From positions 1-64,000 of the forward strand of contig NZ_OBMT01000005.1 of assembly GCF_900217815.1 (NCBI RefSeq): a stretch of 64,000 nt of DNA. Reading direction: 5' to 3'. Position 1 is the first letter of the stretch, and every line of letters starts with the position of its first letter. Below are positions 1 through 64,000 of the stretch, in pieces. Position numbers and translations under genes: made by a program. The notes beneath the pieces were generated by a model, which made no database searches, was not told the DNA's origin, and saw only the letters and a list, made by a program, of their open reading frames with translations. This DNA is from Rhodobacter maris. Its GTDB lineage: Bacteria; Pseudomonadota; Alphaproteobacteria; Rhodobacterales; Rhodobacteraceae.

Positions 1-84
1 TGACGCGGAAGCGTGGCGGCCCGGAGGGACACGCAGCCGCAGAAACTCCCGATCACGGAAGATCCTTCTCGTCGCCTGACTATT

Positions 85-665
85 TCAGCAACCTGCTAGG
101 CTGGCCCTGTTCACCGTAAAGAAGGTGCCCCCTGTCATCGGATGACGTTCTTCCAGCGACTCAAGCTGGCTGAGACGCAGCCGCCGGGCAACGGTCCTGT
201 CCGACACACCAAGCGTTTTCGCAGCCTCGGACCGAAGGATCCCGCGCCCCCCGTGGGACGGACAGAGATCTGAAACCGTTTTTCGAGTGAGCACAACGCT
301 CGCCAGCAGTGGCTCACCGTTTCCGAGGCGCATCACCGGCACTTCATGGCTCACCAGCATTCGAAGAAGTTCACCTATCGAACGCTTGGAAGCCTGTGCG
401 GCAGTTGTCAGGGAAAAGCTGTCGTCAGAAACATCTCCACGGGCAGTTCCAGAATGCGGTCAATGAGGGCGCGGACATCTTGCCTGAAATACCAACGCAA
501 CTGGCAGGCTTCCTGGAAAGGGCGGACCAAACCGGCTTTCAGAATGCTGGCAAATGTCCCCTCGCTACATCCAAGACGTGTTCGTGCTTCTATCGGTTCG
601 ATGACCTCAACGCTGAGCTTCCGGACAGCGGCAGCTTGTTCTGCGGTGATGAGGGACAGGCATGA
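85..665 (-). pseudogene. Frameshifted remnant of a transposon-associated HTH protein (TniQ-like)
   Basis: Two minus-strand reading frames read as one protein if joined by a frameshift near 430-440. The upstream piece runs through RKLSVEVIEPIEARTRLGCS and a region resembling a winged-helix DNA-binding segment, then stops at 408. The other frame continues with SLTTAAQASKRSIGELL and EAAKTLGVSDRTVARRLRLS, which looks like a helix-turn-helix. Upstream of about 665 the frame turns into low-quality sequence, so the 5' end is probably missing too. The domain style and the HTH pair recall accessory proteins of Tn7/Tn552-like elements such as TniQ, but no diagnostic zinc-finger motif remains. The family assignment is tentative; the break in frame is seen directly. 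Confidence 0.4.
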
Positions 666-747
666 CAGATCGCCGAGGCCAGAAGGAGGCTCACCTCGCG
701 CAGGACTTTCCCATCGACTGCCTCGCTCGGTGGGAGGAGGACGGAAC

Positions 748-1146
748 GTGGCAAATGGCGAGGTGATCGAGCCTGCGTGGTTAGCTGCATGGAGGCGGGG
801 CACGACCGCGCAGCGGTGCCCGGCACAGCCGCCCGCACAGCCGCGAGTCGCCCCGGTTCAGGGGGTAGGTGGCGGCAAGCACGAGGCCAGCGCTGTAGCG
901 CCAGCACCGCCGCGCCCCAACGAGTACGGGTTCGCTGCTCCTGCCTGGAAGGCAAGGGCGTGGGATGGCGGCAAGCGCCGCGAACCCGTGCTGGACCTTG
1001 ACTGCAAGCCGCCGCGTGTGGTGCGCCGTGTTGGCTGGCGGGTCTGCATGAGATGCGCCGCACCATTTTGGTCTGACGATGTGGTCAGGGTCAGGATGTG
1101 CGACGACTGTAAGCTGCCGCCCCGTGGGCGGCGACGGACACCCTAG
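748..1146 (+). CDS. Small zinc-ribbon hypothetical protein
   Basis: A 132-residue basic protein. The GTG start at 748 is chosen because a strong Shine-Dalgarno stretch (GGAGGAGG) lies seven bases upstream. The N-terminal half is rich in Ala, Pro and Arg and looks disordered. The C-terminal 40 residues hold CMRCAAPFW followed by CDDC, two CxxC pairs that would form a zinc ribbon. It sits beside the decayed HTH pseudogene and tRNA-Pro, so it may be a passenger of a former mobile element. Function unknown; DNA or RNA binding would be a guess from the fold alone. Confidence 0.55.
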   Translation: MANGEVIEPAWLAAWRRGTTAQRCPAQPPAQPRVAPVQGVGGGKHEASAVAPAPPRPNEYGFAAPAWKARAWDGGKRREPVLDLDCKPPRVVRRVGWRVCMRCAAPFWSDDVVRVRMCDDCKLPPRGRRRTP

Positions 1147-1426
1147 CTGCGGCGCCAAAGGACGGCACGCCACAGCACGCGGCCTTGCCACCCGCGCGAG
1201 GCACAGCGGTTCGTCCCTCGTTAATCCAACGACCGCAGCCGTCAGCGGACCTCCTTTGCCGCTCGCAACGGCAGGCGCCCTCGCAGCATGGGTTGCGGGG
1301 GCGCTTTCGAGAGCGATTCACCGTTCGGACCTGCCTCGGCTGCTTACTAACGGCTTACTGAACAGGTCATATCGCTGACTGCCCCGGAAGGGGATTCCGC
1401 TAAGCGATTCTAATTTGGGGGAAAAT

Positions 1427-1503
1427 TGGTCGGAGCGAGAGGATTCGAACCTCCGACCCCCTGCTCCCGAAGCAGGTGCGCTACCAGGCTGCGCTACGCT
1501 CCG
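1427..1503 (-). tRNA. tRNA-Pro (anticodon CGG)
   Basis: Read on the minus strand, a 77-base cloverleaf is complete with an encoded CCA end (1427-1429). The acceptor stem CGGAGCG pairs with CGCTCCG, the anticodon stem-loop is CTGCTTCGGGAGCAG with anticodon CGG, and the T arm holds GGTTCGAATCC. The D arm (AGCGCAGCCTGGTAGCGCA) closely matches bacterial proline tRNAs. The adjoining 1.4 kb of degraded mobile-element sequence makes this tRNA a plausible integration site, though no second attachment copy was found in the window. Confidence 0.95.
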
Positions 1504-1588
1504 ACCGTGAGGGGCGAGTTACCGAACCGCGCCGACATTTGCAAGGGGGATTCGTGCGCTTTCCTGCCGCGACGTTTCGGCGCCCCGC

Positions 1589-2560
1589 TCAGCGCCCTCC
1601 GCGACCGCCGATATTGAGCGCGCGTTGCAGAATCGAAGGGCGCGGCGTGGTGGCGGTTTCGCTGCGCCCGCGACTTGCCAGAACCGGCTTGAAACGCGAC
1701 GTCGCCCCGGTGCTTTCGCGCCAGACGATGTAGAGCCCCGAGCCGATCACGACACTGGCCCCCAGCAGCGTCACCGCATCGACCCGCTCATGAAAGAACA
1801 CCCAGCCATAAAACACCGCCCAGAGGATCTGCGAATATTGCATCGGCGCGACGATCACCGCCTCGCCGGTCCGATAGGCGAGGATCGAAAGAAAGGCGCC
1901 GGTCAGCCCGAAGAGCGCCACCACCCCCATCAACCCGAGCGCCGGGAGTTCAAGCGGCACCCAGACGAGCGGCAGCGCCAGCCCCATCGCCACCACATTG
2001 CCCAGAAGCGGCGACAGCAAGAGCACCAGCGAGCGTTCCTCCTGACCGATCTTGCGCACGATCACCGAGGCGAGCGCGCCCCCCATCGCCGAAAGGAGCG
2101 CTGCAAGATGGCCCAGCTGCAGCTCCGCCTGCCCGGGGCGCACCACGATAAGCACGCCCGCAAGGCCGATGATCACGGCCGCCCAGCGGTGCCAGCCGAC
2201 CTTCTCGCCCAGAATCGGGATCGACATCACCGTGACCAGAAGCGGCATCGCAAAAAGGAGCGGATAGACCTGCGCCAGCGGCAAATGCCCGAAGGCGTAG
2301 AAGGCCGCCACGCCGTTGACGACGGTGGCAACGGCCCGCACGAGCACCCACCCGGGGCGCACCGGGCGCAGGCTGGCCTCACTGCGGTCCCGCAGCAGGA
2401 TCACGGTCAGCACCGGAAAGCTCAGAAGCGCAGCGAAGAACAGGATCTGCACCGCCGAATAGCCAGCACCGAGCACCTTCACCACCACGTCATGCGCGGC
2501 ATAGACCGCCATGGCCGCCAGCCCCAAAAGGGCGCCTTTTGCATTCTGCTTACCGACCAT
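1589..2560 (-). CDS. EamA (DMT superfamily) membrane transporter
   Basis: A 323-residue inner-membrane protein with about ten hydrophobic segments arranged as two EamA repeats (roughly residues 10-140 and 150-290), the usual plan of drug/metabolite exporters. Substrate cannot be read from the sequence. The ATG at 2560 is chosen over upstream in-frame ATGs because an AGGAGG stretch sits six bases before it. The C-terminal tail (about 40 residues) is hydrophilic and rich in Arg and Ser. It is the last gene before tRNA-Pro and is separated from leuB by a strong terminator, so it is probably transcribed alone. Confidence 0.85.
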   Translation of the reverse strand: MVGKQNAKGALLGLAAMAVYAAHDVVVKVLGAGYSAVQILFFAALLSFPVLTVILLRDRSEASLRPVRPGWVLVRAVATVVNGVAAFYAFGHLPLAQVYPLLFAMPLLVTVMSIPILGEKVGWHRWAAVIIGLAGVLIVVRPGQAELQLGHLAALLSAMGGALASVIVRKIGQEERSLVLLLSPLLGNVVAMGLALPLVWVPLELPALGLMGVVALFGLTGAFLSILAYRTGEAVIVAPMQYSQILWAVFYGWVFFHERVDAVTLLGASVVIGSGLYIVWRESTGATSRFKPVLASRGRSETATTPRPSILQRALNIGGRGGR

Positions 2561-2620
2561 CGCAGCCTCCTGCAGGGCCATGCATATGCGGCGCCGGGGC
2601 ACGGCGGCAAGCGGCAAAGC

Positions 2621-2650
2621 AAAAGCGCGGGAGGCTTTCGCCTCCCGCGC
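2621..2650 (-). terminator. Intrinsic terminator after leuB
   Basis: A perfect 11-bp stem (GCGCGGGAGGC, 2625-2635, with its complement at 2640-2650) closes a four-base loop. Read on the minus strand it is followed by TTTTGCTTT. It lies 20 bases past the leuB stop, where a Rho-independent terminator is expected. Confidence 0.85.
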
Positions 2651-2669
2651 CCGTCAGAACGCAGTCGGG

Positions 2670-3779
2670 TCAGAGGCTCGCGTCGAGCGCGGCGCGGATC
2701 TTGTCGCCCATCTCGGCGGTCGAGACCGGCGTGCCACCCTCGGGGCCCATCAGGTCGGCCGTGCGCACGCCATCGGCCAGAACCTTCTCGACCGCCTTTT
2801 CGAGCCGGGTCGCCTCGTCGCCCAGATCGAAGCTGTAGCGCAGCGCCATGGCGAAGCTCAGGATGCAGGCGATCGGGTTGGCCTTGCCCTGCCCCGCAAT
2901 GTCAGGGGCCGAGCCGTGCACGGGCTCGTACATCGCCTTCGGGCGACCATTCGCCATCGGCGCGCCGAGCGAGGCCGAGGGCAGCATGCCGAGCGATCCG
3001 GTCAGCATCGCGGCGCAGTCGGAAAGGATGTCGCCAAAGAGGTTGTCGGTCAGGATCACATCGAACTGCTTGGGCCAGCGCACGAGCTGCATCGCGCCGT
3101 TGTCGGCGAACATGTGGCTCAGTTCGACTTCGGGGTATTCGTTGTCATGCACCCACTGCACTTCCTCGCGCCACAGGATGCCCGATTCCATCACATTGGC
3201 CTTCTCCATCGAGCAGACCTTGTTGCCCCGCCGCTTCGCCAGTTCAAAGGCCGAGCGGGCCACGCGGCGGATCTCTTCGGTGGTGTAATGCTGGGTGTTG
3301 ATGCCCACGCGCGAGCCATCTTCCAGCGTGGTGATGCCGCGCGGCTGGCCGAAATAGACGCCCGAGGTCAGCTCGCGCACGATCATGATGTCGAGCCCGG
3401 CCACCACATCCTTTTTCAGCGAGGAGAAATCGGCGAGCGCGTCAAAACATTGCGCGGGGCGGAGGTTGGCGTAAAGGTCCATCTCCTTGCGCAGGCGCAA
3501 CAGGCCGCGCTCGGGCTTCACCGAAAAGTCGAGCACGTCGTATTTCGGCCCGCCCACGGCGCCGAGCATCACCGCATCGACTTCCTGCGCCTTCGCCATG
3601 GTTTCATCCGCCAGCGGCACGCCGTGCACGTCATAGGCGGCACCGCCCACAAGGTCTTCGCTCACGTCAAAGACGAGATCGCGCTTCTCGCCATACCAAG
3701 TGATGATCTTCTTCACTTCGGCCATGACTTCGGGGCCGATGCCGTCGCCGGCGAGGATGAGAATGGAAGGATTGGCCAT
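2670..3779 (-). CDS. leuB: 3-isopropylmalate dehydrogenase
   Basis: A 369-residue NAD-dependent enzyme that oxidatively decarboxylates 3-isopropylmalate in leucine biosynthesis. The N-terminal [12 protein letters not shown], the substrate-loop arginines ([19 protein letters not shown]), the metal-binding aspartates in [11 protein letters not shown], and the NAD-site [15 protein letters not shown] are all present. Length matches the family. The ATG at 3779 follows a TGGAGA ribosome-binding site; an upstream in-frame extension of 20 residues has no support. leuC and leuD lie 2.2 kb upstream on the same strand, separated by two unrelated genes. Confidence 0.97.
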
Positions 3780-3848
3780 GATCTTCTCCAGAGGAAAAAG
3801 GGTTGCAAGCGGCCTAGCCGAGGGGGGAGGCGGGGTCAAGCACGGCCC

Positions 3849-4955
3849 TCAGGGGAGCGCCAGATCGAGGAAAACAAGCCGGTGATCGGAAGCCCGCGCG
3901 GCGGTTTCGGACCAGATCACCCCCGCGCCGGTGACCTTGATCCCCGCCGCGGGAAGGATGTAATCGAGCCGCAAGGGGCCAACAGAGCCGCCGAAATCCG
4001 CGGTGGCTAGCGGCGCCGCTTCGGGCGCGCCGGGGCCGGTGGGCGCGGCATCCTGAAACCGGGGATCTTCGAGCAGATCGCGCATCGCCGTGCGCCGCCC
4101 CGCGCCGCGATCTGGGTCGAGGTTGGCCTTTCCGATCAGCACGAAGGGGGCGGCGGCGGGCCGCTCGGCCAAGGCGCCGTCGAGATAGTGCCGCCAGAAG
4201 CCGATCTCGTCGGCATTGCGCCGTCCGTTGCGGTCTTCCGGCCCGTCGAAAACGGGAGGCGTCGCCGCAAAGGCCCAGAGATGCAGCTGCCCGGCGGCAG
4301 TTTTTACCGTCACGTCCCAATGTGCAGTGGACGAGAGGCGCAGCGCCGTTTCTGCCCCTTCGGGCAGGTCCGCGCTCGCGATCCGGCTTTCCGGCAGATC
4401 CCCCCAGAGAAAGCCGGAGAAGTCCTGCGTGGCTCCGATCGGCAGTTTCGACACCAGCGCCATGCCGTGCTGGCCGGTGAACCGGCCGTAGCCCTGCGCG
4501 TCGCGCGCCTCGCCGACCCGACCGTTGCCATCCAGGTCCAAACCGGAGTCGATGCCGGTATTCGGCTGTGCCGCAAAAAAATGGCTGTAATCCAAGCCCT
4601 TTGCGCGCAGCCGTGCGCAGAGGGCCAAAAGCGCCTCCGCCCGGTAATCCCAGTCGAGATCGGTAAGCAGGAGCACATCCGGATCGGCGCGCGCAATGAT
4701 ATCGAGCGCGGCCTCAACCTGCGCATCGGCGCCGCCTGCAATCGCGGCAAGCATCAGCCCGGGGCCGGGGCGAGAGAGCGCGGGGGAATAGGTCGCGAGT
4801 CGCAGTTCTTCCGCGCCCGCAGGCAGCGCGAGCGCAACAATCAGACCGGTTGCAGCGCGCCCCCTTCCGCGGCGCGGCGTTTTTGCGCGATCATCTCGGC
4901 CACCCGCCCGATGGCGATGCCGCGCATGAAAAGGCTCGTGGGAAGAAAGGCCCAT
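3849..4955 (-). CDS. Secreted endonuclease/exonuclease/phosphatase-fold protein
   Basis: The mature part has the EEP (DNase I-like) plan: ADPDVLLLTDLDWD near the N-terminus in place of the usual metal-binding Glu region, FVLIGKANLDPDRGAG in the position of the family's GDFN motif, RLDYILP for the substrate-binding Asp, and SDHRLVFLDL for the catalytic SDH near the C-terminus. A hydrophobic stretch (TGLIVALALPAGA) just before EELRLATYS looks like a signal peptide. The start is unclear: no ATG, GTG or TTG lies in frame near the signal peptide, and the nearest ATG (4955) overlaps the upstream gene by about 115 bases. Translation may instead begin near 4830 at a rare codon. Substrate unknown. Confidence 0.7.
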   Translation of the reverse strand: MGLSSHEPFHARHRHRAGGRDDRAKTPRRGRGRAATGLIVALALPAGAEELRLATYSPALSRPGPGLMLAAIAGGADAQVEAALDIIARADPDVLLLTDLDWDYRAEALLALCARLRAKGLDYSHFFAAQPNTGIDSGLDLDGNGRVGEARDAQGYGRFTGQHGMALVSKLPIGATQDFSGFLWGDLPESRIASADLPEGAETALRLSSTAHWDVTVKTAAGQLHLWAFAATPPVFDGPEDRNGRRNADEIGFWRHYLDGALAERPAAAPFVLIGKANLDPDRGAGRRTAMRDLLEDPRFQDAAPTGPGAPEAAPLATADFGGSVGPLRLDYILPAAGIKVTGAGVIWSETAARASDHRLVFLDLALP

Positions 4956-5761
4956 GCCGTTACCGTCCAGATCAGCGTCTGCGGCGCCTCGAGCGAAACC
5001 GGCGCGAAACCGGCGGAGCCCAGCTTGATCACCGCCGGAACAAGGAACGGCAAAAGCGTGCCCAGCGCAATGTTGAACCAAGCATCGCGGCGCAGGCGTT
5101 CGACCACATCGCCACCCGCAGTCGGGTCAAAAGTGGGCAGGTTGACCCAGACGTTGAAGCTCTGCCCGCCCATTGGCCAGCCGAGCGCACGGATCATTCC
5201 AACGAAATAGCCGAGCGTCGCAAGCGCGATCATGAAGGCAACGCCCCCCGTCGTGCGGAGCAGCGTGACCTGTTCGGGCGAAGCGTCGTTGGGCAGCATC
5301 AGCACCAGAAGCCGCAACGGGCTGTAGGGAATGTCGATCACCCGCGCCATTGCGGCGCCCAGCGCATCGACGAATTGCGCAAAAGTCGAAAGCTCGAATC
5401 GCGCCAGCACCACCACCGAGAGCATCCCCACCATCGCAAGAAGGGCGCCGTAGCGGATCCGGTTGAACGGCGGCGCGTCGCGAAACTCGACAAGGCCGGG
5501 ATAGACCGAGGCATATTCGAAAAACGTCAGCGCAGCGGCAAAAAGCGCGACCAGTGTCACCACCTGCCCGGTGTCGGCGCTCACGGACGGAAGGATCATC
5601 GACGGCAACGCAATGACGATGACGACGAGAATCGCCCTCATCAGCGCACCAAGATAGCGTGCGACCACGGTTCTGCCCCTTGCCTCTGCCGGGGTCGATA
5701 CACTGCCGCCCCCGTGCCTTGCGTTCCTGCCGACTGCGGCGTTCTGCCTTGTTTGTGCCAT
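4841..5761 (-). CDS. Multi-pass membrane protein of unknown function
   Basis: A 306-residue protein with six to seven hydrophobic segments, for example RAILVVIVIALPSMILP and VVTLVALFAAALTFFEYASV near the N-terminus and TLIWTVTAWAFLPTSLFM near the C-terminus. No known motif was recognised. A soluble N-terminal stretch of about 35 residues is Arg-rich. Translation could start at ATG 5761 or at a TTG ten codons upstream (5791); neither has a strong ribosome-binding site. Its 3' end overlaps the reading frame of the downstream phosphatase-fold gene, so the two are probably co-expressed. Confidence 0.65.
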   Translation of the reverse strand: MAQTRQNAAVGRNARHGGGSVSTPAEARGRTVVARYLGALMRAILVVIVIALPSMILPSVSADTGQVVTLVALFAAALTFFEYASVYPGLVEFRDAPPFNRIRYGALLAMVGMLSVVVLARFELSTFAQFVDALGAAMARVIDIPYSPLRLLVLMLPNDASPEQVTLLRTTGGVAFMIALATLGYFVGMIRALGWPMGGQSFNVWVNLPTFDPTAGGDVVERLRRDAWFNIALGTLLPFLVPAVIKLGSAGFAPVSLEAPQTLIWTVTAWAFLPTSLFMRGIAIGRVAEMIAQKRRAAEGGALQPV

Positions 5762-5865
5762 TGTTTTGCCCAATTTCGTCTGGTCTGGCAATCATTCGTA
5801 TAGGGTTCGCTTACCTTTAAGGCCATTTGTGGGTTGATGTGGTGCCTGATTGCATCAAATTTGGA

Positions 5866-5896
5866 GTAAAAATAAGGCCGCCTTGTGGGCGGCCTC
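5866..5896 (-). terminator. Intrinsic terminator after leuD
   Basis: An eight-bp stem (AGGCCGCC at 5875-5882 pairing with GGCGGCCT at 5888-5895) with a short loop. On the minus strand it is followed by TTATTTTTA, a good uridine tract. It ends the leuCD transcript 40 bases after the leuD stop. Confidence 0.85.
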
Positions 5897-5935
5897 AACA
5901 TCTTGTGGTCTCGCGGTATCGAACCCCTAGATAGT

Positions 5936-6541
5936 TCAGACCCAGGGGCGGCTCTGCGCGGATTTTGTTTCGAAATCGTGAATAGCCGAAACCTTTTCCA
6001 GCGTCAGGCCGATGTCGTCGAGCCCATTGAGCAGGCAATGTTTCTTGAACTGATCGACCTCGAACTTGATCACATGACCATCCGAGGTAGTGATCTCCTG
6101 CGCCTCAAGATCAACTGTCATCCGCGCATTCGCGCCCTTCTCGGCATCGGCCATCAGAAGATCGACCTCGGCCTGCGGCAGCACGATCGGCAGCATCCCG
6201 TTCTTGAACGAGTTGTTGAAGAAGATGTCGGCAAAGGAGGTCGAGACAATCACCTTGATGCCGAAATCCGCCAGCGCCCAGGGCGCATGCTCGCGCGAGG
6301 AGCCACAGCCGAAGTTGTCGCCCGCGACGAGAATTTCGGCCTTGCGATACTGCGGCTTGTTGAGCACGAAATCGGGGTTCTCGTTGCCCTGCCGGTCATA
6401 GCGCATTTCGTCAAACGCATGGACGCCAAGGCCCGTGCGCTTGATCGTTTTCAAAAACCCTTTCGGGATGATCATGTCGGTGTCGATGTTGACGAGCGGC
6501 ATGGGCGCGGCGATGCCGGTGACCTTGGTGAACTTTTCCAT
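5936..6541 (-). CDS. leuD: 3-isopropylmalate dehydratase small subunit
   Basis: A 201-residue swivelling-domain subunit that pairs with LeuC to isomerise 2- to 3-isopropylmalate. The N-terminal [13 protein letters not shown] and the substrate-recognition stretch [17 protein letters not shown] are intact and the length is typical. AAGGAG lies seven bases before the ATG. It follows leuC with a 12-base gap, as one operon, and ends before a strong terminator. Confidence 0.97.
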
Positions 6542-6553
6542 CTGTCTCGCTCC

Positions 6554-7960
6554 TTACATCATCTCGCGAACATCGGTCAGATGCCCGGTCAGCGCCGCCG
6601 CCGCGGCCATTGCCGGGCTCACCAGATGGGTGCGGCCCTTGTAGCCCTGACGGCCCTCGAAATTGCGGTTCGAGGTGGAGGCGCAGCGCTCGTATTCGCC
6701 GAGCTGGTCGGGGTTCATGGCGAGGCACATGGAGCACCCGGCCAGACGCCATTCAAAGCCCGCGTCGATGAAGATCTGCGCGATCCCCTCTTCCTCGGCC
6801 TGATGGCGCACGAGGCCCGAGCCCGGCACGACCATCGCGCGCATGCCGTCCTTGATCTTCTTGCCTTTCACGATTTCCGCCGCGGCGCGCAGATCTTCGA
6901 TCCGCCCGTTGGTGCACGAGCCGATGAACACGGTGTCTATGGCGATATCGGTGAGCTTCTGGCCCGGTGTCAGGCCCATGTAGTCGAGCGCGCGCTTCGC
7001 CGCTTCCACCTTGCCGCCGGTGAAATCCTCTGGCGCGGGAACCACCGCCGAAATCGGCAGCACATCCTCGGGCGAGGTGCCCCAGGTGACAACCGGCTCA
7101 ATGTCTTCACCGCGAATCGTCACGACCTTGTCGAAATGCGCGCCGTCATCGGTGAAGAGGGTCTTCCACCAATTGAGCGCCGCTTCCCATTGCGCGCCTT
7201 TGGGCGCATGGGCACGGCCACGCACATAGTCAAACGTGGTTTCATCCGGTGCGATCAAGCCCGCGCGCGCGCCGCCCTCGATCGCCATGTTGCAAACCGT
7301 CATCCGGCCTTCCATCGAGAGCGCGCGGATCGCCTCGCCGCAATATTCGATCACATGGCCGGTGCCGCCCGCAGTGCCGGTGAGGCCGATCACGGCGAGG
7401 GTGATGTCTTTCGCGGTCACACCGGGCTTGAGCTTGCCGGTGATCTCTACCTTCATGTTTTTCGATTTTTTCTGGATCAGCGTCTGGGTGGCGAGCACAT
7501 GCTCCACCTCCGAGGTGCCGATCCCGTGCGCGAGCGCCCCGAAGGCGCCGTGCGTCGCGGTGTGGCTGTCGCCACACACAACCGTCATCCCCGGCAGCGT
7601 CCAGCCTTGTTCCGGGCCGACGATATGCACGATGCCTTGGCGAATATCGGTCACCGGGTAGTAGTTGATGCCGAAATCCTTGGCGTTCTTGTCGAGCGCC
7701 TCGACCTGAATCCGGCTTTCCTCGTTGTCGATATGGGTCTCGCGGCCCTCGGTGGTGGGCACGTTATGATCCGGCACGGCGATGGTCTTTTCCGGGCAGC
7801 GGACCTTGCGGCCGGTCAGGCGCAGGCCCTCGAAGGCTTGCGGCGAGGTCACCTCATGAACGAGGTGGCGGTCGATGTAGAGCAGGCAGGTGCCATCGGC
7901 GTCTTCGGAAACGACATGGGCATCCCAGATCTTGTCATAGAGGGTCTTCGGAGCGGACAT
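6554..7960 (-). CDS. leuC: 3-isopropylmalate dehydratase large subunit
   Basis: A 468-residue aconitase-family enzyme of leucine synthesis. Cysteine ligands of the 4Fe-4S cluster are visible in FIGSCTNGR and in CSMCLAMN, and the N-terminal region carries the [16 protein letters not shown] stretch typical of LeuC. Full length. The ribosome-binding site is weak (GTGAGAG). It is the first gene of leuCD; the 360 bases upstream separate it from the oppositely oriented rsfS region and must carry both promoters. Confidence 0.97.
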
Positions 7961-8318
7961 GGCTCTCTCACTTGGATAGCTGTGAAGAATAGAGATCGGT
8001 CGGCGTGAGCCGGTCAGACAGGGCGTCGACGCCCTTCGCCACGATCAAAGTCGGGCGAGGACGGAACGGCTTTCGCCGTAGAAGCGCTCGCGCAGGCGGG
8101 CGCGGTCATCCATGTCGAAAATGCGGATCATGGGCGCGATATAGGGCATCGGCCCTCGTCGCGCAAGGAAATGTCGCCCGCCCAGCCTGCGTCATCAACC
8201 ATGACATGCCCTGCGGCGCCGAGGGCTGCGTCGATCGGTTGAGATTTGACGCATCGAATGGTAATCTTTCTCCAGCCCGGCGCCGGGGTCTTTGCGGCGC
8301 GTGAGCCCTTGGAGGACA
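7961..8318. other. Divergent intergenic region between leuC and rsfS
   Basis: About 360 bases with no gene I can support. A 34-codon minus-strand frame (8047-8151) ends in DDRARLRERFYGESRSV, which could be the tail of a decayed gene, but it has no ribosome-binding site. No T-box, riboswitch or clear leader peptide for leucine control was recognised. nadD, which often precedes rsfS in related genomes, is absent here. Confidence 0.4.
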
Positions 8319-8378
8319 ATGTCCTGTCTCAACTCTCTGTCGCGCCCCTCTCTTCGGGCGCATCGGTGGCAGTCATGA
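8319..8378 (+). CDS. Possible 19-residue upstream peptide coupled to rsfS
   Basis: A short frame, MSCLNSLSRPSLRAHRWQS, starts at an ATG with a strong GGAGG site four bases before it. Its TGA stop overlaps the rsfS ATG as ATGA. rsfS itself has no good ribosome-binding site. This arrangement is what translational coupling looks like. The peptide has no recognisable domain and may matter only as a translated leader. Confidence 0.35.
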   Translation: MSCLNSLSRPSLRAHRWQS

Positions 8379-8737
8379 CCGCATCCGCGATGACTGCCGA
8401 AACGACGAGCGATCAGGTTCTGGCGCGCGTTCTGGCTTCCCTCGACGATGACAAGGCCGAAGATATCGTCACGATCGACCTGCGCGGCCGGTCTTCGATT
8501 GCCGATCACATGGTGATCTGCTCGGGCCGCTCCTCGCGGCAGGTTGGCGCCATCGCCGAGAAGCTGGTGGAACGGCTGAAGGAAGAGTTCGGCCGCACCT
8601 GCAAGATCGAGGGCAAGGATCAGGGCGACTGGGTGCTGATCGACGCCTCCGACGTGATCGTGCATGTGTTCCGCCCCGAAGTGCGCGAATTTTACCAGCT
8701 CGAGAAGATGTGGATGCCCACGGGCGCCCGCGTCTGA
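8375..8737 (+). CDS. rsfS: Ribosomal silencing factor RsfS
   Basis: A 120-residue RsfS/YbeB-family protein that binds ribosomal protein uL14 and blocks joining of the subunits when nutrients are short. The conserved core DKAEDIVTIDLRGRSSIADHMVICSG and the C-terminal GDWVLIDASDVIVHVF are present. The ATG at 8375 is chosen because it matches the family's usual N-terminal length; the frame stays open upstream to a TTG at 8246. rlmH follows after 12 bases, the usual pairing. Confidence 0.93.
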   Translation: MTASAMTAETTSDQVLARVLASLDDDKAEDIVTIDLRGRSSIADHMVICSGRSSRQVGAIAEKLVERLKEEFGRTCKIEGKDQGDWVLIDASDVIVHVFRPEVREFYQLEKMWMPTGARV

Positions 8738-8749
8738 GCCCGCCCCGCC

Positions 8750-9217
8750 ATGAAGGTGACGATCTGCGCAGTGGGCAGGCTGCGCAAGGGGCCGGAGCTT
8801 GATCTGATCTCCGACTATCTCGACCGCTTCAGCAAGGCGGGCCGTGCTCAGGGGCTCGGCCCGGCTTCAATCGTCGAGGTGGAAGACAAGCGCAACCTTG
8901 GCATTGACGCCGAGGCGGCGCTGCTTGAACGCGCCCTGCCCGGCGGGGCGGTTCTCATCACGCTCGATGAACGTGGCGATCTTGTCTCCTCACCCGAATT
9001 CGCCACGAAGCTCGGCCTCTGGCGAGACAGTGCGCGCGATCTTGCCTTCGTGATCGGCGGGGCCGATGGCATTGCGCCCGCCCTGCGTGCCCGGGCCGAC
9101 TGGTCGCTCAGCTTCGGGCGCATGGTCTGGCCGCATATGCTGGTGCGGGTGATGCTTGCCGAACAGCTTTACCGCGCCGGGCAGATTCTCGCCGGCACGC
9201 CCTACCACCGCGCCTGA
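8750..9217 (+). CDS. rlmH: 23S rRNA pseudouridine-1915 N3-methyltransferase
   Basis: A 155-residue SPOUT-class enzyme that methylates pseudouridine 1915 in helix 69 of 23S rRNA. The SAM-binding knot region is visible as LAFVIGGADG, and the C-terminal HMLVRVMLAEQLYRAGQILAGTPYH motif ends with the conserved tyrosine and histidine. Length is exactly typical. It is co-transcribed with rsfS. Confidence 0.97.
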   Translation: MKVTICAVGRLRKGPELDLISDYLDRFSKAGRAQGLGPASIVEVEDKRNLGIDAEAALLERALPGGAVLITLDERGDLVSSPEFATKLGLWRDSARDLAFVIGGADGIAPALRARADWSLSFGRMVWPHMLVRVMLAEQLYRAGQILAGTPYHRA

Positions 9218-9237
9218 GGCGCAGCCCGGAGACTGTC

Positions 9238-9630
9238 ATGGCCAGACCACTCGTCACCCTTCTTGCCGGTCTCTCGATCATCGCCACACCGCTCCCCGCC
9301 CCGGCCGAGGCGCAAAGGGGCGACACAGCCCCGCTCGCCATTGCCTGTCGGGCCGATCGGCCGAAGGAGCCCGTGACCGCGGAGATCTGCGCGCTTTTTG
9401 CCGAACGGGTGGCGGCACGTTATCCCGGCCGCGCGGTGCGATTGCAAACCGCCCATACCGCATTGACGCTCGTGTTGCTCGAGGCCGGGCGCCAACGCTT
9501 CGTTGCCCGGATCGACCATGCCGCGGGCGAGGGCTTGGCTCAGGGCACGGCGCGCTTCGATGCGCCCCTCGATGCTGCCGCGCGTGCCGCGCTGATCGAC
9601 CGTCTGCTCGAGGCCGCGCCGCAGCTCTGA
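9238..9630 (+). CDS. Exported hypothetical protein
   Basis: A 130-residue protein starting with a clear Sec signal peptide (LVTLLAGLSIIATPLPAPAEA, cleavage expected near residue 25). The mature part has two cysteines (ACRA and EICA) that could form a disulfide, and mixed alpha-beta character. No family was recognised. It starts 20 bases after rlmH and is likely the last gene of that operon. Confidence 0.7.
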   Translation: MARPLVTLLAGLSIIATPLPAPAEAQRGDTAPLAIACRADRPKEPVTAEICALFAERVAARYPGRAVRLQTAHTALTLVLLEAGRQRFVARIDHAAGEGLAQGTARFDAPLDAAARAALIDRLLEAAPQL

Positions 9631-9735
9631 TCCCCAGGTGCCAGGCATCTGATTCAATTTGCAGACAAAAGCCCCGGTTTCGCCGTCATTTTGAAACCTG
9701 GTCACCATCCTTTACCCCTATTTTGTTCTCATCGC

Positions 9736-9758
9736 GATGTGGTAACGTGATGTGGTAA
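9736..9758 (+). repeat. Direct repeat upstream of the first RTX gene
   Basis: GATGTGGTAA occurs at 9736-9745 and again at 9749-9758, thirteen bases start to start, just before the RTX start codon. It could be a regulator site on one or two faces of the helix, or a chance duplication. Confidence 0.35.
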
Positions 9759-9769
9759 AGAGTGAAATC

Positions 9770-12203
9770 ATGGCATCGGGTCTGATCGGCATCGGGACTC
9801 TGTGCGGAGGCGGGCTGGACCTGCCGGCCGGACAGGCGGAGATCTGGATCGGCGGTAGCGCTGCCGAACCAAGGATCACGGTTGCCAATTACAGTTTTGG
9901 GGCGAGCGAGATTTTCGGCCTCAGCGCAAGTGGTGCGCTGAACGCATCCGATGAGCGGCTGCATCTGACCGAGACCCGGATCCCGGCGGTCATCAACGGC
10001 AGCGCTGGCGCGCTCTCGCTGTCCGCAATCCGCGACGGGCTAGAGGCCGCGGCACAGGGCGACACGGGCGCCCGGCTCGGTTTTCTCGATGCCGCCGCCT
10101 TTCAGGCGCAGGCGGCCAGCCTTCTGACGACCGAAGGGAGCGGTCAGGCGCTTCTGATCGCCGCGCCGGTCTCCGGTGCGGGGATTACGGTCTATGGCTG
10201 GAACGACGCGCAGGCCACGCTCAGCCTTGTGCAGACCGTCGCTGATACCGAGCTGCGCTATCTCGACCGGGTCTCCGATATGGCGCTGGTGCAATCGGGC
10301 AATGCGCGGTTTCTGTTCGTCGGCTCGGCCTCCGAGCACGGGGTGACGGGCTTCGCACTCGACGCGAGCGGCACGCTCGGCGCGGAAATCAGCCTCGGGA
10401 TGACGGAATCGGTGCCGGTCCAGACTGTCACCGCACTTGCGAGCGCAACGATCGGCACGACAGGCTTTCTGATCACCGCCGCCGCGGGCTCTTCGAGCCT
10501 CACCGTCATGAAAGTGGGCGCCGATGGCAGCATCGACGTGACCGACCACATGATCGACGATCTCCACACCCGCTTTGCCGGGGCGAGCAAGCTCGAGGTG
10601 GTCAGCGTCGGAGATCATGTCTTCGTGCTCGCCGCTGGCAGCGATGACGGGCTCACTCTTTTTGCGCCTCACCCCGGAGGGGCGGCTGGTGCTGATCGAA
10701 AGCCTCGCCGATACGGATGATCTGGTGCTCGACGGGGTGACGGCGCTCGCCGCCGCCGCGCTGGGCGATGCAATCCGCATTTTCACCACCTCGGGCAGTG
10801 AGGCGGGGCTCGGACAGATCGCGCTCGACATCTCAACTCTCGGTGCCGTCAGTTCGAAAGACATGGGCACGCTCACCGGCACCGCGGGAGATGACATGCT
10901 CTCCCTCACCACCGGATCAGGCACGCTCCTGGGCGACGCCGGCAACGATATTCTGAGCGACGGGCCGGGCTGCGACCGGCTGCAGGGGGGCGCCGGGGCC
11001 GATATTTTCGTGCTCTGCGCGGATGGCCAGACGGATACGATCCTCGATGTCACCCCGGGCGAGGACCGGATCGATCTTTCGGGTTGGCCGATGTTCTATG
11101 CCGCGCGCCAGGCGCTCTACATCGCCACCGCAACCGGCGCCACGCTGCGCTTCGGCGACGAAGTGCTGGTGCTCCGCTCGGCTGCGGGCAAGCCTTTGAC
11201 ACTTCAGGATATTGCCGCGCTGATCCCATTCGTGACAAGCCATTTCGAGGTCACGGTGCAGCCGCTTTTACACAGCGATCCCGACCCCGTTCCGGAATCG
11301 CCGGAGACGCCGGGGTTACACCTTACCGGCACTGATGGCGACGACAGCCTGGACGGTGGTGCGGGCAGCGACGTGATCGACGGCGGCAACGGCGATGACC
11401 GGCTTTTTGGCGAGGGCGGTGATGACTGGCTGGCGGGGCGCGGCGGAAACGACAGCCTCGATGGCGGCGACGGCAATGATTCCCTGGCCTCTGCCGCGGG
11501 CGACGACGTGATTCATGGCGGCGCCGGGAACGACAATATCGGCGCCGGCACAGGCCATGACACGGTTTTCAGCGAGGCTGGCCACGACACGATCGGCGGC
11601 GGCGCGGGCAGGGATTCGCTCAGCGGCGGCGCCGATAACGACGCGATCAGCGGCGGGCCGGGCAATGACCGGCTGTTCGGTGACGATGGTGCGGATTCGC
11701 TCGCGGGCGGCATCGGCAACGACCGCGTCGATGGCGGCGCCGGAGAGGATGATCTGGGCGGCGGCCCCGGGTGCGACACGCTTTTGGGCGGGTCCGGTGA
11801 TGACCGGCTGGGCGGCGGCGAGGGGGATGATGCGCTTTTTGGCGAGTCCGGCGACGATTTTCTGGCCGGGGGCGGGCGTAACGACAGGCTCTCTGGCGGA
11901 GAGGGCGCCGACACGCTCAATGGTGGAACGGGCGAAGACTGGCTCGCGGGCGGCGCGGGGGCCGATCTCTTCGTGTTCAATCTGCTCACCGCGGGCGAGC
12001 ATGACGTGATCGCCGATTTCGAGACCGGGCTCGACCGGATCCGGCTTGCAGACATCCCCCCCGCGGCCAGCGGCGGGCGGTTCGGCACGCTCACATTCGA
12101 GGCCGCAGCACAGGGCACGCTCCTGATCTGGCACGGGCACGAGATCCTGCTCGAAGGCGTTGTTCAGGCAGATCTGTCCGCAAAAGACTTTCTCTTTGTC
12201 TGA
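9770..12203 (+). pseudogene. RTX calcium-binding protein with beta-propeller-like N-terminus, one-base frameshift
   Basis: Two overlapping frames make one protein if a single T is removed from the five-T run at 10659-10663; the joined product would be 810 residues. The N-terminal 350 residues hold repeated units ending in patterns such as FLFVGSASEHGVTGFALDAS, like a lactonase-type beta-propeller. The rest is an RTX domain of about 20 GGxGxDxxx nonapeptides that would bind calcium after secretion, then a C-terminal secretion region ending KDFLFV. There is no Sec signal. As written the first frame stops at 10720, giving a 316-residue product without RTX repeats. The cause could be a real mutation, a sequencing error, or frameshifting. 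Confidence 0.7.
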
Positions 12204-12290
12204 ACTTTGTCGGCCGCGCGCGCGGTTTGATCTTTGCCCTCTATCTTCCCCGGGTTTAGGCTCACGGGAGTTTTACCCAGGATGTGTGAC

Positions 12291-14771
12291 ATGACTCTAT
12301 TCGAGGCGCTCGATAAACCCCTTGTGGCAGATCCCTTGCTGCGCGCAGCCGAGTTGACGGAAACCACTGACGCCGCCGCCACGCCAATCACCAGCTACAC
12401 GCTGGCCATTGACGACACGATCGACGGGACGATCTCGAACGCCAGCGACACGGATTGGTTCAAAGTCACCCTTGATGCGGGCGAAAGCTATGTTGCCATG
12501 GTCTGGGGCACCGGCGGGGACAGTGTCGCGCTGACCGATACCGTGCTCTCGGTCTACAATGCCAACGGCACGCTGATCGCCAGCAATGACGACGCGAGCG
12601 AATATACCCGGTTCTCGCTGATCAATTTCACCGCGGCCACGAGCGGCAGCTATTACGTCGCCGTCAGCGGCTACGGCACCGAGACCGGCACCTATACGAT
12701 GCAGATCGCCGACGATGTCTTCTCGATCGAGCAGATCGCAAGCTACAGCGCGAATTTCGACTGGGGCATTTCCGCGCCGATCCATTTCGACGTGAGCGCC
12801 GGCGACACGCTCAGCGTCAACATCAGCGGGCTGACCGCCGCCGGCAAACAACTTGCACTCTGGGCGCTCGAGGCCTGGTCGGTCGCCACGGGGCTGACCT
12901 TCACCACAAGCACGAGCGCCAGCGCCGATATCATCTTCGATGACAACCAGTCCGGCGCCTTCTCCGGGCCCGAATCCTACTATCCGGACACCGGCATCAT
13001 CACCCAGTCGAGCGTCAATATCGGCAGCAGCTGGATCGATGAATATGGCACCACGATCGACAGCTATTCGTTCCAGACCTATGTGCATGAGATCGGCCAT
13101 GCGCTCGGCCTCGGCCATACCGGCCCCTATGATGGTTCAGCGACCTATGGCGTGAGCAATGCCTATGCGAATGATTGCACGATCTATTCGATCATGTCCT
13201 ATTTCAGCACTGCCGAAAACACCACGATCGACGGCGGAGACCCCGGGGTGATCACCCCGATGATGGCCGATTACCTCGCGATCCAAAGCCTTTACGGCGC
13301 CTCCACCGCCTACACTGGCAACACTGTCTGGGGCGCCAATTCCACTGTCGGCGGCTATCTGGGAGAGATCTTTTCTTATGTCTTCGACGGCGTCACGGCC
13401 GACAGTTCGGTTTATGGCGGATACGAGATTGCCTTTACCGTCTATGACAGCGCGGGCCATGACACGCTCGACATGAGCGGGACCTCTGCAGACCAGAGGC
13501 TTGATCTTACCCCCGGAAGTCTTTCGGACGTCTATGGGTATGTCAACAACATGGGCATCGCCACCACGACGATCATCGAAGATGTATTTTCGGGTGCGGG
13601 CGATGACGTGATTACCGGCAACAGCGCAGACAATCTGATCGATGCAGGCACAGGCAATGATACGGTTGACGGCGGCGCTGGCTCCGATACTGCGGTGATC
13701 ACCGGCCTCCGCCTTGCCGCCAGCATCTCTGTACAATCGAACGGGCTCCGGATCGTTTCGGCCGACGGCACCGATCTCTATTCCAACGTCGAATATTTCC
13801 AGTTCGAGGATGCCACCTACAGCTATGCCGAACTGACCGCGCCAAATTCGGGCGACTCGGGCCTTGCGCTCGGCGATGCCACCTCGACCAGCGACCAGAA
13901 CCTGACCGGCGGCGCCGGAAACGACACGTTGCAGGGCGGCTATGGCAACGACCTGCTCAGCGGCGGCGCGGGCGATGACGGGCTGCGCGGCAGCCTCGGC
14001 GACGACACGCTTTCGGGTGGCGAGGGCAATGACAACCTGTCCGGCTCCGATGGCAACGACCTTCTCGATGGCGACGATGGCGATGATCTGATCGGCGGCG
14101 GCCTCGGCGACGACGAGATCAACGGCGGCGCCGGAAACGACTTCATGGGCGGTGGTCAGGGCAACGACACGGTCAGAGGCGCGGATGGCAACGACACGGT
14201 CAACGGCGGCGCGGGCGACGACCTGCTGCTCGGCGACGCAGGCAATGACGTGATCGGCGCAAGCTTCGGCAATGACGTTCTCTCGGGCGGCACCGGCAAC
14301 GACGCGCTGGGCGGCGGCAGCGGGCGCGACTGGATCCAGGGCGATGCCGGCAACGACACGGTCGGGGGCGGCGAAGGCGACGACACGATCCAGGGCGGAA
14401 CGGGCGACGACTTCCTCGCCGGGGGCGGGCGCGACGACGACATCGACGGCGGCGACGGCAACGACATCATCAACGGTGGCGAGGGCGACGACACGATGAG
14501 CGGCGGAGCGGGGTCCGATATCTTCGTGTTCAACGAGGGCCACGCGGGCGATGTCGACATCCTCACCGATTTTGAGCAGGGCACCGATTTGATCCGCCTC
14601 CTCGGCGTCGAGAACGCGCCCGGCAGCGGCTTGCAGGGCTATGTCGATGCGCTCTGGCCCGAGCAGGTGACCTATCAGGGCGAATCCGCTCTCGCGCTCT
14701 ACTACGACGGCCAGATGATCGTCGTGCTTGGCGTGGACACGATGACGAAGGACGATTTCCTGTTCGTGTGA
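12291..14771 (+). CDS. Serralysin-family RTX metalloprotease (M10B) with N-terminal PPC-like domain
   Basis: An 826-residue secreted zinc protease. Residues about 35-135 resemble a PPC (pre-peptidase C-terminal) domain (DTDWFKVTLDAGESYVAMVWG, SGSYYVAVSGYG). The catalytic domain carries HEIGHALGLGH near residue 266 (three zinc histidines and the catalytic Glu) and the Met-turn YSIMSYF near 300. A peptidase M10 C-terminal segment and about 25 RTX nonapeptides follow, then a secretion tail ending DFLFV. The ATG at 12291 follows AGGA; an ATG nine bases earlier is possible. There is no Sec signal, as expected for type I export. No serralysin inhibitor gene or exporter lies nearby. Confidence 0.93.
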   Translation: MTLFEALDKPLVADPLLRAAELTETTDAAATPITSYTLAIDDTIDGTISNASDTDWFKVTLDAGESYVAMVWGTGGDSVALTDTVLSVYNANGTLIASNDDASEYTRFSLINFTAATSGSYYVAVSGYGTETGTYTMQIADDVFSIEQIASYSANFDWGISAPIHFDVSAGDTLSVNISGLTAAGKQLALWALEAWSVATGLTFTTSTSASADIIFDDNQSGAFSGPESYYPDTGIITQSSVNIGSSWIDEYGTTIDSYSFQTYVHEIGHALGLGHTGPYDGSATYGVSNAYANDCTIYSIMSYFSTAENTTIDGGDPGVITPMMADYLAIQSLYGASTAYTGNTVWGANSTVGGYLGEIFSYVFDGVTADSSVYGGYEIAFTVYDSAGHDTLDMSGTSADQRLDLTPGSLSDVYGYVNNMGIATTTIIEDVFSGAGDDVITGNSADNLIDAGTGNDTVDGGAGSDTAVITGLRLAASISVQSNGLRIVSADGTDLYSNVEYFQFEDATYSYAELTAPNSGDSGLALGDATSTSDQNLTGGAGNDTLQGGYGNDLLSGGAGDDGLRGSLGDDTLSGGEGNDNLSGSDGNDLLDGDDGDDLIGGGLGDDEINGGAGNDFMGGGQGNDTVRGADGNDTVNGGAGDDLLLGDAGNDVIGASFGNDVLSGGTGNDALGGGSGRDWIQGDAGNDTVGGGEGDDTIQGGTGDDFLAGGGRDDDIDGGDGNDIINGGEGDDTMSGGAGSDIFVFNEGHAGDVDILTDFEQGTDLIRLLGVENAPGSGLQGYVDALWPEQVTYQGESALALYYDGQMIVVLGVDTMTKDDFLFV

Positions 14772-14799
14772 ACCGTGACCAAAAGTCCGGACACAACCC

Positions 14800-14824
14800 G
14801 GGGGCGCCACACTGCGGCGCCCCC
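14800..14824 (+). terminator. Hairpin after the serralysin gene
   Basis: A nine-bp perfect stem GGGGGCGCC / GGCGCCCCC with a seven-base loop lies 28 bases past the stop codon. The trailing T tract is poor (GCAACTTT), so termination may be partial. Confidence 0.5.
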
Positions 14825-14975
14825 GCAACTTTGGGCATCAACCGCGTGCCCTGATAGCGTTATCCACGCGGGTTTATGGCCACCCGATGGCGCCAATTTC
14901 TTTACGCAATATAAACTTTATGCTTATGTGGCGCCACGCTAGCCAGTTTTGCAGCTAAAGCGGGGGGAGTTTACC

Positions 14976-17900
14976 ATGGCCATTTCTTACGAGCTGAGCG
15001 GTTTCAGCTTTTATCTCGACGGATCGGACAATGTCACGAGCCTGACCCAGGCCTCCGTCATCGTGAACGGAAGCTCCGATCTCGAATTCACCTTCATTCC
15101 AGACGGGGAAGACTCGTCGTCGTTCTATGGCGAACTCGACGCGTCGCAGGGCGAAGTCTACAGCACTACCGTCGAGATCGGCGGCAGTTCGGCCGCACTC
15201 GATTTCAACTCCTGGGATGTCGAGATGTTCTCGGTGACTTACGACGGCCAGAGCGCGCAAGTCGTGATGTTCGAGAACCCCTATACCAATCAGGCGATCA
15301 TTCTCCCGGCGGCGGGAACGCTCCTGTCGGGCGGCACGCTGCCGTCGGAAGCGCTGCTTGCCGCGATTGTTGCCGATGGCGTGCCCTCGGCCATTACCAC
15401 CGGCCCCTTCGCCATGAACGAACCCTTCACGCTCGACGAGATCGCCGGTGTGGTCGCGACCGAATACGATCCCTTCACCGGCACCGCCGATGCCGATGTG
15501 CTTTCCGGCATGAATGGCGACGAGACGCTGAGCGGCCTCGCGGGCAATGACACGATCACCGGCGGCGACGGCCATGACACGCTGCTGGGAGGCGCGGGCA
15601 GCGACAACCTCGACGGCGGACCCGGCAATGACTCGCTCGTCGGTGGCGATGGCGCCGATACGATCATCGGCGGCAGCGGGCTCGACGTGATCTCGGGGAC
15701 CGCCGCGGAATTCGATGGCGACTCCATTTCCGGCTTCGACTATGGCGACGAACTGCGGATCACCGGGGTGAGCGATGTCGAAGGCGTGCAGATCGGCAAC
15801 GGCATCCTCGATATCGACGCCGACGGCGATGGCAGCGTCGACTATTACGGCACGTTCTTCTCCGCGAGCGGCACTTACGAGGTGAACAAGGTGATGGACG
15901 GCGATACGCTGGTGATCACCCTCGCGGGCGCGCCGGAAGCCCAAATCGGCACCGCGCTCGGCAGTCAGGACGATTTCGCCAATATCGCCCCGGTGTTGTT
16001 CTCGGATCCGAACTTCGTGCCGATGACGATGCTCTATTCCGGCGCGATCGAGGGGATCGAGCTGCTGCCCGAAGGATACACGATCTACCGGATCAACGAG
16101 GACTCGTCGCAAACTGCGGTGGTCAGCATCGACCGCGGCATTTTCCTGACCTCGGGGGACGGGCCGGGAACGGCGAACACCGTCCATAACCACACCGTCA
16201 ACCTGAACGAAAACGGCAATGCCAACCTGACCGAAGCCGCGCATGACGCCTATTCGGGAGCCGGGACGACCTATGACGCCTCCTACATCGAATTCACTTT
16301 CGATGCGGCCGATCTGGGTGATGCGCCCTCGATCTCCTTCACGCTGTTCTTCGGTTCGGAAGAATATCCCGAGTATGTCAACAGCTCCTTCGTCGACATC
16401 GCCGCGATCTTCGTGAACGGCACCAATTACGCGCTGTTCAACAATGACGCGAACCAGCCGCTGGCGATCACCGGTGAGAGCATCAACACCGAAGGCAACT
16501 TCTATAACAACGCGGACGGCATCTACACGACTGAATATGATGGCTTCTCGGTCATGCTGACGGTTGTTGCGCCGATCCAGGAAGGCCTCAACACGGTGAT
16601 GATCGGCATCGCCGATACGGGCGACCATGCCTATGACTCGGGCCTCTTCATCGGCAATGTGCAAGCCTCTGACTTCGATTTCTCGGGCAGCTACATCACC
16701 GTCGACGGCACCGATGGCGACGATACGATCAACTCGAACGCGGCGCCGGAACTTGTGGAGCTTGGCGAAGGCGCCGATACTGTTACCGGCACGCCCGACG
16801 AGCTTGATGGCGACGTGATCGACGGCTGGGGTGACGACGACGAACTTCAGTTCGAAGGCGTCGAATTCGGCGAGGATGACGTGCACATCACGCTCGGCTC
16901 GGCGATCCTCGATATTGACACCGACGGCGATGGCGTGGCCGACACCACCACCACGCTCGAGGGCAACTTCACCCAGGCGGTCTTCAGCTTCGAAACGATT
17001 GATGGCAACACCGTCATCACCACGGAGGGCGCGCTGCCCGATGGAGTCGTGCCGCAAACCCCGACCGAGGGCAACGACACGCTGACCGGCACCGATGGCG
17101 ATGACACGCTCAGCGGGCTTGGCGGCAACGACCTGCTTCAGGGCGGCGATGGCAACGACCTTCTTGAGGGTGGCGACGGCGATGACGGCCTGCAGGGTCA
17201 GGCTGGCGACGACACGCTGATCGGCGGCGCGGGCAATGACAATCTCGCAGCTTCCGAGGGCAATGACTCGGTTCAGGGCGATGACGGCAATGACCGGATG
17301 GGCGGCGGCACCGGCGACGACGTCATGGATGGCGGCGACGGCAACGACTTCATGGGCGGCGGCCTGGACAACGACACCATGTTCGGCGGCACCGGCAACG
17401 ACACTGTGAACGGCGGCGCCGGAAACGACTCGATGGACGGCGGCGACGGCAAGGATGTCATGGGCGCAAGCTTCGGCAATGACACGGTCACCGGTGGCGA
17501 AGGCAACGACGACATTGGCGGCGGTGCCGGCCGTGATCTGCTCTCCGGTCAGGCCGGAAATGACACGATCGGTGGTGGCGAAGGCGCCGACACGATCCGT
17601 GGCGGTGCGGGGGACGACTTCCTCGCCGGTGGCGGCGGCCACGACGTTATCGAGGGCGGCATCGGCGACGACATGATCAACGGCGGTGCGGGCGATGACA
17701 CGATGACCGGCGGCGATGGCGCCGATGTCTTCGTGTTCAACGGCATGGTCGATGGCGACGAGGATTTCGTCCTCGATTTCGAAGACGGGATCGACATGTT
17801 CCGCATCTCGGGCATCGAGAACGAACCGGGCTCCGGCCTCGACGGTTATCTTGCCGCGCTCAACATTGCCGACACCACCGTCAACGGCGATGCGGCCGTG

Positions 17901-17984
17901 TCGATGTCCTATGAGGGGCAGATGATCTATGTGATGGGGCTGAGCGCCGCCGACCTGACCAAGGCCGATTTCATCTTCGCCTGA
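14976..17984 (+). CDS. Large RTX protein with choice-of-anchor L domain
   Basis: A 1002-residue acidic secreted protein. Residues 1-170 form a domain (start MAISYELSGFSFYLDG) that recurs in the next gene. A first RTX block (about 170-245) is followed by an extension and a choice-of-anchor L domain (about 370-565) with its typical FFGSEEYPEYVNSSFVD and DSGLFIGNV signatures. A second long RTX block (about 690-930) binds calcium, and the tail ends TKADFIFA. The ATG at 14976 follows GGGGGAG. Choice-of-anchor domains occur in surface and extracellular proteins with variable C-terminal sorting signals; here sorting would be by the RTX type I route. Binding partner unknown. Confidence 0.88.
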   Translation: MAISYELSGFSFYLDGSDNVTSLTQASVIVNGSSDLEFTFIPDGEDSSSFYGELDASQGEVYSTTVEIGGSSAALDFNSWDVEMFSVTYDGQSAQVVMFENPYTNQAIILPAAGTLLSGGTLPSEALLAAIVADGVPSAITTGPFAMNEPFTLDEIAGVVATEYDPFTGTADADVLSGMNGDETLSGLAGNDTITGGDGHDTLLGGAGSDNLDGGPGNDSLVGGDGADTIIGGSGLDVISGTAAEFDGDSISGFDYGDELRITGVSDVEGVQIGNGILDIDADGDGSVDYYGTFFSASGTYEVNKVMDGDTLVITLAGAPEAQIGTALGSQDDFANIAPVLFSDPNFVPMTMLYSGAIEGIELLPEGYTIYRINEDSSQTAVVSIDRGIFLTSGDGPGTANTVHNHTVNLNENGNANLTEAAHDAYSGAGTTYDASYIEFTFDAADLGDAPSISFTLFFGSEEYPEYVNSSFVDIAAIFVNGTNYALFNNDANQPLAITGESINTEGNFYNNADGIYTTEYDGFSVMLTVVAPIQEGLNTVMIGIADTGDHAYDSGLFIGNVQASDFDFSGSYITVDGTDGDDTINSNAAPELVELGEGADTVTGTPDELDGDVIDGWGDDDELQFEGVEFGEDDVHITLGSAILDIDTDGDGVADTTTTLEGNFTQAVFSFETIDGNTVITTEGALPDGVVPQTPTEGNDTLTGTDGDDTLSGLGGNDLLQGGDGNDLLEGGDGDDGLQGQAGDDTLIGGAGNDNLAASEGNDSVQGDDGNDRMGGGTGDDVMDGGDGNDFMGGGLDNDTMFGGTGNDTVNGGAGNDSMDGGDGKDVMGASFGNDTVTGGEGNDDIGGGAGRDLLSGQAGNDTIGGGEGADTIRGGAGDDFLAGGGGHDVIEGGIGDDMINGGAGDDTMTGGDGADVFVFNGMVDGDEDFVLDFEDGIDMFRISGIENEPGSGLDGYLAALNIADTTVNGDAAVSMSYEGQMIYVMGLSAADLTKADFIFA

Positions 17985-18008
17985 TCGCGCCACAGAGCAA
18001 AAACCACA

Positions 18009-18040
18009 GAGCGGGCCCTCGGGCCCGCCTGTTTGTCCCT
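18009..18040 (+). terminator. Intrinsic terminator between RTX genes three and four
   Basis: GCGGGCCC and GGGCCCGC (18011-18018, 18021-18028) form a tight stem followed by CTGTTTGT. It lies 25 bases past the upstream stop codon, so the fourth RTX gene probably has its own promoter in 18041-18153. Confidence 0.7.
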
Positions 18041-18153
18041 ATGGTCAAGTAGGGTATTTGCGACTTGTAGCCATGTCGCATCTGGCTTTTAGTGACTTCG
18101 TCACTCAGACGCGCGCCGCCACCAGCGCAAAATCTTAATGCAAGGACAGCCAG

Positions 18154-20760
18154 ATGGTTCAGAAAATCACCCTCTCGGGATTCTCTTTCACGGAATTGGG
18201 CGGCAACGGGGAGGACATCACCACCCCTGTCGCCACGACGCTCGAGATCATTGCCACCGATAATGTCACCTTCACGAGCAGCTACACCTATGTGGGTGAA
18301 GACGACATTGTGGGCGATCTGACCAATAGCAGCGGGACTGTCTATGATGTTGTGCTCAATGGCATTTCGATCATGGATAACGACGCTTACGAGGAAGCGA
18401 CGCTGCTGAGTCTCACCAGCGGCGGCGTTACTTACCAGATTATGGTGATCGGTTACGAGGATCCCGACACGAATGACTGGACCAACTACGTCTTCTATCT
18501 GACCGATACGGAGATCGGCGGCACGACCGTGCCGACATCTGCTGAGCTTCTGAACCTTTTGAGCACTATGACGCGCTCGACGATCACCTCCGGCACCTAT
18601 GCCGAGGGCGCGAGCTGGGATCCGGCCGAGGTCGCCGCGGTCACCTCGATTGACACTGACATCTATGATGCCACCTCGGGCGACGATTCCATCACCGGCT
18701 ACAGCTTTGACGACACGATCAACGGCCTTGCCGGCGATGACACGATCGACGGCGGCGACGGCGACGATTCGATCGACGGCGCGGGCGGCAATGACATTCT
18801 CTATGGCTCGGACGGCAATGATACGCTGATCGGCAATAACGGCTCCGACGAGCTTTATGGTGGTGATGGCGATGACCTGCTGATGCCGGGCGCCAACTCC
18901 GATTACGATCTCGTCGTGGCCTCGTCGGGCAATGACACGATCGACTTTGACGGCGCCAGCAGCACCGGCGACTACACGCTTGATTACAGCGACCAGTATG
19001 ACGGCACGACCGGCATCCAGGTCTCGATCAATGCCAGCGCAAGCGGCGACGGCACAAACGTTGTTTTCAAAGCCGATGGCAGCCAGGACAGCCTCGTCAA
19101 CCTGATGGAGGCGACCACCAGCGAAGGGCTGACCATCGTCGGCACCTCGCAAGGCGACATCTTCAATGTCACCACCACTTCGGGTGAATGGGTCGGCCTC
19201 ATCGGCGGCGGCGGCGGCGATTACTACGGGCTCGACATCGGGGCCGACAGCAAGGTGCGGCTCAACTTCGCCAGCACCGCGACTGAAGGCGTGGTCGCCA
19301 ATATCGCCGATGGCTATATCGCCAATGACGGCACCGGCGGCAGCGCCGATATCGACTTCAGCGGCGAAGGCACGCTTGAGATCCGCACCGGCAATTATGC
19401 CGACAGCCTCGTGGGCTCGGATGGCAACGAAAGCTTCATCGTTCAGGGCGGCAACGATACTGTTGACGGCGGCGACGGCTTCGACCTTATCCGCTATGAC
19501 CGCGACGGCTACAGCTCGGTTTCGGTCGACCTCGCCTCGGGCACCGCGACCACGGTATTTAACGGCACCACCTATACCGACAGCCTGACCAGCATCGAAT
19601 CCGTGCGGGGCTCAACCGGCGATGACGTGATCTCGGGCAGCAGCGCAAATGAGCAGCTTGACGGCCGGGAGGGCGACGACACGCTCACCGGCGGCGCGGG
19701 CAATGACACGATCATCGGCGGCGACGGCACGGATACGGCGGTGCTGAATGTCGCCTCTTCTGCGGTGACGGTCACTGTCAGCAGCGGCGTTGTCACCATC
19801 ACCGGCGAGGGCACCGACACCTACACCGGGATCGAATATTACCAGTTCACCGATGGCACGCTCACCGCGGCCGAGGTGGCGGCCCTTGTCGGTGAGACCG
19901 TTGGCGAAGTGGTGATCGGCACCGGCGATGATGACACGATCGAAGGCGGCAGCGGCGATGACACGATTTCGGGCGGCGCCGGCGATGATTCGCTGCTCGG
20001 CGGCGACGGCGACGACGTGATCTCCTCTTCCGATGGCGATGACAGCGCCGATGGCGAGTCCGGCAACGATTCGATCGGCGGCGGCACCGGCAATGACACG
20101 CTGATCGGCGGCTCCGGCAACGACACGATCGGCGGCGGACAAGATGACGATTCGATCTCCGGCGCAGGCGGCAATGACGCGGTCTCGGGCGGTCAGGGCA
20201 ATGACTGGATCGACGGCGGCGACGGCAATGATTCCATCGGCGGCGGCTTTGGCAATGACACGATCTTCGGTGCCGCAGGCGATGACAGCCTCGGCGGCGG
20301 CACCGGGCGCGATGTGATCGACGGCGGCACCGGCGCGGATGCGATCGGCGGCGGCGAAGGCGACGACACGATCACCGGCGGCGACGGCGATGATTTCCTT
20401 GCCGGCGGCGGGCGTGACGACGTGATCGAGGGGGGCGACGGGGACGACGTGATCAACGGTGGCTCGGGCGATGACACGATGACCGGCGGCGATGGTGCCG
20501 ATGTCTTCGTGTTCAACGAGATGGTCGACGGCGACTCGGATGTGATTGTCGACTTCGAGGATGGCGTCGACCTGATCCGGATTTCCGGCATCGAGAACGA
20601 ACCAGGCTCCGGCCTCAACGGTTATGTCGCGGCGCTCAATATCACTGACGTCACCATCGACGGCGAGGCGGGCGTGACGATGAGCTATGGCGGGCAGACG
20701 ATCACGCTCCTTGGCGTCAGTGCGGACGAGCTTACAAAGGCCGATTTCCTGTTCGCCTGA
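18154..20760 (+). CDS. RTX protein sharing its N-terminal domain with the preceding gene
   Basis: An 868-residue acidic secreted protein. Residues 1-170 (start MVQKITLSGFSFTELG; later PTSAELLNLLSTMTRSTITS) align in order with the first 170 residues of the upstream protein. A short RTX block, a beta-rich middle region (about 280-480) and a long C-terminal RTX array (about 590-790) follow. The last 75 residues (GIENEPGSGLNGYVAALNI to TKADFLFA) are nearly the same as in the upstream protein, which shows tandem duplication. AAGGA lies eight bases before the ATG. No catalytic motif was seen; an adhesive or structural role is a guess. Confidence 0.87.
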   Translation: MVQKITLSGFSFTELGGNGEDITTPVATTLEIIATDNVTFTSSYTYVGEDDIVGDLTNSSGTVYDVVLNGISIMDNDAYEEATLLSLTSGGVTYQIMVIGYEDPDTNDWTNYVFYLTDTEIGGTTVPTSAELLNLLSTMTRSTITSGTYAEGASWDPAEVAAVTSIDTDIYDATSGDDSITGYSFDDTINGLAGDDTIDGGDGDDSIDGAGGNDILYGSDGNDTLIGNNGSDELYGGDGDDLLMPGANSDYDLVVASSGNDTIDFDGASSTGDYTLDYSDQYDGTTGIQVSINASASGDGTNVVFKADGSQDSLVNLMEATTSEGLTIVGTSQGDIFNVTTTSGEWVGLIGGGGGDYYGLDIGADSKVRLNFASTATEGVVANIADGYIANDGTGGSADIDFSGEGTLEIRTGNYADSLVGSDGNESFIVQGGNDTVDGGDGFDLIRYDRDGYSSVSVDLASGTATTVFNGTTYTDSLTSIESVRGSTGDDVISGSSANEQLDGREGDDTLTGGAGNDTIIGGDGTDTAVLNVASSAVTVTVSSGVVTITGEGTDTYTGIEYYQFTDGTLTAAEVAALVGETVGEVVIGTGDDDTIEGGSGDDTISGGAGDDSLLGGDGDDVISSSDGDDSADGESGNDSIGGGTGNDTLIGGSGNDTIGGGQDDDSISGAGGNDAVSGGQGNDWIDGGDGNDSIGGGFGNDTIFGAAGDDSLGGGTGRDVIDGGTGADAIGGGEGDDTITGGDGDDFLAGGGRDDVIEGGDGDDVINGGSGDDTMTGGDGADVFVFNEMVDGDSDVIVDFEDGVDLIRISGIENEPGSGLNGYVAALNITDVTIDGEAGVTMSYGGQTITLLGVSADELTKADFLFA

Positions 20761-20780
20761 TGCGGCGAGGGATCCCGTTC

Positions 20781-20806
20781 GGGCGGGCCTCCGGGCCCGC
20801 CCTTTG
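20781..20806 (+). terminator. Intrinsic terminator after the RTX cluster
   Basis: A nine-bp stem GGGCGGGCC / GGCCCGCCC with a four-base loop followed by TTTG, 20 bases past the last RTX stop codon. Confidence 0.75.
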
Positions 20807-20896
20807 CGATCCTGCCCCGCAACGAATTCTTTTTGGGCTGGCAATTCCGGGCGCCTCGATTAGAACCGTCGTGACTCTGGATCTGGGGGGATCGCG

Positions 20897-22009
20897 TTGA
20901 GCCGATTGATTGTTTCCGTCTGCCTCATTGCGACGATGCTCGCAGGCGCCTCCTGCACTGCGCCGCGCGGCGCGGCCTTGTCGCGCGAGATCATGAAAGA
21001 CGAAGCCAGTGCGGATCAGAATTTCGCGGTGATGCGCGTGGGGCGGGACAACATCGCCCAGATCCGCAGCTTTCCCACCATTGGCGCGCAGCAGACGCAG
21101 CGCTGGCCGCAGGCCCATCGCGGCGCCGATACCGGCGTGATCGACACCGGCGATACTGTCGATCTGATGATCTGGGACAGCCAGGCCAACTCCTTGCTGA
21201 CCCAGACCTCGACCAACAATTCCAACATGGCGGGCCTGGTCGTCACCGAAACCGGCGAGATCTTCGTGCCCTATGCCGGCAACGTCTCCGTCCGCGGGCT
21301 GACCCCCACCCAGGCGCGCGCCAGCATCCAGAAGGCACTGGAGCCGATCTCGCCCACCGCGCAGATCCAGCTCAACGTCAAGCAGGGGCGGCTCAACACC
21401 GTCGACGTGGTCTCGGGCGTCGCGCGTCCGGGCAGCTTCGCACTCCTTGACCGCAATACCTCGGTGCTGAGCGTGATCGCCCAGGCGGGCGGCATTCCCT
21501 CCGGCCTGCGCAACCCCGATGTGCGGCTGATCCGCGATGGCAAAACCTATCAGATCGCGGCCCGGGATCTGCTCTCCGATGCCAATCGGAACATTCCGGT
21601 GCGCGGCAATGACAAGATCGTGGTCCTGCCCGATGAACGTTATTTCACCGCGATCGGGGCAACGGGAACCCAGGAGATCGTCTATTTCTCGAAAGACCGG
21701 CTGACCGCGATCGAGGCGCTGGCAGAGATCGGCGGGCTTTCGGCGACCAGAGCCGACCCGAAGGGGCTGATCGTGCTGCGTGAATACCCGGCCTCTGCGG
21801 TGAAGCCCGGGGGGCCCGAACGTGCGCAGATGGTCTTTGCTTTCGACATGACCTCGGCCGACGGGCTCTTTGCGGCCCGCAAGTTCCAGATCTATCCGGA
21901 GGATACGGTGGTGGCGACCGAGGCCTCGCTGACGGTCACCCGCAACATCCTGTCGACCATCGGCTCGGTGCTCGGGGTGGTGCGCACGACGGAAACCATC
22001 GTCGACTGA
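20897..22009 (+). CDS. Outer-membrane polysaccharide export lipoprotein (Wza/BexD-like)
   Basis: A 370-residue protein with a lipoprotein signal (LIVSVCLIATMLAGASC, acylated Cys at 20). A polysaccharide-export domain (residues about 80-170, GDTVDLMIWDSQ to TAQIQLNV) and SLBB-type repeats (about 170-330) follow. Such proteins form the outer-membrane channel through which capsule or exopolysaccharide leaves the cell. The start is TTG at 20897, supported by GGGGGG seven bases upstream and by the signal sequence. The KpsM/E/T-like genes lie 0.9 kb downstream, with a sulfotransferase gene running toward it. Confidence 0.9.
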   Translation: MSRLIVSVCLIATMLAGASCTAPRGAALSREIMKDEASADQNFAVMRVGRDNIAQIRSFPTIGAQQTQRWPQAHRGADTGVIDTGDTVDLMIWDSQANSLLTQTSTNNSNMAGLVVTETGEIFVPYAGNVSVRGLTPTQARASIQKALEPISPTAQIQLNVKQGRLNTVDVVSGVARPGSFALLDRNTSVLSVIAQAGGIPSGLRNPDVRLIRDGKTYQIAARDLLSDANRNIPVRGNDKIVVLPDERYFTAIGATGTQEIVYFSKDRLTAIEALAEIGGLSATRADPKGLIVLREYPASAVKPGGPERAQMVFAFDMTSADGLFAARKFQIYPEDTVVATEASLTVTRNILSTIGSVLGVVRTTETIVD

Positions 22010-22039
22010 TCCGGGAGGCGGCCCGCCCCCTTGGCGGTC

Positions 22040-22810
22040 TCAGCGCCGCGGCGCGCCAGGGGGATAGCCCAGCATCTCGAAATCGACGCGGTAATAGGCG
22101 TCAAGCCTCGCCAGCGTCTCCTCCGAGATGAAGTTTTCCGGGCCGAACTTCAGGCCTGAGACCTCGCGCGCGGGGCGATCGCCCAGATAGCCCTGAAGAC
22201 GCTCGGCGGCAAGCGGGGTCCGGTTGAGCTGGCGCGGCCGATAAGTAAGCCCGGTTTCGGCGCAAAACGCCCCCAGTTCCGCATCAAGCGCCTCGGCATG
22301 GATGATCCGGTCATAGTGGAAGCCGCGCTCTTGCAGGATCGGTGGCACCTGGGTTTCCCAGTGACCATTGATCGGGATCTGCGGTTTTTCGGCCAGATCG
22401 GCGCGCATCTGCGCCACCGTGGCGAGAAACTGCTCGTAGCTGATGATATTGTCGACGCACTCCTCCACCCCGATCATCTGGCAGAACCGGTCATGAAGCG
22501 CCTGCGCGAAAGGTTCGAGATCGTCGCGCCGCAACAGCGGGCGCTCGCGATAGACGAGGAACTTGTTGAAATAGGCGCTGATCGAGCGGCTCACCGGATG
22601 GCGCGCCACGATCACCGAGCGATAGCCGCGGGTCTCGATTGCCTTGAGGCAATCCATGTAGGGAACGCTCTTGGTGTGAAAATGGCTCTTCGATTTCGGC
22701 CGTTCGGGCATGTTGTCGGCGAGCATGTTGAAAAGCGTGGTGCAGGCGGCCTTCTGTGACCAGAAAAACACCGTCTCATGCCTATCGTCGATATATCCGC
22801 GCCAGCCCAT
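22040..22810 (-). CDS. Sulfotransferase family protein (polysaccharide-type)
   Basis: A 256-residue protein of the carbohydrate sulfotransferase type. The 5'-phosphosulfate loop is WSQKAACTT (near residues 17-25) and the 3'-phosphate site is VIVARHPVSRSISAYFNKF (near 66-84), both diagnostic for PAPS binding. There is no membrane anchor or signal, so it acts in the cytoplasm, presumably on the polysaccharide or its precursor. It lies convergent to the export lipoprotein gene. The acceptor cannot be read from sequence. Confidence 0.85.
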   Translation of the reverse strand: MGWRGYIDDRHETVFFWSQKAACTTLFNMLADNMPERPKSKSHFHTKSVPYMDCLKAIETRGYRSVIVARHPVSRSISAYFNKFLVYRERPLLRRDDLEPFAQALHDRFCQMIGVEECVDNIISYEQFLATVAQMRADLAEKPQIPINGHWETQVPPILQERGFHYDRIIHAEALDAELGAFCAETGLTYRPRQLNRTPLAAERLQGYLGDRPAREVSGLKFGPENFISEETLARLDAYYRVDFEMLGYPPGAPRR

Positions 22811-22870
22811 CCAGCCCTCCTGTTTGGCCCGGGGCTAGCAAAGCTGCCCGCCGCGGGCAATCGGTGACGC

Positions 22871-23692
22871 TCAGAAATTGACGATGTCGCGGTGATATCG
22901 GCGCAGCAGCAACAATCCGAGCGCGAAAGTGACGCCCGAGACGCTGAAGACATAGAGCGGCGAGACGTAGGAATCGTCATAGGTGGCATAAAACCCCTTC
23001 CGCGCCGCCCCGATGATATGGACGATCGGGTTCCACCACAGATAGCCGCGATAGGGCTCCGGGATCGAATTGTAGACGAAGAAAATGCAGGAGATAATGA
23101 ACAGCGGCCGGTTCAGAACCGCCCAGGCGCGTTCCCACAACGGATAAGTGGAAAGCAGATAGCAGTTCAGCGTGCCCACCCCGAGGCCGAAGGCGAAGGC
23201 CATGGAAAAAGACAGCATGATCGCGGGCGGATCGAGGATGATGTTGAGATCGAAGATCATCAGGATCATCGAGAACACCACGAAGGCAACCATCACCTGC
23301 GTGAGCGCATTGATCAGAAAGCGCGCCGCAATCGCATCGATGAATGTCACCCCGGGATAGAACAGGAGTGATTTCGAAAACCGCACCGCAGTCGCGATCT
23401 TCTGGCTGGTATCCATGTAGACCAGGAACGGCAGCATCCCCGAGGCGTAAAACAGCGGAAAGTTGGTGCCGAGCGGCGGCGACCGGAAGGCAAAGGAAAA
23501 GATGAATGTAAGCAGCATGATCCCGGCCACCGGCTCGAGCACGGCCCAGAGATACCCGAGCATGGAGCGACCGTAGGTGGTGCTCATCTCGCGCAGCATC
23601 AGCGCCGAGATGGTGCGCAAGGTGGCGTAGCGGCGGGCACGCTGCGCCGGAGGCGCGGTCGGGGTCGGGGAAGGAACTGCCGATTGAGTCAT
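22871..23692 (-). CDS. kpsM: Capsule ABC exporter permease (KpsM-like)
   Basis: A 273-residue ABC-2 type permease with six hydrophobic segments (first around GYLWAVLEPVAGIMLLTFIF). The cytoplasmic N-terminus is Pro/Thr/Ala-rich. Together with the KpsT-like ATPase it moves polysaccharide across the inner membrane. The ATG at 23692 gives the family's usual length; an upstream in-frame ATG overlaps the divergent promoter region. Unlike classical loci, this gene points away from kpsE and kpsT and shares an 84-base divergent promoter region with kpsE. Confidence 0.9.
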   Translation of the reverse strand: MTQSAVPSPTPTAPPAQRARRYATLRTISALMLREMSTTYGRSMLGYLWAVLEPVAGIMLLTFIFSFAFRSPPLGTNFPLFYASGMLPFLVYMDTSQKIATAVRFSKSLLFYPGVTFIDAIAARFLINALTQVMVAFVVFSMILMIFDLNIILDPPAIMLSFSMAFAFGLGVGTLNCYLLSTYPLWERAWAVLNRPLFIISCIFFVYNSIPEPYRGYLWWNPIVHIIGAARKGFYATYDDSYVSPLYVFSVSGVTFALGLLLLRRYHRDIVNF

Positions 23693-23776
23693 GGTGAAAA
23701 TTGACGTAACACAGTCCGCAAGTTCTGCAAATCGGCAGAGTGAGCAGCTGACCTCAACGACTAGAACAGGCTTCAC
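23693..23776. promoter_or_regulatory. Divergent promoter region of kpsM and kpsE
   Basis: 84 bases separate two divergent genes of one exporter, so both promoters must lie here or overlap the coding starts. The region is less GC-rich than its neighbours. No exact sigma-70 pair could be fixed by eye. Confidence 0.5.
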
Positions 23777-24964
23777 GTGGACAATCCGGCTCAGGCACCC
23801 TCACCGAAACGCAGAGGGCTGGCCCTCAGAGCGCCCCACAAGATCAAGTTTGCGGTGCGCCCTCCGGCCGGACTCGCGCGTCTCAAAAACCGTCACAAGC
23901 TTCTTGCCGCGTCGTTTCTGCTCATCGTTGTTCTGCCGGTGCTGGTCTCGGCGTTCTATCTTTTCACGATCGCCAATGACCAGTATGCCAGCCGCGTCGG
24001 ATTTTCGGTGCGCCGCGAGGAGAGCAGCTCGGCCGTCGAGTTGCTCGGCGGTATCACCCAGCTCACCGGGGATACTTCCTCGGATGCTGATATCCTTTAT
24101 GAATACATCCAGAGCGAAGAGATGGTGCGCGCGGTCGGTCGGCGTGTCGATCTGATGCAGGCCTTCGCCAATCCGGGCGATCCGGTCTTCTCGATCGGCT
24201 CCGACGCGCGGATCGAGAAGATGCTCGCCTTCTGGAACCGCATGGTGGATGTTTTTTACGACAGCGGCACCGGCTTGATCGAGATCCGCGTTCTGGCGTT
24301 TCACCCCGAGGATGCTCAGGCGATCACCACCGCGATCGCCGACGAGAGCAGCGACGTGATCAACCGCCTTTCCGCCACCGCCCGCGAGGATGCGACGCGC
24401 TACGCGCGCGAAGAGCTCGACAAATCGGTCGCCCGTCTCAAGAAGGCGCGCTCGGCGCTCACCCAGTTCCGCGCCCGCAGCCAGATCGTCGATCCGCAGG
24501 CCACGGTGCAGGGCCGGATGGGGATCCTCAACAACCTTCAGTCGCAGCTGGCCACCTCGATGATCTCGCTCGACATGATGGCCAAGGACGACCCGCGCCG
24601 CGCCGAATTGCAGCAGCGTCTCGATGTGATCCGCAATCGCATTGCCGACGAACGTAGCGAATTCGGCCGCGCCGAATCCACCAGCCCCGATGATTTCGCC
24701 AACCTGATCAACGAGTACGAATCCCTCACGGTCGACCAGAGCTTTGCCGAGAAGGCTTATCTGAGCGCGCTGGCGGCCTATGATGCCGCGCTTGCCGACG
24801 CGCAGCGCAAGTCGCGTTATCTTGCCATTCACATTTCGCCCACCCTCGCCGAAACCGCTGAATATCCGCGCCGGATGATGATCCTCATAACCCTGGCGGG
24901 GCTTCTGATCGTCTCCTGGTCGATTTTGGCGATGGTCTATTATTCACTGCGCGACCGGCGCTGA
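23777..24964 (+). CDS. kpsE: Capsule export inner-membrane protein (KpsE/BexC-like)
   Basis: A 395-residue polysaccharide co-polymerase-type protein: one membrane segment near residues 38-60 (LLAASFLLIVVLPVLVSAFY), a long periplasmic coiled-coil-rich region (about 140-340), and a second membrane segment near the C-terminus (MILITLAGLLIVSWSILAMVY). It links the inner-membrane ABC exporter to the outer-membrane channel. The start is GTG at 23777, with an AGG six bases upstream. kpsT follows after 22 bases. Confidence 0.9.
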   Translation: MDNPAQAPSPKRRGLALRAPHKIKFAVRPPAGLARLKNRHKLLAASFLLIVVLPVLVSAFYLFTIANDQYASRVGFSVRREESSSAVELLGGITQLTGDTSSDADILYEYIQSEEMVRAVGRRVDLMQAFANPGDPVFSIGSDARIEKMLAFWNRMVDVFYDSGTGLIEIRVLAFHPEDAQAITTAIADESSDVINRLSATAREDATRYAREELDKSVARLKKARSALTQFRARSQIVDPQATVQGRMGILNNLQSQLATSMISLDMMAKDDPRRAELQQRLDVIRNRIADERSEFGRAESTSPDDFANLINEYESLTVDQSFAEKAYLSALAAYDAALADAQRKSRYLAIHISPTLAETAEYPRRMMILITLAGLLIVSWSILAMVYYSLRDRR

Positions 24965-24986
24965 GCGGTATTGACCGGGTGACTCG

Positions 24987-25661
24987 ATGATCGAACTGCG
25001 CAATGTCTGCAAGACCTATGTCACCAATGGTCGCCACAAGGTGGTCGCCAACCATATCACGGTGGTGTTTCCGCCGCGCCGGGCCGTGGCCGTGCTCGGG
25101 CGTAATGGTGCGGGCAAATCCACATTGCTGCGGATGATCTCGGGGGCGATGGATCCGGATTCCGGTCGGGTGATCCGGCATGGCACCGTGTCCTGGCCGG
25201 TCGGATTCGCGGGCAGTTTCCACGCCGATCTGACCGGGCTGCAGAATGTGCGGTTCATTGGTCGGGTCTATGGGGTCGATACGGACGAGCTGGCCGATTT
25301 CGTCGCCGATTTCGCCGAACTCGGCGATCACTTCAACCTGCCGGTGCGCAGCTATTCCTCTGGGATGAAATCGCGCCTCGCCTTTGGCGTATCGATGGGG
25401 ATCCATTTCGACACCTATCTTGTGGACGAGGTGACCGCGGTGGGCGATGCCTCGTTCAAGAGCAAGTCGGAACTGCTGTTCAAGCAACGCCTGAGCGAGA
25501 GCGCCGCGGTGATGGTGACGCATACGATGGGTCAGGTGCGGCGGATGTGCCACCATGCCGGCGTGCTCGAAAACGGCAACTTCTATTTCTACGAGGATGT
25601 CGAGGAGGCCATCGCCCATCACGAACGGGTGATGGGCAGTAATGACAAGGGCGACGAATAG
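24987..25661 (+). CDS. kpsT: Capsule ABC exporter ATPase (KpsT-like)
   Basis: A 224-residue ABC ATPase. Walker A is GRNGAGKST (residues 38-46), the signature is YSSGMKSRLAFG, Walker B is TYLVDEVTAVGD, and the switch histidine lies in VMVTHTMGQV. The sequence type is that of group 2/3 capsule exporters (KpsT, BexA, CtrD). It works with the KpsM-like permease encoded on the other strand 1.3 kb upstream. Confidence 0.93.
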   Translation: MIELRNVCKTYVTNGRHKVVANHITVVFPPRRAVAVLGRNGAGKSTLLRMISGAMDPDSGRVIRHGTVSWPVGFAGSFHADLTGLQNVRFIGRVYGVDTDELADFVADFAELGDHFNLPVRSYSSGMKSRLAFGVSMGIHFDTYLVDEVTAVGDASFKSKSELLFKQRLSESAAVMVTHTMGQVRRMCHHAGVLENGNFYFYEDVEEAIAHHERVMGSNDKGDE

Positions 25662-25672
25662 GCCCGCGCCGT

Positions 25673-26497
25673 TCAGCTTGCCCGGCGGTTATCGAAACCG
25701 AACTCGCTCAGCAAAAGCTCGTTTTGCGCCGCGAACTGCGCCTCGGCAAAGGCGACGCGCTCGGCGGTCTTGCCGGCATCGGCATCGGCGGTCTGGCGAT
25801 AGGCCGCTCGCAGCATGTCGCGGATCGCCTCGTCGGGGATCTCCCGGTCGCGCATGGCTGCGGCGATGCGGTCGCAATCCTCCATCCGGAGCGAAGGATT
25901 GGTCAGCGTCGGATGCACCTCCCAGTTGGCCACCGCCTGCGGCCCGATCAAACCTTCGATCACCCGGCGGATCTCGCGGTGCCCGGCAAGAATGATCCGA
26001 TTTTGATCAAACCGCACGTTCCAGTTGCGGGCATAGGCCGCAGGTTTCATCGTTCTGGCGCGGCGCTCGGTGAAATCGCGAAACGACATGCCGCCATAGG
26101 GCTCGCGCTTGCTCAGATAGCTCTCGAAATGCTGTTTCATGAACTGCGAGTAATCGCCAAACATGAACTCACTGAACGGGCGCAGAAACATGATCACCTG
26201 CACCGAAATCCGCTCTCTGGCGGTGATCGCATGCAGGGCGTCGCCTTTCTTCGCCATCGAAAACAGATCCTCGTGGCTCAGAACCACGGTGTCGATCCCT
26301 GCCGAAAACCAGCTTTCAACCCGCGCCGCATCCACGTCGGCCAGCGCGCCGGCATTGCCCGGATGTCCCCCCTCGGGCTCGGGGTAGCACACGCCCGCAG
26401 CGGCCAGGCTCTCGCCGTTTTGCCGCATCACTTGTTGCAGATAGGTGGAGCCGCATTTCGGCGAACCGACATGAAGCAGAATGCGTCTGGTCATCAT
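25673..26497 (-). CDS. Sulfotransferase-like P-loop protein
   Basis: A 274-residue protein with a PAPS-loop-like motif ILLHVGSPKCGSTYLQQ at residues 5-21. A conserved MFLRPFSEFMFGDYSQF stretch later occupies the place of the 3'-phosphate site. No membrane segment. Two adjacent ATGs overlap the end of the upstream glycosyltransferase gene (TAAGATGATG), so translation is probably coupled. The divergence from classical sulfotransferases leaves the reaction uncertain; location in a polysaccharide locus favours sugar sulfation. Confidence 0.65.
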   Translation of the reverse strand: MMTRRILLHVGSPKCGSTYLQQVMRQNGESLAAAGVCYPEPEGGHPGNAGALADVDAARVESWFSAGIDTVVLSHEDLFSMAKKGDALHAITARERISVQVIMFLRPFSEFMFGDYSQFMKQHFESYLSKREPYGGMSFRDFTERRARTMKPAAYARNWNVRFDQNRIILAGHREIRRVIEGLIGPQAVANWEVHPTLTNPSLRMEDCDRIAAAMRDREIPDEAIRDMLRAAYRQTADADAGKTAERVAFAEAQFAAQNELLLSEFGFDNRRAS

Positions 26498-26498
26498 C

Positions 26499-28811
26499 TT
26501 ATCCAATGTGTCCGGGCAGGTCGGTCGCAAGACGCCCCGCCAGAAGATCGAGCATTTCCGCCGGGGGCAGGCCCAGCGCGCGCAGGTCGATCCGGCGCTC
26601 TTCCTCCGCCACCGGGCCCATCGCCCAGGCGCGGCGCAGCGCCTCGGTCAGGGCCATGACATCGGGCGCAGCCGAGATGATCGCCGGGCTGAGCCGGGAC
26701 AGATCCTTCGGCCCGAACCCATTCGTCACCACCCGCACCCCCGAGGCCGCCATCTCGATCGGCGGATGGCTTGGATGCGGCGAATACATCAGCGACAGGC
26801 CGAAATCCAGCGTGCGCAAAAAGCCCGGATATTCCTCCCAGGGAAGTTTGCCCAGGCTTTGCAGCGTCAGCCCGTTCGGCAGGCTGACCGGCGCATGGCT
26901 CAACCCGACCGAGATCAGCTCGATGTCTTCCGGGCCCAGCCCTTCCGCCTCAATGAAGCGCGCCAGCACCTCGATTGCCATCGCATACATGTTGCGCGGC
27001 ACTTCGGGACGGCCGTAAAGCGCGAGCCGCCGCGGCCCAATCCGTCGCGGACGCTCGCCAGAGCTGTAGCGCGCGATGTCGATGGCCGGATGGAAGCACA
27101 AGGGCGTGCCGGTGCCGAGCGCGTAGCCCTTTTCCCGCATGAAATCGTGCAGCAGACGCGTGTTGAAGATCGGCTCGAAAGGCAGCGCATAGCTCGCCAC
27201 CGCATCGGCATATTCCGGGCCCCAGGCGTAGAAGTTCGGTTCGTAATCCTGGATCAGGTAGTAGAAGCGACGCTGCTTGTAGCCCTGCGTGGTGATCAGC
27301 TCCTGGGCTACATGCGCGGTCCACCAGGCGGTCGCAAGGAAGAGATCATCGCGATGCGCGGGCAGCGTCTCGCTTTGCACACCGCAGTGCAACGTGATCC
27401 GCCCGGCCACTTCAGCCGAGGCGCCAACGCTTTGGCGACGCAGCACGAAGGCACGCGATGCGGAGGGAGAAGACATCGGCAGGTCAGTCGCAATGAACCT
27501 GACGGGATACCCGCGCTCGGCCAACCCCACGCCGATGTCGATCGCGGTCAGAATTCCTGCGAAAATCTCGGTTGGATTCAATGTCGGCACCAGCACGGTC
27601 AATCTTGGCAGGCTCGCGCTGAATTCCGGCCGCCAGCGCGGACGCTTGCGCAGATCGACCAGCCCTTCAAACTTGACGCTGCGGGCAGGCTCGTGCTTTT
27701 CCAGAACCGGATGGCGCGGCGGCATGCCCGGCGAGAGCGAATAGAGCCTTACGTCGAAACCGGTCAGCGACTCGACCATGCCCTGTGTCAGGCTTCGGCG
27801 CAGCGCCCAGACCAGCCGTCCGGTATGAACGAGGCCGAAACCGCTGGCGATCCGCGCAAGGCCGTATTGTTTTTTCGTGGCAAAGCGCAGTGCATCGAAG
27901 AGGAATGTCGTTCCGCCGCGCCGCCGCGCGAGATAGGGGCGCAAGGGCTTGATATGCGCCGCGCCGTGGCTGAGCCCGCCCGCGGCGGAAACCTCGGCCA
28001 GCCGCCCCTCGAGGCTTTGCGCCAGATAGCGCGCAAGCGCATAGCTTGCCGCCTCGCGCCTGAGCCACATCGCGTTGAGCCCGCGCAGACGGCGCCAGAG
28101 GCCCGGCCGCGCCGCATCCGACCGGTCCACCGCGCCGATGGCATTGGCGCCATGCTGGCGGTAATCGACCAGCACCTCGGGCAGGAGCTTCACTCCGCCG
28201 AGCGCCGCGGCAATCAGGCCAAGCCACAGATCATGGTAGAAATGCACCCCGCTCTGCGGCGGAAAGGGCAGCGCAATTTCAACCACGCGGCGCCGCATGA
28301 TCAGGGTCATGCCCGTGATATTGTTGCGATAAAGAAGACCCCGCAGGCCCGGGTTGCGATCGCGCCGCTCGAAATCGAACATCGACGGCGCAATCTCCTG
28401 ACCCGCGTCGTTGATCAGCCGCGCATCGGAATGCACCATGTCCGCGCCACTTTCGCGCAGTGCTGTAAGCCCGCGCGAAATGCGGTTCGGGTGCCAGGTG
28501 TCGTCTTGATCACAAAGCGCGAAAAAGGCCCGTCCGGCGCTTTCGGGCGGCGCAAGGAGCAGCGCTTCCGAGAGGCCGGCCTCGAAGGCGCGCACCGCAT
28601 CGAGCGTTTCGTCCGGCACATGGATATGCGGCGCCTCGATCCCGACATCGCCGCACAGCTTTTCGACAAGCGGCGCAGAAGTGAGATCGGCGATCACAGC
28701 AACGAGACGGATCGCGCGATGGCTCTGAGCCGCGATCGAAGCGAGCTGAGTGGCAAGAAAATCCGGGTCCGGACGAAAAACTGCAATAACGATGAAAACG
28801 GTATCGGTCAT
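26499..28811 (-). CDS. Bidomain glycosyltransferase (GT2 plus WsaF-like)
   Basis: A 770-residue cytoplasmic protein with two transferase modules. Residues about 1-240 are a GT-A family 2 domain: VFIVIAVFRPDPDFLATQL at the start, FALCDQDDTWHPNR as the nucleotide-binding DxD-type site, and HFYHDLWLGLIA as the acceptor-side motif. Residues about 400-740 resemble a GT-B domain of the WsaF type (FYYLIQDYEPNFYAWGP, LALYGRPEVPRNMYAMAIEVL, FGLSLMYSPHPSHPPIEMAA). It probably adds two sugars in turn to the exported polysaccharide. The ATG at 28811 fits the domain start; the frame is open for 59 more codons upstream but that part looks non-coding in this frame. Confidence 0.8.
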   Translation of the reverse strand: MTDTVFIVIAVFRPDPDFLATQLASIAAQSHRAIRLVAVIADLTSAPLVEKLCGDVGIEAPHIHVPDETLDAVRAFEAGLSEALLLAPPESAGRAFFALCDQDDTWHPNRISRGLTALRESGADMVHSDARLINDAGQEIAPSMFDFERRDRNPGLRGLLYRNNITGMTLIMRRRVVEIALPFPPQSGVHFYHDLWLGLIAAALGGVKLLPEVLVDYRQHGANAIGAVDRSDAARPGLWRRLRGLNAMWLRREAASYALARYLAQSLEGRLAEVSAAGGLSHGAAHIKPLRPYLARRRGGTTFLFDALRFATKKQYGLARIASGFGLVHTGRLVWALRRSLTQGMVESLTGFDVRLYSLSPGMPPRHPVLEKHEPARSVKFEGLVDLRKRPRWRPEFSASLPRLTVLVPTLNPTEIFAGILTAIDIGVGLAERGYPVRFIATDLPMSSPSASRAFVLRRQSVGASAEVAGRITLHCGVQSETLPAHRDDLFLATAWWTAHVAQELITTQGYKQRRFYYLIQDYEPNFYAWGPEYADAVASYALPFEPIFNTRLLHDFMREKGYALGTGTPLCFHPAIDIARYSSGERPRRIGPRRLALYGRPEVPRNMYAMAIEVLARFIEAEGLGPEDIELISVGLSHAPVSLPNGLTLQSLGKLPWEEYPGFLRTLDFGLSLMYSPHPSHPPIEMAASGVRVVTNGFGPKDLSRLSPAIISAAPDVMALTEALRRAWAMGPVAEEERRIDLRALGLPPAEMLDLLAGRLATDLPGHIG

Positions 28812-28942
28812 TCGATGCGATGGCTCGCGCTGATGCCGATGGCGCAGAAGAGCGCTCTTGCCGGTGCGCGTCCGGGCGTGGCGGGAGGGGCCAGGCCCAC
28901 CGCCGCATTCTCGCGCAGATGCTGGAGTGTCTGGGCGTTCAT
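28808..28942 (-). CDS. Possible 44-residue peptide coupled to the glycosyltransferase
   Basis: A short frame starting MNAQTLQHLRENAAV has an AAGAGA site before its ATG, and its TGA overlaps the glycosyltransferase ATG (GAATGA). The glycosyltransferase has no ribosome-binding site of its own. The first 15 residues could form a helix and the rest is Ala/Pro-rich. No family recognised. It may be a coupling leader or a small real protein. Confidence 0.35.
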   Translation of the reverse strand: MNAQTLQHLRENAAVGLAPPATPGRAPARALFCAIGISASHRIE

Positions 28943-29089
28943 CGGGGATCTCTTGTTCGCTTTCTCGGCTCTTGTCGCTCATTAGCAACTCTATGCCGCA
29001 AAGAAAAGGCTGGCACGGCCGGCATCGCGCCGCGGTTGCCGATGTCGCAAGGGGCGCGTAAATAGAGGCGGAACTTGCAGGAGACAGCC

Positions 29090-30610
29090 ATGACCCGTCC
29101 GAAACCCGTTGTTCTGTGCATTCTCGATGGCTGGGGCGAGCGCGCCGAAACCGAGGGCAATGCGCCCGCGCTGGCGAACACGCCCAATCTCGACCGGGTT
29201 TTTGCCACCTGCCCGAAAGCGACGTTGATCACCTTCGGCCCCGATGTCGGCCTGCCGACCGGGCAGATGGGCAATTCGGAAGTGGGCCACACCAATATCG
29301 GCGCGGGCCGCGTGGTGGCGATGGATCTCGGCCAGATCGACCTTGCCATCGAGGATGGCTCGTTTTTCAAGAATGAAGCGATCCTCGATTTCATCGCCAC
29401 GGTGAAGGCTGCAAACGGGCGCGCGCATCTGATGGGCGTTGTGTCCGATGGCGGCGTGCATGGCCATATCGAGCATCTGCTTGCCGCCTGCCGGATGATT
29501 GCGGGCGCCGGTGTGCCGGTTGTGGTGCATGCGATCACCGATGGCCGCGACGTGGCGCCCGATTCCGCCGCCCGCTTTGTCGATGACCTCGTGGCGCGGC
29601 TCCCCGAAGGCTGCAGCGTCGCCACCGTGATCGGGCGCTATTGGGCGATGGACCGCGACAACCGCTGGGAACGTGTGGGCCTTGCCTATGACGCGATGGT
29701 GAAGGGCGAGGGCTTCTCGGCGGCCTCCCCTGCCGAAGCCGTGGCGCAAAGCTATGCCAAATCCGAGATGGACGAATTCATCAAGCCGACCGTGATCAGC
29801 GATTATCATGGCACCGCGGATGGCGACGGCTTCTTTTGCCTGAACTTCCGCGCTGACCGGGCGCGCGAGATCCTGCGCGCGCTGGCCGAGCCGGGCTTTG
29901 AGGAGCTGGATGTCTCTGCCCGCCCGCAGTGGTCGGCGATGCTCGGCATGGTCGAATATTCGGTCAGCCACAACGCCTACATGACCACCGCCTACCCCAA
30001 GCGCGACATCGTCAACACGCTCGGCGAATGGGTCTCCAAACAGGGGCTGACGCAGTTCCACCTCGCGGAGACGGAAAAATATCCGCATGTCACTTTTTTC
30101 CTCAATGGCGGGAAAGAAGCGCCCTGGCCCGGCGAAGACCGCTTCATGCCGAAATCGCCGAAAGTGGCGACCTATGACCTGCAGCCCGAGATGAGCGCGC
30201 CCGAGGTGACGGCAAAATTCGTCGAAGCGATCGAGAAGGGCTATGACCTGATCATCGTCAATTATGCCAACCCGGACATGGTCGGCCATACCGGCTCGCT
30301 GCCCGCCGCGATCGCCGCCTGTGAAGAGATCGACCGGGACATGGGCAAGGTGCTGGCCGCGCTTGAAAAAGCGGGCGGTGCGATGATTGTCACGGCCGAT
30401 CACGGCAATTGCGAGACGATGATCGACCCTGTCACCGGTGGCCCGCACACGGCGCATACGACCAACCTCGTGCCGGTGGCGCTGGTGGGCGGCCCGGCGG
30501 GCGTGCATCTGCGCAAGGGACGGCTTGCCGATCTCGCGCCGACGCTTTTGCAGCTGATGGGGCTGCCGATCCCCGATGAGATGACCGGCAAGAGCCTGAT
30601 CGAGGCATGA
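29090..30610 (+). CDS. gpmI: 2,3-bisphosphoglycerate-independent phosphoglycerate mutase
   Basis: A 506-residue alkaline-phosphatase-superfamily enzyme that interconverts 3- and 2-phosphoglycerate with two manganese ions. The N-terminal VVLCILDGWGE metal Asp, the catalytic serine in GQMGNSEVGHTNIGAGR, the HAITDGRD motif and the late VTADHGNCE and GGPHTAHTTNLVP metal ligands are all there. AGGAGA before the ATG at 29090 fixes the start. The downstream EnvC-like gene overlaps its stop. Confidence 0.97.
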   Translation: MTRPKPVVLCILDGWGERAETEGNAPALANTPNLDRVFATCPKATLITFGPDVGLPTGQMGNSEVGHTNIGAGRVVAMDLGQIDLAIEDGSFFKNEAILDFIATVKAANGRAHLMGVVSDGGVHGHIEHLLAACRMIAGAGVPVVVHAITDGRDVAPDSAARFVDDLVARLPEGCSVATVIGRYWAMDRDNRWERVGLAYDAMVKGEGFSAASPAEAVAQSYAKSEMDEFIKPTVISDYHGTADGDGFFCLNFRADRAREILRALAEPGFEELDVSARPQWSAMLGMVEYSVSHNAYMTTAYPKRDIVNTLGEWVSKQGLTQFHLAETEKYPHVTFFLNGGKEAPWPGEDRFMPKSPKVATYDLQPEMSAPEVTAKFVEAIEKGYDLIIVNYANPDMVGHTGSLPAAIAACEEIDRDMGKVLAALEKAGGAMIVTADHGNCETMIDPVTGGPHTAHTTNLVPVALVGGPAGVHLRKGRLADLAPTLLQLMGLPIPDEMTGKSLIEA

Positions 30611-31752
30611 TCCGCGCTGCGGTTCTTCTTCTTTGTCTCTCGGCCGGGGCGGGGCTGGCCAGCCCTGCTGCCGATCTGGCGCAGAAGGCCGCCGAGGATC
30701 TGCGTGCCTCGGTCACTGCGCTTGATGCGGCGCAATCGCGTGCGGACCGGGTGGCGGCGCTGACGCAGACGATCACGGCCTATGAAAAAGGCCTGAGCGC
30801 GCTGCGCGACGGGTTGCGCCGCGCCGCCGTGCGCGAAGATGAGATTCGCGCCGCTTTTGCGGCAAAGCGCGAGGATATCGGCAAGCTTCTCGGTGTGATG
30901 AGCACGATGAGCCGCTCGGAAGGGCCGCTGTTGCTGCTTCATCCCTCCGGCCCGCTCGGTGCGGCACGCTCCGGTATGGTGCTCGGCGCCGTCACCCCGG
31001 CGCTGCAGGCCGAAGCGGAGGCATTGCGCCGCGACCTTGCGGAAATCGACGCGCTTCGCGCGGTGCAAGGTAATGCCGAAACCGTGCTGGAGGCCGGGCT
31101 CGGCTCGGTGCAGGCCGCGCGCACCGCGCTCTCGAAGGCCGTTGCGGAACGCACCAACCTGCCCACCCGTTACCTTGAGGAGCCCGAAGAGCTGCGCCAA
31201 CTGGTCGAGAGCGTCGATACGCTCGAAGGCTTCGCCTCCGGCATATCCGATCTCGACAGCGACATCGGCCCGCCGATGGAGGATTTCGGCACCGCCGAGG
31301 GCACGCTCGCCTTGCCGGTGATGGGCGCGGTGCTGCGCCGGTTTGACGAGGCCGACGCCGCGGGTATCCGCCGCCCCGGCATCGTCATCGCCACGGCCCC
31401 CGCGGCGCTCGTCACCACGCCCTGGCCCGCCACGATCCGCTACCGCGGCCCGCTTCTGGACTACGGAAATGTGATGATCCTCGAGCCCGCCGCCGGATAT
31501 TTGCTGGTGCTGGCAGGGATGGGCGCAGTCTATGGTGAAACCGGCGACGTGCTGGCGGCCGGAGCCCCCGTCGGGCTGATGGGCGGGCGCGAACCCGGTG
31601 CGCAGGAATTTGGCGAAGATTTCGTGCGCGATGCACATATGGGGAGTGGCGCAGGCCGCACGGAAACGCTTTATATCGAGTTGAGACAGGGCAAGGAACC
31701 GGTCGACCCCGCACCTTGGTTCGCCCAGACGAAAAACCAGAACAAGGGTTGA
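30607..31752 (+). CDS. EnvC-like amidase activator with degenerate LytM domain
   Basis: A 381-residue exported protein: Sec signal (AAVLLLCLSAGAGLA), a long helical coiled-coil region (residues about 25-240), and a C-terminal LytM/M23-like domain (about 245-375). The LytM zinc ligands are missing: the usual HxxxD position reads RRPGIVIA and the HxH strand reads YLLVLAGM. That matches EnvC-type factors, which activate periplasmic amidases at the septum and do not cut peptidoglycan themselves. Overlaps gpmI by ATGA; ctpA follows. Confidence 0.85.
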   Translation: MIRAAVLLLCLSAGAGLASPAADLAQKAAEDLRASVTALDAAQSRADRVAALTQTITAYEKGLSALRDGLRRAAVREDEIRAAFAAKREDIGKLLGVMSTMSRSEGPLLLLHPSGPLGAARSGMVLGAVTPALQAEAEALRRDLAEIDALRAVQGNAETVLEAGLGSVQAARTALSKAVAERTNLPTRYLEEPEELRQLVESVDTLEGFASGISDLDSDIGPPMEDFGTAEGTLALPVMGAVLRRFDEADAAGIRRPGIVIATAPAALVTTPWPATIRYRGPLLDYGNVMILEPAAGYLLVLAGMGAVYGETGDVLAAGAPVGLMGGREPGAQEFGEDFVRDAHMGSGAGRTETLYIELRQGKEPVDPAPWFAQTKNQNKG

Positions 31753-31754
31753 GT

Positions 31755-33131
31755 ATGAACAAGTTCGTCATGGCCGCGCTGGGCGGCACCGTTGCGGGAA
31801 CCCTGTTCTCGATGCAGGTCGCGCCGCTTTTGGCGGAAGAGGCCCAAAAACCCGGCTCGGTCTATCAGCAGCTCGATCTTTTCGGAGATGTGTTCGAGCG
31901 GATCCGCTCCGATTATGTTGAGAAGGTCGACGAAAAGAAGCTGATCGAGGCCGCCATCAACGGCATGCTCTCCTCGCTCGATCCGCATTCGAGCTATATG
32001 CCCGCCGATGAATATGCCGACATGAAGGTACAGACGCGCGGTTCCTTCGGCGGCCTTGGCATCGAGGTGACGCAGGAAAACGGCGCGGTGAAAGTGGTTT
32101 CGCCGATGGATGGCACGCCTGCCGCCGCCGCGGGGATCGAGTCCGGCGATTTCATCACCCAGGTCGATGGCGAAAGCCTGATGGGCCTCACCCTCGATCA
32201 GGCGGTGGACAAGATGCGCGGCCCGGTTGGCAGCGAGATCACCATCACCGTGGTGCGCGAAAGCAAGCCCGAACCCTTCGACGTGACGCTGACCCGCGAC
32301 ACGATCAAGCTTACCGCCGTCAAGGGTCGGCTCGAAGGCCATACGGCCGTGCTGCGCATCACCACCTTTAACGAACAGACCTATCCGAACCTCGAAGACA
32401 GCCTGAAAAAGCTCACCGAGGAAGCCGGCGGGCTCGACAAGATCGACGGCGTGGTGATCGACCTGCGCAACAACCCCGGCGGGTTGCTCACCCAGGCGAT
32501 CGCGGTTTCCGACGCTTTCCTTGACAAGGGCGAGATCGTTTCCACCCGCGGCCGAAACCCCGAAGACAGCGAGCGGTTCAACGCCACGCCGGGCGATCTT
32601 GTCGATGGCAAGCCGATTGTCGTGCTGATCAACGGCGGCTCGGCCTCGGCTTCCGAAATCGTCACCGGCGCGCTGCAGGACCATCACCGCGCCATCGTCG
32701 TGGGCACCAAGAGCTTCGGCAAGGGCTCGGTGCAAACGGTGATCCAGGTTGCCAATGACGGGGCGATGCGGCTCACCACCTCGCGCTATTACACGCCCTC
32801 GGGCCGTTCGATCCAGTCGCTCGGCATCGCGCCCGATATCGTCGTGCCGCAACCGCCGCCGGTGGCGGAAAACGACGAGGACAAGGAATCCGCAAACCGG
32901 ATCCGCTCGGAAGCGGATCTGCGCGGTGTGCTCTCGAACGATTCGATGACCGAGGACGAGAAGAAGCAGGCCGAAGAAGAACGCGTGAAAGCGGAAGAGG
33001 CGGCGAAGATGCGCCTCGAAGACTTCCAGCTTGCCTATGCGATCGACATCATCAAGGGGCTGGCGATCGCCGGCAAATCGCTCGGCGCCGAGGATGCCGC
33101 GCCAGCGCAAGCCGCGCCCGAAGCCAATTGA
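31755..33131 (+). CDS. ctpA: Carboxy-terminal processing protease (S41, CtpA)
   Basis: A 458-residue periplasmic serine protease. An N-terminal hydrophobic export segment ([14 protein letters not shown]) is followed by a PDZ domain (about 90-170, [20 protein letters not shown]) and the S41 core. The catalytic serine lies in [15 protein letters not shown] and the lysine in [12 protein letters not shown]. The last 80 residues are charged and helical ([13 protein letters not shown]). It starts two bases after the EnvC-like gene; this pairing is common in alphaproteobacteria and suggests linked cell-wall roles. Confidence 0.95.
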
Positions 33132-33137
33132 CCGAAG

Positions 33138-33164
33138 CGGGGGCCTGCGGGCCCCCGTTCTTTT
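33138..33164 (+). terminator. Intrinsic terminator after ctpA
   Basis: CGGGGGCC pairs with GGCCCCCG across a four-base loop and is followed by TTCTTTT. It sits between the ctpA stop and the rppH ribosome-binding site, so rppH may be expressed partly by readthrough. Confidence 0.75.
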
Positions 33165-33177
33165 CAGGAGGGTTGCC

Positions 33178-33666
33178 ATGCCGCCGAAAGATCTCACCGC
33201 CCTGCCCTATCGCAAGAATGTCGGCATCGTCTTGATGAATGCCGAGCGCCGGATCTTTGCCGGGCAACGGATCGACAGCCCCGGTGCTGCCTGGCAGATG
33301 CCGCAAGGTGGTATCGACGCGGGCGAGAAGCCGAAAGAAGCCGCGCTGCGCGAATTGTTCGAGGAAACCGGGGTGCGCGCGGATCTGGTGGAAAAGGTCG
33401 CAAAAACCGAAGACTGGATCAGCTATGACCTGCCCGAGGAGCTGATTGGCCAGATCTGGGGCGGCAAATACCGGGGCCAGAAGCAGAAATGGTTCCTGTT
33501 CCGCTTTCTCGGCAGCGACAGCGATGTGAACATCGCTACCGAGCATCCGGAATTCTCGGTCTGGCAATGGATGGACCCCGCGGAACTGATCGAAAAGATC
33601 GTGCCGTTCAAACGCGAGGTCTATACGCGCGTTTTTACCGATTTCGGGCCTCATCTGGGCGGCTGA
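33178..33666 (+). CDS. rppH: RNA pyrophosphohydrolase
   Basis: A 162-residue Nudix hydrolase that removes pyrophosphate from 5' ends of mRNA and starts decay. The Nudix box [19 protein letters not shown] plus TGV is complete, and the N-terminal [21 protein letters not shown] and late KWFLFRFLG are typical of RppH. A strong AGGAGGG precedes the ATG at 33178. Confidence 0.96.
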
Positions 33667-33748
33667 CGCTGCGCATTTGCCGCAGTTCGCTGTTGCCAGC
33701 CGGTGCTGTGCCTGTGATGATTTCGCGCGCACACAACGGTTTGGACAT

Positions 33749-34834
33749 ATGAGCAGCGGCGACAACCCCTACAAACATATCGCGCCGCGCGGGTTCTGGC
33801 GCAGTGCGGTGGCAGAACCGGGTCTCTTCGGCCTCACCGATCTGTGGCGCTCGTGCTGGGAGCTGCCCGCCGATGCGATTTTTGCAACTTTCGGCTCCTG
33901 CTTTGCCCAGCACATCAGCCGCGCGCTTCTTGCCCGCAAGATGAACTGGCTCGATGCCGAACCGGCACCAAGGCGCACACCCGCCGCGCTCGCCCGCGAG
34001 TTCAACTACGGCATCTTCTCGGCCCGCACCGGCAATATTTATACTGCGGCGCAACTCCTGCTCTGGGCGCGGCTCGCAAGCGGGGCGCTGGAGCCCGAAG
34101 CGATCGAGCTCTGGAGCGATGAAAAAGGCCGCGTGCAGGACTTGCTGCGCCCGAAGATCGAGGCGGAGGGCTTTGCCTCCGAGGCCGAGGCGCGCGCCTC
34201 GCTCGCCTCCACCGCCCGCGCCTTCCGGCGCTGCATCACCGAGGCAGATGTCTTCGTGTTCACCCTCGGGCTCACCGAAGGCTGGATCAACACCCGCTCG
34301 GGGCAAAGCTATTCGATCTGCCCGGGCACCGGCGTCGGCCGTTTCGAGCCCGATCTGCATGTGTTCAAGAACTACACCTATCCGGAGATCCGGCGCGACC
34401 TCGAACTGGCGTTCGAGCTGATCTGGGCGCTGAACCCGGATCTGAAGGTGCTGCTCACCGTCTCTCCCGTGCCGCTTGTCGCCACGGCCTCGGGCGATCA
34501 CGTGATGGTGGCCACGCAGTATTCGAAATCGGTGTTGCGCGCCGTGGCCGGTGATCTTGCGCACATCGAAACCGCGATCGATTACTTCCCCTCCTACGAA
34601 ATCATCGCCGCGCCACCCGGCCGCGCCACCTTCTTTGAGCCGAACATGCGCGCGATTGCGCCGCAGGGCGTCGATTTCGTGATGGGGCATTTCTTTGGCG
34701 GGCTGAAGCTGACCCTACCGCCGCATGGCCGCGCCGGAACCGATACCGCCGCGCGTGAGGCCGCCGAGCAGCAATCCGTGCAAGAAGAGCTCGTCTGCGA
34801 GGAGATGATTCTGGAGCGGTTCAATGACGCCTGA
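33749..34834 (+). CDS. GSCFA-domain protein
   Basis: A 361-residue protein named for its motif FGSCFAQHISRAL near residue 50. TLGLTEGWINTRSGQSY and LLTVSPVPLVAT follow in the family order, then a histidine-containing late segment (FGGLKLTLPPHG). GSCFA proteins belong with the SGNH/GDSL-like hydrolases and are often tied to surface glycans. No signal peptide. The next gene, also SGNH-like, overlaps its end by 11 bases, so both likely act on the same material. Substrate unknown. Confidence 0.85.
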   Translation: MSSGDNPYKHIAPRGFWRSAVAEPGLFGLTDLWRSCWELPADAIFATFGSCFAQHISRALLARKMNWLDAEPAPRRTPAALAREFNYGIFSARTGNIYTAAQLLLWARLASGALEPEAIELWSDEKGRVQDLLRPKIEAEGFASEAEARASLASTARAFRRCITEADVFVFTLGLTEGWINTRSGQSYSICPGTGVGRFEPDLHVFKNYTYPEIRRDLELAFELIWALNPDLKVLLTVSPVPLVATASGDHVMVATQYSKSVLRAVAGDLAHIETAIDYFPSYEIIAAPPGRATFFEPNMRAIAPQGVDFVMGHFFGGLKLTLPPHGRAGTDTAAREAAEQQSVQEELVCEEMILERFNDA

Positions 34835-35492
34835 GGTGCTCCTGATTGGCGACAGCCACACGATTGCGCTGGAAGACGGCGCCAAGGCACTCGGCATCGC
34901 CACCGAGGCCTTCCGGATCGGCGGTGCAGGCTGGCACGAGGGCAAATTCGCCTGGGGGTCCGATGGCATCGTGCCGCGCGCCTCGCCGATGGGACGCAAT
35001 GCGATCGAGGCGATCCGCGCGCGCCACGGCGTGACAAATATTCTGCATCTGGGCGTGCCGGTGCTGACCACGGTGGGCTTCCACCTCGGTTCGCTGACGC
35101 GCGGGCTGCGCTGGAACAACCATGTTGTGCTTGGTTCCGACGGGGTGGCGCCGGAGCAGGGCATCCTTGTCACGGAAAGCTTCCTCACCCGCTATATCCA
35201 GAGCCTGCGCACGCAGCATTTGCGGGTGTTGCGGCGCATGGCACGGGAGGCGCAGGTGATCGTCGTGCCGCCGCCCCCGCTCGGCCTCGATCTGAACGGG
35301 CGAAGCGCGCGCGCGATCGTGATCTCCCTGATGCAGAAGGCGGGGCTGACGATCTTCGACCCGATGCAGGAACTTCTGTCCGGCGAGACAGATCTGCCGG
35401 ACCGGTTTTTTGACGCAGAGGATCCCAATCATGCCAATGCCGCCTTCGGCAAGCTGGTGATGGAGACGCTGCGCGCGCGGGGCCTGATCTAG
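34824..35492 (+). CDS. SGNH/GDSL-like hydrolase-fold protein
   Basis: A 222-residue protein starting EVLLIGDSHT, the block I pattern with the would-be nucleophile Ser. Later DAEDPNHANAAFGKLV matches block V with Asp and His. Blocks II and III (Gly, Asn) are less clear. It overlaps the GSCFA gene and ends on a CTAG shared with the convergent nadC stop. Acyl- or acetyl-esterase activity on a glycan is a family-based guess. Confidence 0.75.
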   Translation: MTPEVLLIGDSHTIALEDGAKALGIATEAFRIGGAGWHEGKFAWGSDGIVPRASPMGRNAIEAIRARHGVTNILHLGVPVLTTVGFHLGSLTRGLRWNNHVVLGSDGVAPEQGILVTESFLTRYIQSLRTQHLRVLRRMAREAQVIVVPPPPLGLDLNGRSARAIVISLMQKAGLTIFDPMQELLSGETDLPDRFFDAEDPNHANAAFGKLVMETLRARGLI

Positions 35493-36331
35493 AAATCGAG
35501 CCCGAAGTCGAAATTCGGCGCCGAATGGGTGAGCGCCCCCGAAGAGATATAATCCACCCCGGTTGCGGCCACTTCGGCGATGCGCTCAAGCCGCATATTG
35601 CCCGAGGCTTCGAGAACCACGCGCTTGTTTGCAAGCGCAACGGCCGCGCGCAGCGTCGGCGTGTCCATGTTGTCGAGCAAGATCACATCTGCGCCGCCGA
35701 TGCCCAGCGCTTCCTCAAGCTGATCGAGGCTGTCGACCTCCAGCTCAACGCGCATCATGTGGCTGCGGGCGGCCTTTGCTGCCTCCAGCACGGCGCGGAT
35801 GCCACCCGCCGCAGCGATGTGATTGTCTTTGATCAGGATCGCATCCGAAAGGCCGAAGCGGTGGTTGTGGCCGCCACCATGAGTGACGGCGAGCTTTTCC
35901 ACCACACGCAAGCCCGGCGTCGTTTTGCGGGTGCAGGTGATGCGGGTCTGCGTGCCCCGCGTCTCGGCCACGAAACCGGCGGTGAGCGTGGCAATGCCGG
36001 TCATGCGGCCGGCAAAATTCAGCGCCACCCGCTCCGCCATCAGGATCGAGGCCGCCGCGCCCGAGATCGTCATCAGGCATTGCCCCGTCGTGCACCGCTC
36101 GCCGTCAGTAACATGAGGGTCGATGCGCAGCCCCGGATCGACGAGGCGAAAGGCAAGTGCCGCCACCTGCATCCCCGAAGTCACGCCCGCGCCGCGGGCG
36201 TTGAGCTTTGCCGCGTAGGTTTTGCCCGCGGGAATGACGGCGCGGGTCGTCACGTCGCCCATGGGGGCAAGGTCTTCGGCGAGCGCGCTGCGCACAAGCG
36301 GTTCGAGCATAAAATCGGGGAGCGGGGTCAT
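35489..36331 (-). CDS. nadC: Nicotinate-nucleotide pyrophosphorylase (carboxylating)
   Basis: A 280-residue enzyme that converts quinolinate and PRPP to nicotinate mononucleotide in NAD synthesis. The substrate-site ITCTRKTTPGLRVVEK, GGGHNHRFGLSDAILIKDNH and the C-terminal EASGNM and ISSGALTHS phosphate-binding region are complete. Its ATG overlaps the nadB stop (ATGA), so nadA-nadB-nadC form one coupled operon. Confidence 0.97.
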   Translation of the reverse strand: MTPLPDFMLEPLVRSALAEDLAPMGDVTTRAVIPAGKTYAAKLNARGAGVTSGMQVAALAFRLVDPGLRIDPHVTDGERCTTGQCLMTISGAAASILMAERVALNFAGRMTGIATLTAGFVAETRGTQTRITCTRKTTPGLRVVEKLAVTHGGGHNHRFGLSDAILIKDNHIAAAGGIRAVLEAAKAARSHMMRVELEVDSLDQLEEALGIGGADVILLDNMDTPTLRAAVALANKRVVLEASGNMRLERIAEVAATGVDYISSGALTHSAPNFDFGLDF

Positions 36332-37890
36332 GTCTTCTCCAATGCGCGGGTACGGATCTCGCGCGCCTCTTCCAGCGTGAGAAAGCGCCTTTCGGCCTGA
36401 ACAGGGTCTGGTTTCGGGTAATCGGATCGAAAATGCCCGCCCCGGCTTTCTTGCCGCGCAAGCGCTGCGGCGGCAATCAGCGTGGCGGTGGCTGTCATGT
36501 TCAAAAGCGTTTCGGATTGTGCCGCCGCCTCGATCTCGCGAATGATCGCGAGCGTCCGCGCAAGCCCCGCCGCATCGCGTACCACACCGCAGCCATCGGT
36601 CATGGCGGCGCGGAGCCGGGTGACCGCGGTTTCATCGACTCCCGCCCCTCCCCCGGGGAACGAAAGCACGAGTTCCGGTGCCGCAGTCTCGGGCAGATGC
36701 GCAGCAATCCCCTCGGCGCAGATCCGGGCAAAGACCAGCGCCTCCAGAAGCCCGTTGGAGGCCAATCGGTTTGCGCCATGAAGCCCGGTCGAGGAGGCCT
36801 CGCCGCACACCCAGAGCCCCGCAATCGAGGCCCGGCCCCGCGCATCCACGGCGATGCCGCCCATATGGTAATGCGCGGCAGCCGCCACCGGAATGGGTTT
36901 CAAAACAGGGTCTATTCCGGCCTGATAGCAGGCTTCTGCCACGGCCGGAAACCGCTCGGGCAAGGCCGCGCCCAAAACCGCGCGCGTGTCGAGCGCGGGC
37001 GCCCTGCCCGCCTGGTGCTCCAGATAGACGGCCCGGGCCACGATATCGCGCGGCGCAAGCTCGGCATCGGGGTGAATGGGAACCATAAAACGTTCGTCGC
37101 GGCTGTTCAGAAGAACCGCCCCCTCTCCGCGCAGCGCCTCGGTGGCGAGCGGCGCGGGGTCTTCGCCAGTGGCAATCGCGGTCGGGTGGAACTGCACGAA
37201 TTCGGCATCGGCAATCCGGGCCCCCGCCCGCGCCGCCATGCCAACCACCTGACCGCGGATCCGCGGCGGATTGGTCGTCACGGCAAAAAGTCCGCCCGAG
37301 CCGCCACCGGCCAGCAGCACCGCGGGCGTTTCGATCAGCACCCGCCCCGAAGGCGCATCTGCCCGCTCGACCCAAACCCCGGTCACCCTGCCCGCCGCGA
37401 CGGCAAGGCCCGAGGCGATCACCCCTTCGGCCACCTGCACCGAGGGGCTGCGCCGCACCTCGGCGATCAGCGTTTCCATGATTTCATGGCCGGCCTGATC
37501 GCCCTTCACCCGTACCACGCGCGGGCAGGAATGGGCCGCCTCGCGCGACATCACATAGCCTCCCGCAGCGTCGCGATCGAATGGCGTGCCAAGCGTGGTG
37601 AGATCAAGGATCCGCGCCTTCGCATCCGATGTGACCAGCCGCGCAATCGCCGCGTCCACCGTGCCTGCGCCAGCGGTTTCGGTATCCTTCGCGTGGGACT
37701 CGGGGCTGTCGGACACAGCCATCGCGGCCGCAACGCCCCCCTGCGCCCATGCAGAGGAGGCCCCCTCGCCCAAGCGCTCGGGTGAAATCACAAGAACCGG
37801 ATGCGGTGCGAGTTTCAGCGCCGCGTAAAGCGCGCCGAGCCCCGCGCCGACGATCACGACGCGGTGCGTTTCAAGTGAATGGCTCGTCAC
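36328..37890 (-). CDS. nadB: L-aspartate oxidase
   Basis: A 520-residue flavoprotein that oxidises aspartate to iminoaspartate for NAD synthesis. FAD binding is shown by VVIVGAGLGALYAALKL and the late GEASSTGLHGANRLASN; FVQFHPTAI lies in the active-site region. The GTG at 37890 overlaps the nadA TGA as GTGA and gives the normal family length; the upstream open frame is antisense-like read-through within nadA. Helical C-terminal domain present. Confidence 0.95.
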   Translation of the reverse strand: MTSHSLETHRVVIVGAGLGALYAALKLAPHPVLVISPERLGEGASSAWAQGGVAAAMAVSDSPESHAKDTETAGAGTVDAAIARLVTSDAKARILDLTTLGTPFDRDAAGGYVMSREAAHSCPRVVRVKGDQAGHEIMETLIAEVRRSPSVQVAEGVIASGLAVAAGRVTGVWVERADAPSGRVLIETPAVLLAGGGSGGLFAVTTNPPRIRGQVVGMAARAGARIADAEFVQFHPTAIATGEDPAPLATEALRGEGAVLLNSRDERFMVPIHPDAELAPRDIVARAVYLEHQAGRAPALDTRAVLGAALPERFPAVAEACYQAGIDPVLKPIPVAAAAHYHMGGIAVDARGRASIAGLWVCGEASSTGLHGANRLASNGLLEALVFARICAEGIAAHLPETAAPELVLSFPGGGAGVDETAVTRLRAAMTDGCGVVRDAAGLARTLAIIREIEAAAQSETLLNMTATATLIAAAALARQESRGGHFRSDYPKPDPVQAERRFLTLEEAREIRTRALEKT

Positions 37891-38939
37891 TGCGCCGCCA
37901 CTTTCGAAAGTGCGATCATCCGTTCCACGGCAATGCGCGCCTTGGCGGCCACATCCGGGTCCACCGTCACCTCTTCCGTGCCGGAATGGAGCGTCCAGAG
38001 GATCTTTTCGAGCGAGATCTTCTTCATATAGGGGCACATGTTGCAGGGCCCGACGAACTCCACGCCCGGATAAGCATCGGCGATGTTCGAGGCCATCGAA
38101 CATTCGGTGACGAGCATCGCCTCACGCGGATGATGGCGCGCCACATACTCAATGATACCCGAGGTCGAGCCGGAATAATCCGCCTCGGCCACCACATCGG
38201 GCGGGCATTCAGGATGGGCGATGATATGCGTTTGCGGATGGGCGGCGCGAAAATCGCGCAGGTCTTGCGCGGTATATTGCTCGTGCACGATGCACGACCC
38301 CGCCCACCAGACCACGTGTTTCTGCGGCACATCGCGCGCCACATTCTGCGCAAGGTATTGATCGGGCGTCATGATCACCGTGTCTTCGGGCAGTGCCGCC
38401 ACGATCTGCGCGGCATTGGCCGAAGTGCAGCAAATGTCGGACGCGGCCTTCACCTCGGCAGTGGTGTTGACATAGCTCACCACCGGCGCGCCGGGGTATT
38501 TCGCCCGCATCTCGGCAATGCCTTCGGGCGTGATGCTTTCCGCCAAGGAACAGCCCGCCGTCACATCCGGGATCAGAACGCGCTTTTGCGGGTTCAGGAT
38601 CTTCGAGGTCTCCGCCATGAAATGCACGCCGCATTGCACGATCGTATCCGCCTCGACCTTCGTGGCCTCGATCGCAAGCTGCAGGCTGTCTCCGACAACA
38701 TCGGCAACACCGTGATAGATCTCCGGCGTCATGTAATTATGCGCGAGGATCACCGCGTTCTTCTCGGCCTTGAGCCGGTTGATCGCGCGGATATAGGGCG
38801 CATAGCGCGCAAAATCCGGCAGCGGCACAACGCGATCCATGCGGGCATGGATATCGGCCATCTCCTGCGCCAGCGTGAGCGAGGGCGCAAGGTCATAAGC
38901 CTCCGCCAATTGCGCGCGGATTGCCATGAAGTCCAGCAT
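37887..38939 (-). CDS. nadA: Quinolinate synthase
   Basis: A 350-residue iron-sulfur enzyme that condenses iminoaspartate with dihydroxyacetone phosphate. The three conserved cluster cysteines are seen in VQCGVHFMAE, VTECSMASNI and GPCNMCPYMKK. The ATG at 38939 follows GGAGGGG. First gene of nadABC; the 117 bases upstream (38940-39056) hold the promoter and separate it from the dnaQ stop. No known NAD-regulator box was recognised there. Confidence 0.96.
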   Translation of the reverse strand: MLDFMAIRAQLAEAYDLAPSLTLAQEMADIHARMDRVVPLPDFARYAPYIRAINRLKAEKNAVILAHNYMTPEIYHGVADVVGDSLQLAIEATKVEADTIVQCGVHFMAETSKILNPQKRVLIPDVTAGCSLAESITPEGIAEMRAKYPGAPVVSYVNTTAEVKAASDICCTSANAAQIVAALPEDTVIMTPDQYLAQNVARDVPQKHVVWWAGSCIVHEQYTAQDLRDFRAAHPQTHIIAHPECPPDVVAEADYSGSTSGIIEYVARHHPREAMLVTECSMASNIADAYPGVEFVGPCNMCPYMKKISLEKILWTLHSGTEEVTVDPDVAAKARIAVERMIALSKVAAQ

Positions 38940-39056
38940 GGGCCCCTCCCCCAAAACCGAGAACGAGGATGCATGTAAGGTGCGGCGGGCGGCGGTTAAA
39001 TGGGAAAATTGCCGCAAGGCGGAGAAATATGAAATTTATGTGTCGTCTGCGCCGCC

Positions 39057-39746
39057 TCAGCGGTTCCAGATCGCCGCTTCGCCAAGCTTGGCCACAAAGG
39101 CGGCATGGGCCTCTATCTCCGCCTCGGTGAGCCGGGACGGCAGTGGCACGGGGCGCGGGCGGGGCCGCCAATCGCTCGCGGTTTCGGTGTTTTGGGCTGA
39201 AACAGGGTCGATATTGAGACCAAAGCCGGGTTGCCGGCCGCCGATCAGCTCCAGATAGACCTCGGCGAGGATCTCGGCATCGAGAAGCGCGCCATGCAGC
39301 GTGCGCGCCGAATTGTCGATGCCGAAGCGACGGCACAGCGCATCGAGTGAGGCGGGCGAGCCGGGGAATTTCTTGCGCGCCATCGCCACCGTGTCGAGCG
39401 CGCGCTCCATCGCAATCAGCGGCATCTGCGCCCAGCCAAGCTCGGCGTTGAGGAATTTCATGTCAAAGGCGGCATTGTGGATCACAAGGATCGAATCAGT
39501 GCCGATGAAATCGAGGAAGGCCCGGCCCACCTCGGCAAAGCGCGGCTTGTCGCGCAGGAAATCGTCGCCCAGCCCGTGCACCGCAAAGGCCTCCTGCGGC
39601 ATCGCCCGCTCGGGGTTGATGTATTGGTGATAGGTCCGCCCGGTCGGCAGGTGGTTGAACAGTTCCACCGCGCCAATTTCGACAATGCGGTCCCCCGCAC
39701 CCGGCTCAAAGCCGGTGGTTTCCGTATCGAGAACGATTTCACGCAT
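39057..39746 (-). CDS. dnaQ: DNA polymerase III epsilon subunit (proofreading exonuclease)
   Basis: A 229-residue 3'-5' exonuclease of the DEDDh class: [10 protein letters not shown] (Exo I), [11 protein letters not shown] (Exo II) and [17 protein letters not shown] (Exo III with its His). The C-terminal 40 residues are linker-like for binding the polymerase subunit. The ATG at 39746 overlaps the coaE end by 8 bases. Gene order dnaQ-coaE-aroE-maf next to the origin is typical of alphaproteobacteria, but secB, often beyond dnaQ, is absent here. Confidence 0.96.
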
Positions 39747-40347
39747 GGTTTGCCCCGATATTCTGGCCGATCCGCCGGAGGAGGTCTCGCACGGCGGCCC
39801 GGGTCTGATCAAGGCTCAGGGTCTCGATCAGGTAATCGGCGCGGGCGCGTTTTTCGGCATCGGGCATCTGCCGCGCGAGGATCAGATCGAACTCCGCCGC
39901 GCTCATCTGACCACGTTCCAGAAGCCGCGCGCGCTGCACCTGAGGCGCGGCGGTGACAACGAGGACCGCATCGCAGTCCTTCTCCGCTCCGGTCTCGTAG
40001 AGAAGCGGGATATCCAACACCACGATCTTGGCCGTCTCATGCGCCGCAAGAAAAGCGCGACGCGCTTCCTGCACGAGGGGATGAACGATCGATTCCAGCC
40101 GGGACAGCGCCTCCTTATTGCCCGCAATCACGGCCTTGAGCAGGGTCCGGTCCACCCTTTCTCCAGCCATTGCATCGGGGAAGGCAGTGGCCACGGGCGC
40201 CACCGCCGCCCCACCCTGTTCGTAAAGCGCATGCACCGTGGCATCGGCATCCCAAACCGGTATTCCGGCTTCGGCAAAGAGGCGCGCGGTGGTCGATTTC
40301 CCCATGCCGATCGAGCCGGTCAGGCCCAGCCGAAAGGGCCTCTTCAT
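39739..40347 (-). CDS. coaE: Dephospho-CoA kinase
   Basis: A 202-residue P-loop kinase for the last step of coenzyme A synthesis. The P-loop is [12 protein letters not shown], the [10 protein letters not shown] motif and the lid-region [22 protein letters not shown] are present. It overlaps aroE at its start by ATGA and dnaQ at its end. Confidence 0.97.
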
Positions 40348-41183
40348 ACCGAAAGCACCTTTTCGCGCAGCTCAGCCGTCACTTCCGGGCGTTGACCGAA
40401 CCAGCGTTCGAATCCTGGCACCGCCTGATGCAGCAGCATCCCGAAGCCATCAACCGTGATGCAGCCGCGCTCGGCCGCTTCGAGGAGCAACCGGGTCTGC
40501 AAGGGGGTGTAGACGCAATCGGTCACCACGGCACTGTCGGGCAATACATCAAGCGGGATGCGCAGATCGGGCTTGCCCACCATGCCGAGCGAGGTGGTGT
40601 TCACGAGCGTTGCCACCCCCTCCATCATGTTCGCCGCCTGCCCCCAGTCATAAACCACAAGGCGGGCGCCAAATTCGGCGCGCAGCACCTCCGCGCGGGC
40701 GCGGGTGCGGTTGGCCACCCGCACTTCGGGGCAGCCGGTCTCGATCAACGCCGCGATGATCGCGCGAGCCGCGCCACCAGCGCCCAGCACGGCAGCCGGG
40801 GCGAGCGCGGCATCCCAATGTGGCGCCGTCTCGCGCAGATTGGCGATGAACCCATAGCCATCTGTATTATCCGCATAAATCCGGCCGTCCGGATGAAAGA
40901 CAAGCGTATTGGTTGCGCCGATCAGCGCCGCGCGATCCGAAATCACATCGGCCAGCGCGAGCGCGCGTTCCTTGTGCGGGATGGTGATGTTGCAGCCAAC
41001 GAAACCGGCGCGGGGCAGGGCGCGCAGCACCGCTTCCAGATCTTCCTCGGCCACATCCATCGGCACATAATGGCCTTTGATGCCATAGGTCTTGAGCCAA
41101 TGGCCATGCAGCGCGGGCGAGCGCGAATGCGCGATCGGATGACCGATCACACCGGCAAGAGGAATTTTCGGATGATCGCTCAT
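40344..41183 (-). CDS. aroE: Shikimate dehydrogenase
   Basis: A 279-residue NADPH enzyme of the shikimate pathway. Substrate binding is seen in [17 protein letters not shown] and [11 protein letters not shown], with the catalytic Lys in the latter; the cofactor loop is [15 protein letters not shown] and the specificity motif is NRTRARA. The start overlaps the Maf gene stop. Confidence 0.97.
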
Positions 41184-41776
41184 GTCGTCAGCTCTCCGCG
41201 GGCGCGCAACCAGTTGAGGAATTCGAGAAGGGGCAGGCCGAGAACGGCAAAGTAATCCCCTTCGACCGAAGAAAACAGCCGAACGCCCTCTTCTTCAAGC
41301 TTGTAGCAACCGACAGCGTGGCGAATGCTCTCCCAGTTGCGCGCGACATAGGCCGCGATGAAGGGGGCGGTGAGCGGGTGCATCGTGAGGCGCACCTCGG
41401 CAACATGGCGCCAGAGCGGTTCCTCCCCGCGCATTACCACGAGCGCCGACAAAAGCCGGTGTTCGCGGCCGGAAAGTGCCACAAGATGCGCGGCGGCTTC
41501 CTCGGGTGTCTCAGGTTTGGAAAAAACCCTTCCCCCACATTCGAGGATCTGATCGGCCCCGAGCACCAGCGCCTCTGGGTGAGCGCGGGCCACTTTCCGC
41601 GCCTTGGCCTCGGCGAGCGCATCGGCAAGGTCGCGCGGGCTCGCCCCCTCGGCACAAAGACCCGCACGGATTGCCGCCTCGTCGACGCGGGCGGGTTGCA
41701 CTGCAAGCGCGAGCCCGGCCGCACGCAGAAGTCTGGCGCGGACCTCGGAGGCGGAGGCAAGGAGAAGCTCTGGCAT
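41180..41776 (-). CDS. Maf family nucleoside-triphosphate pyrophosphatase
   Basis: A 198-residue Maf/Ham1-like protein that hydrolyses non-standard or UTP/dTTP-type nucleotides. [18 protein letters not shown] at the start is the Maf signature, and the [24 protein letters not shown] and [15 protein letters not shown] blocks follow. The ATG at 41776 is the family start; the open frame before it runs into the origin region. It reads away from the origin. Confidence 0.93.
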
Positions 41777-42162
41777 GTGGACAACCAACAGGAAAAGCGC
41801 AGGGGCGGGTCTGTGGATAGAGGGCCCGCGCGCAATTCCTCCCCGGTCCGGCGGGGGTTTGTCAAGGAACGTAAACGGATTCCTAACAGGTTGAGAATGC
41901 GAAGCCCGGGGTGTGGGAAAGCGCCGCAGTCCACATGCCCGCAGCTTGTTGACCCGCAAGTCTACCCACAGGTTCGGGCCGTCCAAAGATATGAAAAACA
42001 TATCTGATTCAGGTTTTTCAACAGCTCCGGGTGGGTGGTTCTTCCCAGCTTTTCTGCCTGTGGGTGCCAGCGGGAGAACCCGATAATCCACATCATCCAC
42101 AGCCCAATCAAAATCATCATCTTTTCTTTTCTTTCTTTTATCTTTTAAGAAGAGGCAGACGA
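41777..42162. other. Putative chromosomal replication origin (oriC)
   Basis: A gene-free stretch between divergent maf and hemJ. It holds DnaA boxes one base off TTATCCACA at 41776-41784 (minus), 41812-41820 (minus), 42084-42092 and 42093-42101 (adjacent, plus), with weaker ones at 41912-41920 and 41962-41970. A low-GC pyrimidine-rich tract (42102-42148) could be the unwinding element, and an inverted repeat lies at 41989-42007. Two GANTC methylation sites occur (41878, 42006). Flanking genes read outward on both sides, and parA, parB and parS lie within 8 kb. In Caulobacter-like genomes the origin lies in the same neighbourhood, between maf- and hem-side genes. Confidence 0.75.
41989..42007. 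repeat. Inverted repeat within the putative origin
   Basis: AGATATG and CATATCT are perfect seven-base arms around AAAAA. It lies between the two groups of DnaA boxes and could be a protein-binding site. Confidence 0.6.
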
Positions 42163-42660
42163 ATGGAGGCGCTTGTGACTGATCTTCTTGCTACGCTCGG
42201 CGACACTCTCTGGGACGGCTACCTCTGGATCAAGGCGCTTCACGTGATGTCGGTTCTCGCCTGGATGGCGGGGCTGTTCTATCTGCCGCGGCTTTACGTT
42301 TATCACGTCGAGGGGCTGAAGAAGCAGGGCGTGGTGCGTGGCTCCGAGATGGATCTGTTATTCCAGCATCAGGAACGGCTGCTCCTGAAGGCGATCATGA
42401 ACCCGGCCGCGGTCTCCACCTGGTTTTTCGGGCTGTGCCTCGTGTTCACGCCCGGGATCGTTGACTGGAGCATGGCCTGGCCATGGGCAAAAGGCTTTTC
42501 GGTCATCGCGATGACGGTGTTTCACCTGTTCCTTGGCCGTGCCCGGCTCAAATTCGTTGATGGCACGAACGATCTCGCCGGGCGTCAATGGCGGATGATG
42601 AACGAGATCCCGACGCTCCTGATGGTGCTGATCGTGCTTTCGGTGATCCTCAAATTCTGA
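42163..42660 (+). CDS. hemJ: Protoporphyrinogen oxidase HemJ
   Basis: A 165-residue four-helix membrane protein (UPF0093). [23 protein letters not shown] carries the conserved histidine and WM...LPR pattern, and the second conserved region [15 protein letters not shown] follows. It catalyses the penultimate step of heme and chlorophyll synthesis in organisms without HemG or HemY. The ATG at 42163 follows AAGAGG. It is the first gene on the right arm of the origin. Confidence 0.93.
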
Positions 42661-42794
42661 GGATTCATTGACTCGCGAAGCTTTCAGGCGTATTGGCGCC
42701 TCAGCCCCGGCCGTCCGGCCGATCGGTTCTGCCCAGAGTTGACCCTTGCCGCGCCGCCCTTCGGGGGCTGGCGCCTTTCGCGGATGGATGCGAG

Positions 42795-44063
42795 ATGACC
42801 GAACGTTTGAACCTTGCCGATCTCAAGGCGAAGAGCCCCAAAGACCTTCTGGCGATGGCCGAGGAATGGGAGATCGAAAACGCCTCGACGATGCGCAAGG
42901 GCGAGATGATGTTCTCGATCCTGAAGGAGCATGCCGAGGAAGATATCGAGATCGGCGGCGACGGCGTTCTCGAAGTGCTGCAAGATGGCTTTGGCTTCCT
43001 GCGCTCGCCCGAGGCGAACTATCTGCCGGGCCCGGATGACATCTACGTTTCCCCGGACATGATCCGCCAGTACAGCCTCCGCACCGGTGACACGGTCTCG
43101 GGCGTCATTCGTGCCCCGGGCGAGAACGAGCGCTATTTCGCCCTGACCGGGGTGGAGAAGATCAACTTTGAGGAGCCGGAGCGGGCGCGCCACAAGGTGA
43201 GCTTTGACAACCTCACGCCGCTTTACCCCGATGAACGGCTGAAGATGGAAATCGAGGATCCGACGATCCGGGACCGCTCGGCCCGGATCATCGACCTCGT
43301 CGCGCCGATCGGGAAGGGCCAGCGGAGCCTGATCGTGGCGCCGCCGCGCACCGGGAAAACCGTGCTTTTGCAAAACATCGCGCATTCGATCGAGGTGAAC
43401 CACCCCGAGTGCTATCTGATTGTGCTGCTGATTGACGAACGCCCGGAAGAGGTGACCGACATGCAGCGCTCGGTAAAGGGCGAGGTGATCTCCTCGACCT
43501 TCGACGAGCCGGCGACGCGCCACGTGGCCGTGGCCGAGATGGTGATCGAGAAGGCGAAGCGCTTGGTTGAACACAAGCGAGATGTTGTGATTTTGCTCGA
43601 CTCGATCACAAGACTTGGCCGCGCCTACAACACCGTTGTGCCGAGCTCGGGCAAGGTTCTGACCGGTGGTGTCGATGCGAACGCGCTGCAGCGCCCCAAG
43701 CGGTTCTTTGGTGCGGCGCGCAATATCGAAGAGGGCGGCTCGCTCACCATCATCGCCACTGCGCTGATCGACACTGGCTCGCGCATGGACGAGGTGATCT
43801 TTGAAGAGTTCAAGGGCACCGGCAACAGCGAGATCGTGCTCGACCGGAAGGTGGCAGACAAGCGCGTGTTCCCGGCGATGGACATCCTCAAATCGGGCAC
43901 GCGGAAGGAAGATCTGCTCACCGATCAGAAAGATCTGCAGAAAACCTACCTTTTGCGCCGCATCCTGAACCCGATGGGCACCACCGATGCGATCGAATTC
44001 CTGATCTCGAAGCTGAAGCAAACCAAAACCAACGGCGAGTTCTTCGATTCGATGAACGGCTGA
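42795..44063 (+). CDS. rho: Transcription termination factor Rho
   Basis: A 422-residue hexameric RNA helicase. The N-terminal RNA-binding domain ends with [20 protein letters not shown], Walker A is APPRTGKT (near residue 180), Walker B ends [16 protein letters not shown], and the R-loop region is [16 protein letters not shown]. Length is normal and the Q-loop [12 protein letters not shown] is intact. mnmE follows after 39 bases. Confidence 0.98.
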
Positions 44064-44102
44064 GGTATGAAGGGCTGAGGCGCCGTTCGCCGAAAGGTTT
44101 TC

Positions 44103-45383
44103 ATGGATACGATCTACGCGCAGGCCACCGGCCGCGGCAAGGCCGGGGTTGCGGTCATTCGGCTTTCCGGGCCTCGCGCCTGGGAAGCCGTTTCCGCTTT
44201 GGCGGGGCGCTTGCCCGCGCCACGGCAAGCCGGGCTGCGACGGCTGCGTGCGGGAGATGATTTTCTGGATGAGGCGCTGGTGCTTTGCTTCGAGGCGGGG
44301 CGGAGTTTTACCGGCGATCAATCGGCCGAGTTGCATTTGCATGGCGCGCTTGCCACGGTGCAGGCGGTGTTGCGCGCGCTGGCAGGGGTGCCCGGATTGC
44401 GGCTGGCGGAACCCGGCGAATTCACCCGCCGCGCGATGGAAAATGGCCAGCTTGACCTCGCGCAGGTCGAAGGGCTCGCAGACCTGATCGAGGCGGAGAC
44501 CGAGGCGCAACGCAAGCAGGCTTTGGCGGTGCTTTCGGGTGCGGTCGGCGCAGTGGTGGAACGCTGGCGGGCAAGCCTTGTGCGCGCTGCGGCGCTCCTT
44601 GAAGCGGTGATCGACTTTGCCGATGAAGAGGTGCCGGAGGATGTGACCCCCGAGGTTTCGGGGCTCATTTCTTCTGTATCGCAAGATATTGTGGTGGAAC
44701 TGAGCCGGATCTCGACCTCCGAGCGTGTGCGCGAGGGGTTTGAGGTGGCGATCGTTGGCCGCCCCAATGCCGGAAAATCCACGCTTCTGAACGCGTTGGC
44801 GGGCCGCGAGGCGGCGATCACCTCGGAAGTTGCGGGTACGACGCGCGACGTGATCGAGGTGCGGATGGACCTTGGCGGGCTCGCCGTCACGCTTCTTGAT
44901 ACCGCCGGTCTGCGCGAGACCGAGGACAAGGTCGAAGCGATCGGTGTGGAGCGCGCCTTGCAACGCGCCGCACAGGCGGATTTGCGGATATTTTTGCTCG
45001 ATGGCGACGATATTCCGCTGCTGCAGCCCGAACCGGAAGATCTGATCGTCCACGGCAAAGCCGATCTTGCGCCGGGGCAGGGGCTCAGCGTTTCCGGCAA
45101 AACCGGCGCGGGGCTTGATGCTTTGGTGACGGAGCTGACCAAACGGCTCTCTGTCCGCGCCTCGGGTGCGGGGGTGATGACGCGCGAACGCCATCGCGCC
45201 TGTTTGCAGCGTGCGGAAAGCGCGCTAACTGCTGCTCGGTGCGAGTTGGAATTTGGCGCTCGGCTGGAACTGGCTGCGGAGCATCTGCGCAGCGCAGCGC
45301 GGGCACTCGAATCGCTGTTGGGGCGCGTGGACGTGGAAATGCTGCTCGACGAGATCTTTTCGAGCTTCTGCATCGGTAAGTAA
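44103..45383 (+). CDS. mnmE: tRNA modification GTPase MnmE
   Basis: A 426-residue GTPase that works with MnmG to place the carboxymethylaminomethyl group on wobble uridine 34. N-terminal [20 protein letters not shown] binds folate; the G1 loop is GRPNAGKST near residue 220, G2/G3 are GTTRDV and DTAG, and the C-terminus ends in the required CIGK motif. mnmG starts three bases later. Confidence 0.97.
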
Positions 45384-45386
45384 GGA

Positions 45387-47258
45387 GTGTTTCACGTGAA
45401 ACATCTGGACGTGATCGTGGTGGGGGGTGGCCATGCCGGGGCAGAGGCCGCGCATGCGTCGGCGCGGATGGGCGCGCAAACCGGGCTTGTCACGATGCGG
45501 CGCGCGGACCTTGGTGTGATGTCTTGCAACCCGGCGATTGGCGGGCTCGGCAAGGGGCATCTGGTGCGCGAGATCGATGCGCTCGACGGGGTGATGAGCC
45601 GCGCGGCCGACCGCGCCGGGATTCAGTTTCGTCTTCTCAACCGCCGCAAAGGGCCCGCGGTGCAAGGCCCGCGCGCGCAGGCGGACCGCAAGCTCTACCG
45701 TGAGGCGATGACAGAGTTGACGGCGGCGCAGCCAAACCTCGCGGTGATCGAGGCGGAGGTGACCGACCTGCGGCTTGAGGCGGGCCGGGTGGCGGGTGTG
45801 ATTCTGGCCGATGGTTCAGAGATTACGGCCAAGGCCGTCATCCTGACCGCGGGCACGTTTTTGAACGGGGTCATGCATATTGGCGACCAGCGCGCAGCCG
45901 GGGGCAGGGTGGGCGACGCGCCCTCCGTGCGGCTGGCGCAAAGGCTGCGCGATCTTGAGCCGCGAATCGGGCGGTTGAAAACCGGCACGCCGCCGCGGCT
46001 CGATGGTCGGACGATTGACTGGAGCATCCTCGAGATGCAGCCGGGCGACGAGGATCCGGTGATGTTCAGCTTCCTGAACCGCAGGCCGTTCGTGCGGCAG
46101 ATTGCTTGCGGCATCACCCATACCAACGAATCGACCCATGAGGTGATTCGCGCAAATCTGCAGCGGTCGGCGATGTATGGCGGCCATATCGAGGGGGTGG
46201 GGCCGCGCTACTGCCCCTCGATCGAGGACAAGGTGGTGCGCTTTGCCGACAAGAGCGCGCATCAGGTGTTTCTCGAACCCGAGGGGCTTGACGATCACAC
46301 CGTCTACCCGAATGGGATTTCCACATCGCTGCCGTTTGAGGTGCAGGAGGCCTATGTGCGTTCGATCCGCGGCCTCGAGCAGGTGAAGATCCTGCAAGCG
46401 GGCTATGCGATCGAATATGATTTTGTGGACCCGCGCGCACTTTCGAATCGTCTTGAGTTGCGCGACCTGCCGGGGCTGTTCCTCGCCGGGCAGATCAACG
46501 GGACAACGGGCTATGAAGAGGCGGCGGCCCAAGGCCTTGTGGCGGGCTTCAATGCCGCCAGCAACAGCTTGGGGCGCGCGCCGGTCACCTTCAGCCGGAC
46601 AGAGAGCTACATCGGCGTGATGATCGACGATCTGGTAACCCGCGGCGTGAGCGAGCCTTACCGTATGTTCACCTCACGCGCCGAGTTCCGGCTCGCCTTG
46701 CGGGCAGATAACGCCGATCAACGGCTCACGCCGCTCGGCCTTGCTGCGGGCTGTGTAGGCGAAGAGCGGCGCGGCGCGTTTGAGGAGAAGATGGCGCGGC
46801 TTGGGGCAGGACGGGCGCTGCTCGAGTCGCTCGTGCTCACACCGAAACAGGCGAATGAGCGCGGCTTGAGGGTGAACCAGGATGGCACGAAGCGCAGCGC
46901 CTTCGAGCTTCTGGCCTTCCCGGAGATCGACTTTGCCGCGGTGAGCGCCGCGTTCCCGGAACTTGCCGAGATGCCGGAGGATGTTTCCGAGCAGCTCTCG
47001 CGCGAGGCGCTTTACGCCAATTACATCGAGCGGCAGAAGCTTGATGTTGAGGCGATGCGGCGCGACGAGCATTGGGAAATCCCGGAGGGATTTGATTACG
47101 AGGCGCTGCCGGGCCTTTCAAAAGAGCTGCGCGGCAAGTTTGGCCGGGCGCAACCGCGCACGCTCGCGCAAGCGGGCCGGGTGGATGGCGCAACCCCCGC
47201 GGCGCTCGCCTTGATCCTCGCGCATTTGCGGCAACGCAAACGGGCAGGGCAAGCATGA
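45387..47258 (+). CDS. mnmG: tRNA uridine 5-carboxymethylaminomethyl modification enzyme MnmG
   Basis: A 623-residue FAD enzyme, partner of MnmE. FAD binding is [17 protein letters not shown], with the conserved cysteine in MSCNPAIGG-type context and [10 protein letters not shown] and the C-terminal helical domain present. The start is a GTG at 45387 with AAGGA upstream; its first codons (M-F-H-V-K-H) are spelled by the parS palindrome. Overlaps rsmG by ATGA. Confidence 0.97.
45388..45403. promoter_or_regulatory. parS centromere site at the mnmG start
   Basis: TGTTTCACGTGAAACA, a perfect 16-base palindrome equal to the bacterial ParB-binding consensus. It overlaps the GTG start and the first five codons of mnmG. 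It lies 3.3 kb from parB-side genes' operon start and 3.2 kb from the putative origin. Confidence 0.95.
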
Positions 47259-47875
47259 GCGCCGAGAGCTTCGCCGCCCGCGTGAATGTTTCACGTGAAA
47301 CACTGGATCGGCTTTCGGCGCTTGAGGCGCTGCTGCAAAAGTGGAACCCCGCGATCAACCTCGTTTCTGCGGCAACGCTCACCGAGGTCTGGACCCGGCA
47401 TTTTCTCGATTCGGCGCAGCTTTTCGACTGCATCGCGGGAGAGGTCGCGCATTGGGCGGATCTTGGCAGCGGCGGCGGCTTTCCGGGGCTTGTTGTTGGC
47501 GTTCTCGCGCGAGAAAAACGCCCCGAGATGCACCTGACGCTGGTGGAGAGCGACAAGCGCAAATCCGCCTTTCTCCTCAACGCGGCGCGCGAACTCGGGC
47601 TCAAGGCCGTGGTGCGGGCGGAGCGGATCGAGAAGGTGCCGCCGCTTGGCGCCGATGTGCTTTCAGCGCGCGCGCTGGCGCCGTTACCCAAGCTTCTTGA
47701 ATTTGCGGCGCTTCACCTGTCGCCCGGAGGCATCGCCCTCTTCCCGAAAGGGGAGCGCTGGAAAGAGGAGGTTGCGCTGGCCGAGGCTTCATGGTCCTTT
47801 ACCTGCGAGCCGCGGGAAAGCCTGACGGATCCGCAGGCGGTTGTCTTGAAAATCAGGGGTTTGGAACGTGTCTGA
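47255..47875 (+). CDS. rsmG: 16S rRNA guanine-527 N7-methyltransferase
   Basis: A 206-residue SAM-dependent methyltransferase for G527 of 16S rRNA (formerly GidB). The SAM loop is [18 protein letters not shown] and the acidic [14 protein letters not shown] follows; the late [15 protein letters not shown] is also typical. It overlaps both mnmG and parA. A parS site lies within its early coding sequence. Confidence 0.96.
47287..47302. promoter_or_regulatory. Second parS site, inside rsmG
   Basis: The same 16-base palindrome TGTTTCACGTGAAACA as at 45388, here inside rsmG codons for NVSRET. Two perfect copies 1.9 kb apart are well beyond chance and mark the segregation centromere. Confidence 0.95.
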
Positions 47876-48689
47876 TCCGACGCGGCCCGCGGGGCCGAGA
47901 ATCATCGCGGTGGCGAACCAGAAGGGCGGCGTTGGCAAGACGACGACCTCGATCAACCTCGCAGCGGCGCTGGCCGAGCAGGGGCTCAGGATCCTGTTGG
48001 TCGATCTTGATCCGCAGGGCAATGCCTCGACCGGGGTGGGCGTTGAGACCTCTGCGCGCAGCTATAGCACCTATGATCTCCTTCTCGGCGAAGCGCCGTT
48101 GACCGAGGTGATCCAGAAAACCGAGATCGACGGGCTCTGGATTTCGCCGGCAACGGTGGATCTTTCCTCCGCCGATATGGAGCTCGTTTCGGCGGAAAAG
48201 CGCAGCTATCTCTTGCATGATGCGCTGCGCCAGATCGATATGGACCAGTTTGCCTTCGATTACGTGCTGATCGACTGCCCGCCGTCGCTCAATCTGCTCA
48301 CCGTCAATGCGATGGTGGCGGCGCAATCGGTGCTGGTGCCGCTGCAGGCGGAGTTTTTTGCGCTTGAGGGGCTGTCGCAGCTGATGCTGACGATCCGCGA
48401 GGTGCGGCAGAACGCGAACAAGGATCTGCGCATCGAGGGGATCGTGCTCACCATGTATGATGTGCGCAACAACCTCTCGCAGCAGGTGGAATCAGATGCG
48501 CGGGCGACGCTGGGCGAGCTTGTGTTCCGCACCATGATCCCGCGCAACGTGCGCATTTCAGAGGCGCCGTCTTTCGCGCTACCGGTGCTGAGCTACGACA
48601 GCTCGTCGAAAGGGGCGGAGGCTTACCGCCATCTTGCGCGCGAGCTTCTGGCGCGCCATACCCCGGTGAAAACGAAGGTGGCAGGATGA
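47868..48689 (+). CDS. parA: Chromosome partitioning ATPase ParA
   Basis: A 273-residue deviant-Walker ATPase that positions the origin with ParB and parS. The deviant Walker A is KGGVGKTTTSINLAAALA, followed by ILLVDLDPQGNAS and the later DYVLIDCPPSL. It overlaps rsmG by eight bases and parB by ATGA. It works on nucleoid DNA near the cell poles. Confidence 0.97.
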   Translation: MSDPTRPAGPRIIAVANQKGGVGKTTTSINLAAALAEQGLRILLVDLDPQGNASTGVGVETSARSYSTYDLLLGEAPLTEVIQKTEIDGLWISPATVDLSSADMELVSAEKRSYLLHDALRQIDMDQFAFDYVLIDCPPSLNLLTVNAMVAAQSVLVPLQAEFFALEGLSQLMLTIREVRQNANKDLRIEGIVLTMYDVRNNLSQQVESDARATLGELVFRTMIPRNVRISEAPSFALPVLSYDSSSKGAEAYRHLARELLARHTPVKTKVAG

Positions 48690-49585
48690 GCATCAAAAAA
48701 CCGGAACGGCGCGGCCTGGGGAGGGGGCTCTCGGCACTGATGGCCGATGTGCAATCGGCGGTGGCCGAGGATGAGGAAACGCCACGGCGGCGCGACCAGA
48801 TGGTGCCGATCGAGCGGATCGTGCCAAACCCGGATCAGCCGCGGCGCACATTTTCAGAGGCTTCTCTGGAGGAACTGCGCGCCTCTATCGCCGAGAAGGG
48901 CGTGATCCAGCCACTCATCGTACGCGCCCATCCGGGCCGCGACGGGCATTACGAGATTGTTGCGGGTGAGCGGCGCTGGCGCGCGGCGCAACTGGCGCAA
49001 CTGCACGAATTGCCGGTGATCATCCGGGATTTCACCGATACCGAAGTGCTGGAAGTCGCCATCATCGAGAACATTCAGCGGGCCGATCTGAACCCGCTTG
49101 AAGAGGCGATGGGCTACCGCCAGTTGATGGAACGGTTCGGTCATACACAAGAGAAAGTGGCAGAAGCGCTTTCCAAGAGCCGTAGCCATATTGCCAACCT
49201 GCTCCGCCTGCTGAGCCTGCCCGAAGAGATTCAGGGCTATCTGCGCGAGGGCAAGCTGACGGCGGGCCATGCACGGGCGCTGATCACGGCGGAAGATCCG
49301 GTGGGCCTGGCGCGTGAGGTGATCGCGCGGGGGCTTTCCGTGCGCGAAGTCGAACGGCTCGTCAAAGGGGAGGGCGGCCCGACGAAGCCCGCGAGCCGGA
49401 AGCCGGGCTTTGCGGCGCCCGAAAAAGATGCCGATACGCGGGTGCTCGAGGGCGATCTTTCCGCCACGATTGGCATGAATGTCAGCATCGAGCACAGCGG
49501 CGCGGAGGGCGGGAAGCTGATCATTTCCTATCGCTCGCTCGACGATCTCGATAGGCTTTGCCAAGCGCTGAACCATATGGGCTAA
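48686..49585 (+). CDS. parB: Chromosome partitioning protein ParB
   Basis: A 299-residue CTP-dependent clamp that loads at parS. An N-terminal ParA-contact stretch (RRGLGRGLSALMADV) is followed by the CTPase/ParB domain with IVAGERRWRAAQLAQL, the HTH region TQEKVAEALSKSRSHIANLLRL, and a C-terminal dimer domain ending LDRLCQALNHMG. The two parS sites nearby are its expected targets. Confidence 0.97.
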   Translation: MSIKKPERRGLGRGLSALMADVQSAVAEDEETPRRRDQMVPIERIVPNPDQPRRTFSEASLEELRASIAEKGVIQPLIVRAHPGRDGHYEIVAGERRWRAAQLAQLHELPVIIRDFTDTEVLEVAIIENIQRADLNPLEEAMGYRQLMERFGHTQEKVAEALSKSRSHIANLLRLLSLPEEIQGYLREGKLTAGHARALITAEDPVGLAREVIARGLSVREVERLVKGEGGPTKPASRKPGFAAPEKDADTRVLEGDLSATIGMNVSIEHSGAEGGKLIISYRSLDDLDRLCQALNHMG

Positions 49586-49618
49586 CGCCATATATGGTGG
49601 TTTTGGCCAACAGACCCG

Positions 49619-49990
49619 TCAGAGTTTGTTGGCCGCTTTCTTCAGGGCTTCCGTTTTCAGCGTCTCGGCAATCTTGCCGAGGTTCTCGTTCCGACCGACG
49701 GCTTTGGCCGTTTTTGCGGTTTGAAAAGCGATCGGCTCCTGCAATGCGGCGATCTGCTGGGTGAGTTGGGCCTGCTTTGCGAGGCTCCAGGCGGTGAAGC
49801 GCTCCGCTGCGCCCGAAAGCAGCAGATCGTCCATCCCCGCACGGCGCGCCGTGCCCGCCTGCACCCCAACGGCCGCATGTTGCGCCTCAAGGCGCTGGCG
49901 GGCCGCGGTGAGCCGTGCGAGCTTGGTCATCTCGCGGTCGCGCACCATCGCGGCGAGCTCCTGAAGCACTTTCAGATCCTTTTGCCGCAT
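49619..49990 (-). CDS. FliJ-like coiled-coil protein of the flagellar operon
   Basis: A 123-residue mostly helical protein (KDLKVLQELAAMVRDREMTKLARLTAARQ at the start) with charged heptad-like repeats. Size, charge and position directly after flhB suggest a FliJ-like export helper, but no motif proves it. The ATG overlaps the flhB stop (TGATG). Not otherwise recognised. Confidence 0.6.
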   Translation of the reverse strand: MRQKDLKVLQELAAMVRDREMTKLARLTAARQRLEAQHAAVGVQAGTARRAGMDDLLLSGAAERFTAWSLAKQAQLTQQIAALQEPIAFQTAKTAKAVGRNENLGKIAETLKTEALKKAANKL

Positions 49991-51078
49991 CAGCCCCGTG
50001 CTCCGCGTTCGCGCGCGCGTCGGCGCATTTTCTCGGCAAAGCGGATCGCCGCGGCGACAGCGCGGAAATGCTCGGGCCGGATTTCCTCGCCGATATCGAC
50101 CGTCGCATGGAGTGCGCGTGCGGTAGGCGGATCGGAATGGATCGGCACGGCATTTTCCGACGCCACTTCGCGAATTCGCGCCGCAATCTCGTCGACACCC
50201 TTGGCGACGCAGACCGGTGCGCGCTTCGCCCCACGTTCCCATTTCAGCGCCACCGCATAATGGGTCGGGTTGACGATCACCACATCGGCCTTGGCGACAT
50301 CGGAGATCATCTGCTTCGTCGCGATCTCGACCGCCTTTTGTCGACGTTGCGCCTTGATATGGGGGTCGCCTTCGGATTGTTTCATCTCGTCCATGAGTTC
50401 CTTGCGCGTCATCCGGTTGCGGCGCAGGAATTCGGCGCGCTGCCAAAGATAGTCGATCGCGCCGATCACCGTGGCGAGAAGCAGCATCAGGAGCAGGAAT
50501 TCAACGATCATCTGCAGGAATTGGCCGGTGACCTGTGGCGCCTCAAGCTGTTGCGTCATCAAGATCACGGGCAATTCGCGCAAGATGAAATTGCCAAGGA
50601 TCACGGAGATCACCAGCAGTTTGACGAAGCTCTTGGCAAATTCGAAGAGGCCGGACCGGCCGAATTTCTGTTTCGCATTCGAAATCGGGTCGATCCGGTT
50701 GAGCTTGAACATCAGCTTTTCCGGTGCCACGACGATGGCGCGTTGCGCGAAAAGCGCCAGCAGCACCGCCGCCGCCGGCAGGATCACCCAGGGCGCGAGC
50801 GCCATGGCCACCTGTGAAAAGAGCCCGCCCGCCATCGTCACCCCGCCGCCGAGCATCTGCGCGGAGATAGTATCGGCCTGATCGAGCAGAACGCTCGCCC
50901 AGGTGCCGAAATGCTGCAGCGAATAGGCGCCAAAGGCGAAGGCGGAAAGCACGATCCCGCCATAGGTCGCCGCAACGGTGAGTTCCGCCGATTTGACCAG
51001 ATCGCCCTTTCGTCGGGCCTCTTCCAGTTTCTGCGGAGTTGGGTCGAACTCCTTGGAGTCGTCGTCTTCCTCGCTCAT
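49990..51078 (-). CDS. flhB: Flagellar type III export switch protein FlhB
   Basis: A 362-residue protein with a charged N-terminus (DDDSKEFDPTPQKLEEARRKGD), four membrane segments and a cytoplasmic domain carrying the self-cleavage site NPTH in VIVNPTHYAVAL. Cleavage there switches export from rod/hook to filament subunits. Its start overlaps fliR by ATGA. Confidence 0.96.
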   Translation of the reverse strand: MSEEDDDSKEFDPTPQKLEEARRKGDLVKSAELTVAATYGGIVLSAFAFGAYSLQHFGTWASVLLDQADTISAQMLGGGVTMAGGLFSQVAMALAPWVILPAAAVLLALFAQRAIVVAPEKLMFKLNRIDPISNAKQKFGRSGLFEFAKSFVKLLVISVILGNFILRELPVILMTQQLEAPQVTGQFLQMIVEFLLLMLLLATVIGAIDYLWQRAEFLRRNRMTRKELMDEMKQSEGDPHIKAQRRQKAVEIATKQMISDVAKADVVIVNPTHYAVALKWERGAKRAPVCVAKGVDEIAARIREVASENAVPIHSDPPTARALHATVDIGEEIRPEHFRAVAAAIRFAEKMRRRARERGARG

Positions 51079-51851
51079 GGGCGCAACTCGAACGGGTTGG
51101 AGAGGAACGTCACGAACCCGTCATGCCAGATCATGAGGCCGGTCGGCAAGGCGATCGAAAGCAACGCAAGCCCGCCCAAAGTGAGCGCCGGAGCGCCCAC
51201 AAAGGAGACCATGAGCTGCGGCATGGCGCGGTTGATGGCGCCGAGCGCGACGTTGTAAACGAGACCCGCAATGACGAATGGCGCGGCGATCGAGAAGCCG
51301 AGTGCGAAAGCATGGCTGACGCCCGAAAGCTCCCATTGCCGCATCAGATCGGCATCGGGGAAAGCGCCGGGCGGAAACACCTGGTAGGAGCCGAGAAAGA
51401 TCTCCGTCACCCGCACATGAAGGCCCAGATGCACCGCGATGGCGAGTGCTGCCATCACCATCAGTTGCGAAACGGCCGGTTGCGGTTCGCCCGCCGTGCC
51501 GCCGAAAAGCTGGGAAAGCGAGATCGATTGTGCCGCCATCATCCCCGCGATCTGCAGTGCAATGATGAACAAGCGCAGTGCCATGCCGATGCCGAGCCCG
51601 ATCAGCGTTTCGGCAAAGAGCCAGACCGGGGTCGGAAAGCCCGGCTCGGGGCGGTTCACATAGGGCTCCGCACCGGGCAGAACGATCAGTGTGAACGCAA
51701 GCGCAAGCACAAGTTTCACCCGCGCGGGCACCAGCATCTCGCCGAAGGCGGGCATCACCAGCATCGTGCCCCCGACGCGCAGGAAGACGATGAACCCGGT
51801 CCAGAGAAAAGCCTGCATCTGCGCGATCACTTCGGCGTAAAGCGGGTTCAT
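51075..51851 (-). CDS. fliR: Flagellar export gate protein FliR
   Basis: A 258-residue six-helix membrane protein of the export gate (TGFIVFLRVGGTMLVMPAFGE at the first segment, MVSFVGAPALTLGGLALLSIAL near the end). The ATG at 51851 overlaps flhA and gives the usual length; the long upstream open frame lies antisense-free within flhA but off its frame. Confidence 0.93.
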   Translation of the reverse strand: MNPLYAEVIAQMQAFLWTGFIVFLRVGGTMLVMPAFGEMLVPARVKLVLALAFTLIVLPGAEPYVNRPEPGFPTPVWLFAETLIGLGIGMALRLFIIALQIAGMMAAQSISLSQLFGGTAGEPQPAVSQLMVMAALAIAVHLGLHVRVTEIFLGSYQVFPPGAFPDADLMRQWELSGVSHAFALGFSIAAPFVIAGLVYNVALGAINRAMPQLMVSFVGAPALTLGGLALLSIALPTGLMIWHDGFVTFLSNPFELRP

Positions 51852-53935
51852 GCGGGAACGATCCCCACCATCGAGGGCTTCGCATCGAGGCCGATTTCCT
51901 CGAAAGAGAGTACCGGGGCGGCGATTCCCTTGGCGCCAAGCACGGTTTTCAGGAACCGCCGCCGCCGCGTCGAGGTGACAATCGCCGGGAAGATGCCCGA
52001 TTCGCCCGCCCGTGCCACGCGTTCGGCGACGTTGTTGGCGAGCCGGTTGAACTTGTCGGGGGGCAGGGCCACATCGGTCTGCCCGCGGTCGCCCGAGATC
52101 TGGTAGGAAGAGAAAGTATCTTCCCATTCCGGCGCGAGCTGCAAGAGCGGCAGCGTGCCGTCCTCGCGGCGGAATTCGGCGACGAGCTGGAAGCCGAGGC
52201 GCTGGCGCACATGTTCGCAAATCGCCTCGGGCGAGTTCATGCCGCGCACTTCGGCGACCGATTCGACGATCACGAGCAGGTTGCGGATCGAGACGCGCTC
52301 TTCCAGCAGGAGCCGCAGCACGGCAAGCAGAAGATCCACCGGCACCTTGTCGGGAATGAGCTCGTCCAGAAGCCGCCGGTTGGTATCAGCCCGGGCCGGA
52401 TCGGAAAGATTGCACACCTCCTCAAGCAGGCGGCGCAGCGCGCGCAGCGTCATCAGACGGCCGAAGTTGCGCTTGATCACCTCAAGCAGATGCGTGGCGA
52501 GCACTTCGGTGGGCGAGACCACGGTGGAACCGGCCAGTGCCGCATCTTCCTGTTGCGCAGCAGGCAGCCAGCGCGCGGGCGCGCCGTAAACCGGCTCGCG
52601 CACATCTTCGCCCTTGGGCAGGAAATCGCGATTGTCGGTGATCAGCGCGAGAACCTGATCGGGGAAGAGCCGGTCCTTCGCCTGTTCCACACCCTGAATG
52701 CGGATCCGGTAGCACCCCGGATCGAGCGTGGCATCGTCGGTGAGCCGGATCTCGGGCAGGATCAACCCGTAGCTGGCGGCCACGTGGTTGCGCATGTTCG
52801 AGATGCGTGAATCGAGCCCGGTCGCCGGATCGAGCGCCATTGCCACCAGATCGGGCGAGAATTCGACATGGATATCGTCGATGTCGAGCACGTCGCCGAT
52901 CGATTTTTTCTTTTTCTTCTCGGCCGGGGCGGGCATCTTCATCGCTTCGCGGGCGGCTTTCTGGGCGGCCTTGCGCTTCACCATCACCGCAGTGCCGATC
53001 AGCACCACCGCGCCCATCATGAAGGGCACGAAGGGCAGGCCCGGAACGAGCGCAAAGAGCGCCATCAGCACCCCCACGGTGATCAACGCCGAGGGGTAAC
53101 GCGAAAGTTGCTCGAAGAGCGCCATGTCGGCCGAGCCCTTGGCGCCGCCGCGCGAGAGCAAAATCGCCGACCCGATCGAGATGATCACGGCCGGGATCTG
53201 GCTCGTCAGCCCGTCGCCCACGGTGAGGATCGCATAGGTTTCCAGCGCGCGGTCAAGCGGCATGCCATGCACAACTGTGCCGATGATCAGGCCAACGATC
53301 AAGTTGAGCATGGTGATCAGAAGGCCCGCGACCGCATCGCCCTTGACGAATTTCGAAGCGCCGTCGAGCGAGCCGAAGAAAGTCGTTTCCGCCTGTTCGC
53401 GTTCGCGCCGCGTGCGCGCCTCGGCATGGTCGATGGCGCCGGCGTTCATGTCGCTGTCGATGGCGAGCTGCTTGCCGGGCATCGCATCGAGCGCGAACCG
53501 GGCGCCCACTTCGGCCATCCGGCCCGCGCCCTTGGTGATGACGATGAAGTTGACGATCAGGATCACGCCGAAGACGACGAGCCCGATCATCACCGAGCCG
53601 CCCATGACGAAATTGGCGAACCCCTGGATCACCTTGCCCGCGGCGCCGGTGCCGGTATGGCCTTGACCGACGATCAGCTTGGTGGAGCTGACGTTGAGCG
53701 AGAGCCGCAGCATCAGCGAGGCCAGAAGCACAGTCGGGAAAGCGGAAAAATCGAGCGGGCGCTCGATGAAGAGGGTGACCGTGAAGATCAGGATCGCCAG
53801 AGCGAAAGAGATCGCAAGGCCGACATCCATCACCCAGGACGGCATCGGCAAGATCATCATCACGATCACCGCCATCAGCGCCAGCGCCAGAAGGATCGTG
53901 GGCTGGAAGATCGTCTGAAGTGTCAGTTTTGGCAT
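51848..53935 (-). CDS. flhA: Flagellar export gate protein FlhA
   Basis: A 695-residue protein: eight membrane helices in the first 320 residues, with the conserved FHIPEP-region equivalents (DAMPGKQLAIDSDMNAGAID), then a cytoplasmic chaperone-docking ring (about 350-690). Full length. It follows the transglycosylase gene with a one-base overlap (TGATG) and is followed by fliR. Confidence 0.97.
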   Translation of the reverse strand: MPKLTLQTIFQPTILLALALMAVIVMMILPMPSWVMDVGLAISFALAILIFTVTLFIERPLDFSAFPTVLLASLMLRLSLNVSSTKLIVGQGHTGTGAAGKVIQGFANFVMGGSVMIGLVVFGVILIVNFIVITKGAGRMAEVGARFALDAMPGKQLAIDSDMNAGAIDHAEARTRREREQAETTFFGSLDGASKFVKGDAVAGLLITMLNLIVGLIIGTVVHGMPLDRALETYAILTVGDGLTSQIPAVIISIGSAILLSRGGAKGSADMALFEQLSRYPSALITVGVLMALFALVPGLPFVPFMMGAVVLIGTAVMVKRKAAQKAAREAMKMPAPAEKKKKKSIGDVLDIDDIHVEFSPDLVAMALDPATGLDSRISNMRNHVAASYGLILPEIRLTDDATLDPGCYRIRIQGVEQAKDRLFPDQVLALITDNRDFLPKGEDVREPVYGAPARWLPAAQQEDAALAGSTVVSPTEVLATHLLEVIKRNFGRLMTLRALRRLLEEVCNLSDPARADTNRRLLDELIPDKVPVDLLLAVLRLLLEERVSIRNLLVIVESVAEVRGMNSPEAICEHVRQRLGFQLVAEFRREDGTLPLLQLAPEWEDTFSSYQISGDRGQTDVALPPDKFNRLANNVAERVARAGESGIFPAIVTSTRRRRFLKTVLGAKGIAAPVLSFEEIGLDAKPSMVGIVPA

Positions 53936-54747
53936 CAGTTGCCCTCACCCTTGTTCAGTGCCACGGCAAAGAGGCTTGCCCCCGGGGCCGCACCGAGGGG
54001 TGGCGAGACAGTGCCGCTGCGCTGCAACAGCGGATAGGTGTTGACCCGCGGCGGCCGTTGCGGGGCCGCTTGCGACTCCATCGCCGCGACGATGTCGGGG
54101 ATTTCGGGGATTTCATTGACGCCGGTCTGCATCGGCGCGCCGGTCATTGCGCTCATCGGGCCCGCATTCATCGCCATCGCATCGTTTGCCCCGTCCGCGC
54201 CCATGTAGCGCTGGCGCAACTCGGCAAAGCGGGCCGAATAGCGCTCGGCATATTCCTGGGTGCGCGAATGATATGCCCCGGCAGCGCCGTTCCAGGAGCC
54301 TTTCTCGCCATAGAGCTCGGCGAGGAATCGCGCGGCGTAAAGCGCATTCGCCATCGGGTCGAACATCTCGTCGATCGAGGAGAAATGCTGGCTGTGCCAT
54401 TTGTAATTGATTTGGAAGCAGCCGACATCGAAGCTGCGCGCGCCGCGCTTGAACTCCTGAAACACATAGGCGCGGGCCTCGTCGAGCGTGTCGAACCAAT
54501 GCCCGGCGCCTTCCATGTTCACCGTCCAGGGCCAGGGCCGAAGCTTGCCGTCGATGCGTTTGCCGGTTTCAGTGAGCGAGATCGCCTTGAGCACCGAGAC
54601 CGGAACGCCGGTCCGGCGCGCAGCTTCCTCGGCGACACGCTCACAGGTGCTCGAAACCGTCGCCGCCGACTCGGAAGCACCTGCCACTCCGCCATGCCAG
54701 ATAAGGCAAATCATTGAAAATGTTACTAAAAGCCAAGACTTTGGCAT
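53935..54747 (-). CDS. Lytic transglycosylase (SLT domain) of the flagellar operon
   Basis: A 270-residue exported protein: signal peptide (SWLLVTFSMICLIWHGGVAGA), then an SLT domain with the catalytic Glu in LKAISLTETGK and the later DVGCFQINYKWH and GAAGAYHSRT motifs. The C-terminal 90 residues are Pro/Ala/Met-rich and unstructured. It precedes flhA, so it probably opens peptidoglycan for the rod, like SltF of Rhodobacter. The ATG at 54747 has AGAGG upstream; a GTG nine bases earlier is an alternative. Confidence 0.88.
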   Translation of the reverse strand: MPKSWLLVTFSMICLIWHGGVAGASESAATVSSTCERVAEEAARRTGVPVSVLKAISLTETGKRIDGKLRPWPWTVNMEGAGHWFDTLDEARAYVFQEFKRGARSFDVGCFQINYKWHSQHFSSIDEMFDPMANALYAARFLAELYGEKGSWNGAAGAYHSRTQEYAERYSARFAELRQRYMGADGANDAMAMNAGPMSAMTGAPMQTGVNEIPEIPDIVAAMESQAAPQRPPRVNTYPLLQRSGTVSPPLGAAPGASLFAVALNKGEGN

Positions 54748-54837
54748 GGGCTTCACCCTCTGGTCAGCAGTTCTTGCTGGGACTGAAGCTAGGCAAATAA
54801 GGTTTACAACCGGTAAGCATCGCCCCGTATTCGGGGC

Positions 54838-55626
54838 TCAGGGATGCAGCGCCGCAAGATATTGCGCATGAAGATCGGGCGGCGCGACGAGGAGGCCGTC
54901 GCAGCGCGCGCCGGGTGCGTTGAAGCGGATTTCATGGCCGAGCCGGTCGGTGGCAAGCGCGCCCGCGCGCGCCGCAATAAGGCTTGCCGCCGCCACATCC
55001 CATTCCCAGGCCTGACGCAGCGAGAGGCTGGCATCGAACCGCCCCTCGGCGACAAGGCAGAGTCGCCAGGCGAGCGAGGGGCGGAAGCTGCGCAGGTAGG
55101 CGGGCCGCGGGCCGCGCCAGTGCACAGCCTCATCGGTGGTGCGCGCGGTGAGCAAGCTCGAACCGGCGATGCAGCGGGTCTTTGCCGCGGCAATCGGCGT
55201 GCCGTCGAGCAGGGCGGGGCCGTCGCAGGTGGCGGCATAGGTCTGATTCAACGCGGGCAGATGCACCACGCCCGCCCGCACCCGGCCCGCCTCGACCACG
55301 GCGATGGCATGGGCAAAGCCCGGTTCCTCGGCCAGAAAGGCACGGGTGCCGTCGATCGGATCAACGATGAAAATCCGCTCCGCGGCAAGCCGGGCCGGGT
55401 CATCCTGACTTTCCTCGGAAAGCCAGCCGTAATCGGGGCGCGCCGCGCGCAGGATCTCGGCCAGAAGCGTATTCACCGCGAGATCGGCTTCCGAAACCGG
55501 ACCGGCGCCGCCCTCTTTCTCCCAGGCATCGGGGCGCCGCTTCCAGTAGCGCATCGCAAGCTCCCCCGCGGCCTGTGCAGCCTCCGTCAGAAGGGCGAGG
55601 TCGCGGGCGGTGTCAGGCTCCTGCAA
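54838..55626 (-). CDS. Inositol-monophosphatase-family phosphatase, CysQ-like
   Basis: A 262-residue lithium-sensitive-type phosphatase. Metal ligands are in WLSEESQDD and IFIVDPIDGTRAFL, and the late WEWDVAAASLIAARAGA is the family's C-terminal Asp motif. CysQ members hydrolyse 3'-phosphoadenosine 5'-phosphate left by PAPS use. IMPase is the alternative. Its 5' end overlaps pmbA by 14 bases. A GCCCCG-AATA-CGGGGC hairpin (54822-54837) follows its stop but lacks a T tract. Confidence 0.85.
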   Translation of the reverse strand: MQEPDTARDLALLTEAAQAAGELAMRYWKRRPDAWEKEGGAGPVSEADLAVNTLLAEILRAARPDYGWLSEESQDDPARLAAERIFIVDPIDGTRAFLAEEPGFAHAIAVVEAGRVRAGVVHLPALNQTYAATCDGPALLDGTPIAAAKTRCIAGSSLLTARTTDEAVHWRGPRPAYLRSFRPSLAWRLCLVAEGRFDASLSLRQAWEWDVAAASLIAARAGALATDRLGHEIRFNAPGARCDGLLVAPPDLHAQYLAALHP

Positions 55627-56959
55627 GGGTCAACCCCTCGATCCGGAGCGAAGGCACGACATGGCTCAGATGTGCGCGCGCGTCATTGGCAGGGGTGATC
55701 CGGCGCAGCATCTCGCGCAGGTTGCCGGCGATAGTGCATTCGTTCACCGGCCAGGCAATCTCTCCGTTCTCTACCCAGAAGCCATTGGCCCCGCGCGAAT
55801 AATCGCCCGTGGTCGGGTTTATCGTGGCGCCGATGAAGGAGGTGACGATAAGCCCGGTGCCCATTTCGGTCAAAAGCGCATCGCGGCTTTGCGTGCCTTG
55901 CGTCAGCGTCACATTGCCGGTGGTGGGCGAGGGCGGTGCGGTTGTGCCACGGGAAGCGCTCGCCGTGCTCTCCATGCCGAGCTTGCGCGCGGTGGCGAGA
56001 TCGAGCGTCCAGCCGGTGAGCACGCCGTTTTCCACGATCGCGCGGCGGCGGGTGGGCAGGCCCTCGGCATCGAAAGGGCGCGAACCGGAGATGCGCGGGC
56101 GAAACGGATCCTCGATCAGGTTCATCCCGGCGGGCAGAACCTCCTCGCCCAGAGCATCGCGCAGCCAGGAGGCGCCGCGGGCAATCGAGGTGCCGTTGAT
56201 GGCGGAAAGGAGATGCCCTATCACGCTTCCCGCCACGCGTTCGTCGAGCAGAACCGGGAAGGCACCGGTTTTCGGCGGGCGGGGGTGGGCGCGCGCCACG
56301 GCGCGTTCGCCGGCCCGGGTGCCAACCTCGATGGCGGAGGGCAGGTCGGCCTGAAAGACGCGTGATTCCGCGGCCCAGTCCCGTTCCATTGTCGCGCCTT
56401 CGCCGGAAATCGCCACCGCCGAGACCGAGCGGGAGGTGCGCGCATAGCCGCCCGCAAAGCCGTTCGTTGCCGCCATGAAGAGATTGCGACACGACCAGGA
56501 GGCGGAGGCCGATTGCACCTGCGCCACGCCGGAAACGGCGAGGGCGGCCGCTTCCGCGGCGCAGGCATCGGCCTGAAGCGCCGCGGCCTCGGGTTCCGGG
56601 CTCGGGTCGGCGAGCTCATAGGCGGCAATATCCCAGCCGCTGGCCAATTGCGCGGGATCGGCCAGCCCGGCATGCGGATCCTCGGGCGCTTCGCGCGCCA
56701 TCGCCACCGCGCGTTCGGCCATATCGGCCATGGTGCGGGCGGAGAGATCCGAGGCCGCCACGCAGGCCTGCCGCCCGCCGATCAGCACGCGCAGCCCGAT
56801 CTCCACCCCTTCGGAGCGCTCCGCCTGCTCGAGCGCACCACCGCGCACGTCGATGGAAACAGCACGCCCTTCCACGGCAATCGCATCTGCGGCCTCGGCT
56901 CCTGCGGCTTTCGCGGCGCTCAGCAGCGCTTCAGTCAGATCGCTCAATTCGGGGGGCAT
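55613..56959 (-). CDS. pmbA: TldD/PmbA family metalloprotease subunit
   Basis: A 448-residue PmbA (TldE)-like protein. The N-terminal half carries SIDVRGGALEQAERSEG and the C-terminal half MGTGLIVTSFIGATINPTTGDYSRGANGFWVENGEI, both typical. With TldD it forms a heterodimer that degrades unfolded peptides and matures some microcins; PmbA itself lacks the zinc site. tldD is not in the window. Confidence 0.93.
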   Translation of the reverse strand: MPPELSDLTEALLSAAKAAGAEAADAIAVEGRAVSIDVRGGALEQAERSEGVEIGLRVLIGGRQACVAASDLSARTMADMAERAVAMAREAPEDPHAGLADPAQLASGWDIAAYELADPSPEPEAAALQADACAAEAAALAVSGVAQVQSASASWSCRNLFMAATNGFAGGYARTSRSVSAVAISGEGATMERDWAAESRVFQADLPSAIEVGTRAGERAVARAHPRPPKTGAFPVLLDERVAGSVIGHLLSAINGTSIARGASWLRDALGEEVLPAGMNLIEDPFRPRISGSRPFDAEGLPTRRRAIVENGVLTGWTLDLATARKLGMESTASASRGTTAPPSPTTGNVTLTQGTQSRDALLTEMGTGLIVTSFIGATINPTTGDYSRGANGFWVENGEIAWPVNECTIAGNLREMLRRITPANDARAHLSHVVPSLRIEGLTLAGA

Positions 56960-56972
56960 CGGGTCCTCAATC

Positions 56973-57003
56973 GAAAAGCCGCCCGGCCCGGGGCCGGGCG
57001 GCC
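56973..57003 (-). terminator. Intrinsic terminator after the DUF2125 gene
   Basis: An 11-bp stem (GCCGCCCGGCC at 56978-56988 with its complement at 56992-57002) and three-base loop; on the minus strand it is followed by TTTTCG. Placed 15 bases past the stop codon at 57019. Confidence 0.8.
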
Positions 57004-57018
57004 TGAAAGCTTCAGGGA

Positions 57019-58536
57019 TTACTGGATCGGCTGACCATTGGCGAAGATCTTGCCACCGTCCTTGAACTCGATCTTCGAGGTCAGCAGGTCTTCGCCCTTT
57101 GGCACCGCATAAACGCCCATCATCATTTTCGCGAACATCACCTGATCTTGCGGCATCATCCCCATTGCCACGAGGCCGTCCATCAACTTGTTGGCGCCCG
57201 AAAGCTGCAGGTCGATCGCGCCGATCGGCTTCGGCGTTCCGGCGCTGTTGTCAAAGCTCAGCGCGCCTTGCCCGCTCAGATCGGCGCCGGCGAGCGTGAG
57301 CTGCAGCTTGTTGATATCGACACTGTCGAGCTCGATCGGCGGCACCGGCGATTTTGCCGCTTCCGGCGAGAACAGATCGAGAAGCGTGCGCATCTTGCCC
57401 GACAGGTCGATCACCAGCGTCGCCGGGCCATGCGCCAGATGGCCCTTCGGGTCGAACATCGCCCAAATCTGCTCTGAAACGCTCAACCCGTCGAGCACAA
57501 GCCGCGCCGTCATCGGCTGGGGCGTGGCAGTGGCCGCAAGCGGCATCGCAAGGTCGATTTCGCTGCGATCGATCTGTGCCGAGACCGGCATCGGCAACTG
57601 CGCCGTCTTCACGGAAACCGTGGTGCCGTTGCCGTTGACGGCGTAACGGAAGGCCTCCTGCGCGAGGCTGATCTGCATCTGCCCGGCCTGCGCGGTGCCC
57701 GAGATATTCACCGGCCCCTCTTTCGGGGCCGCGTCCATGGTGAAGGTCGCGCCGCCAAAGCCCATCTTCATGTCGCTGCGCAGTCCGCGGGCGAGGGCGC
57801 TGCCGAGGTCGGAATTGTCGGCGCCTGCAGGCACCATGTTATCGCCCAGCACCGTCAGATTGCTCAGCACCATATCCGCCTTCACGGGGCCGCCATCCTC
57901 GGGATTGGCGCCTTCAAGATGCATCGTCATGCCGCTCGCCTTCAGATCGGTGTGGATCTGCTGACCCGCGGTATCGGCGGTCACCTGTTGCGTGCCGGCA
58001 AGGCCCGAGAGCACGATCGTCAGCGCGCTCGGGATTGCATCGCCGCTTCCGCCCGCCTGGGTGGCAGTGACGTTGACCGAAACGGCCGGCGCATCGACGA
58101 GATAGGAGAGCGCCTCGGGCGTACCGGAAACCACCGCCGTGGCGGCGCTCTTGTCGATACGGATCTGCGCGGTCTCCGGCGCGCCGGTGGTCGATGTCAC
58201 CACATTCGTGCCGTCGATCTCGCCGTCAACCGAGGCTTTGACGGTGCCATCACCCTGATCTTTAAGCAAAAGAGCGGGCACGGTGAGCGTGGTCGTGGAG
58301 GTCTGCGCCGCCAATCCCTCGCCAACCGGCACTTCCGAGGTGAACACGAGATTGCGGATTGCAAGCGTGTCTCCTTCACGCGCAACGCTGCCGGGAGCCA
58401 CTTCGAAGCCAAAAGTGGCATATTGCTTTTGCCAGCTTTCCCAGACCTGTTCCGGCGTGACATCAGCGCAGAGCGCCGTTGTGCTCAGAAAAAGGGCGAA
58501 AACCGAGGTTGCGCCCGTCGAACGAAGCCGTGTCAT
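57019..58536 (-). CDS. DUF2125 exported protein
   Basis: A 505-residue periplasmic protein with a signal peptide (GATSVFALFLSTTALCA). The long beta-rich body (repeated patterns such as IRIDKSAATAVVSGTPEAL and QADVVLS-like strands) has the AsmA-like repeat feel noted for DUF2125 proteins, which are common in alphaproteobacteria. No catalytic motif. A strong terminator follows. Function unknown; envelope lipid or membrane roles are only suggested by fold type. Confidence 0.8.
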   Translation of the reverse strand: MTRLRSTGATSVFALFLSTTALCADVTPEQVWESWQKQYATFGFEVAPGSVAREGDTLAIRNLVFTSEVPVGEGLAAQTSTTTLTVPALLLKDQGDGTVKASVDGEIDGTNVVTSTTGAPETAQIRIDKSAATAVVSGTPEALSYLVDAPAVSVNVTATQAGGSGDAIPSALTIVLSGLAGTQQVTADTAGQQIHTDLKASGMTMHLEGANPEDGGPVKADMVLSNLTVLGDNMVPAGADNSDLGSALARGLRSDMKMGFGGATFTMDAAPKEGPVNISGTAQAGQMQISLAQEAFRYAVNGNGTTVSVKTAQLPMPVSAQIDRSEIDLAMPLAATATPQPMTARLVLDGLSVSEQIWAMFDPKGHLAHGPATLVIDLSGKMRTLLDLFSPEAAKSPVPPIELDSVDINKLQLTLAGADLSGQGALSFDNSAGTPKPIGAIDLQLSGANKLMDGLVAMGMMPQDQVMFAKMMMGVYAVPKGEDLLTSKIEFKDGGKIFANGQPIQ

Positions 58537-58643
58537 CTATGACCTCTCGTAAAGCGGTTTGCCGCATCCTCGGTTGCGCGTAGGCAATGGTCAAGGGGAT
58601 AAGGGCTTGATAGGACGAAGCGCAAGGCGGCGTGGAGGACAGG

Positions 58644-59255
58644 ATGATCCATGTAAACGAGGCTGAGGGGGTCTGGACGGTCACGATTGACCGGCCGGAA
58701 AAAGCCAATTCACTCACCCGCGAAATGCTGATGACCATCCTCGAGGCGGCCGAGGCCGCGGATCGCAGCGCCGCACATGCTTTCGTGTTGCGGGGGACGG
58801 GCAAGGTGTTCTCGGCTGGCGCCGATCTTGACGCGGCGCGGGCGGGCCTTGCCACGGACTGGGTCTGGGAGAAGCTTTCCGGGGCGGTGGCCTCGCTGCA
58901 TTGCCTGACGATCGCTGCGCTCAACGGAACGCTGGCGGGCGGCGCGATGGGCATGGTTCTCGCCTGCGATCTGCGGATTTGCGTGCCGGAAGCAAAGTTC
59001 TTCTACCCGGTGATGAAGCTCGGTTTCCTGCCGCAGCCCTCCGACCCGAAACGGCTGGTCAATCTGGTCGGCCCGGCACGAGCGAAGATGATCCTGATGG
59101 CCGGACAGAAGATCGGCGCCGAGGAGGCGCTGGGTTGGGGACTCGTTGACCGGATCGTTCCGGCGGAAACGATGGACGCGGCAATCGCCACGCTTCTTGC
59201 CGATGTGAAAGTGGCCGATCCGGGCCATATCGGCGCGATCAAGGGGCTGATCTGA
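58644..59255 (+). CDS. Crotonase-fold protein lacking both usual catalytic glutamates
   Basis: A 203-residue enoyl-CoA hydratase/isomerase-family protein. FVLRGTGKVFSAGADLDAAR supplies the oxyanion-hole loop and NGTLAGGAMGMVLACDLRICV the second one. The two Glu residues used by hydratases are replaced: GGAMGM instead of GGxxEL, and YPVMKLG instead of PEVKLG. It is also shorter than typical (about 260), missing the C-terminal helices. GGAGG seven bases before ATG 58644 fixes the start. It may be a thioesterase, isomerase or inactive member. Confidence 0.75.
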   Translation: MIHVNEAEGVWTVTIDRPEKANSLTREMLMTILEAAEAADRSAAHAFVLRGTGKVFSAGADLDAARAGLATDWVWEKLSGAVASLHCLTIAALNGTLAGGAMGMVLACDLRICVPEAKFFYPVMKLGFLPQPSDPKRLVNLVGPARAKMILMAGQKIGAEEALGWGLVDRIVPAETMDAAIATLLADVKVADPGHIGAIKGLI

Positions 59256-59277
59256 GCAGCGCCCGGCCCCCCGGCCT

Positions 59278-59619
59278 TCAGGCGTAGACCGCATCCTTGC
59301 GGAATTGCTTCACCAGCAGATAATAGACCACGGCGCGATATTTGTGGCGCTCGGAGCGGCCGTAGATCTCGATCACCGCGTCGATCGCATCGTCGAGGCC
59401 GGGCCCGTCGGGCAGACCGAGCTTCTTGACAAGGAAGTTCTTTCGCACCGTCTCAAGCTCACCCGGCTGCGAGGCGGCGACGGTTTCGGCATCTGCATCA
59501 TAGATTGCCGGGCCACAACCGATCGTGACTTTGGTCAGCAGATCCATATCCGGCTCGACACCACATTTGCTCCGCAGATCTTCGGCATATTTCGCAATCA
59601 GCGCGTCGCGCTTGCCCAT
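59278..59619 (-). CDS. DUF2853 family protein
   Basis: A 113-residue acidic-helical protein matching DUF2853: MGKRDALIAKYAEDLRSKCG at the start and the C-terminal SERHKYRAVVYYLLVKQF. GGGAGGGAG lies just before ATG 59619. Function unknown; no nucleic-acid or metal motif seen. Convergent with the crotonase-fold gene, 22 bases apart. Confidence 0.8.
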   Translation of the reverse strand: MGKRDALIAKYAEDLRSKCGVEPDMDLLTKVTIGCGPAIYDADAETVAASQPGELETVRKNFLVKKLGLPDGPGLDDAIDAVIEIYGRSERHKYRAVVYYLLVKQFRKDAVYA

Positions 59620-59736
59620 GATTTCTCCCTCCCTGGAAATCCGGCGCGCAAAGGCGCCCGGCGCCGAGCCTAAGCCGGGCCGGGGCAGGAACAAAGAAAA
59701 ACCATACCGGGTCTTGCGCTGCAGAGCCGCGCCAGG

Positions 59737-60303
59737 TCACGCGCGTGAAAGATGGATCAGATACTGGTTCGCGAGCAGCGTGAGTTTTGCCCTGTCGCCG
59801 AGTTTGGACAGAACCACGGTTTCCACGGCTGTTTTCACCGGCGCATTGAGCGCATCCGACATCCAGGCATAATCATCGCCCGAGATGATCCCGTTCGGCT
59901 TCACCTTGGCGAGGCTCATCGCAAGGTCGCGGTCGATGAAGGGGGCGTTGTGGTTCCCGTCGAGATAGATCCAGTCGAGGCAGCCATCGGGGAGCGCGGC
60001 CAGCATCTCGTCAGATTTCCCGCGATGGATCTTCACCCGGTCGTCGCCTTTGAATTTCTCGACGACCATCTCGTATTTCTCTTCCATCAGGGCTTCGTTT
60101 TTCTTCTTGCCGAAGCCGGTGTTACCGAATTCCGGTTGATAGAGCCACGGGTCGATCAGATGCAGCTCCTTGGGCTCGCAGATCTCGAGAATCCGGCTTG
60201 AGAAATTGCCTTCCCACACGCCGACCTCGGCACAGACAGCGCCCTTGGGCATCTTGCCCAGAAGCTTTCCCCGAACGCGTTCCCGTTTCGTCGTATCTTC
60301 CAT
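59737..60303 (-). CDS. Class I SAM-dependent methyltransferase
   Basis: A 188-residue Rossmann-fold methyltransferase (Methyltransf_24 style). Motif I is VCAEVGVWEGNFSSRIL, the acidic residue after strand 2 is in LHLIDPW, and LDWIYLDGNHNAPFIDRDL is the post-II region with the substrate-side His. AGAGG precedes ATG 60303. Acceptor unknown. It lies just downstream of ahcY, which clears its product SAH, but a terminator-like hairpin lies between. Confidence 0.8.
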   Translation of the reverse strand: MEDTTKRERVRGKLLGKMPKGAVCAEVGVWEGNFSSRILEICEPKELHLIDPWLYQPEFGNTGFGKKKNEALMEEKYEMVVEKFKGDDRVKIHRGKSDEMLAALPDGCLDWIYLDGNHNAPFIDRDLAMSLAKVKPNGIISGDDYAWMSDALNAPVKTAVETVVLSKLGDRAKLTLLANQYLIHLSRA

Positions 60304-60360
60304 GTCATGCCTCTGTCTGTGGGCGTTTTCGGCGGATCTTATGTCACCCCAACAATCTGG

Positions 60361-60395
60361 CAAATGAAAGGCGAGGCCGCAGAGGGCCCCGCCTG
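60361..60395 (-). terminator. Probable terminator after ahcY
   Basis: GGCGAGGCC (60370-60378) pairs with GGCCCCGCC (60385-60393) with one mismatch; on the minus strand TTTCATTT follows. It lies 30 bases past the ahcY stop. Confidence 0.55.
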
Positions 60396-60423
60396 CTGTT
60401 GCGTCACTCTGGCGCGGGTGCGT

Positions 60424-61815
60424 TCAGTAGCGGTAATGATCCGCCTTGTAGGGGCCTTCGACGGTCACACCGATATAATCGGCTTGATCCGGGCGCAGCT
60501 CGGTCAGCTTCACGCCGATCTTTTTCAGATGCAACCGGGCGACCTTTTCATCGAGCGCCTTGGGCAGAATGTAAACGCCGGGCTTGTAGTCCTCGCCCTT
60601 GGTGAAAAGCTCGATCTGCGCCAGCACCTGGTTGGTGAAGGAGGCCGACATCACAAAGCTCGGGTGACCGGTGGCGTTGCCGAGGTTGAGAAGCCGCCCT
60701 TCCGACAAGAGGATGATCCGCGCGCCCGAGGGCATTTCGATCATGTCCACCTGGTCCTTGATATTGGTCCATTTGTGGTTTTTGAGCGCGGCGACCTGAA
60801 TCTCGTTGTCGAAATGGCCGATGTTGCCGACAATCGCCATGTCCTTCATCGCGCGCATATGCTCGATGCGGATCACGTCCTTGTTGCCGGTGGTGGTGAT
60901 GAAGATGTCGGCATCCGCCACCACATCTTCCAGCACGACAACCTCGAACCCGTCCATCGCCGCTTGCAGCGCACAGATCGGGTCCACCTCGGTCACCTTC
61001 ACCCGGGCGCCGGCACCGCGGAGCGATGCGGCCGAACCCTTGCCCACGTCGCCATAGCCGCAGACGACCGCGACCTTGCCGGCCATCATCACATCGGTGG
61101 CGCGGCGGATGCCGTCCACGAGCGATTCCTTGCAGCCGTATTTGTTGTCGAATTTCGACTTGGTGACAGAGTCGTTGACGTTGATCGCCGGGAAGGGCAG
61201 CAGGCCCTTTTTGTGCAGGTCATAAAGGCGGTGCACGCCGGTCGTGGTTTCTTCCGACACGCCCTTGATCGCCTCGCGCTGACGGGTGAACCAGCCGGGG
61301 GTTTCCACCATCCGTTTCTTGATCTGGTTGAAGAGGCAAACCTCTTCTTCCGAGCTCGGCGTGGCAATGAGATCGGTTTCCCCCGCTTCGACACGCGCCC
61401 CCAAGAGGATGTAGAGCGTCGCATCGCCCCCATCGTCGAGGATCATGTTGCAGGTGCCTTCCGCGAACTGGAAGATCTTGTCAGTATAGGACCAGTATTC
61501 CTCAAGCGTTTCGCCCTTGATCGCAAAGACCGGCGTGCCGCCCGCGGCAATGGCGGCGGCGGCATGGTCTTGCGTCGAGAAGATGTTGCACGAGGCCCAG
61601 CGCACATCGGCGCCGAGCGCCTTGAGCGTCTCGATCAGCACCGCGGTCTGGATCGTCATGTGCAGCGAACCGGCGATGCGCGCGCCCTTGAGCGGCTGGG
61701 TCGGGCCGAATTCCTCGCGGCAGGCCATCAGGCCCGGCATTTCTGTTTCGGCAATATCGAGTTCCTTGCGGCCGAACTCGGCCAGCTTGATATCCTTGAC
61801 GATGTAATCGGCCAT
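60424..61815 (-). CDS. ahcY: S-adenosylhomocysteine hydrolase
   Basis: A 463-residue NAD-dependent enzyme that splits SAH to adenosine and homocysteine. The NAD loop is [17 protein letters not shown], the substrate site carries [16 protein letters not shown] and DDGGDATL, and the C-terminus ends in the tyrosine-rich YKADHYRY that closes the neighbouring subunit's site. Length matches alphaproteobacterial enzymes that include the roughly 40-residue insert. No SAH riboswitch was recognised in the leader (61816-61893). Confidence 0.98.
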
Positions 61816-61893
61816 GACGGATCCTTTCGAATGTCGTTTGGCGCTCTCTATCATCGTCGCGGGATTGCAGCAATGTAACTGTGGTCGCGGGGT

Positions 61894-62379
61894 TTATCCG
61901 GCATTTAGGAGTCCTTCCGATTTCAGAAGGGCGAGCGGATTGGCGCCGCTTTCCCATCCCATTCCGGAGGAGACGACGCAGGACACGCCATCGGCGCGGG
62001 TGTAAAGCGCGGTCCAGGTGCCCTGCGCGTCGGAGGCCCAGAGCGCAACCGAGCGGTTGCCCGCAAGCGGGCTTTTCACGCGCGCATGCTCGCCGAAATC
62101 TTGCGCAAGCCGGGTAGCGAGGGCGGCGTGATCGTCACAATAGGGCTGGTCATACCCCTGGTCCGGGCCGATCTCGCTGATCGCGTCAAAAACCGAGAGA
62201 TCACCATAGGAACTATCGGGGCCATGGTCATCCATTGGTCGGCCAAGCGCCTCGGCGCGGGGGGAAAACCCGGGGATGTCCTGAGGCTCGATGCTGGAAA
62301 ACGCCATACCGACCGTGCCCAGAACAGCCAGTGAAATCGCGGTTGCGCTGAGTGCGATCGTGCGATGGTTCATGGTCAT
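61894..62379 (-). CDS. Exported hypothetical protein
   Basis: A 161-residue protein with a signal or anchor segment (TIALSATAISLAVLGTVGMAF). The mature part has two cysteines (YCDDHAAL and VSCVVS) and a WASDAQGTWTALYTRADG strand pair, suggesting a small disulfide-stabilised fold. AGAGGG lies before ATG 62379. Not recognised. Confidence 0.7.
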   Translation of the reverse strand: MTMNHRTIALSATAISLAVLGTVGMAFSSIEPQDIPGFSPRAEALGRPMDDHGPDSSYGDLSVFDAISEIGPDQGYDQPYCDDHAALATRLAQDFGEHARVKSPLAGNRSVALWASDAQGTWTALYTRADGVSCVVSSGMGWESGANPLALLKSEGLLNAG

Positions 62380-62499
62380 GGCGGCCCTCTTTTCACGGTC
62401 TGTCAAAAGCTCAACGCGAGATGTGTCATTCCAGTTCCGCGCGCCGTTTACAGCGGCGGGCAGTTTGGCTAGCAGGGGGCAGATCACGGAGGGCAGGCA

Positions 62500-63090
62500 A
62501 TGAAACGGGCGTGGCAGCGGATGCTTTCGGGGCGCAGGCTCGATCTGCTCGATCCGACGCCGGTCGATATCGAGATCGAGGATATCGCGCATGGGCTCGC
62601 CTTCGTGGCGCGCTGGAACGGCCAGACCAAGGGCGATTATGCGTATTCGGTGGCGGAACACTCGATCCTGGTGGAGGCGCTGTTTGCCCGCATGAACCCC
62701 GGCATCGACCCGCGCTGGCGGCTCGCGGCGCTGTTGCACGACGCGCCCGAATATGTGCTGGGAGACATGATCTCACCGGTGAAGGCGGCGATCGGCGCGG
62801 GTTATGGCGAGCTGGATGCGCGGCTCACGTCCGCTGTGCATATCCGCTTTGGCCTGCCCGCCGCACTGCCCGCCCCGATCAAGAAGGCGATCAAGGCGGC
62901 AGACACGGTTTCAGCCCGGCTCGAGGCCGAACAGATTGCAGGGTTTTCGGAAGCAGAGGCGAACCGGATCTTTGGCAGGCTTGATCCGGGTCTGGTGCGG
63001 GGGCTGGCAATCCGCCTGCGCCCGCCCGCCGAGGTGCGCGCGGAGTTCACCGCGCGTCACCAATCCCTTTTGACCGCGCTCAGCGGTTGA
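62500..63090 (+). CDS. HD-domain phosphohydrolase (YfbR-like)
   Basis: A 196-residue metal-dependent HD protein. The motif set is complete: SVAEHSILVEALF, LLHDAPEYVLGDM, and KAADTVSARLEAEQ for the late Asp. YfbR relatives hydrolyse deoxynucleoside 5'-monophosphates. Its 3' end overlaps the tiny minus-strand gene by 11 bases. Confidence 0.88.
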   Translation: MKRAWQRMLSGRRLDLLDPTPVDIEIEDIAHGLAFVARWNGQTKGDYAYSVAEHSILVEALFARMNPGIDPRWRLAALLHDAPEYVLGDMISPVKAAIGAGYGELDARLTSAVHIRFGLPAALPAPIKKAIKAADTVSARLEAEQIAGFSEAEANRIFGRLDPGLVRGLAIRLRPPAEVRAEFTARHQSLLTALSG

Positions 63091-63172
63091 ATTTGTATTC
63101 GCCAGCGTGACGGGCGCGGGGTGCGTAGCCCCCCATCGCGAGCGACATCACTTCAGCAAGCATCCGGAACAT
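63080..63172 (-). CDS. Tiny 30-residue protein
   Basis: MFRMLAEVMSLAMGGYAPRA begins a frame preceded by an ideal AAGGAGATC ribosome-binding site seven bases before ATG 63172. The frame is open 32 codons further upstream to an ATG at 63268, but that one has no such site. The N-terminal half is hydrophobic and could be an amphipathic or membrane helix; the tail is basic and ends EYKFNR. Function unknown. Likely divergent from the LysR gene. Confidence 0.5.
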   Translation of the reverse strand: MFRMLAEVMSLAMGGYAPRARHAGEYKFNR

Positions 63173-63268
63173 TTCGGATCTCCTTTCACTCATCTGCCCT
63201 CGCTTTGCCTTGACCGGCGCGCCAAAGCGAGTCAGGAATTTTTCGTGATCTGACAGTTGAGCTAACAT

Positions 63269-64000
63269 ATGAGTGAAATCGACTGGAAACGTATGCCGCC
63301 GCTGACGGCCCTGCGCGCCTTTGCCGCAACGGCGCGGGCGGGCGGATTCAGTGCCGCGGCGCGTTTACTGAACGTTACCCATGCTGCCATAGCGCAGCAG
63401 GTTCGAGCGTTGGAAGGAGAGCTTGGTGTGCCGCTCGTGTGGCGCGACGGCAAGCATTTGCACCTGACGCCCGAGGGCGAGAGCTTCGCGCAGGCGCTGG
63501 GCGAAGGCTTTGCCACGATCCAGGCCGCGGCCGAGGCTCTGCGCACCCACGGGGCGGAAAAGCCGCTTGCCGTCACCGTGCCGCCGGCCTTTGCGTCGGA
63601 ATGGCTGATGCCGCGGCTGGCGCGGTTCTGGAAAAAGCACCCCGATATTGCGCTGTCGCTGCTGCCTGATCCGCGGCTGGTGGAATTGCGCGAGGTGGGG
63701 GCAAATCTCGGCATCCGCTTTGGGGTTGGCAAATGGCGCGGTGTCGTGTCCGAGTTTCTCACCGCCGCGCCGCAGATCGTGGTGGCGGCGCCCGAATTGC
63801 TGGGCGGGCGGACAAAACTCTCGCTGCGGGAAATGTCAGTTTTGCCCTGGATCCGCGAGGGCGACTGGCCGGAACAGATGCAACTTCTCGAAAGTATCGG
63901 GCTTATTCCCGCGGCGCTGAAATTCGTTGATTTTCCGAACGAGGAACTGGCGCTTGCCGCGGCCCGCGAGGGCATCGGCCTGCATCTGGAAACAGAGGCG
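63269..64000 (+). CDS. LysR-family transcriptional regulator (GcvA-like), cut by window end
   Basis: 244 residues of a LysR regulator with no stop before the window ends. The winged-helix domain is LTALRAFAATARAGGFSAAA through LTPEGESFAQAL; the ligand domain follows (PLAVTVPPAFASEWLMPRLARF). The sequence type is that of GcvA/AmpR-like members. Its ATG shares CATATG with the start of the longer minus-strand frame at 63268, so it may control that divergent small gene. Targets unknown. Confidence 0.9.
   Translation, partial: MSEIDWKRMPPLTALRAFAATARAGGFSAAARLLNVTHAAIAQQVRALEGELGVPLVWRDGKHLHLTPEGESFAQALGEGFATIQAAAEALRTHGAEKPLAVTVPPAFASEWLMPRLARFWKKHPDIALSLLPDPRLVELREVGANLGIRFGVGKWRGVVSEFLTAAPQIVVAAPELLGGRTKLSLREMSVLPWIREGDWPEQMQLLESIGLIPAALKFVDFPNEELALAAAREGIGLHLETEA

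What the first reader, a model, noticed from the sequence alone, without database searches (positions are those of the whole stretch)
41777..42162. Likely chromosomal replication origin in the maf-hemJ gap
Four sites one base away from TTATCCACA (41776, 41812, 42084, 42093), two of them side by side, plus weaker ones, an AT-rich pyrimidine tract, two GANTC sites and outward-reading flanking genes. parA, parB and two parS sites lie within 8 kb. The usual hemE and DUF299 kinase neighbours of the Caulobacter-type origin are missing, so the origin would sit directly between maf and hemJ.
Basis: partly seen in the sequence, partly recalled or inferred. Interest (0 to 1): 0.75.

Follow-up and report, generated by a model that had tools for sequence, protein, structure and literature searches.

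The report
Rhodobacter chromosome replication origin beside maf
The stretch between the maf and hemJ genes is very probably the place where this Rhodobacter chromosome starts copying itself, an ordinary origin at the spot already predicted for this bacterial family.

Summary
Observation confirmed, interpretation supported. The 386-bp maf-hemJ gap carries four one-mismatch DnaA boxes (the first starts one base inside maf), two of them abutting; 0 of 2000 shuffles of the gap reach four. The abutting pair is unique in the genome. The least stable 40 bp of the window lies beside it. In 141 non-redundant homologous gaps box density is 2.88 per 400 bp against 0.05 in flanking DNA. The gap persists whichever genes flank it (DUF299-hemE, DUF299-hemJ, maf-hemE, maf-hemJ, maf-rho), so the missing hemE and DUF299 are no difficulty. 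In stretches of 64-494 kb from five genomes, no other 450-bp window exceeds the gap's count (one tie). Against: raw GC-skew minima in four relatives lie 20-85 kb away. GGGCAGGG polarity in a complete same-genus chromosome flips 11-16 kb from hemJ. dnaA is 76 kb away with one box near it. A paper already states that oriC beside maf is conserved in Rhodobacteraceae (PMC4793288): a new member of a known kind. The mildly new part is a conserved box-triplet-pyrimidine module. No experiment on this organism.

The parts
41777..42162 (.). oriC: the maf-hemJ intergenic gap
   Evidence: box cluster; conserved in 141 non-redundant family gaps, this one included
41776..41784 (-). DnaA box TTGTCCACA, overlapping the maf start codon by one base
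   Evidence: boxes counted 78 and 28 times at two alignment columns that map to the left edge of the window gap, 141 rows
41812..41820 (-). DnaA box CTATCCACA
   Evidence: counted only 4 times at this alignment column
41912..41920 (-). weak DnaA-box-like site, two mismatches
   Evidence: one-mismatch boxes counted 20 times at this alignment place
41962..41970 (+). weak DnaA-box-like site, two mismatches
42015..42023 (+). weak DnaA-box-like site, two mismatches
42084..42092 (+). DnaA box TAATCCACA, first of the abutting pair
   Evidence: counted 39 times at this alignment column
42093..42101 (+). DnaA box TCATCCACA, second of the abutting pair
   Evidence: counted 58 times at this alignment column
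42102..42112 (+). 11-bp spacer between boxes and triplets
42113..42124 (+). trio-like triplets ATC ATC ATC TTT (3'-TAG TAG TAG AAA-5' on the other strand)
   Evidence: CATCATC in 76 of 141 gaps, its complement in 0, 3.25 expected from base-composition shuffles
42110..42150 (.). probable unwinding element: least stable 40-bp stretch of the 64-kb window; includes pyrimidine tract 42120-42139
41878..41882 (.). GANTC methylation motif
42006..42010 (.). GANTC methylation motif
41180..41776 (-). maf, left flank
   Evidence: best NCBIfam matches are Maf models, all below their curated cut-offs
42163..42660 (+). hemJ, right flank
   Evidence: TIGR00701, 127.2 bits, below its curated cut-off of 138.05
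45388..45403 (.). parS, at the 5' end of mnmG
47287..47302 (.). parS, near the 5' end of rsmG
47868..48689 (+). parA
   Evidence: ParA/RepA-type ATPase models, the best below their cut-offs
48686..49585 (+). parB
   Evidence: TIGR00180 above cut-off

Best explanation
The gap is the origin (oriC) of the main chromosome. DnaA binds the boxes. The abutting pair at 42084-42101 anchors a DnaA filament that runs over the adjacent triplets and opens the AT-rich pyrimidine stretch towards hemJ, where helicase is loaded and two forks leave. ParB bound at the two parS sites 3-5 kb away then segregates the new origins. Shown here: the sites, their clustering, uniqueness and conservation, the low duplex stability, and a polarity switch nearby in a relative. 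Inferred: DnaA binding, opening, fork start and segregation.
For: Box count not reached in 2000 shuffles of the gap, and lowest duplex stability in the window beside the pair. Abutting pair unique: zero mismatches only here, three places with two mismatches, the other 26 listed places with three. 418 boxes in 58,074 bp of 141 non-redundant homologous gaps (2.88 per 400 bp) against 0.052 in the flanks; reversed motif 7; 60 shuffled motifs mean 12.9, largest 66. Gap kept through five flank arrangements. In the window, G092 and G152 the gap is the only 450-bp place with two or more boxes in 64, 400 and 494 kb; in G111 it has 4 and the next best 2; in G086 it has 2 and ties with one other place. 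In G152, GGGCAGGG polarity learned from regions far from the gap flips 11-16 kb from hemJ; in the window it switches between 37386 and 41013. Sampled skew of G152 turns negative near 1.95 Mb, about half a chromosome from the gap. The only parS sites found in the genome (up to one mismatch) are 3.2 and 5.1 kb away.
Against: Raw GC-skew minima are not at the gap: 67 kb from hemJ in G152, and 32, 85 and 20 kb in G111, G092 and G086 (the last three were searched only within 200 kb). GGGCAGGG shows no usable polarity in G092 (best split 6 of 11 sites) or G086 (34 of 58). 2 of 141 gaps have no one-mismatch box and 16 have one. In G076 maf and hemJ-hemE lie on different contigs and neither side has a box cluster. 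No perfect TTATCCACA is in this gap. No experiment on this organism.
Confidence: 0.93

Rival explanations
1. The origin lies beside dnaA, as in many bacteria, and the gap is only a DnaA-regulated promoter region.
For: dnaA is on the same contig, 76 kb from the gap.
Against: The 5.5 kb around dnaA hold one one-mismatch box. The hemJ-dnaA distance varies from 25 to 503 kb in four relatives. In G152 the polarity switch lies at 87-92 kb, nearer the gap (77 kb) than dnaA (1.5 kb).
Confidence: 0.02
2. The origin is elsewhere within about 150 kb, and the boxes serve DnaA-dependent regulation of maf and hemJ or titrate DnaA.
For: Raw skew minima are displaced by 20-85 kb in four relatives.
Against: The cluster stays when hemJ, hemE or DUF299 is replaced as neighbour, which regulation of one gene would not predict. 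In five stretches of 64-494 kb no other 450-bp place exceeds the gap's box count, with one tie in G086.
Confidence: 0.04
3. The box cluster is a chance run of near matches.
For: Over the whole window one-mismatch boxes are not significantly enriched.
Against: 0 of 2000 shuffles of the gap reach four; about 56-fold enrichment over flanking DNA in 141 gaps.
Confidence: 0.01

Closest known systems
Predicted oriC of Rhodobacteraceae, adjacent to maf (DoriC/Ori-Finder; Ketogulonicigenium vulgare Hbe602, PMC4793288, passages seen)
   Same: Location beside maf; the paper says this adjacency is conserved in the family.
   Different: The passages seen name no right-hand gene and no box and triplet module.
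Caulobacter crescentus Cori, between hemE and COG1806/DUF299 (PMC1914354, passages seen)
   Same: Corresponding place: DUF299-hemE, DUF299-hemJ, maf-hemE and maf-hemJ gaps form a series in the family. DnaA boxes, AT-rich.
   Different: hemE is on another contig and DUF299 was not found; no CtrA site up to one mismatch in the gap; no IHF consensus match.
Basal unwinding system: DnaA boxes plus DnaA-trios (PMC8287927, passages and part 1 of 2 of the results seen)
   Same: Abutting boxes, 11-bp spacer (reported peak 10-13), at least three 3'-NAN-5' triplets.
   Different: Triplets read 3'-TAG-5' in the NAN register rather than the usual 3'-GAT-5'; the loose criterion does not separate the 141 gaps from a mirror control.

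Membership tests
Rhodobacteraceae chromosomal oriC | Intergenic cluster of DnaA boxes | tested here: met
Rhodobacteraceae chromosomal oriC | Adjacent to maf | tested here: met
   rule quoted
Rhodobacteraceae chromosomal oriC | Close to parAB | tested here: met
   parA-parB 5.7-7.4 kb away; a criterion of PMC6699656
Rhodobacteraceae chromosomal oriC | Near the GC-disparity minimum | tested here: inconclusive
   Own genome is a draft; minima in four relatives lie 20-85 kb away
Rhodobacteraceae chromosomal oriC | Local low G+C | tested here: met
   gap 46.6% AT, window 36.5%; least stable 40 bp of the window
Rhodobacteraceae chromosomal oriC | Initiates replication in cells | not testable with these tools
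   needs coverage data or a minichromosome
Caulobacter-type oriC | Lies between hemE and DUF299 | tested here: not met
   hemE on contig C19, PF03618 not found in the genome
Caulobacter-type oriC | CtrA sites TTAA-N7-TTAA (motif recalled) | tested here: not met
   none up to one mismatch in the window gap
Caulobacter-type oriC | IHF site (consensus recalled) | tested here: not met
   no match to one consensus, exact
Basal unwinding system | Three or more 3'-NAN-5' triplets within 16 bp of a DnaA box | tested here: met
   read from the sequence printed; the criterion is loose: 72 of 141 gaps meet it, 66 on the mirror side
Basal unwinding system | DnaA-dependent strand opening | not testable with these tools
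   needs purified DnaA

The most novel reading that the evidence does not exclude
Rhodobacteraceae origins carry a lineage-specific form of the basal unwinding system: a DnaA box (in some, as here, abutting a second one), a GGCCCTACA-like spacer, CAT triplets kept in one register with the box, then a pyrimidine tract. It uses 3'-TAG/GTA-type triplets instead of 3'-GAT, at an origin that stayed put while hemE, DUF299 and hemJ left its flanks in different combinations.
Probability: 0.3. Interest if true: 0.5.

Novelty: new member of a known kind. Interest (0 to 1): 0.27.

Why it matters
It fixes the probable origin of this chromosome to 386 bp in a draft genome, and shows that in this family the origin is better marked by the persisting gap than by its usual marker genes. 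That helps origin calling where hemE, DUF299 and dnaA mislead. The conserved module is a ready substrate for testing how alphaproteobacterial DnaA opens DNA.

Tried and rejected
Whole-window box enrichment was weak, so clustering and conservation were used instead. Raw GC skew gave flat, displaced minima. GGGCAGGG polarity failed in G092 and G086. Counting boxes directly upstream of hemJ missed the gap in G092 and G086, because hemE sits there; the right gaps were counted. The published loose unwinding-system criterion did not discriminate (72 against 66 of 141). An origin beside dnaA was rejected. Rfam gave only a tRNA at 1430-1503. Two paper searches found no paper (oriC, Rhodobacterales, hemE, DnaA boxes; hemJ, replication origin, maf); the maf rule came from passages of a paper listed.

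The flank-gene class counts come from loci fetched mostly by hemJ, so they over-represent maf-hemJ; two searches were chosen to cover the rarer classes. From only the 30 best loci were held. Of 164 loci given to, 8 were dropped: 7 without a maf match (in L270, L276, L279 and L290 the stretch fetched holds little or no maf; L098 and L099 are contig ends; L288 is the rearranged G076) and 1 without a right-hand gene (L289, G076). 156 remained, 141 after removing near-duplicates. The 141 are related by descent, so counts are not independent events.

Full report
What is there. The window is the first 64 kb of a 218,673-bp contig (C15) of a 3.83-Mb, 57-contig genome. Its HemJ is 81% identical to that of Rhodobacter capsulatus, and the collection places the genome in one genus with 17 others. 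Gene order across the finding is coaE, aroE, maf (all leftward), a 386-bp gap, then hemJ, rho, mnmE, mnmG, rsmG, parA, parB (all rightward). Names for maf, hemJ and parA rest on NCBIfam matches below their curated cut-offs; the others pass at least one.

Is it more than chance? Over the whole window, one-mismatch boxes are not significantly enriched (7 seen, mean 3.72 in shuffles, 8 of 100 shuffles reach 7). Four of the seven fall within 326 bp. 0 of 2000 dinucleotide-preserving shuffles of the gap reached four; the largest had two. With three mismatches allowed, the tandem pattern has 30 places in the genome (control 7), but a zero-mismatch match only at 42084-42101 and three with two mismatches. 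The least stable 40-bp stretch in the 64 kb begins at 42110, eight bases past the pair, and the second least stable lies at 41984, also in the gap. In hit-anchored 450-bp windows, the gap is the only place with two or more boxes in the window (64 kb), in G092 (400 kb) and in G152 (494 kb). In G111 it has four and the next best two; in G086 it has two and ties with one other place.

Conservation. Loci from three searches and two targeted fetches gave 164 loci, of which 156 yielded a gap and 141, the window's own among them, remained after removing near-duplicates. These 141 gaps (334-597 bp, median 388) hold 418 one-mismatch boxes, 2.88 per 400 bp, against 0.052 in the flanking DNA of the same loci. 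The reversed motif occurs 7 times; 60 shuffled motifs average 12.9, largest 66. 139 of 141 gaps have at least one box and 91 have three or more. AT content averages 51% in gaps and 40% outside. GANTC is about twofold enriched (1.54 against 0.71 per 400 bp). On an alignment of the 141 gaps, boxes recur at the same places, and the best-conserved block is the hemJ end: box, spacer, triplets and T-rich tract.

The flanks moved, the gap stayed. In a sample of 150 family genomes PF03618 (DUF299) is present in only 8, and by coordinates it lies beside maf in all 8. hemE lies directly beside hemJ in at least 6 (G004, G016, G049, G076, G086, G092; a few second hemE matches were not listed). The 156 gaps fall into five arrangements: DUF299-hemE (3), DUF299-hemJ (5), maf-hemE (2), maf-hemJ (126) and maf-rho (20). 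The maf-rho gaps are the longest (469-610 bp). All the gaps printed have at least one box. The first arrangement is that of Caulobacter (PMC1914354, passages). The simplest reading is that neighbours left in different combinations around a fixed origin. One exception is G076, where maf and hemJ-hemE are on different contigs and neither has a box cluster.

Strand asymmetry. The own genome is a draft, so whole-replicon skew could not be computed. In the complete 3,738,958-bp chromosome of same-genus G152, sampled skew is mostly positive from about 0.15 to 1.95 Mb and mostly negative elsewhere, with a flat minimum at 144 kb; the gap is at about 77 kb. A masked run lies near that minimum (157.5-168 kb). 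The most polar octamer in regions far from the gap was GGGCAGGG (110 against 19 sites), which I recall as the type of FtsK-guiding motif. Its orientation switches best at 87.2-92.5 kb (88 of 114 sites fit), 11-16 kb from hemJ. In the window it switches between 37386 and 41013, on 11 sites, with one further exception at 11606. In G111 the switch interval (21 of 22 sites at best) spans the gap, with a skew minimum 32 kb away; G086 and G092 have minima 20 and 85 kb away and no usable polarity. These data place the origin near, not exactly at, the gap; the boxes place it in the gap.

Rivals. dnaA is 76 kb away in the own genome and 25 to 503 kb from hemJ in four relatives, and the 5.5 kb around it hold one box. 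A purely regulatory role for the boxes does not fit their survival when the flanking genes change.

How it probably works. DnaA binds the boxes; from the abutting pair a filament reaches the triplets 11 bp on and opens the pyrimidine tract. The layout matches the published basal unwinding system (tandem boxes, spacer peak 10-13 bp, triplets; PMC8287927). CATCATC occurs in 76 of 141 gaps and its complement in none, with 3.25 expected from base-composition shuffles. In the 65 of these 76 with a 9-mer of at most two mismatches upstream, the spacer falls in one register in 49 (my sum; 22 expected if random, relatedness ignored). A second abutting 9-mer of at most two mismatches is found in 17 of the 65. 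Against this: the triplets are not 3'-GAT; CATCATC is absent from all 10 gaps next to DUF299 or hemE; the published loose criterion is met by 72 of 141 gaps and by 66 on the mirror side, so it does not discriminate.

Known or new. PMC4793288 (passages) states from DoriC that oriC adjacent to maf is conserved in Rhodobacteraceae. PMC6699656 (parts seen) predicted oriC in 101 family members with Ori-Finder; its main text does not contain maf or hemJ. The finding is therefore a correctly recognised, ordinary family origin. The ten paper searches run listed no paper that I recognised as describing the five-flank series or the triplet module in this family; I opened nine papers, mostly in passages, the library is partial, and supplements were not read.

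Noticed in passing
window 45388-45403 and 47287-47302: The only two parS matches (up to one mismatch) in the whole genome lie at the 5' ends of mnmG and rsmG, inside the reading frames; nearly the same distances from hemJ recur in G152, G111 and G086, while G092 showed one site.
   Followed up: partly
window 41776-41784: A DnaA box overlaps the maf start codon, and boxes recur at this edge in many relatives, so DnaA could also affect maf expression.
   Followed up: partly
L260-L279, L290-L293: 29 of 150 family genomes have no or only a weak hemJ match. Of the 24 of these that were fetched, 22 show the gap directly between maf and rho; in the other two (L279, L290) the stretch held no maf match.
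   Followed up: partly
L288, L289 (G076): maf and hemJ-hemE are on different contigs and neither has a box cluster; the origin of this genome was not located.
   Followed up: partly
G111 C1:1885234 and C1:2597775: This genome has two full hemE matches above the curated cut-off, one 141 kb from hemJ.
   Followed up: no
141 family gaps: Exact CtrA-like TTAA-N7-TTAA occurs in 10 of 141 gaps against 1.0 in shuffles (48 against 24.6 with one mismatch), though not in the window: some family members may keep CtrA control (base-composition shuffles only).
   Followed up: no
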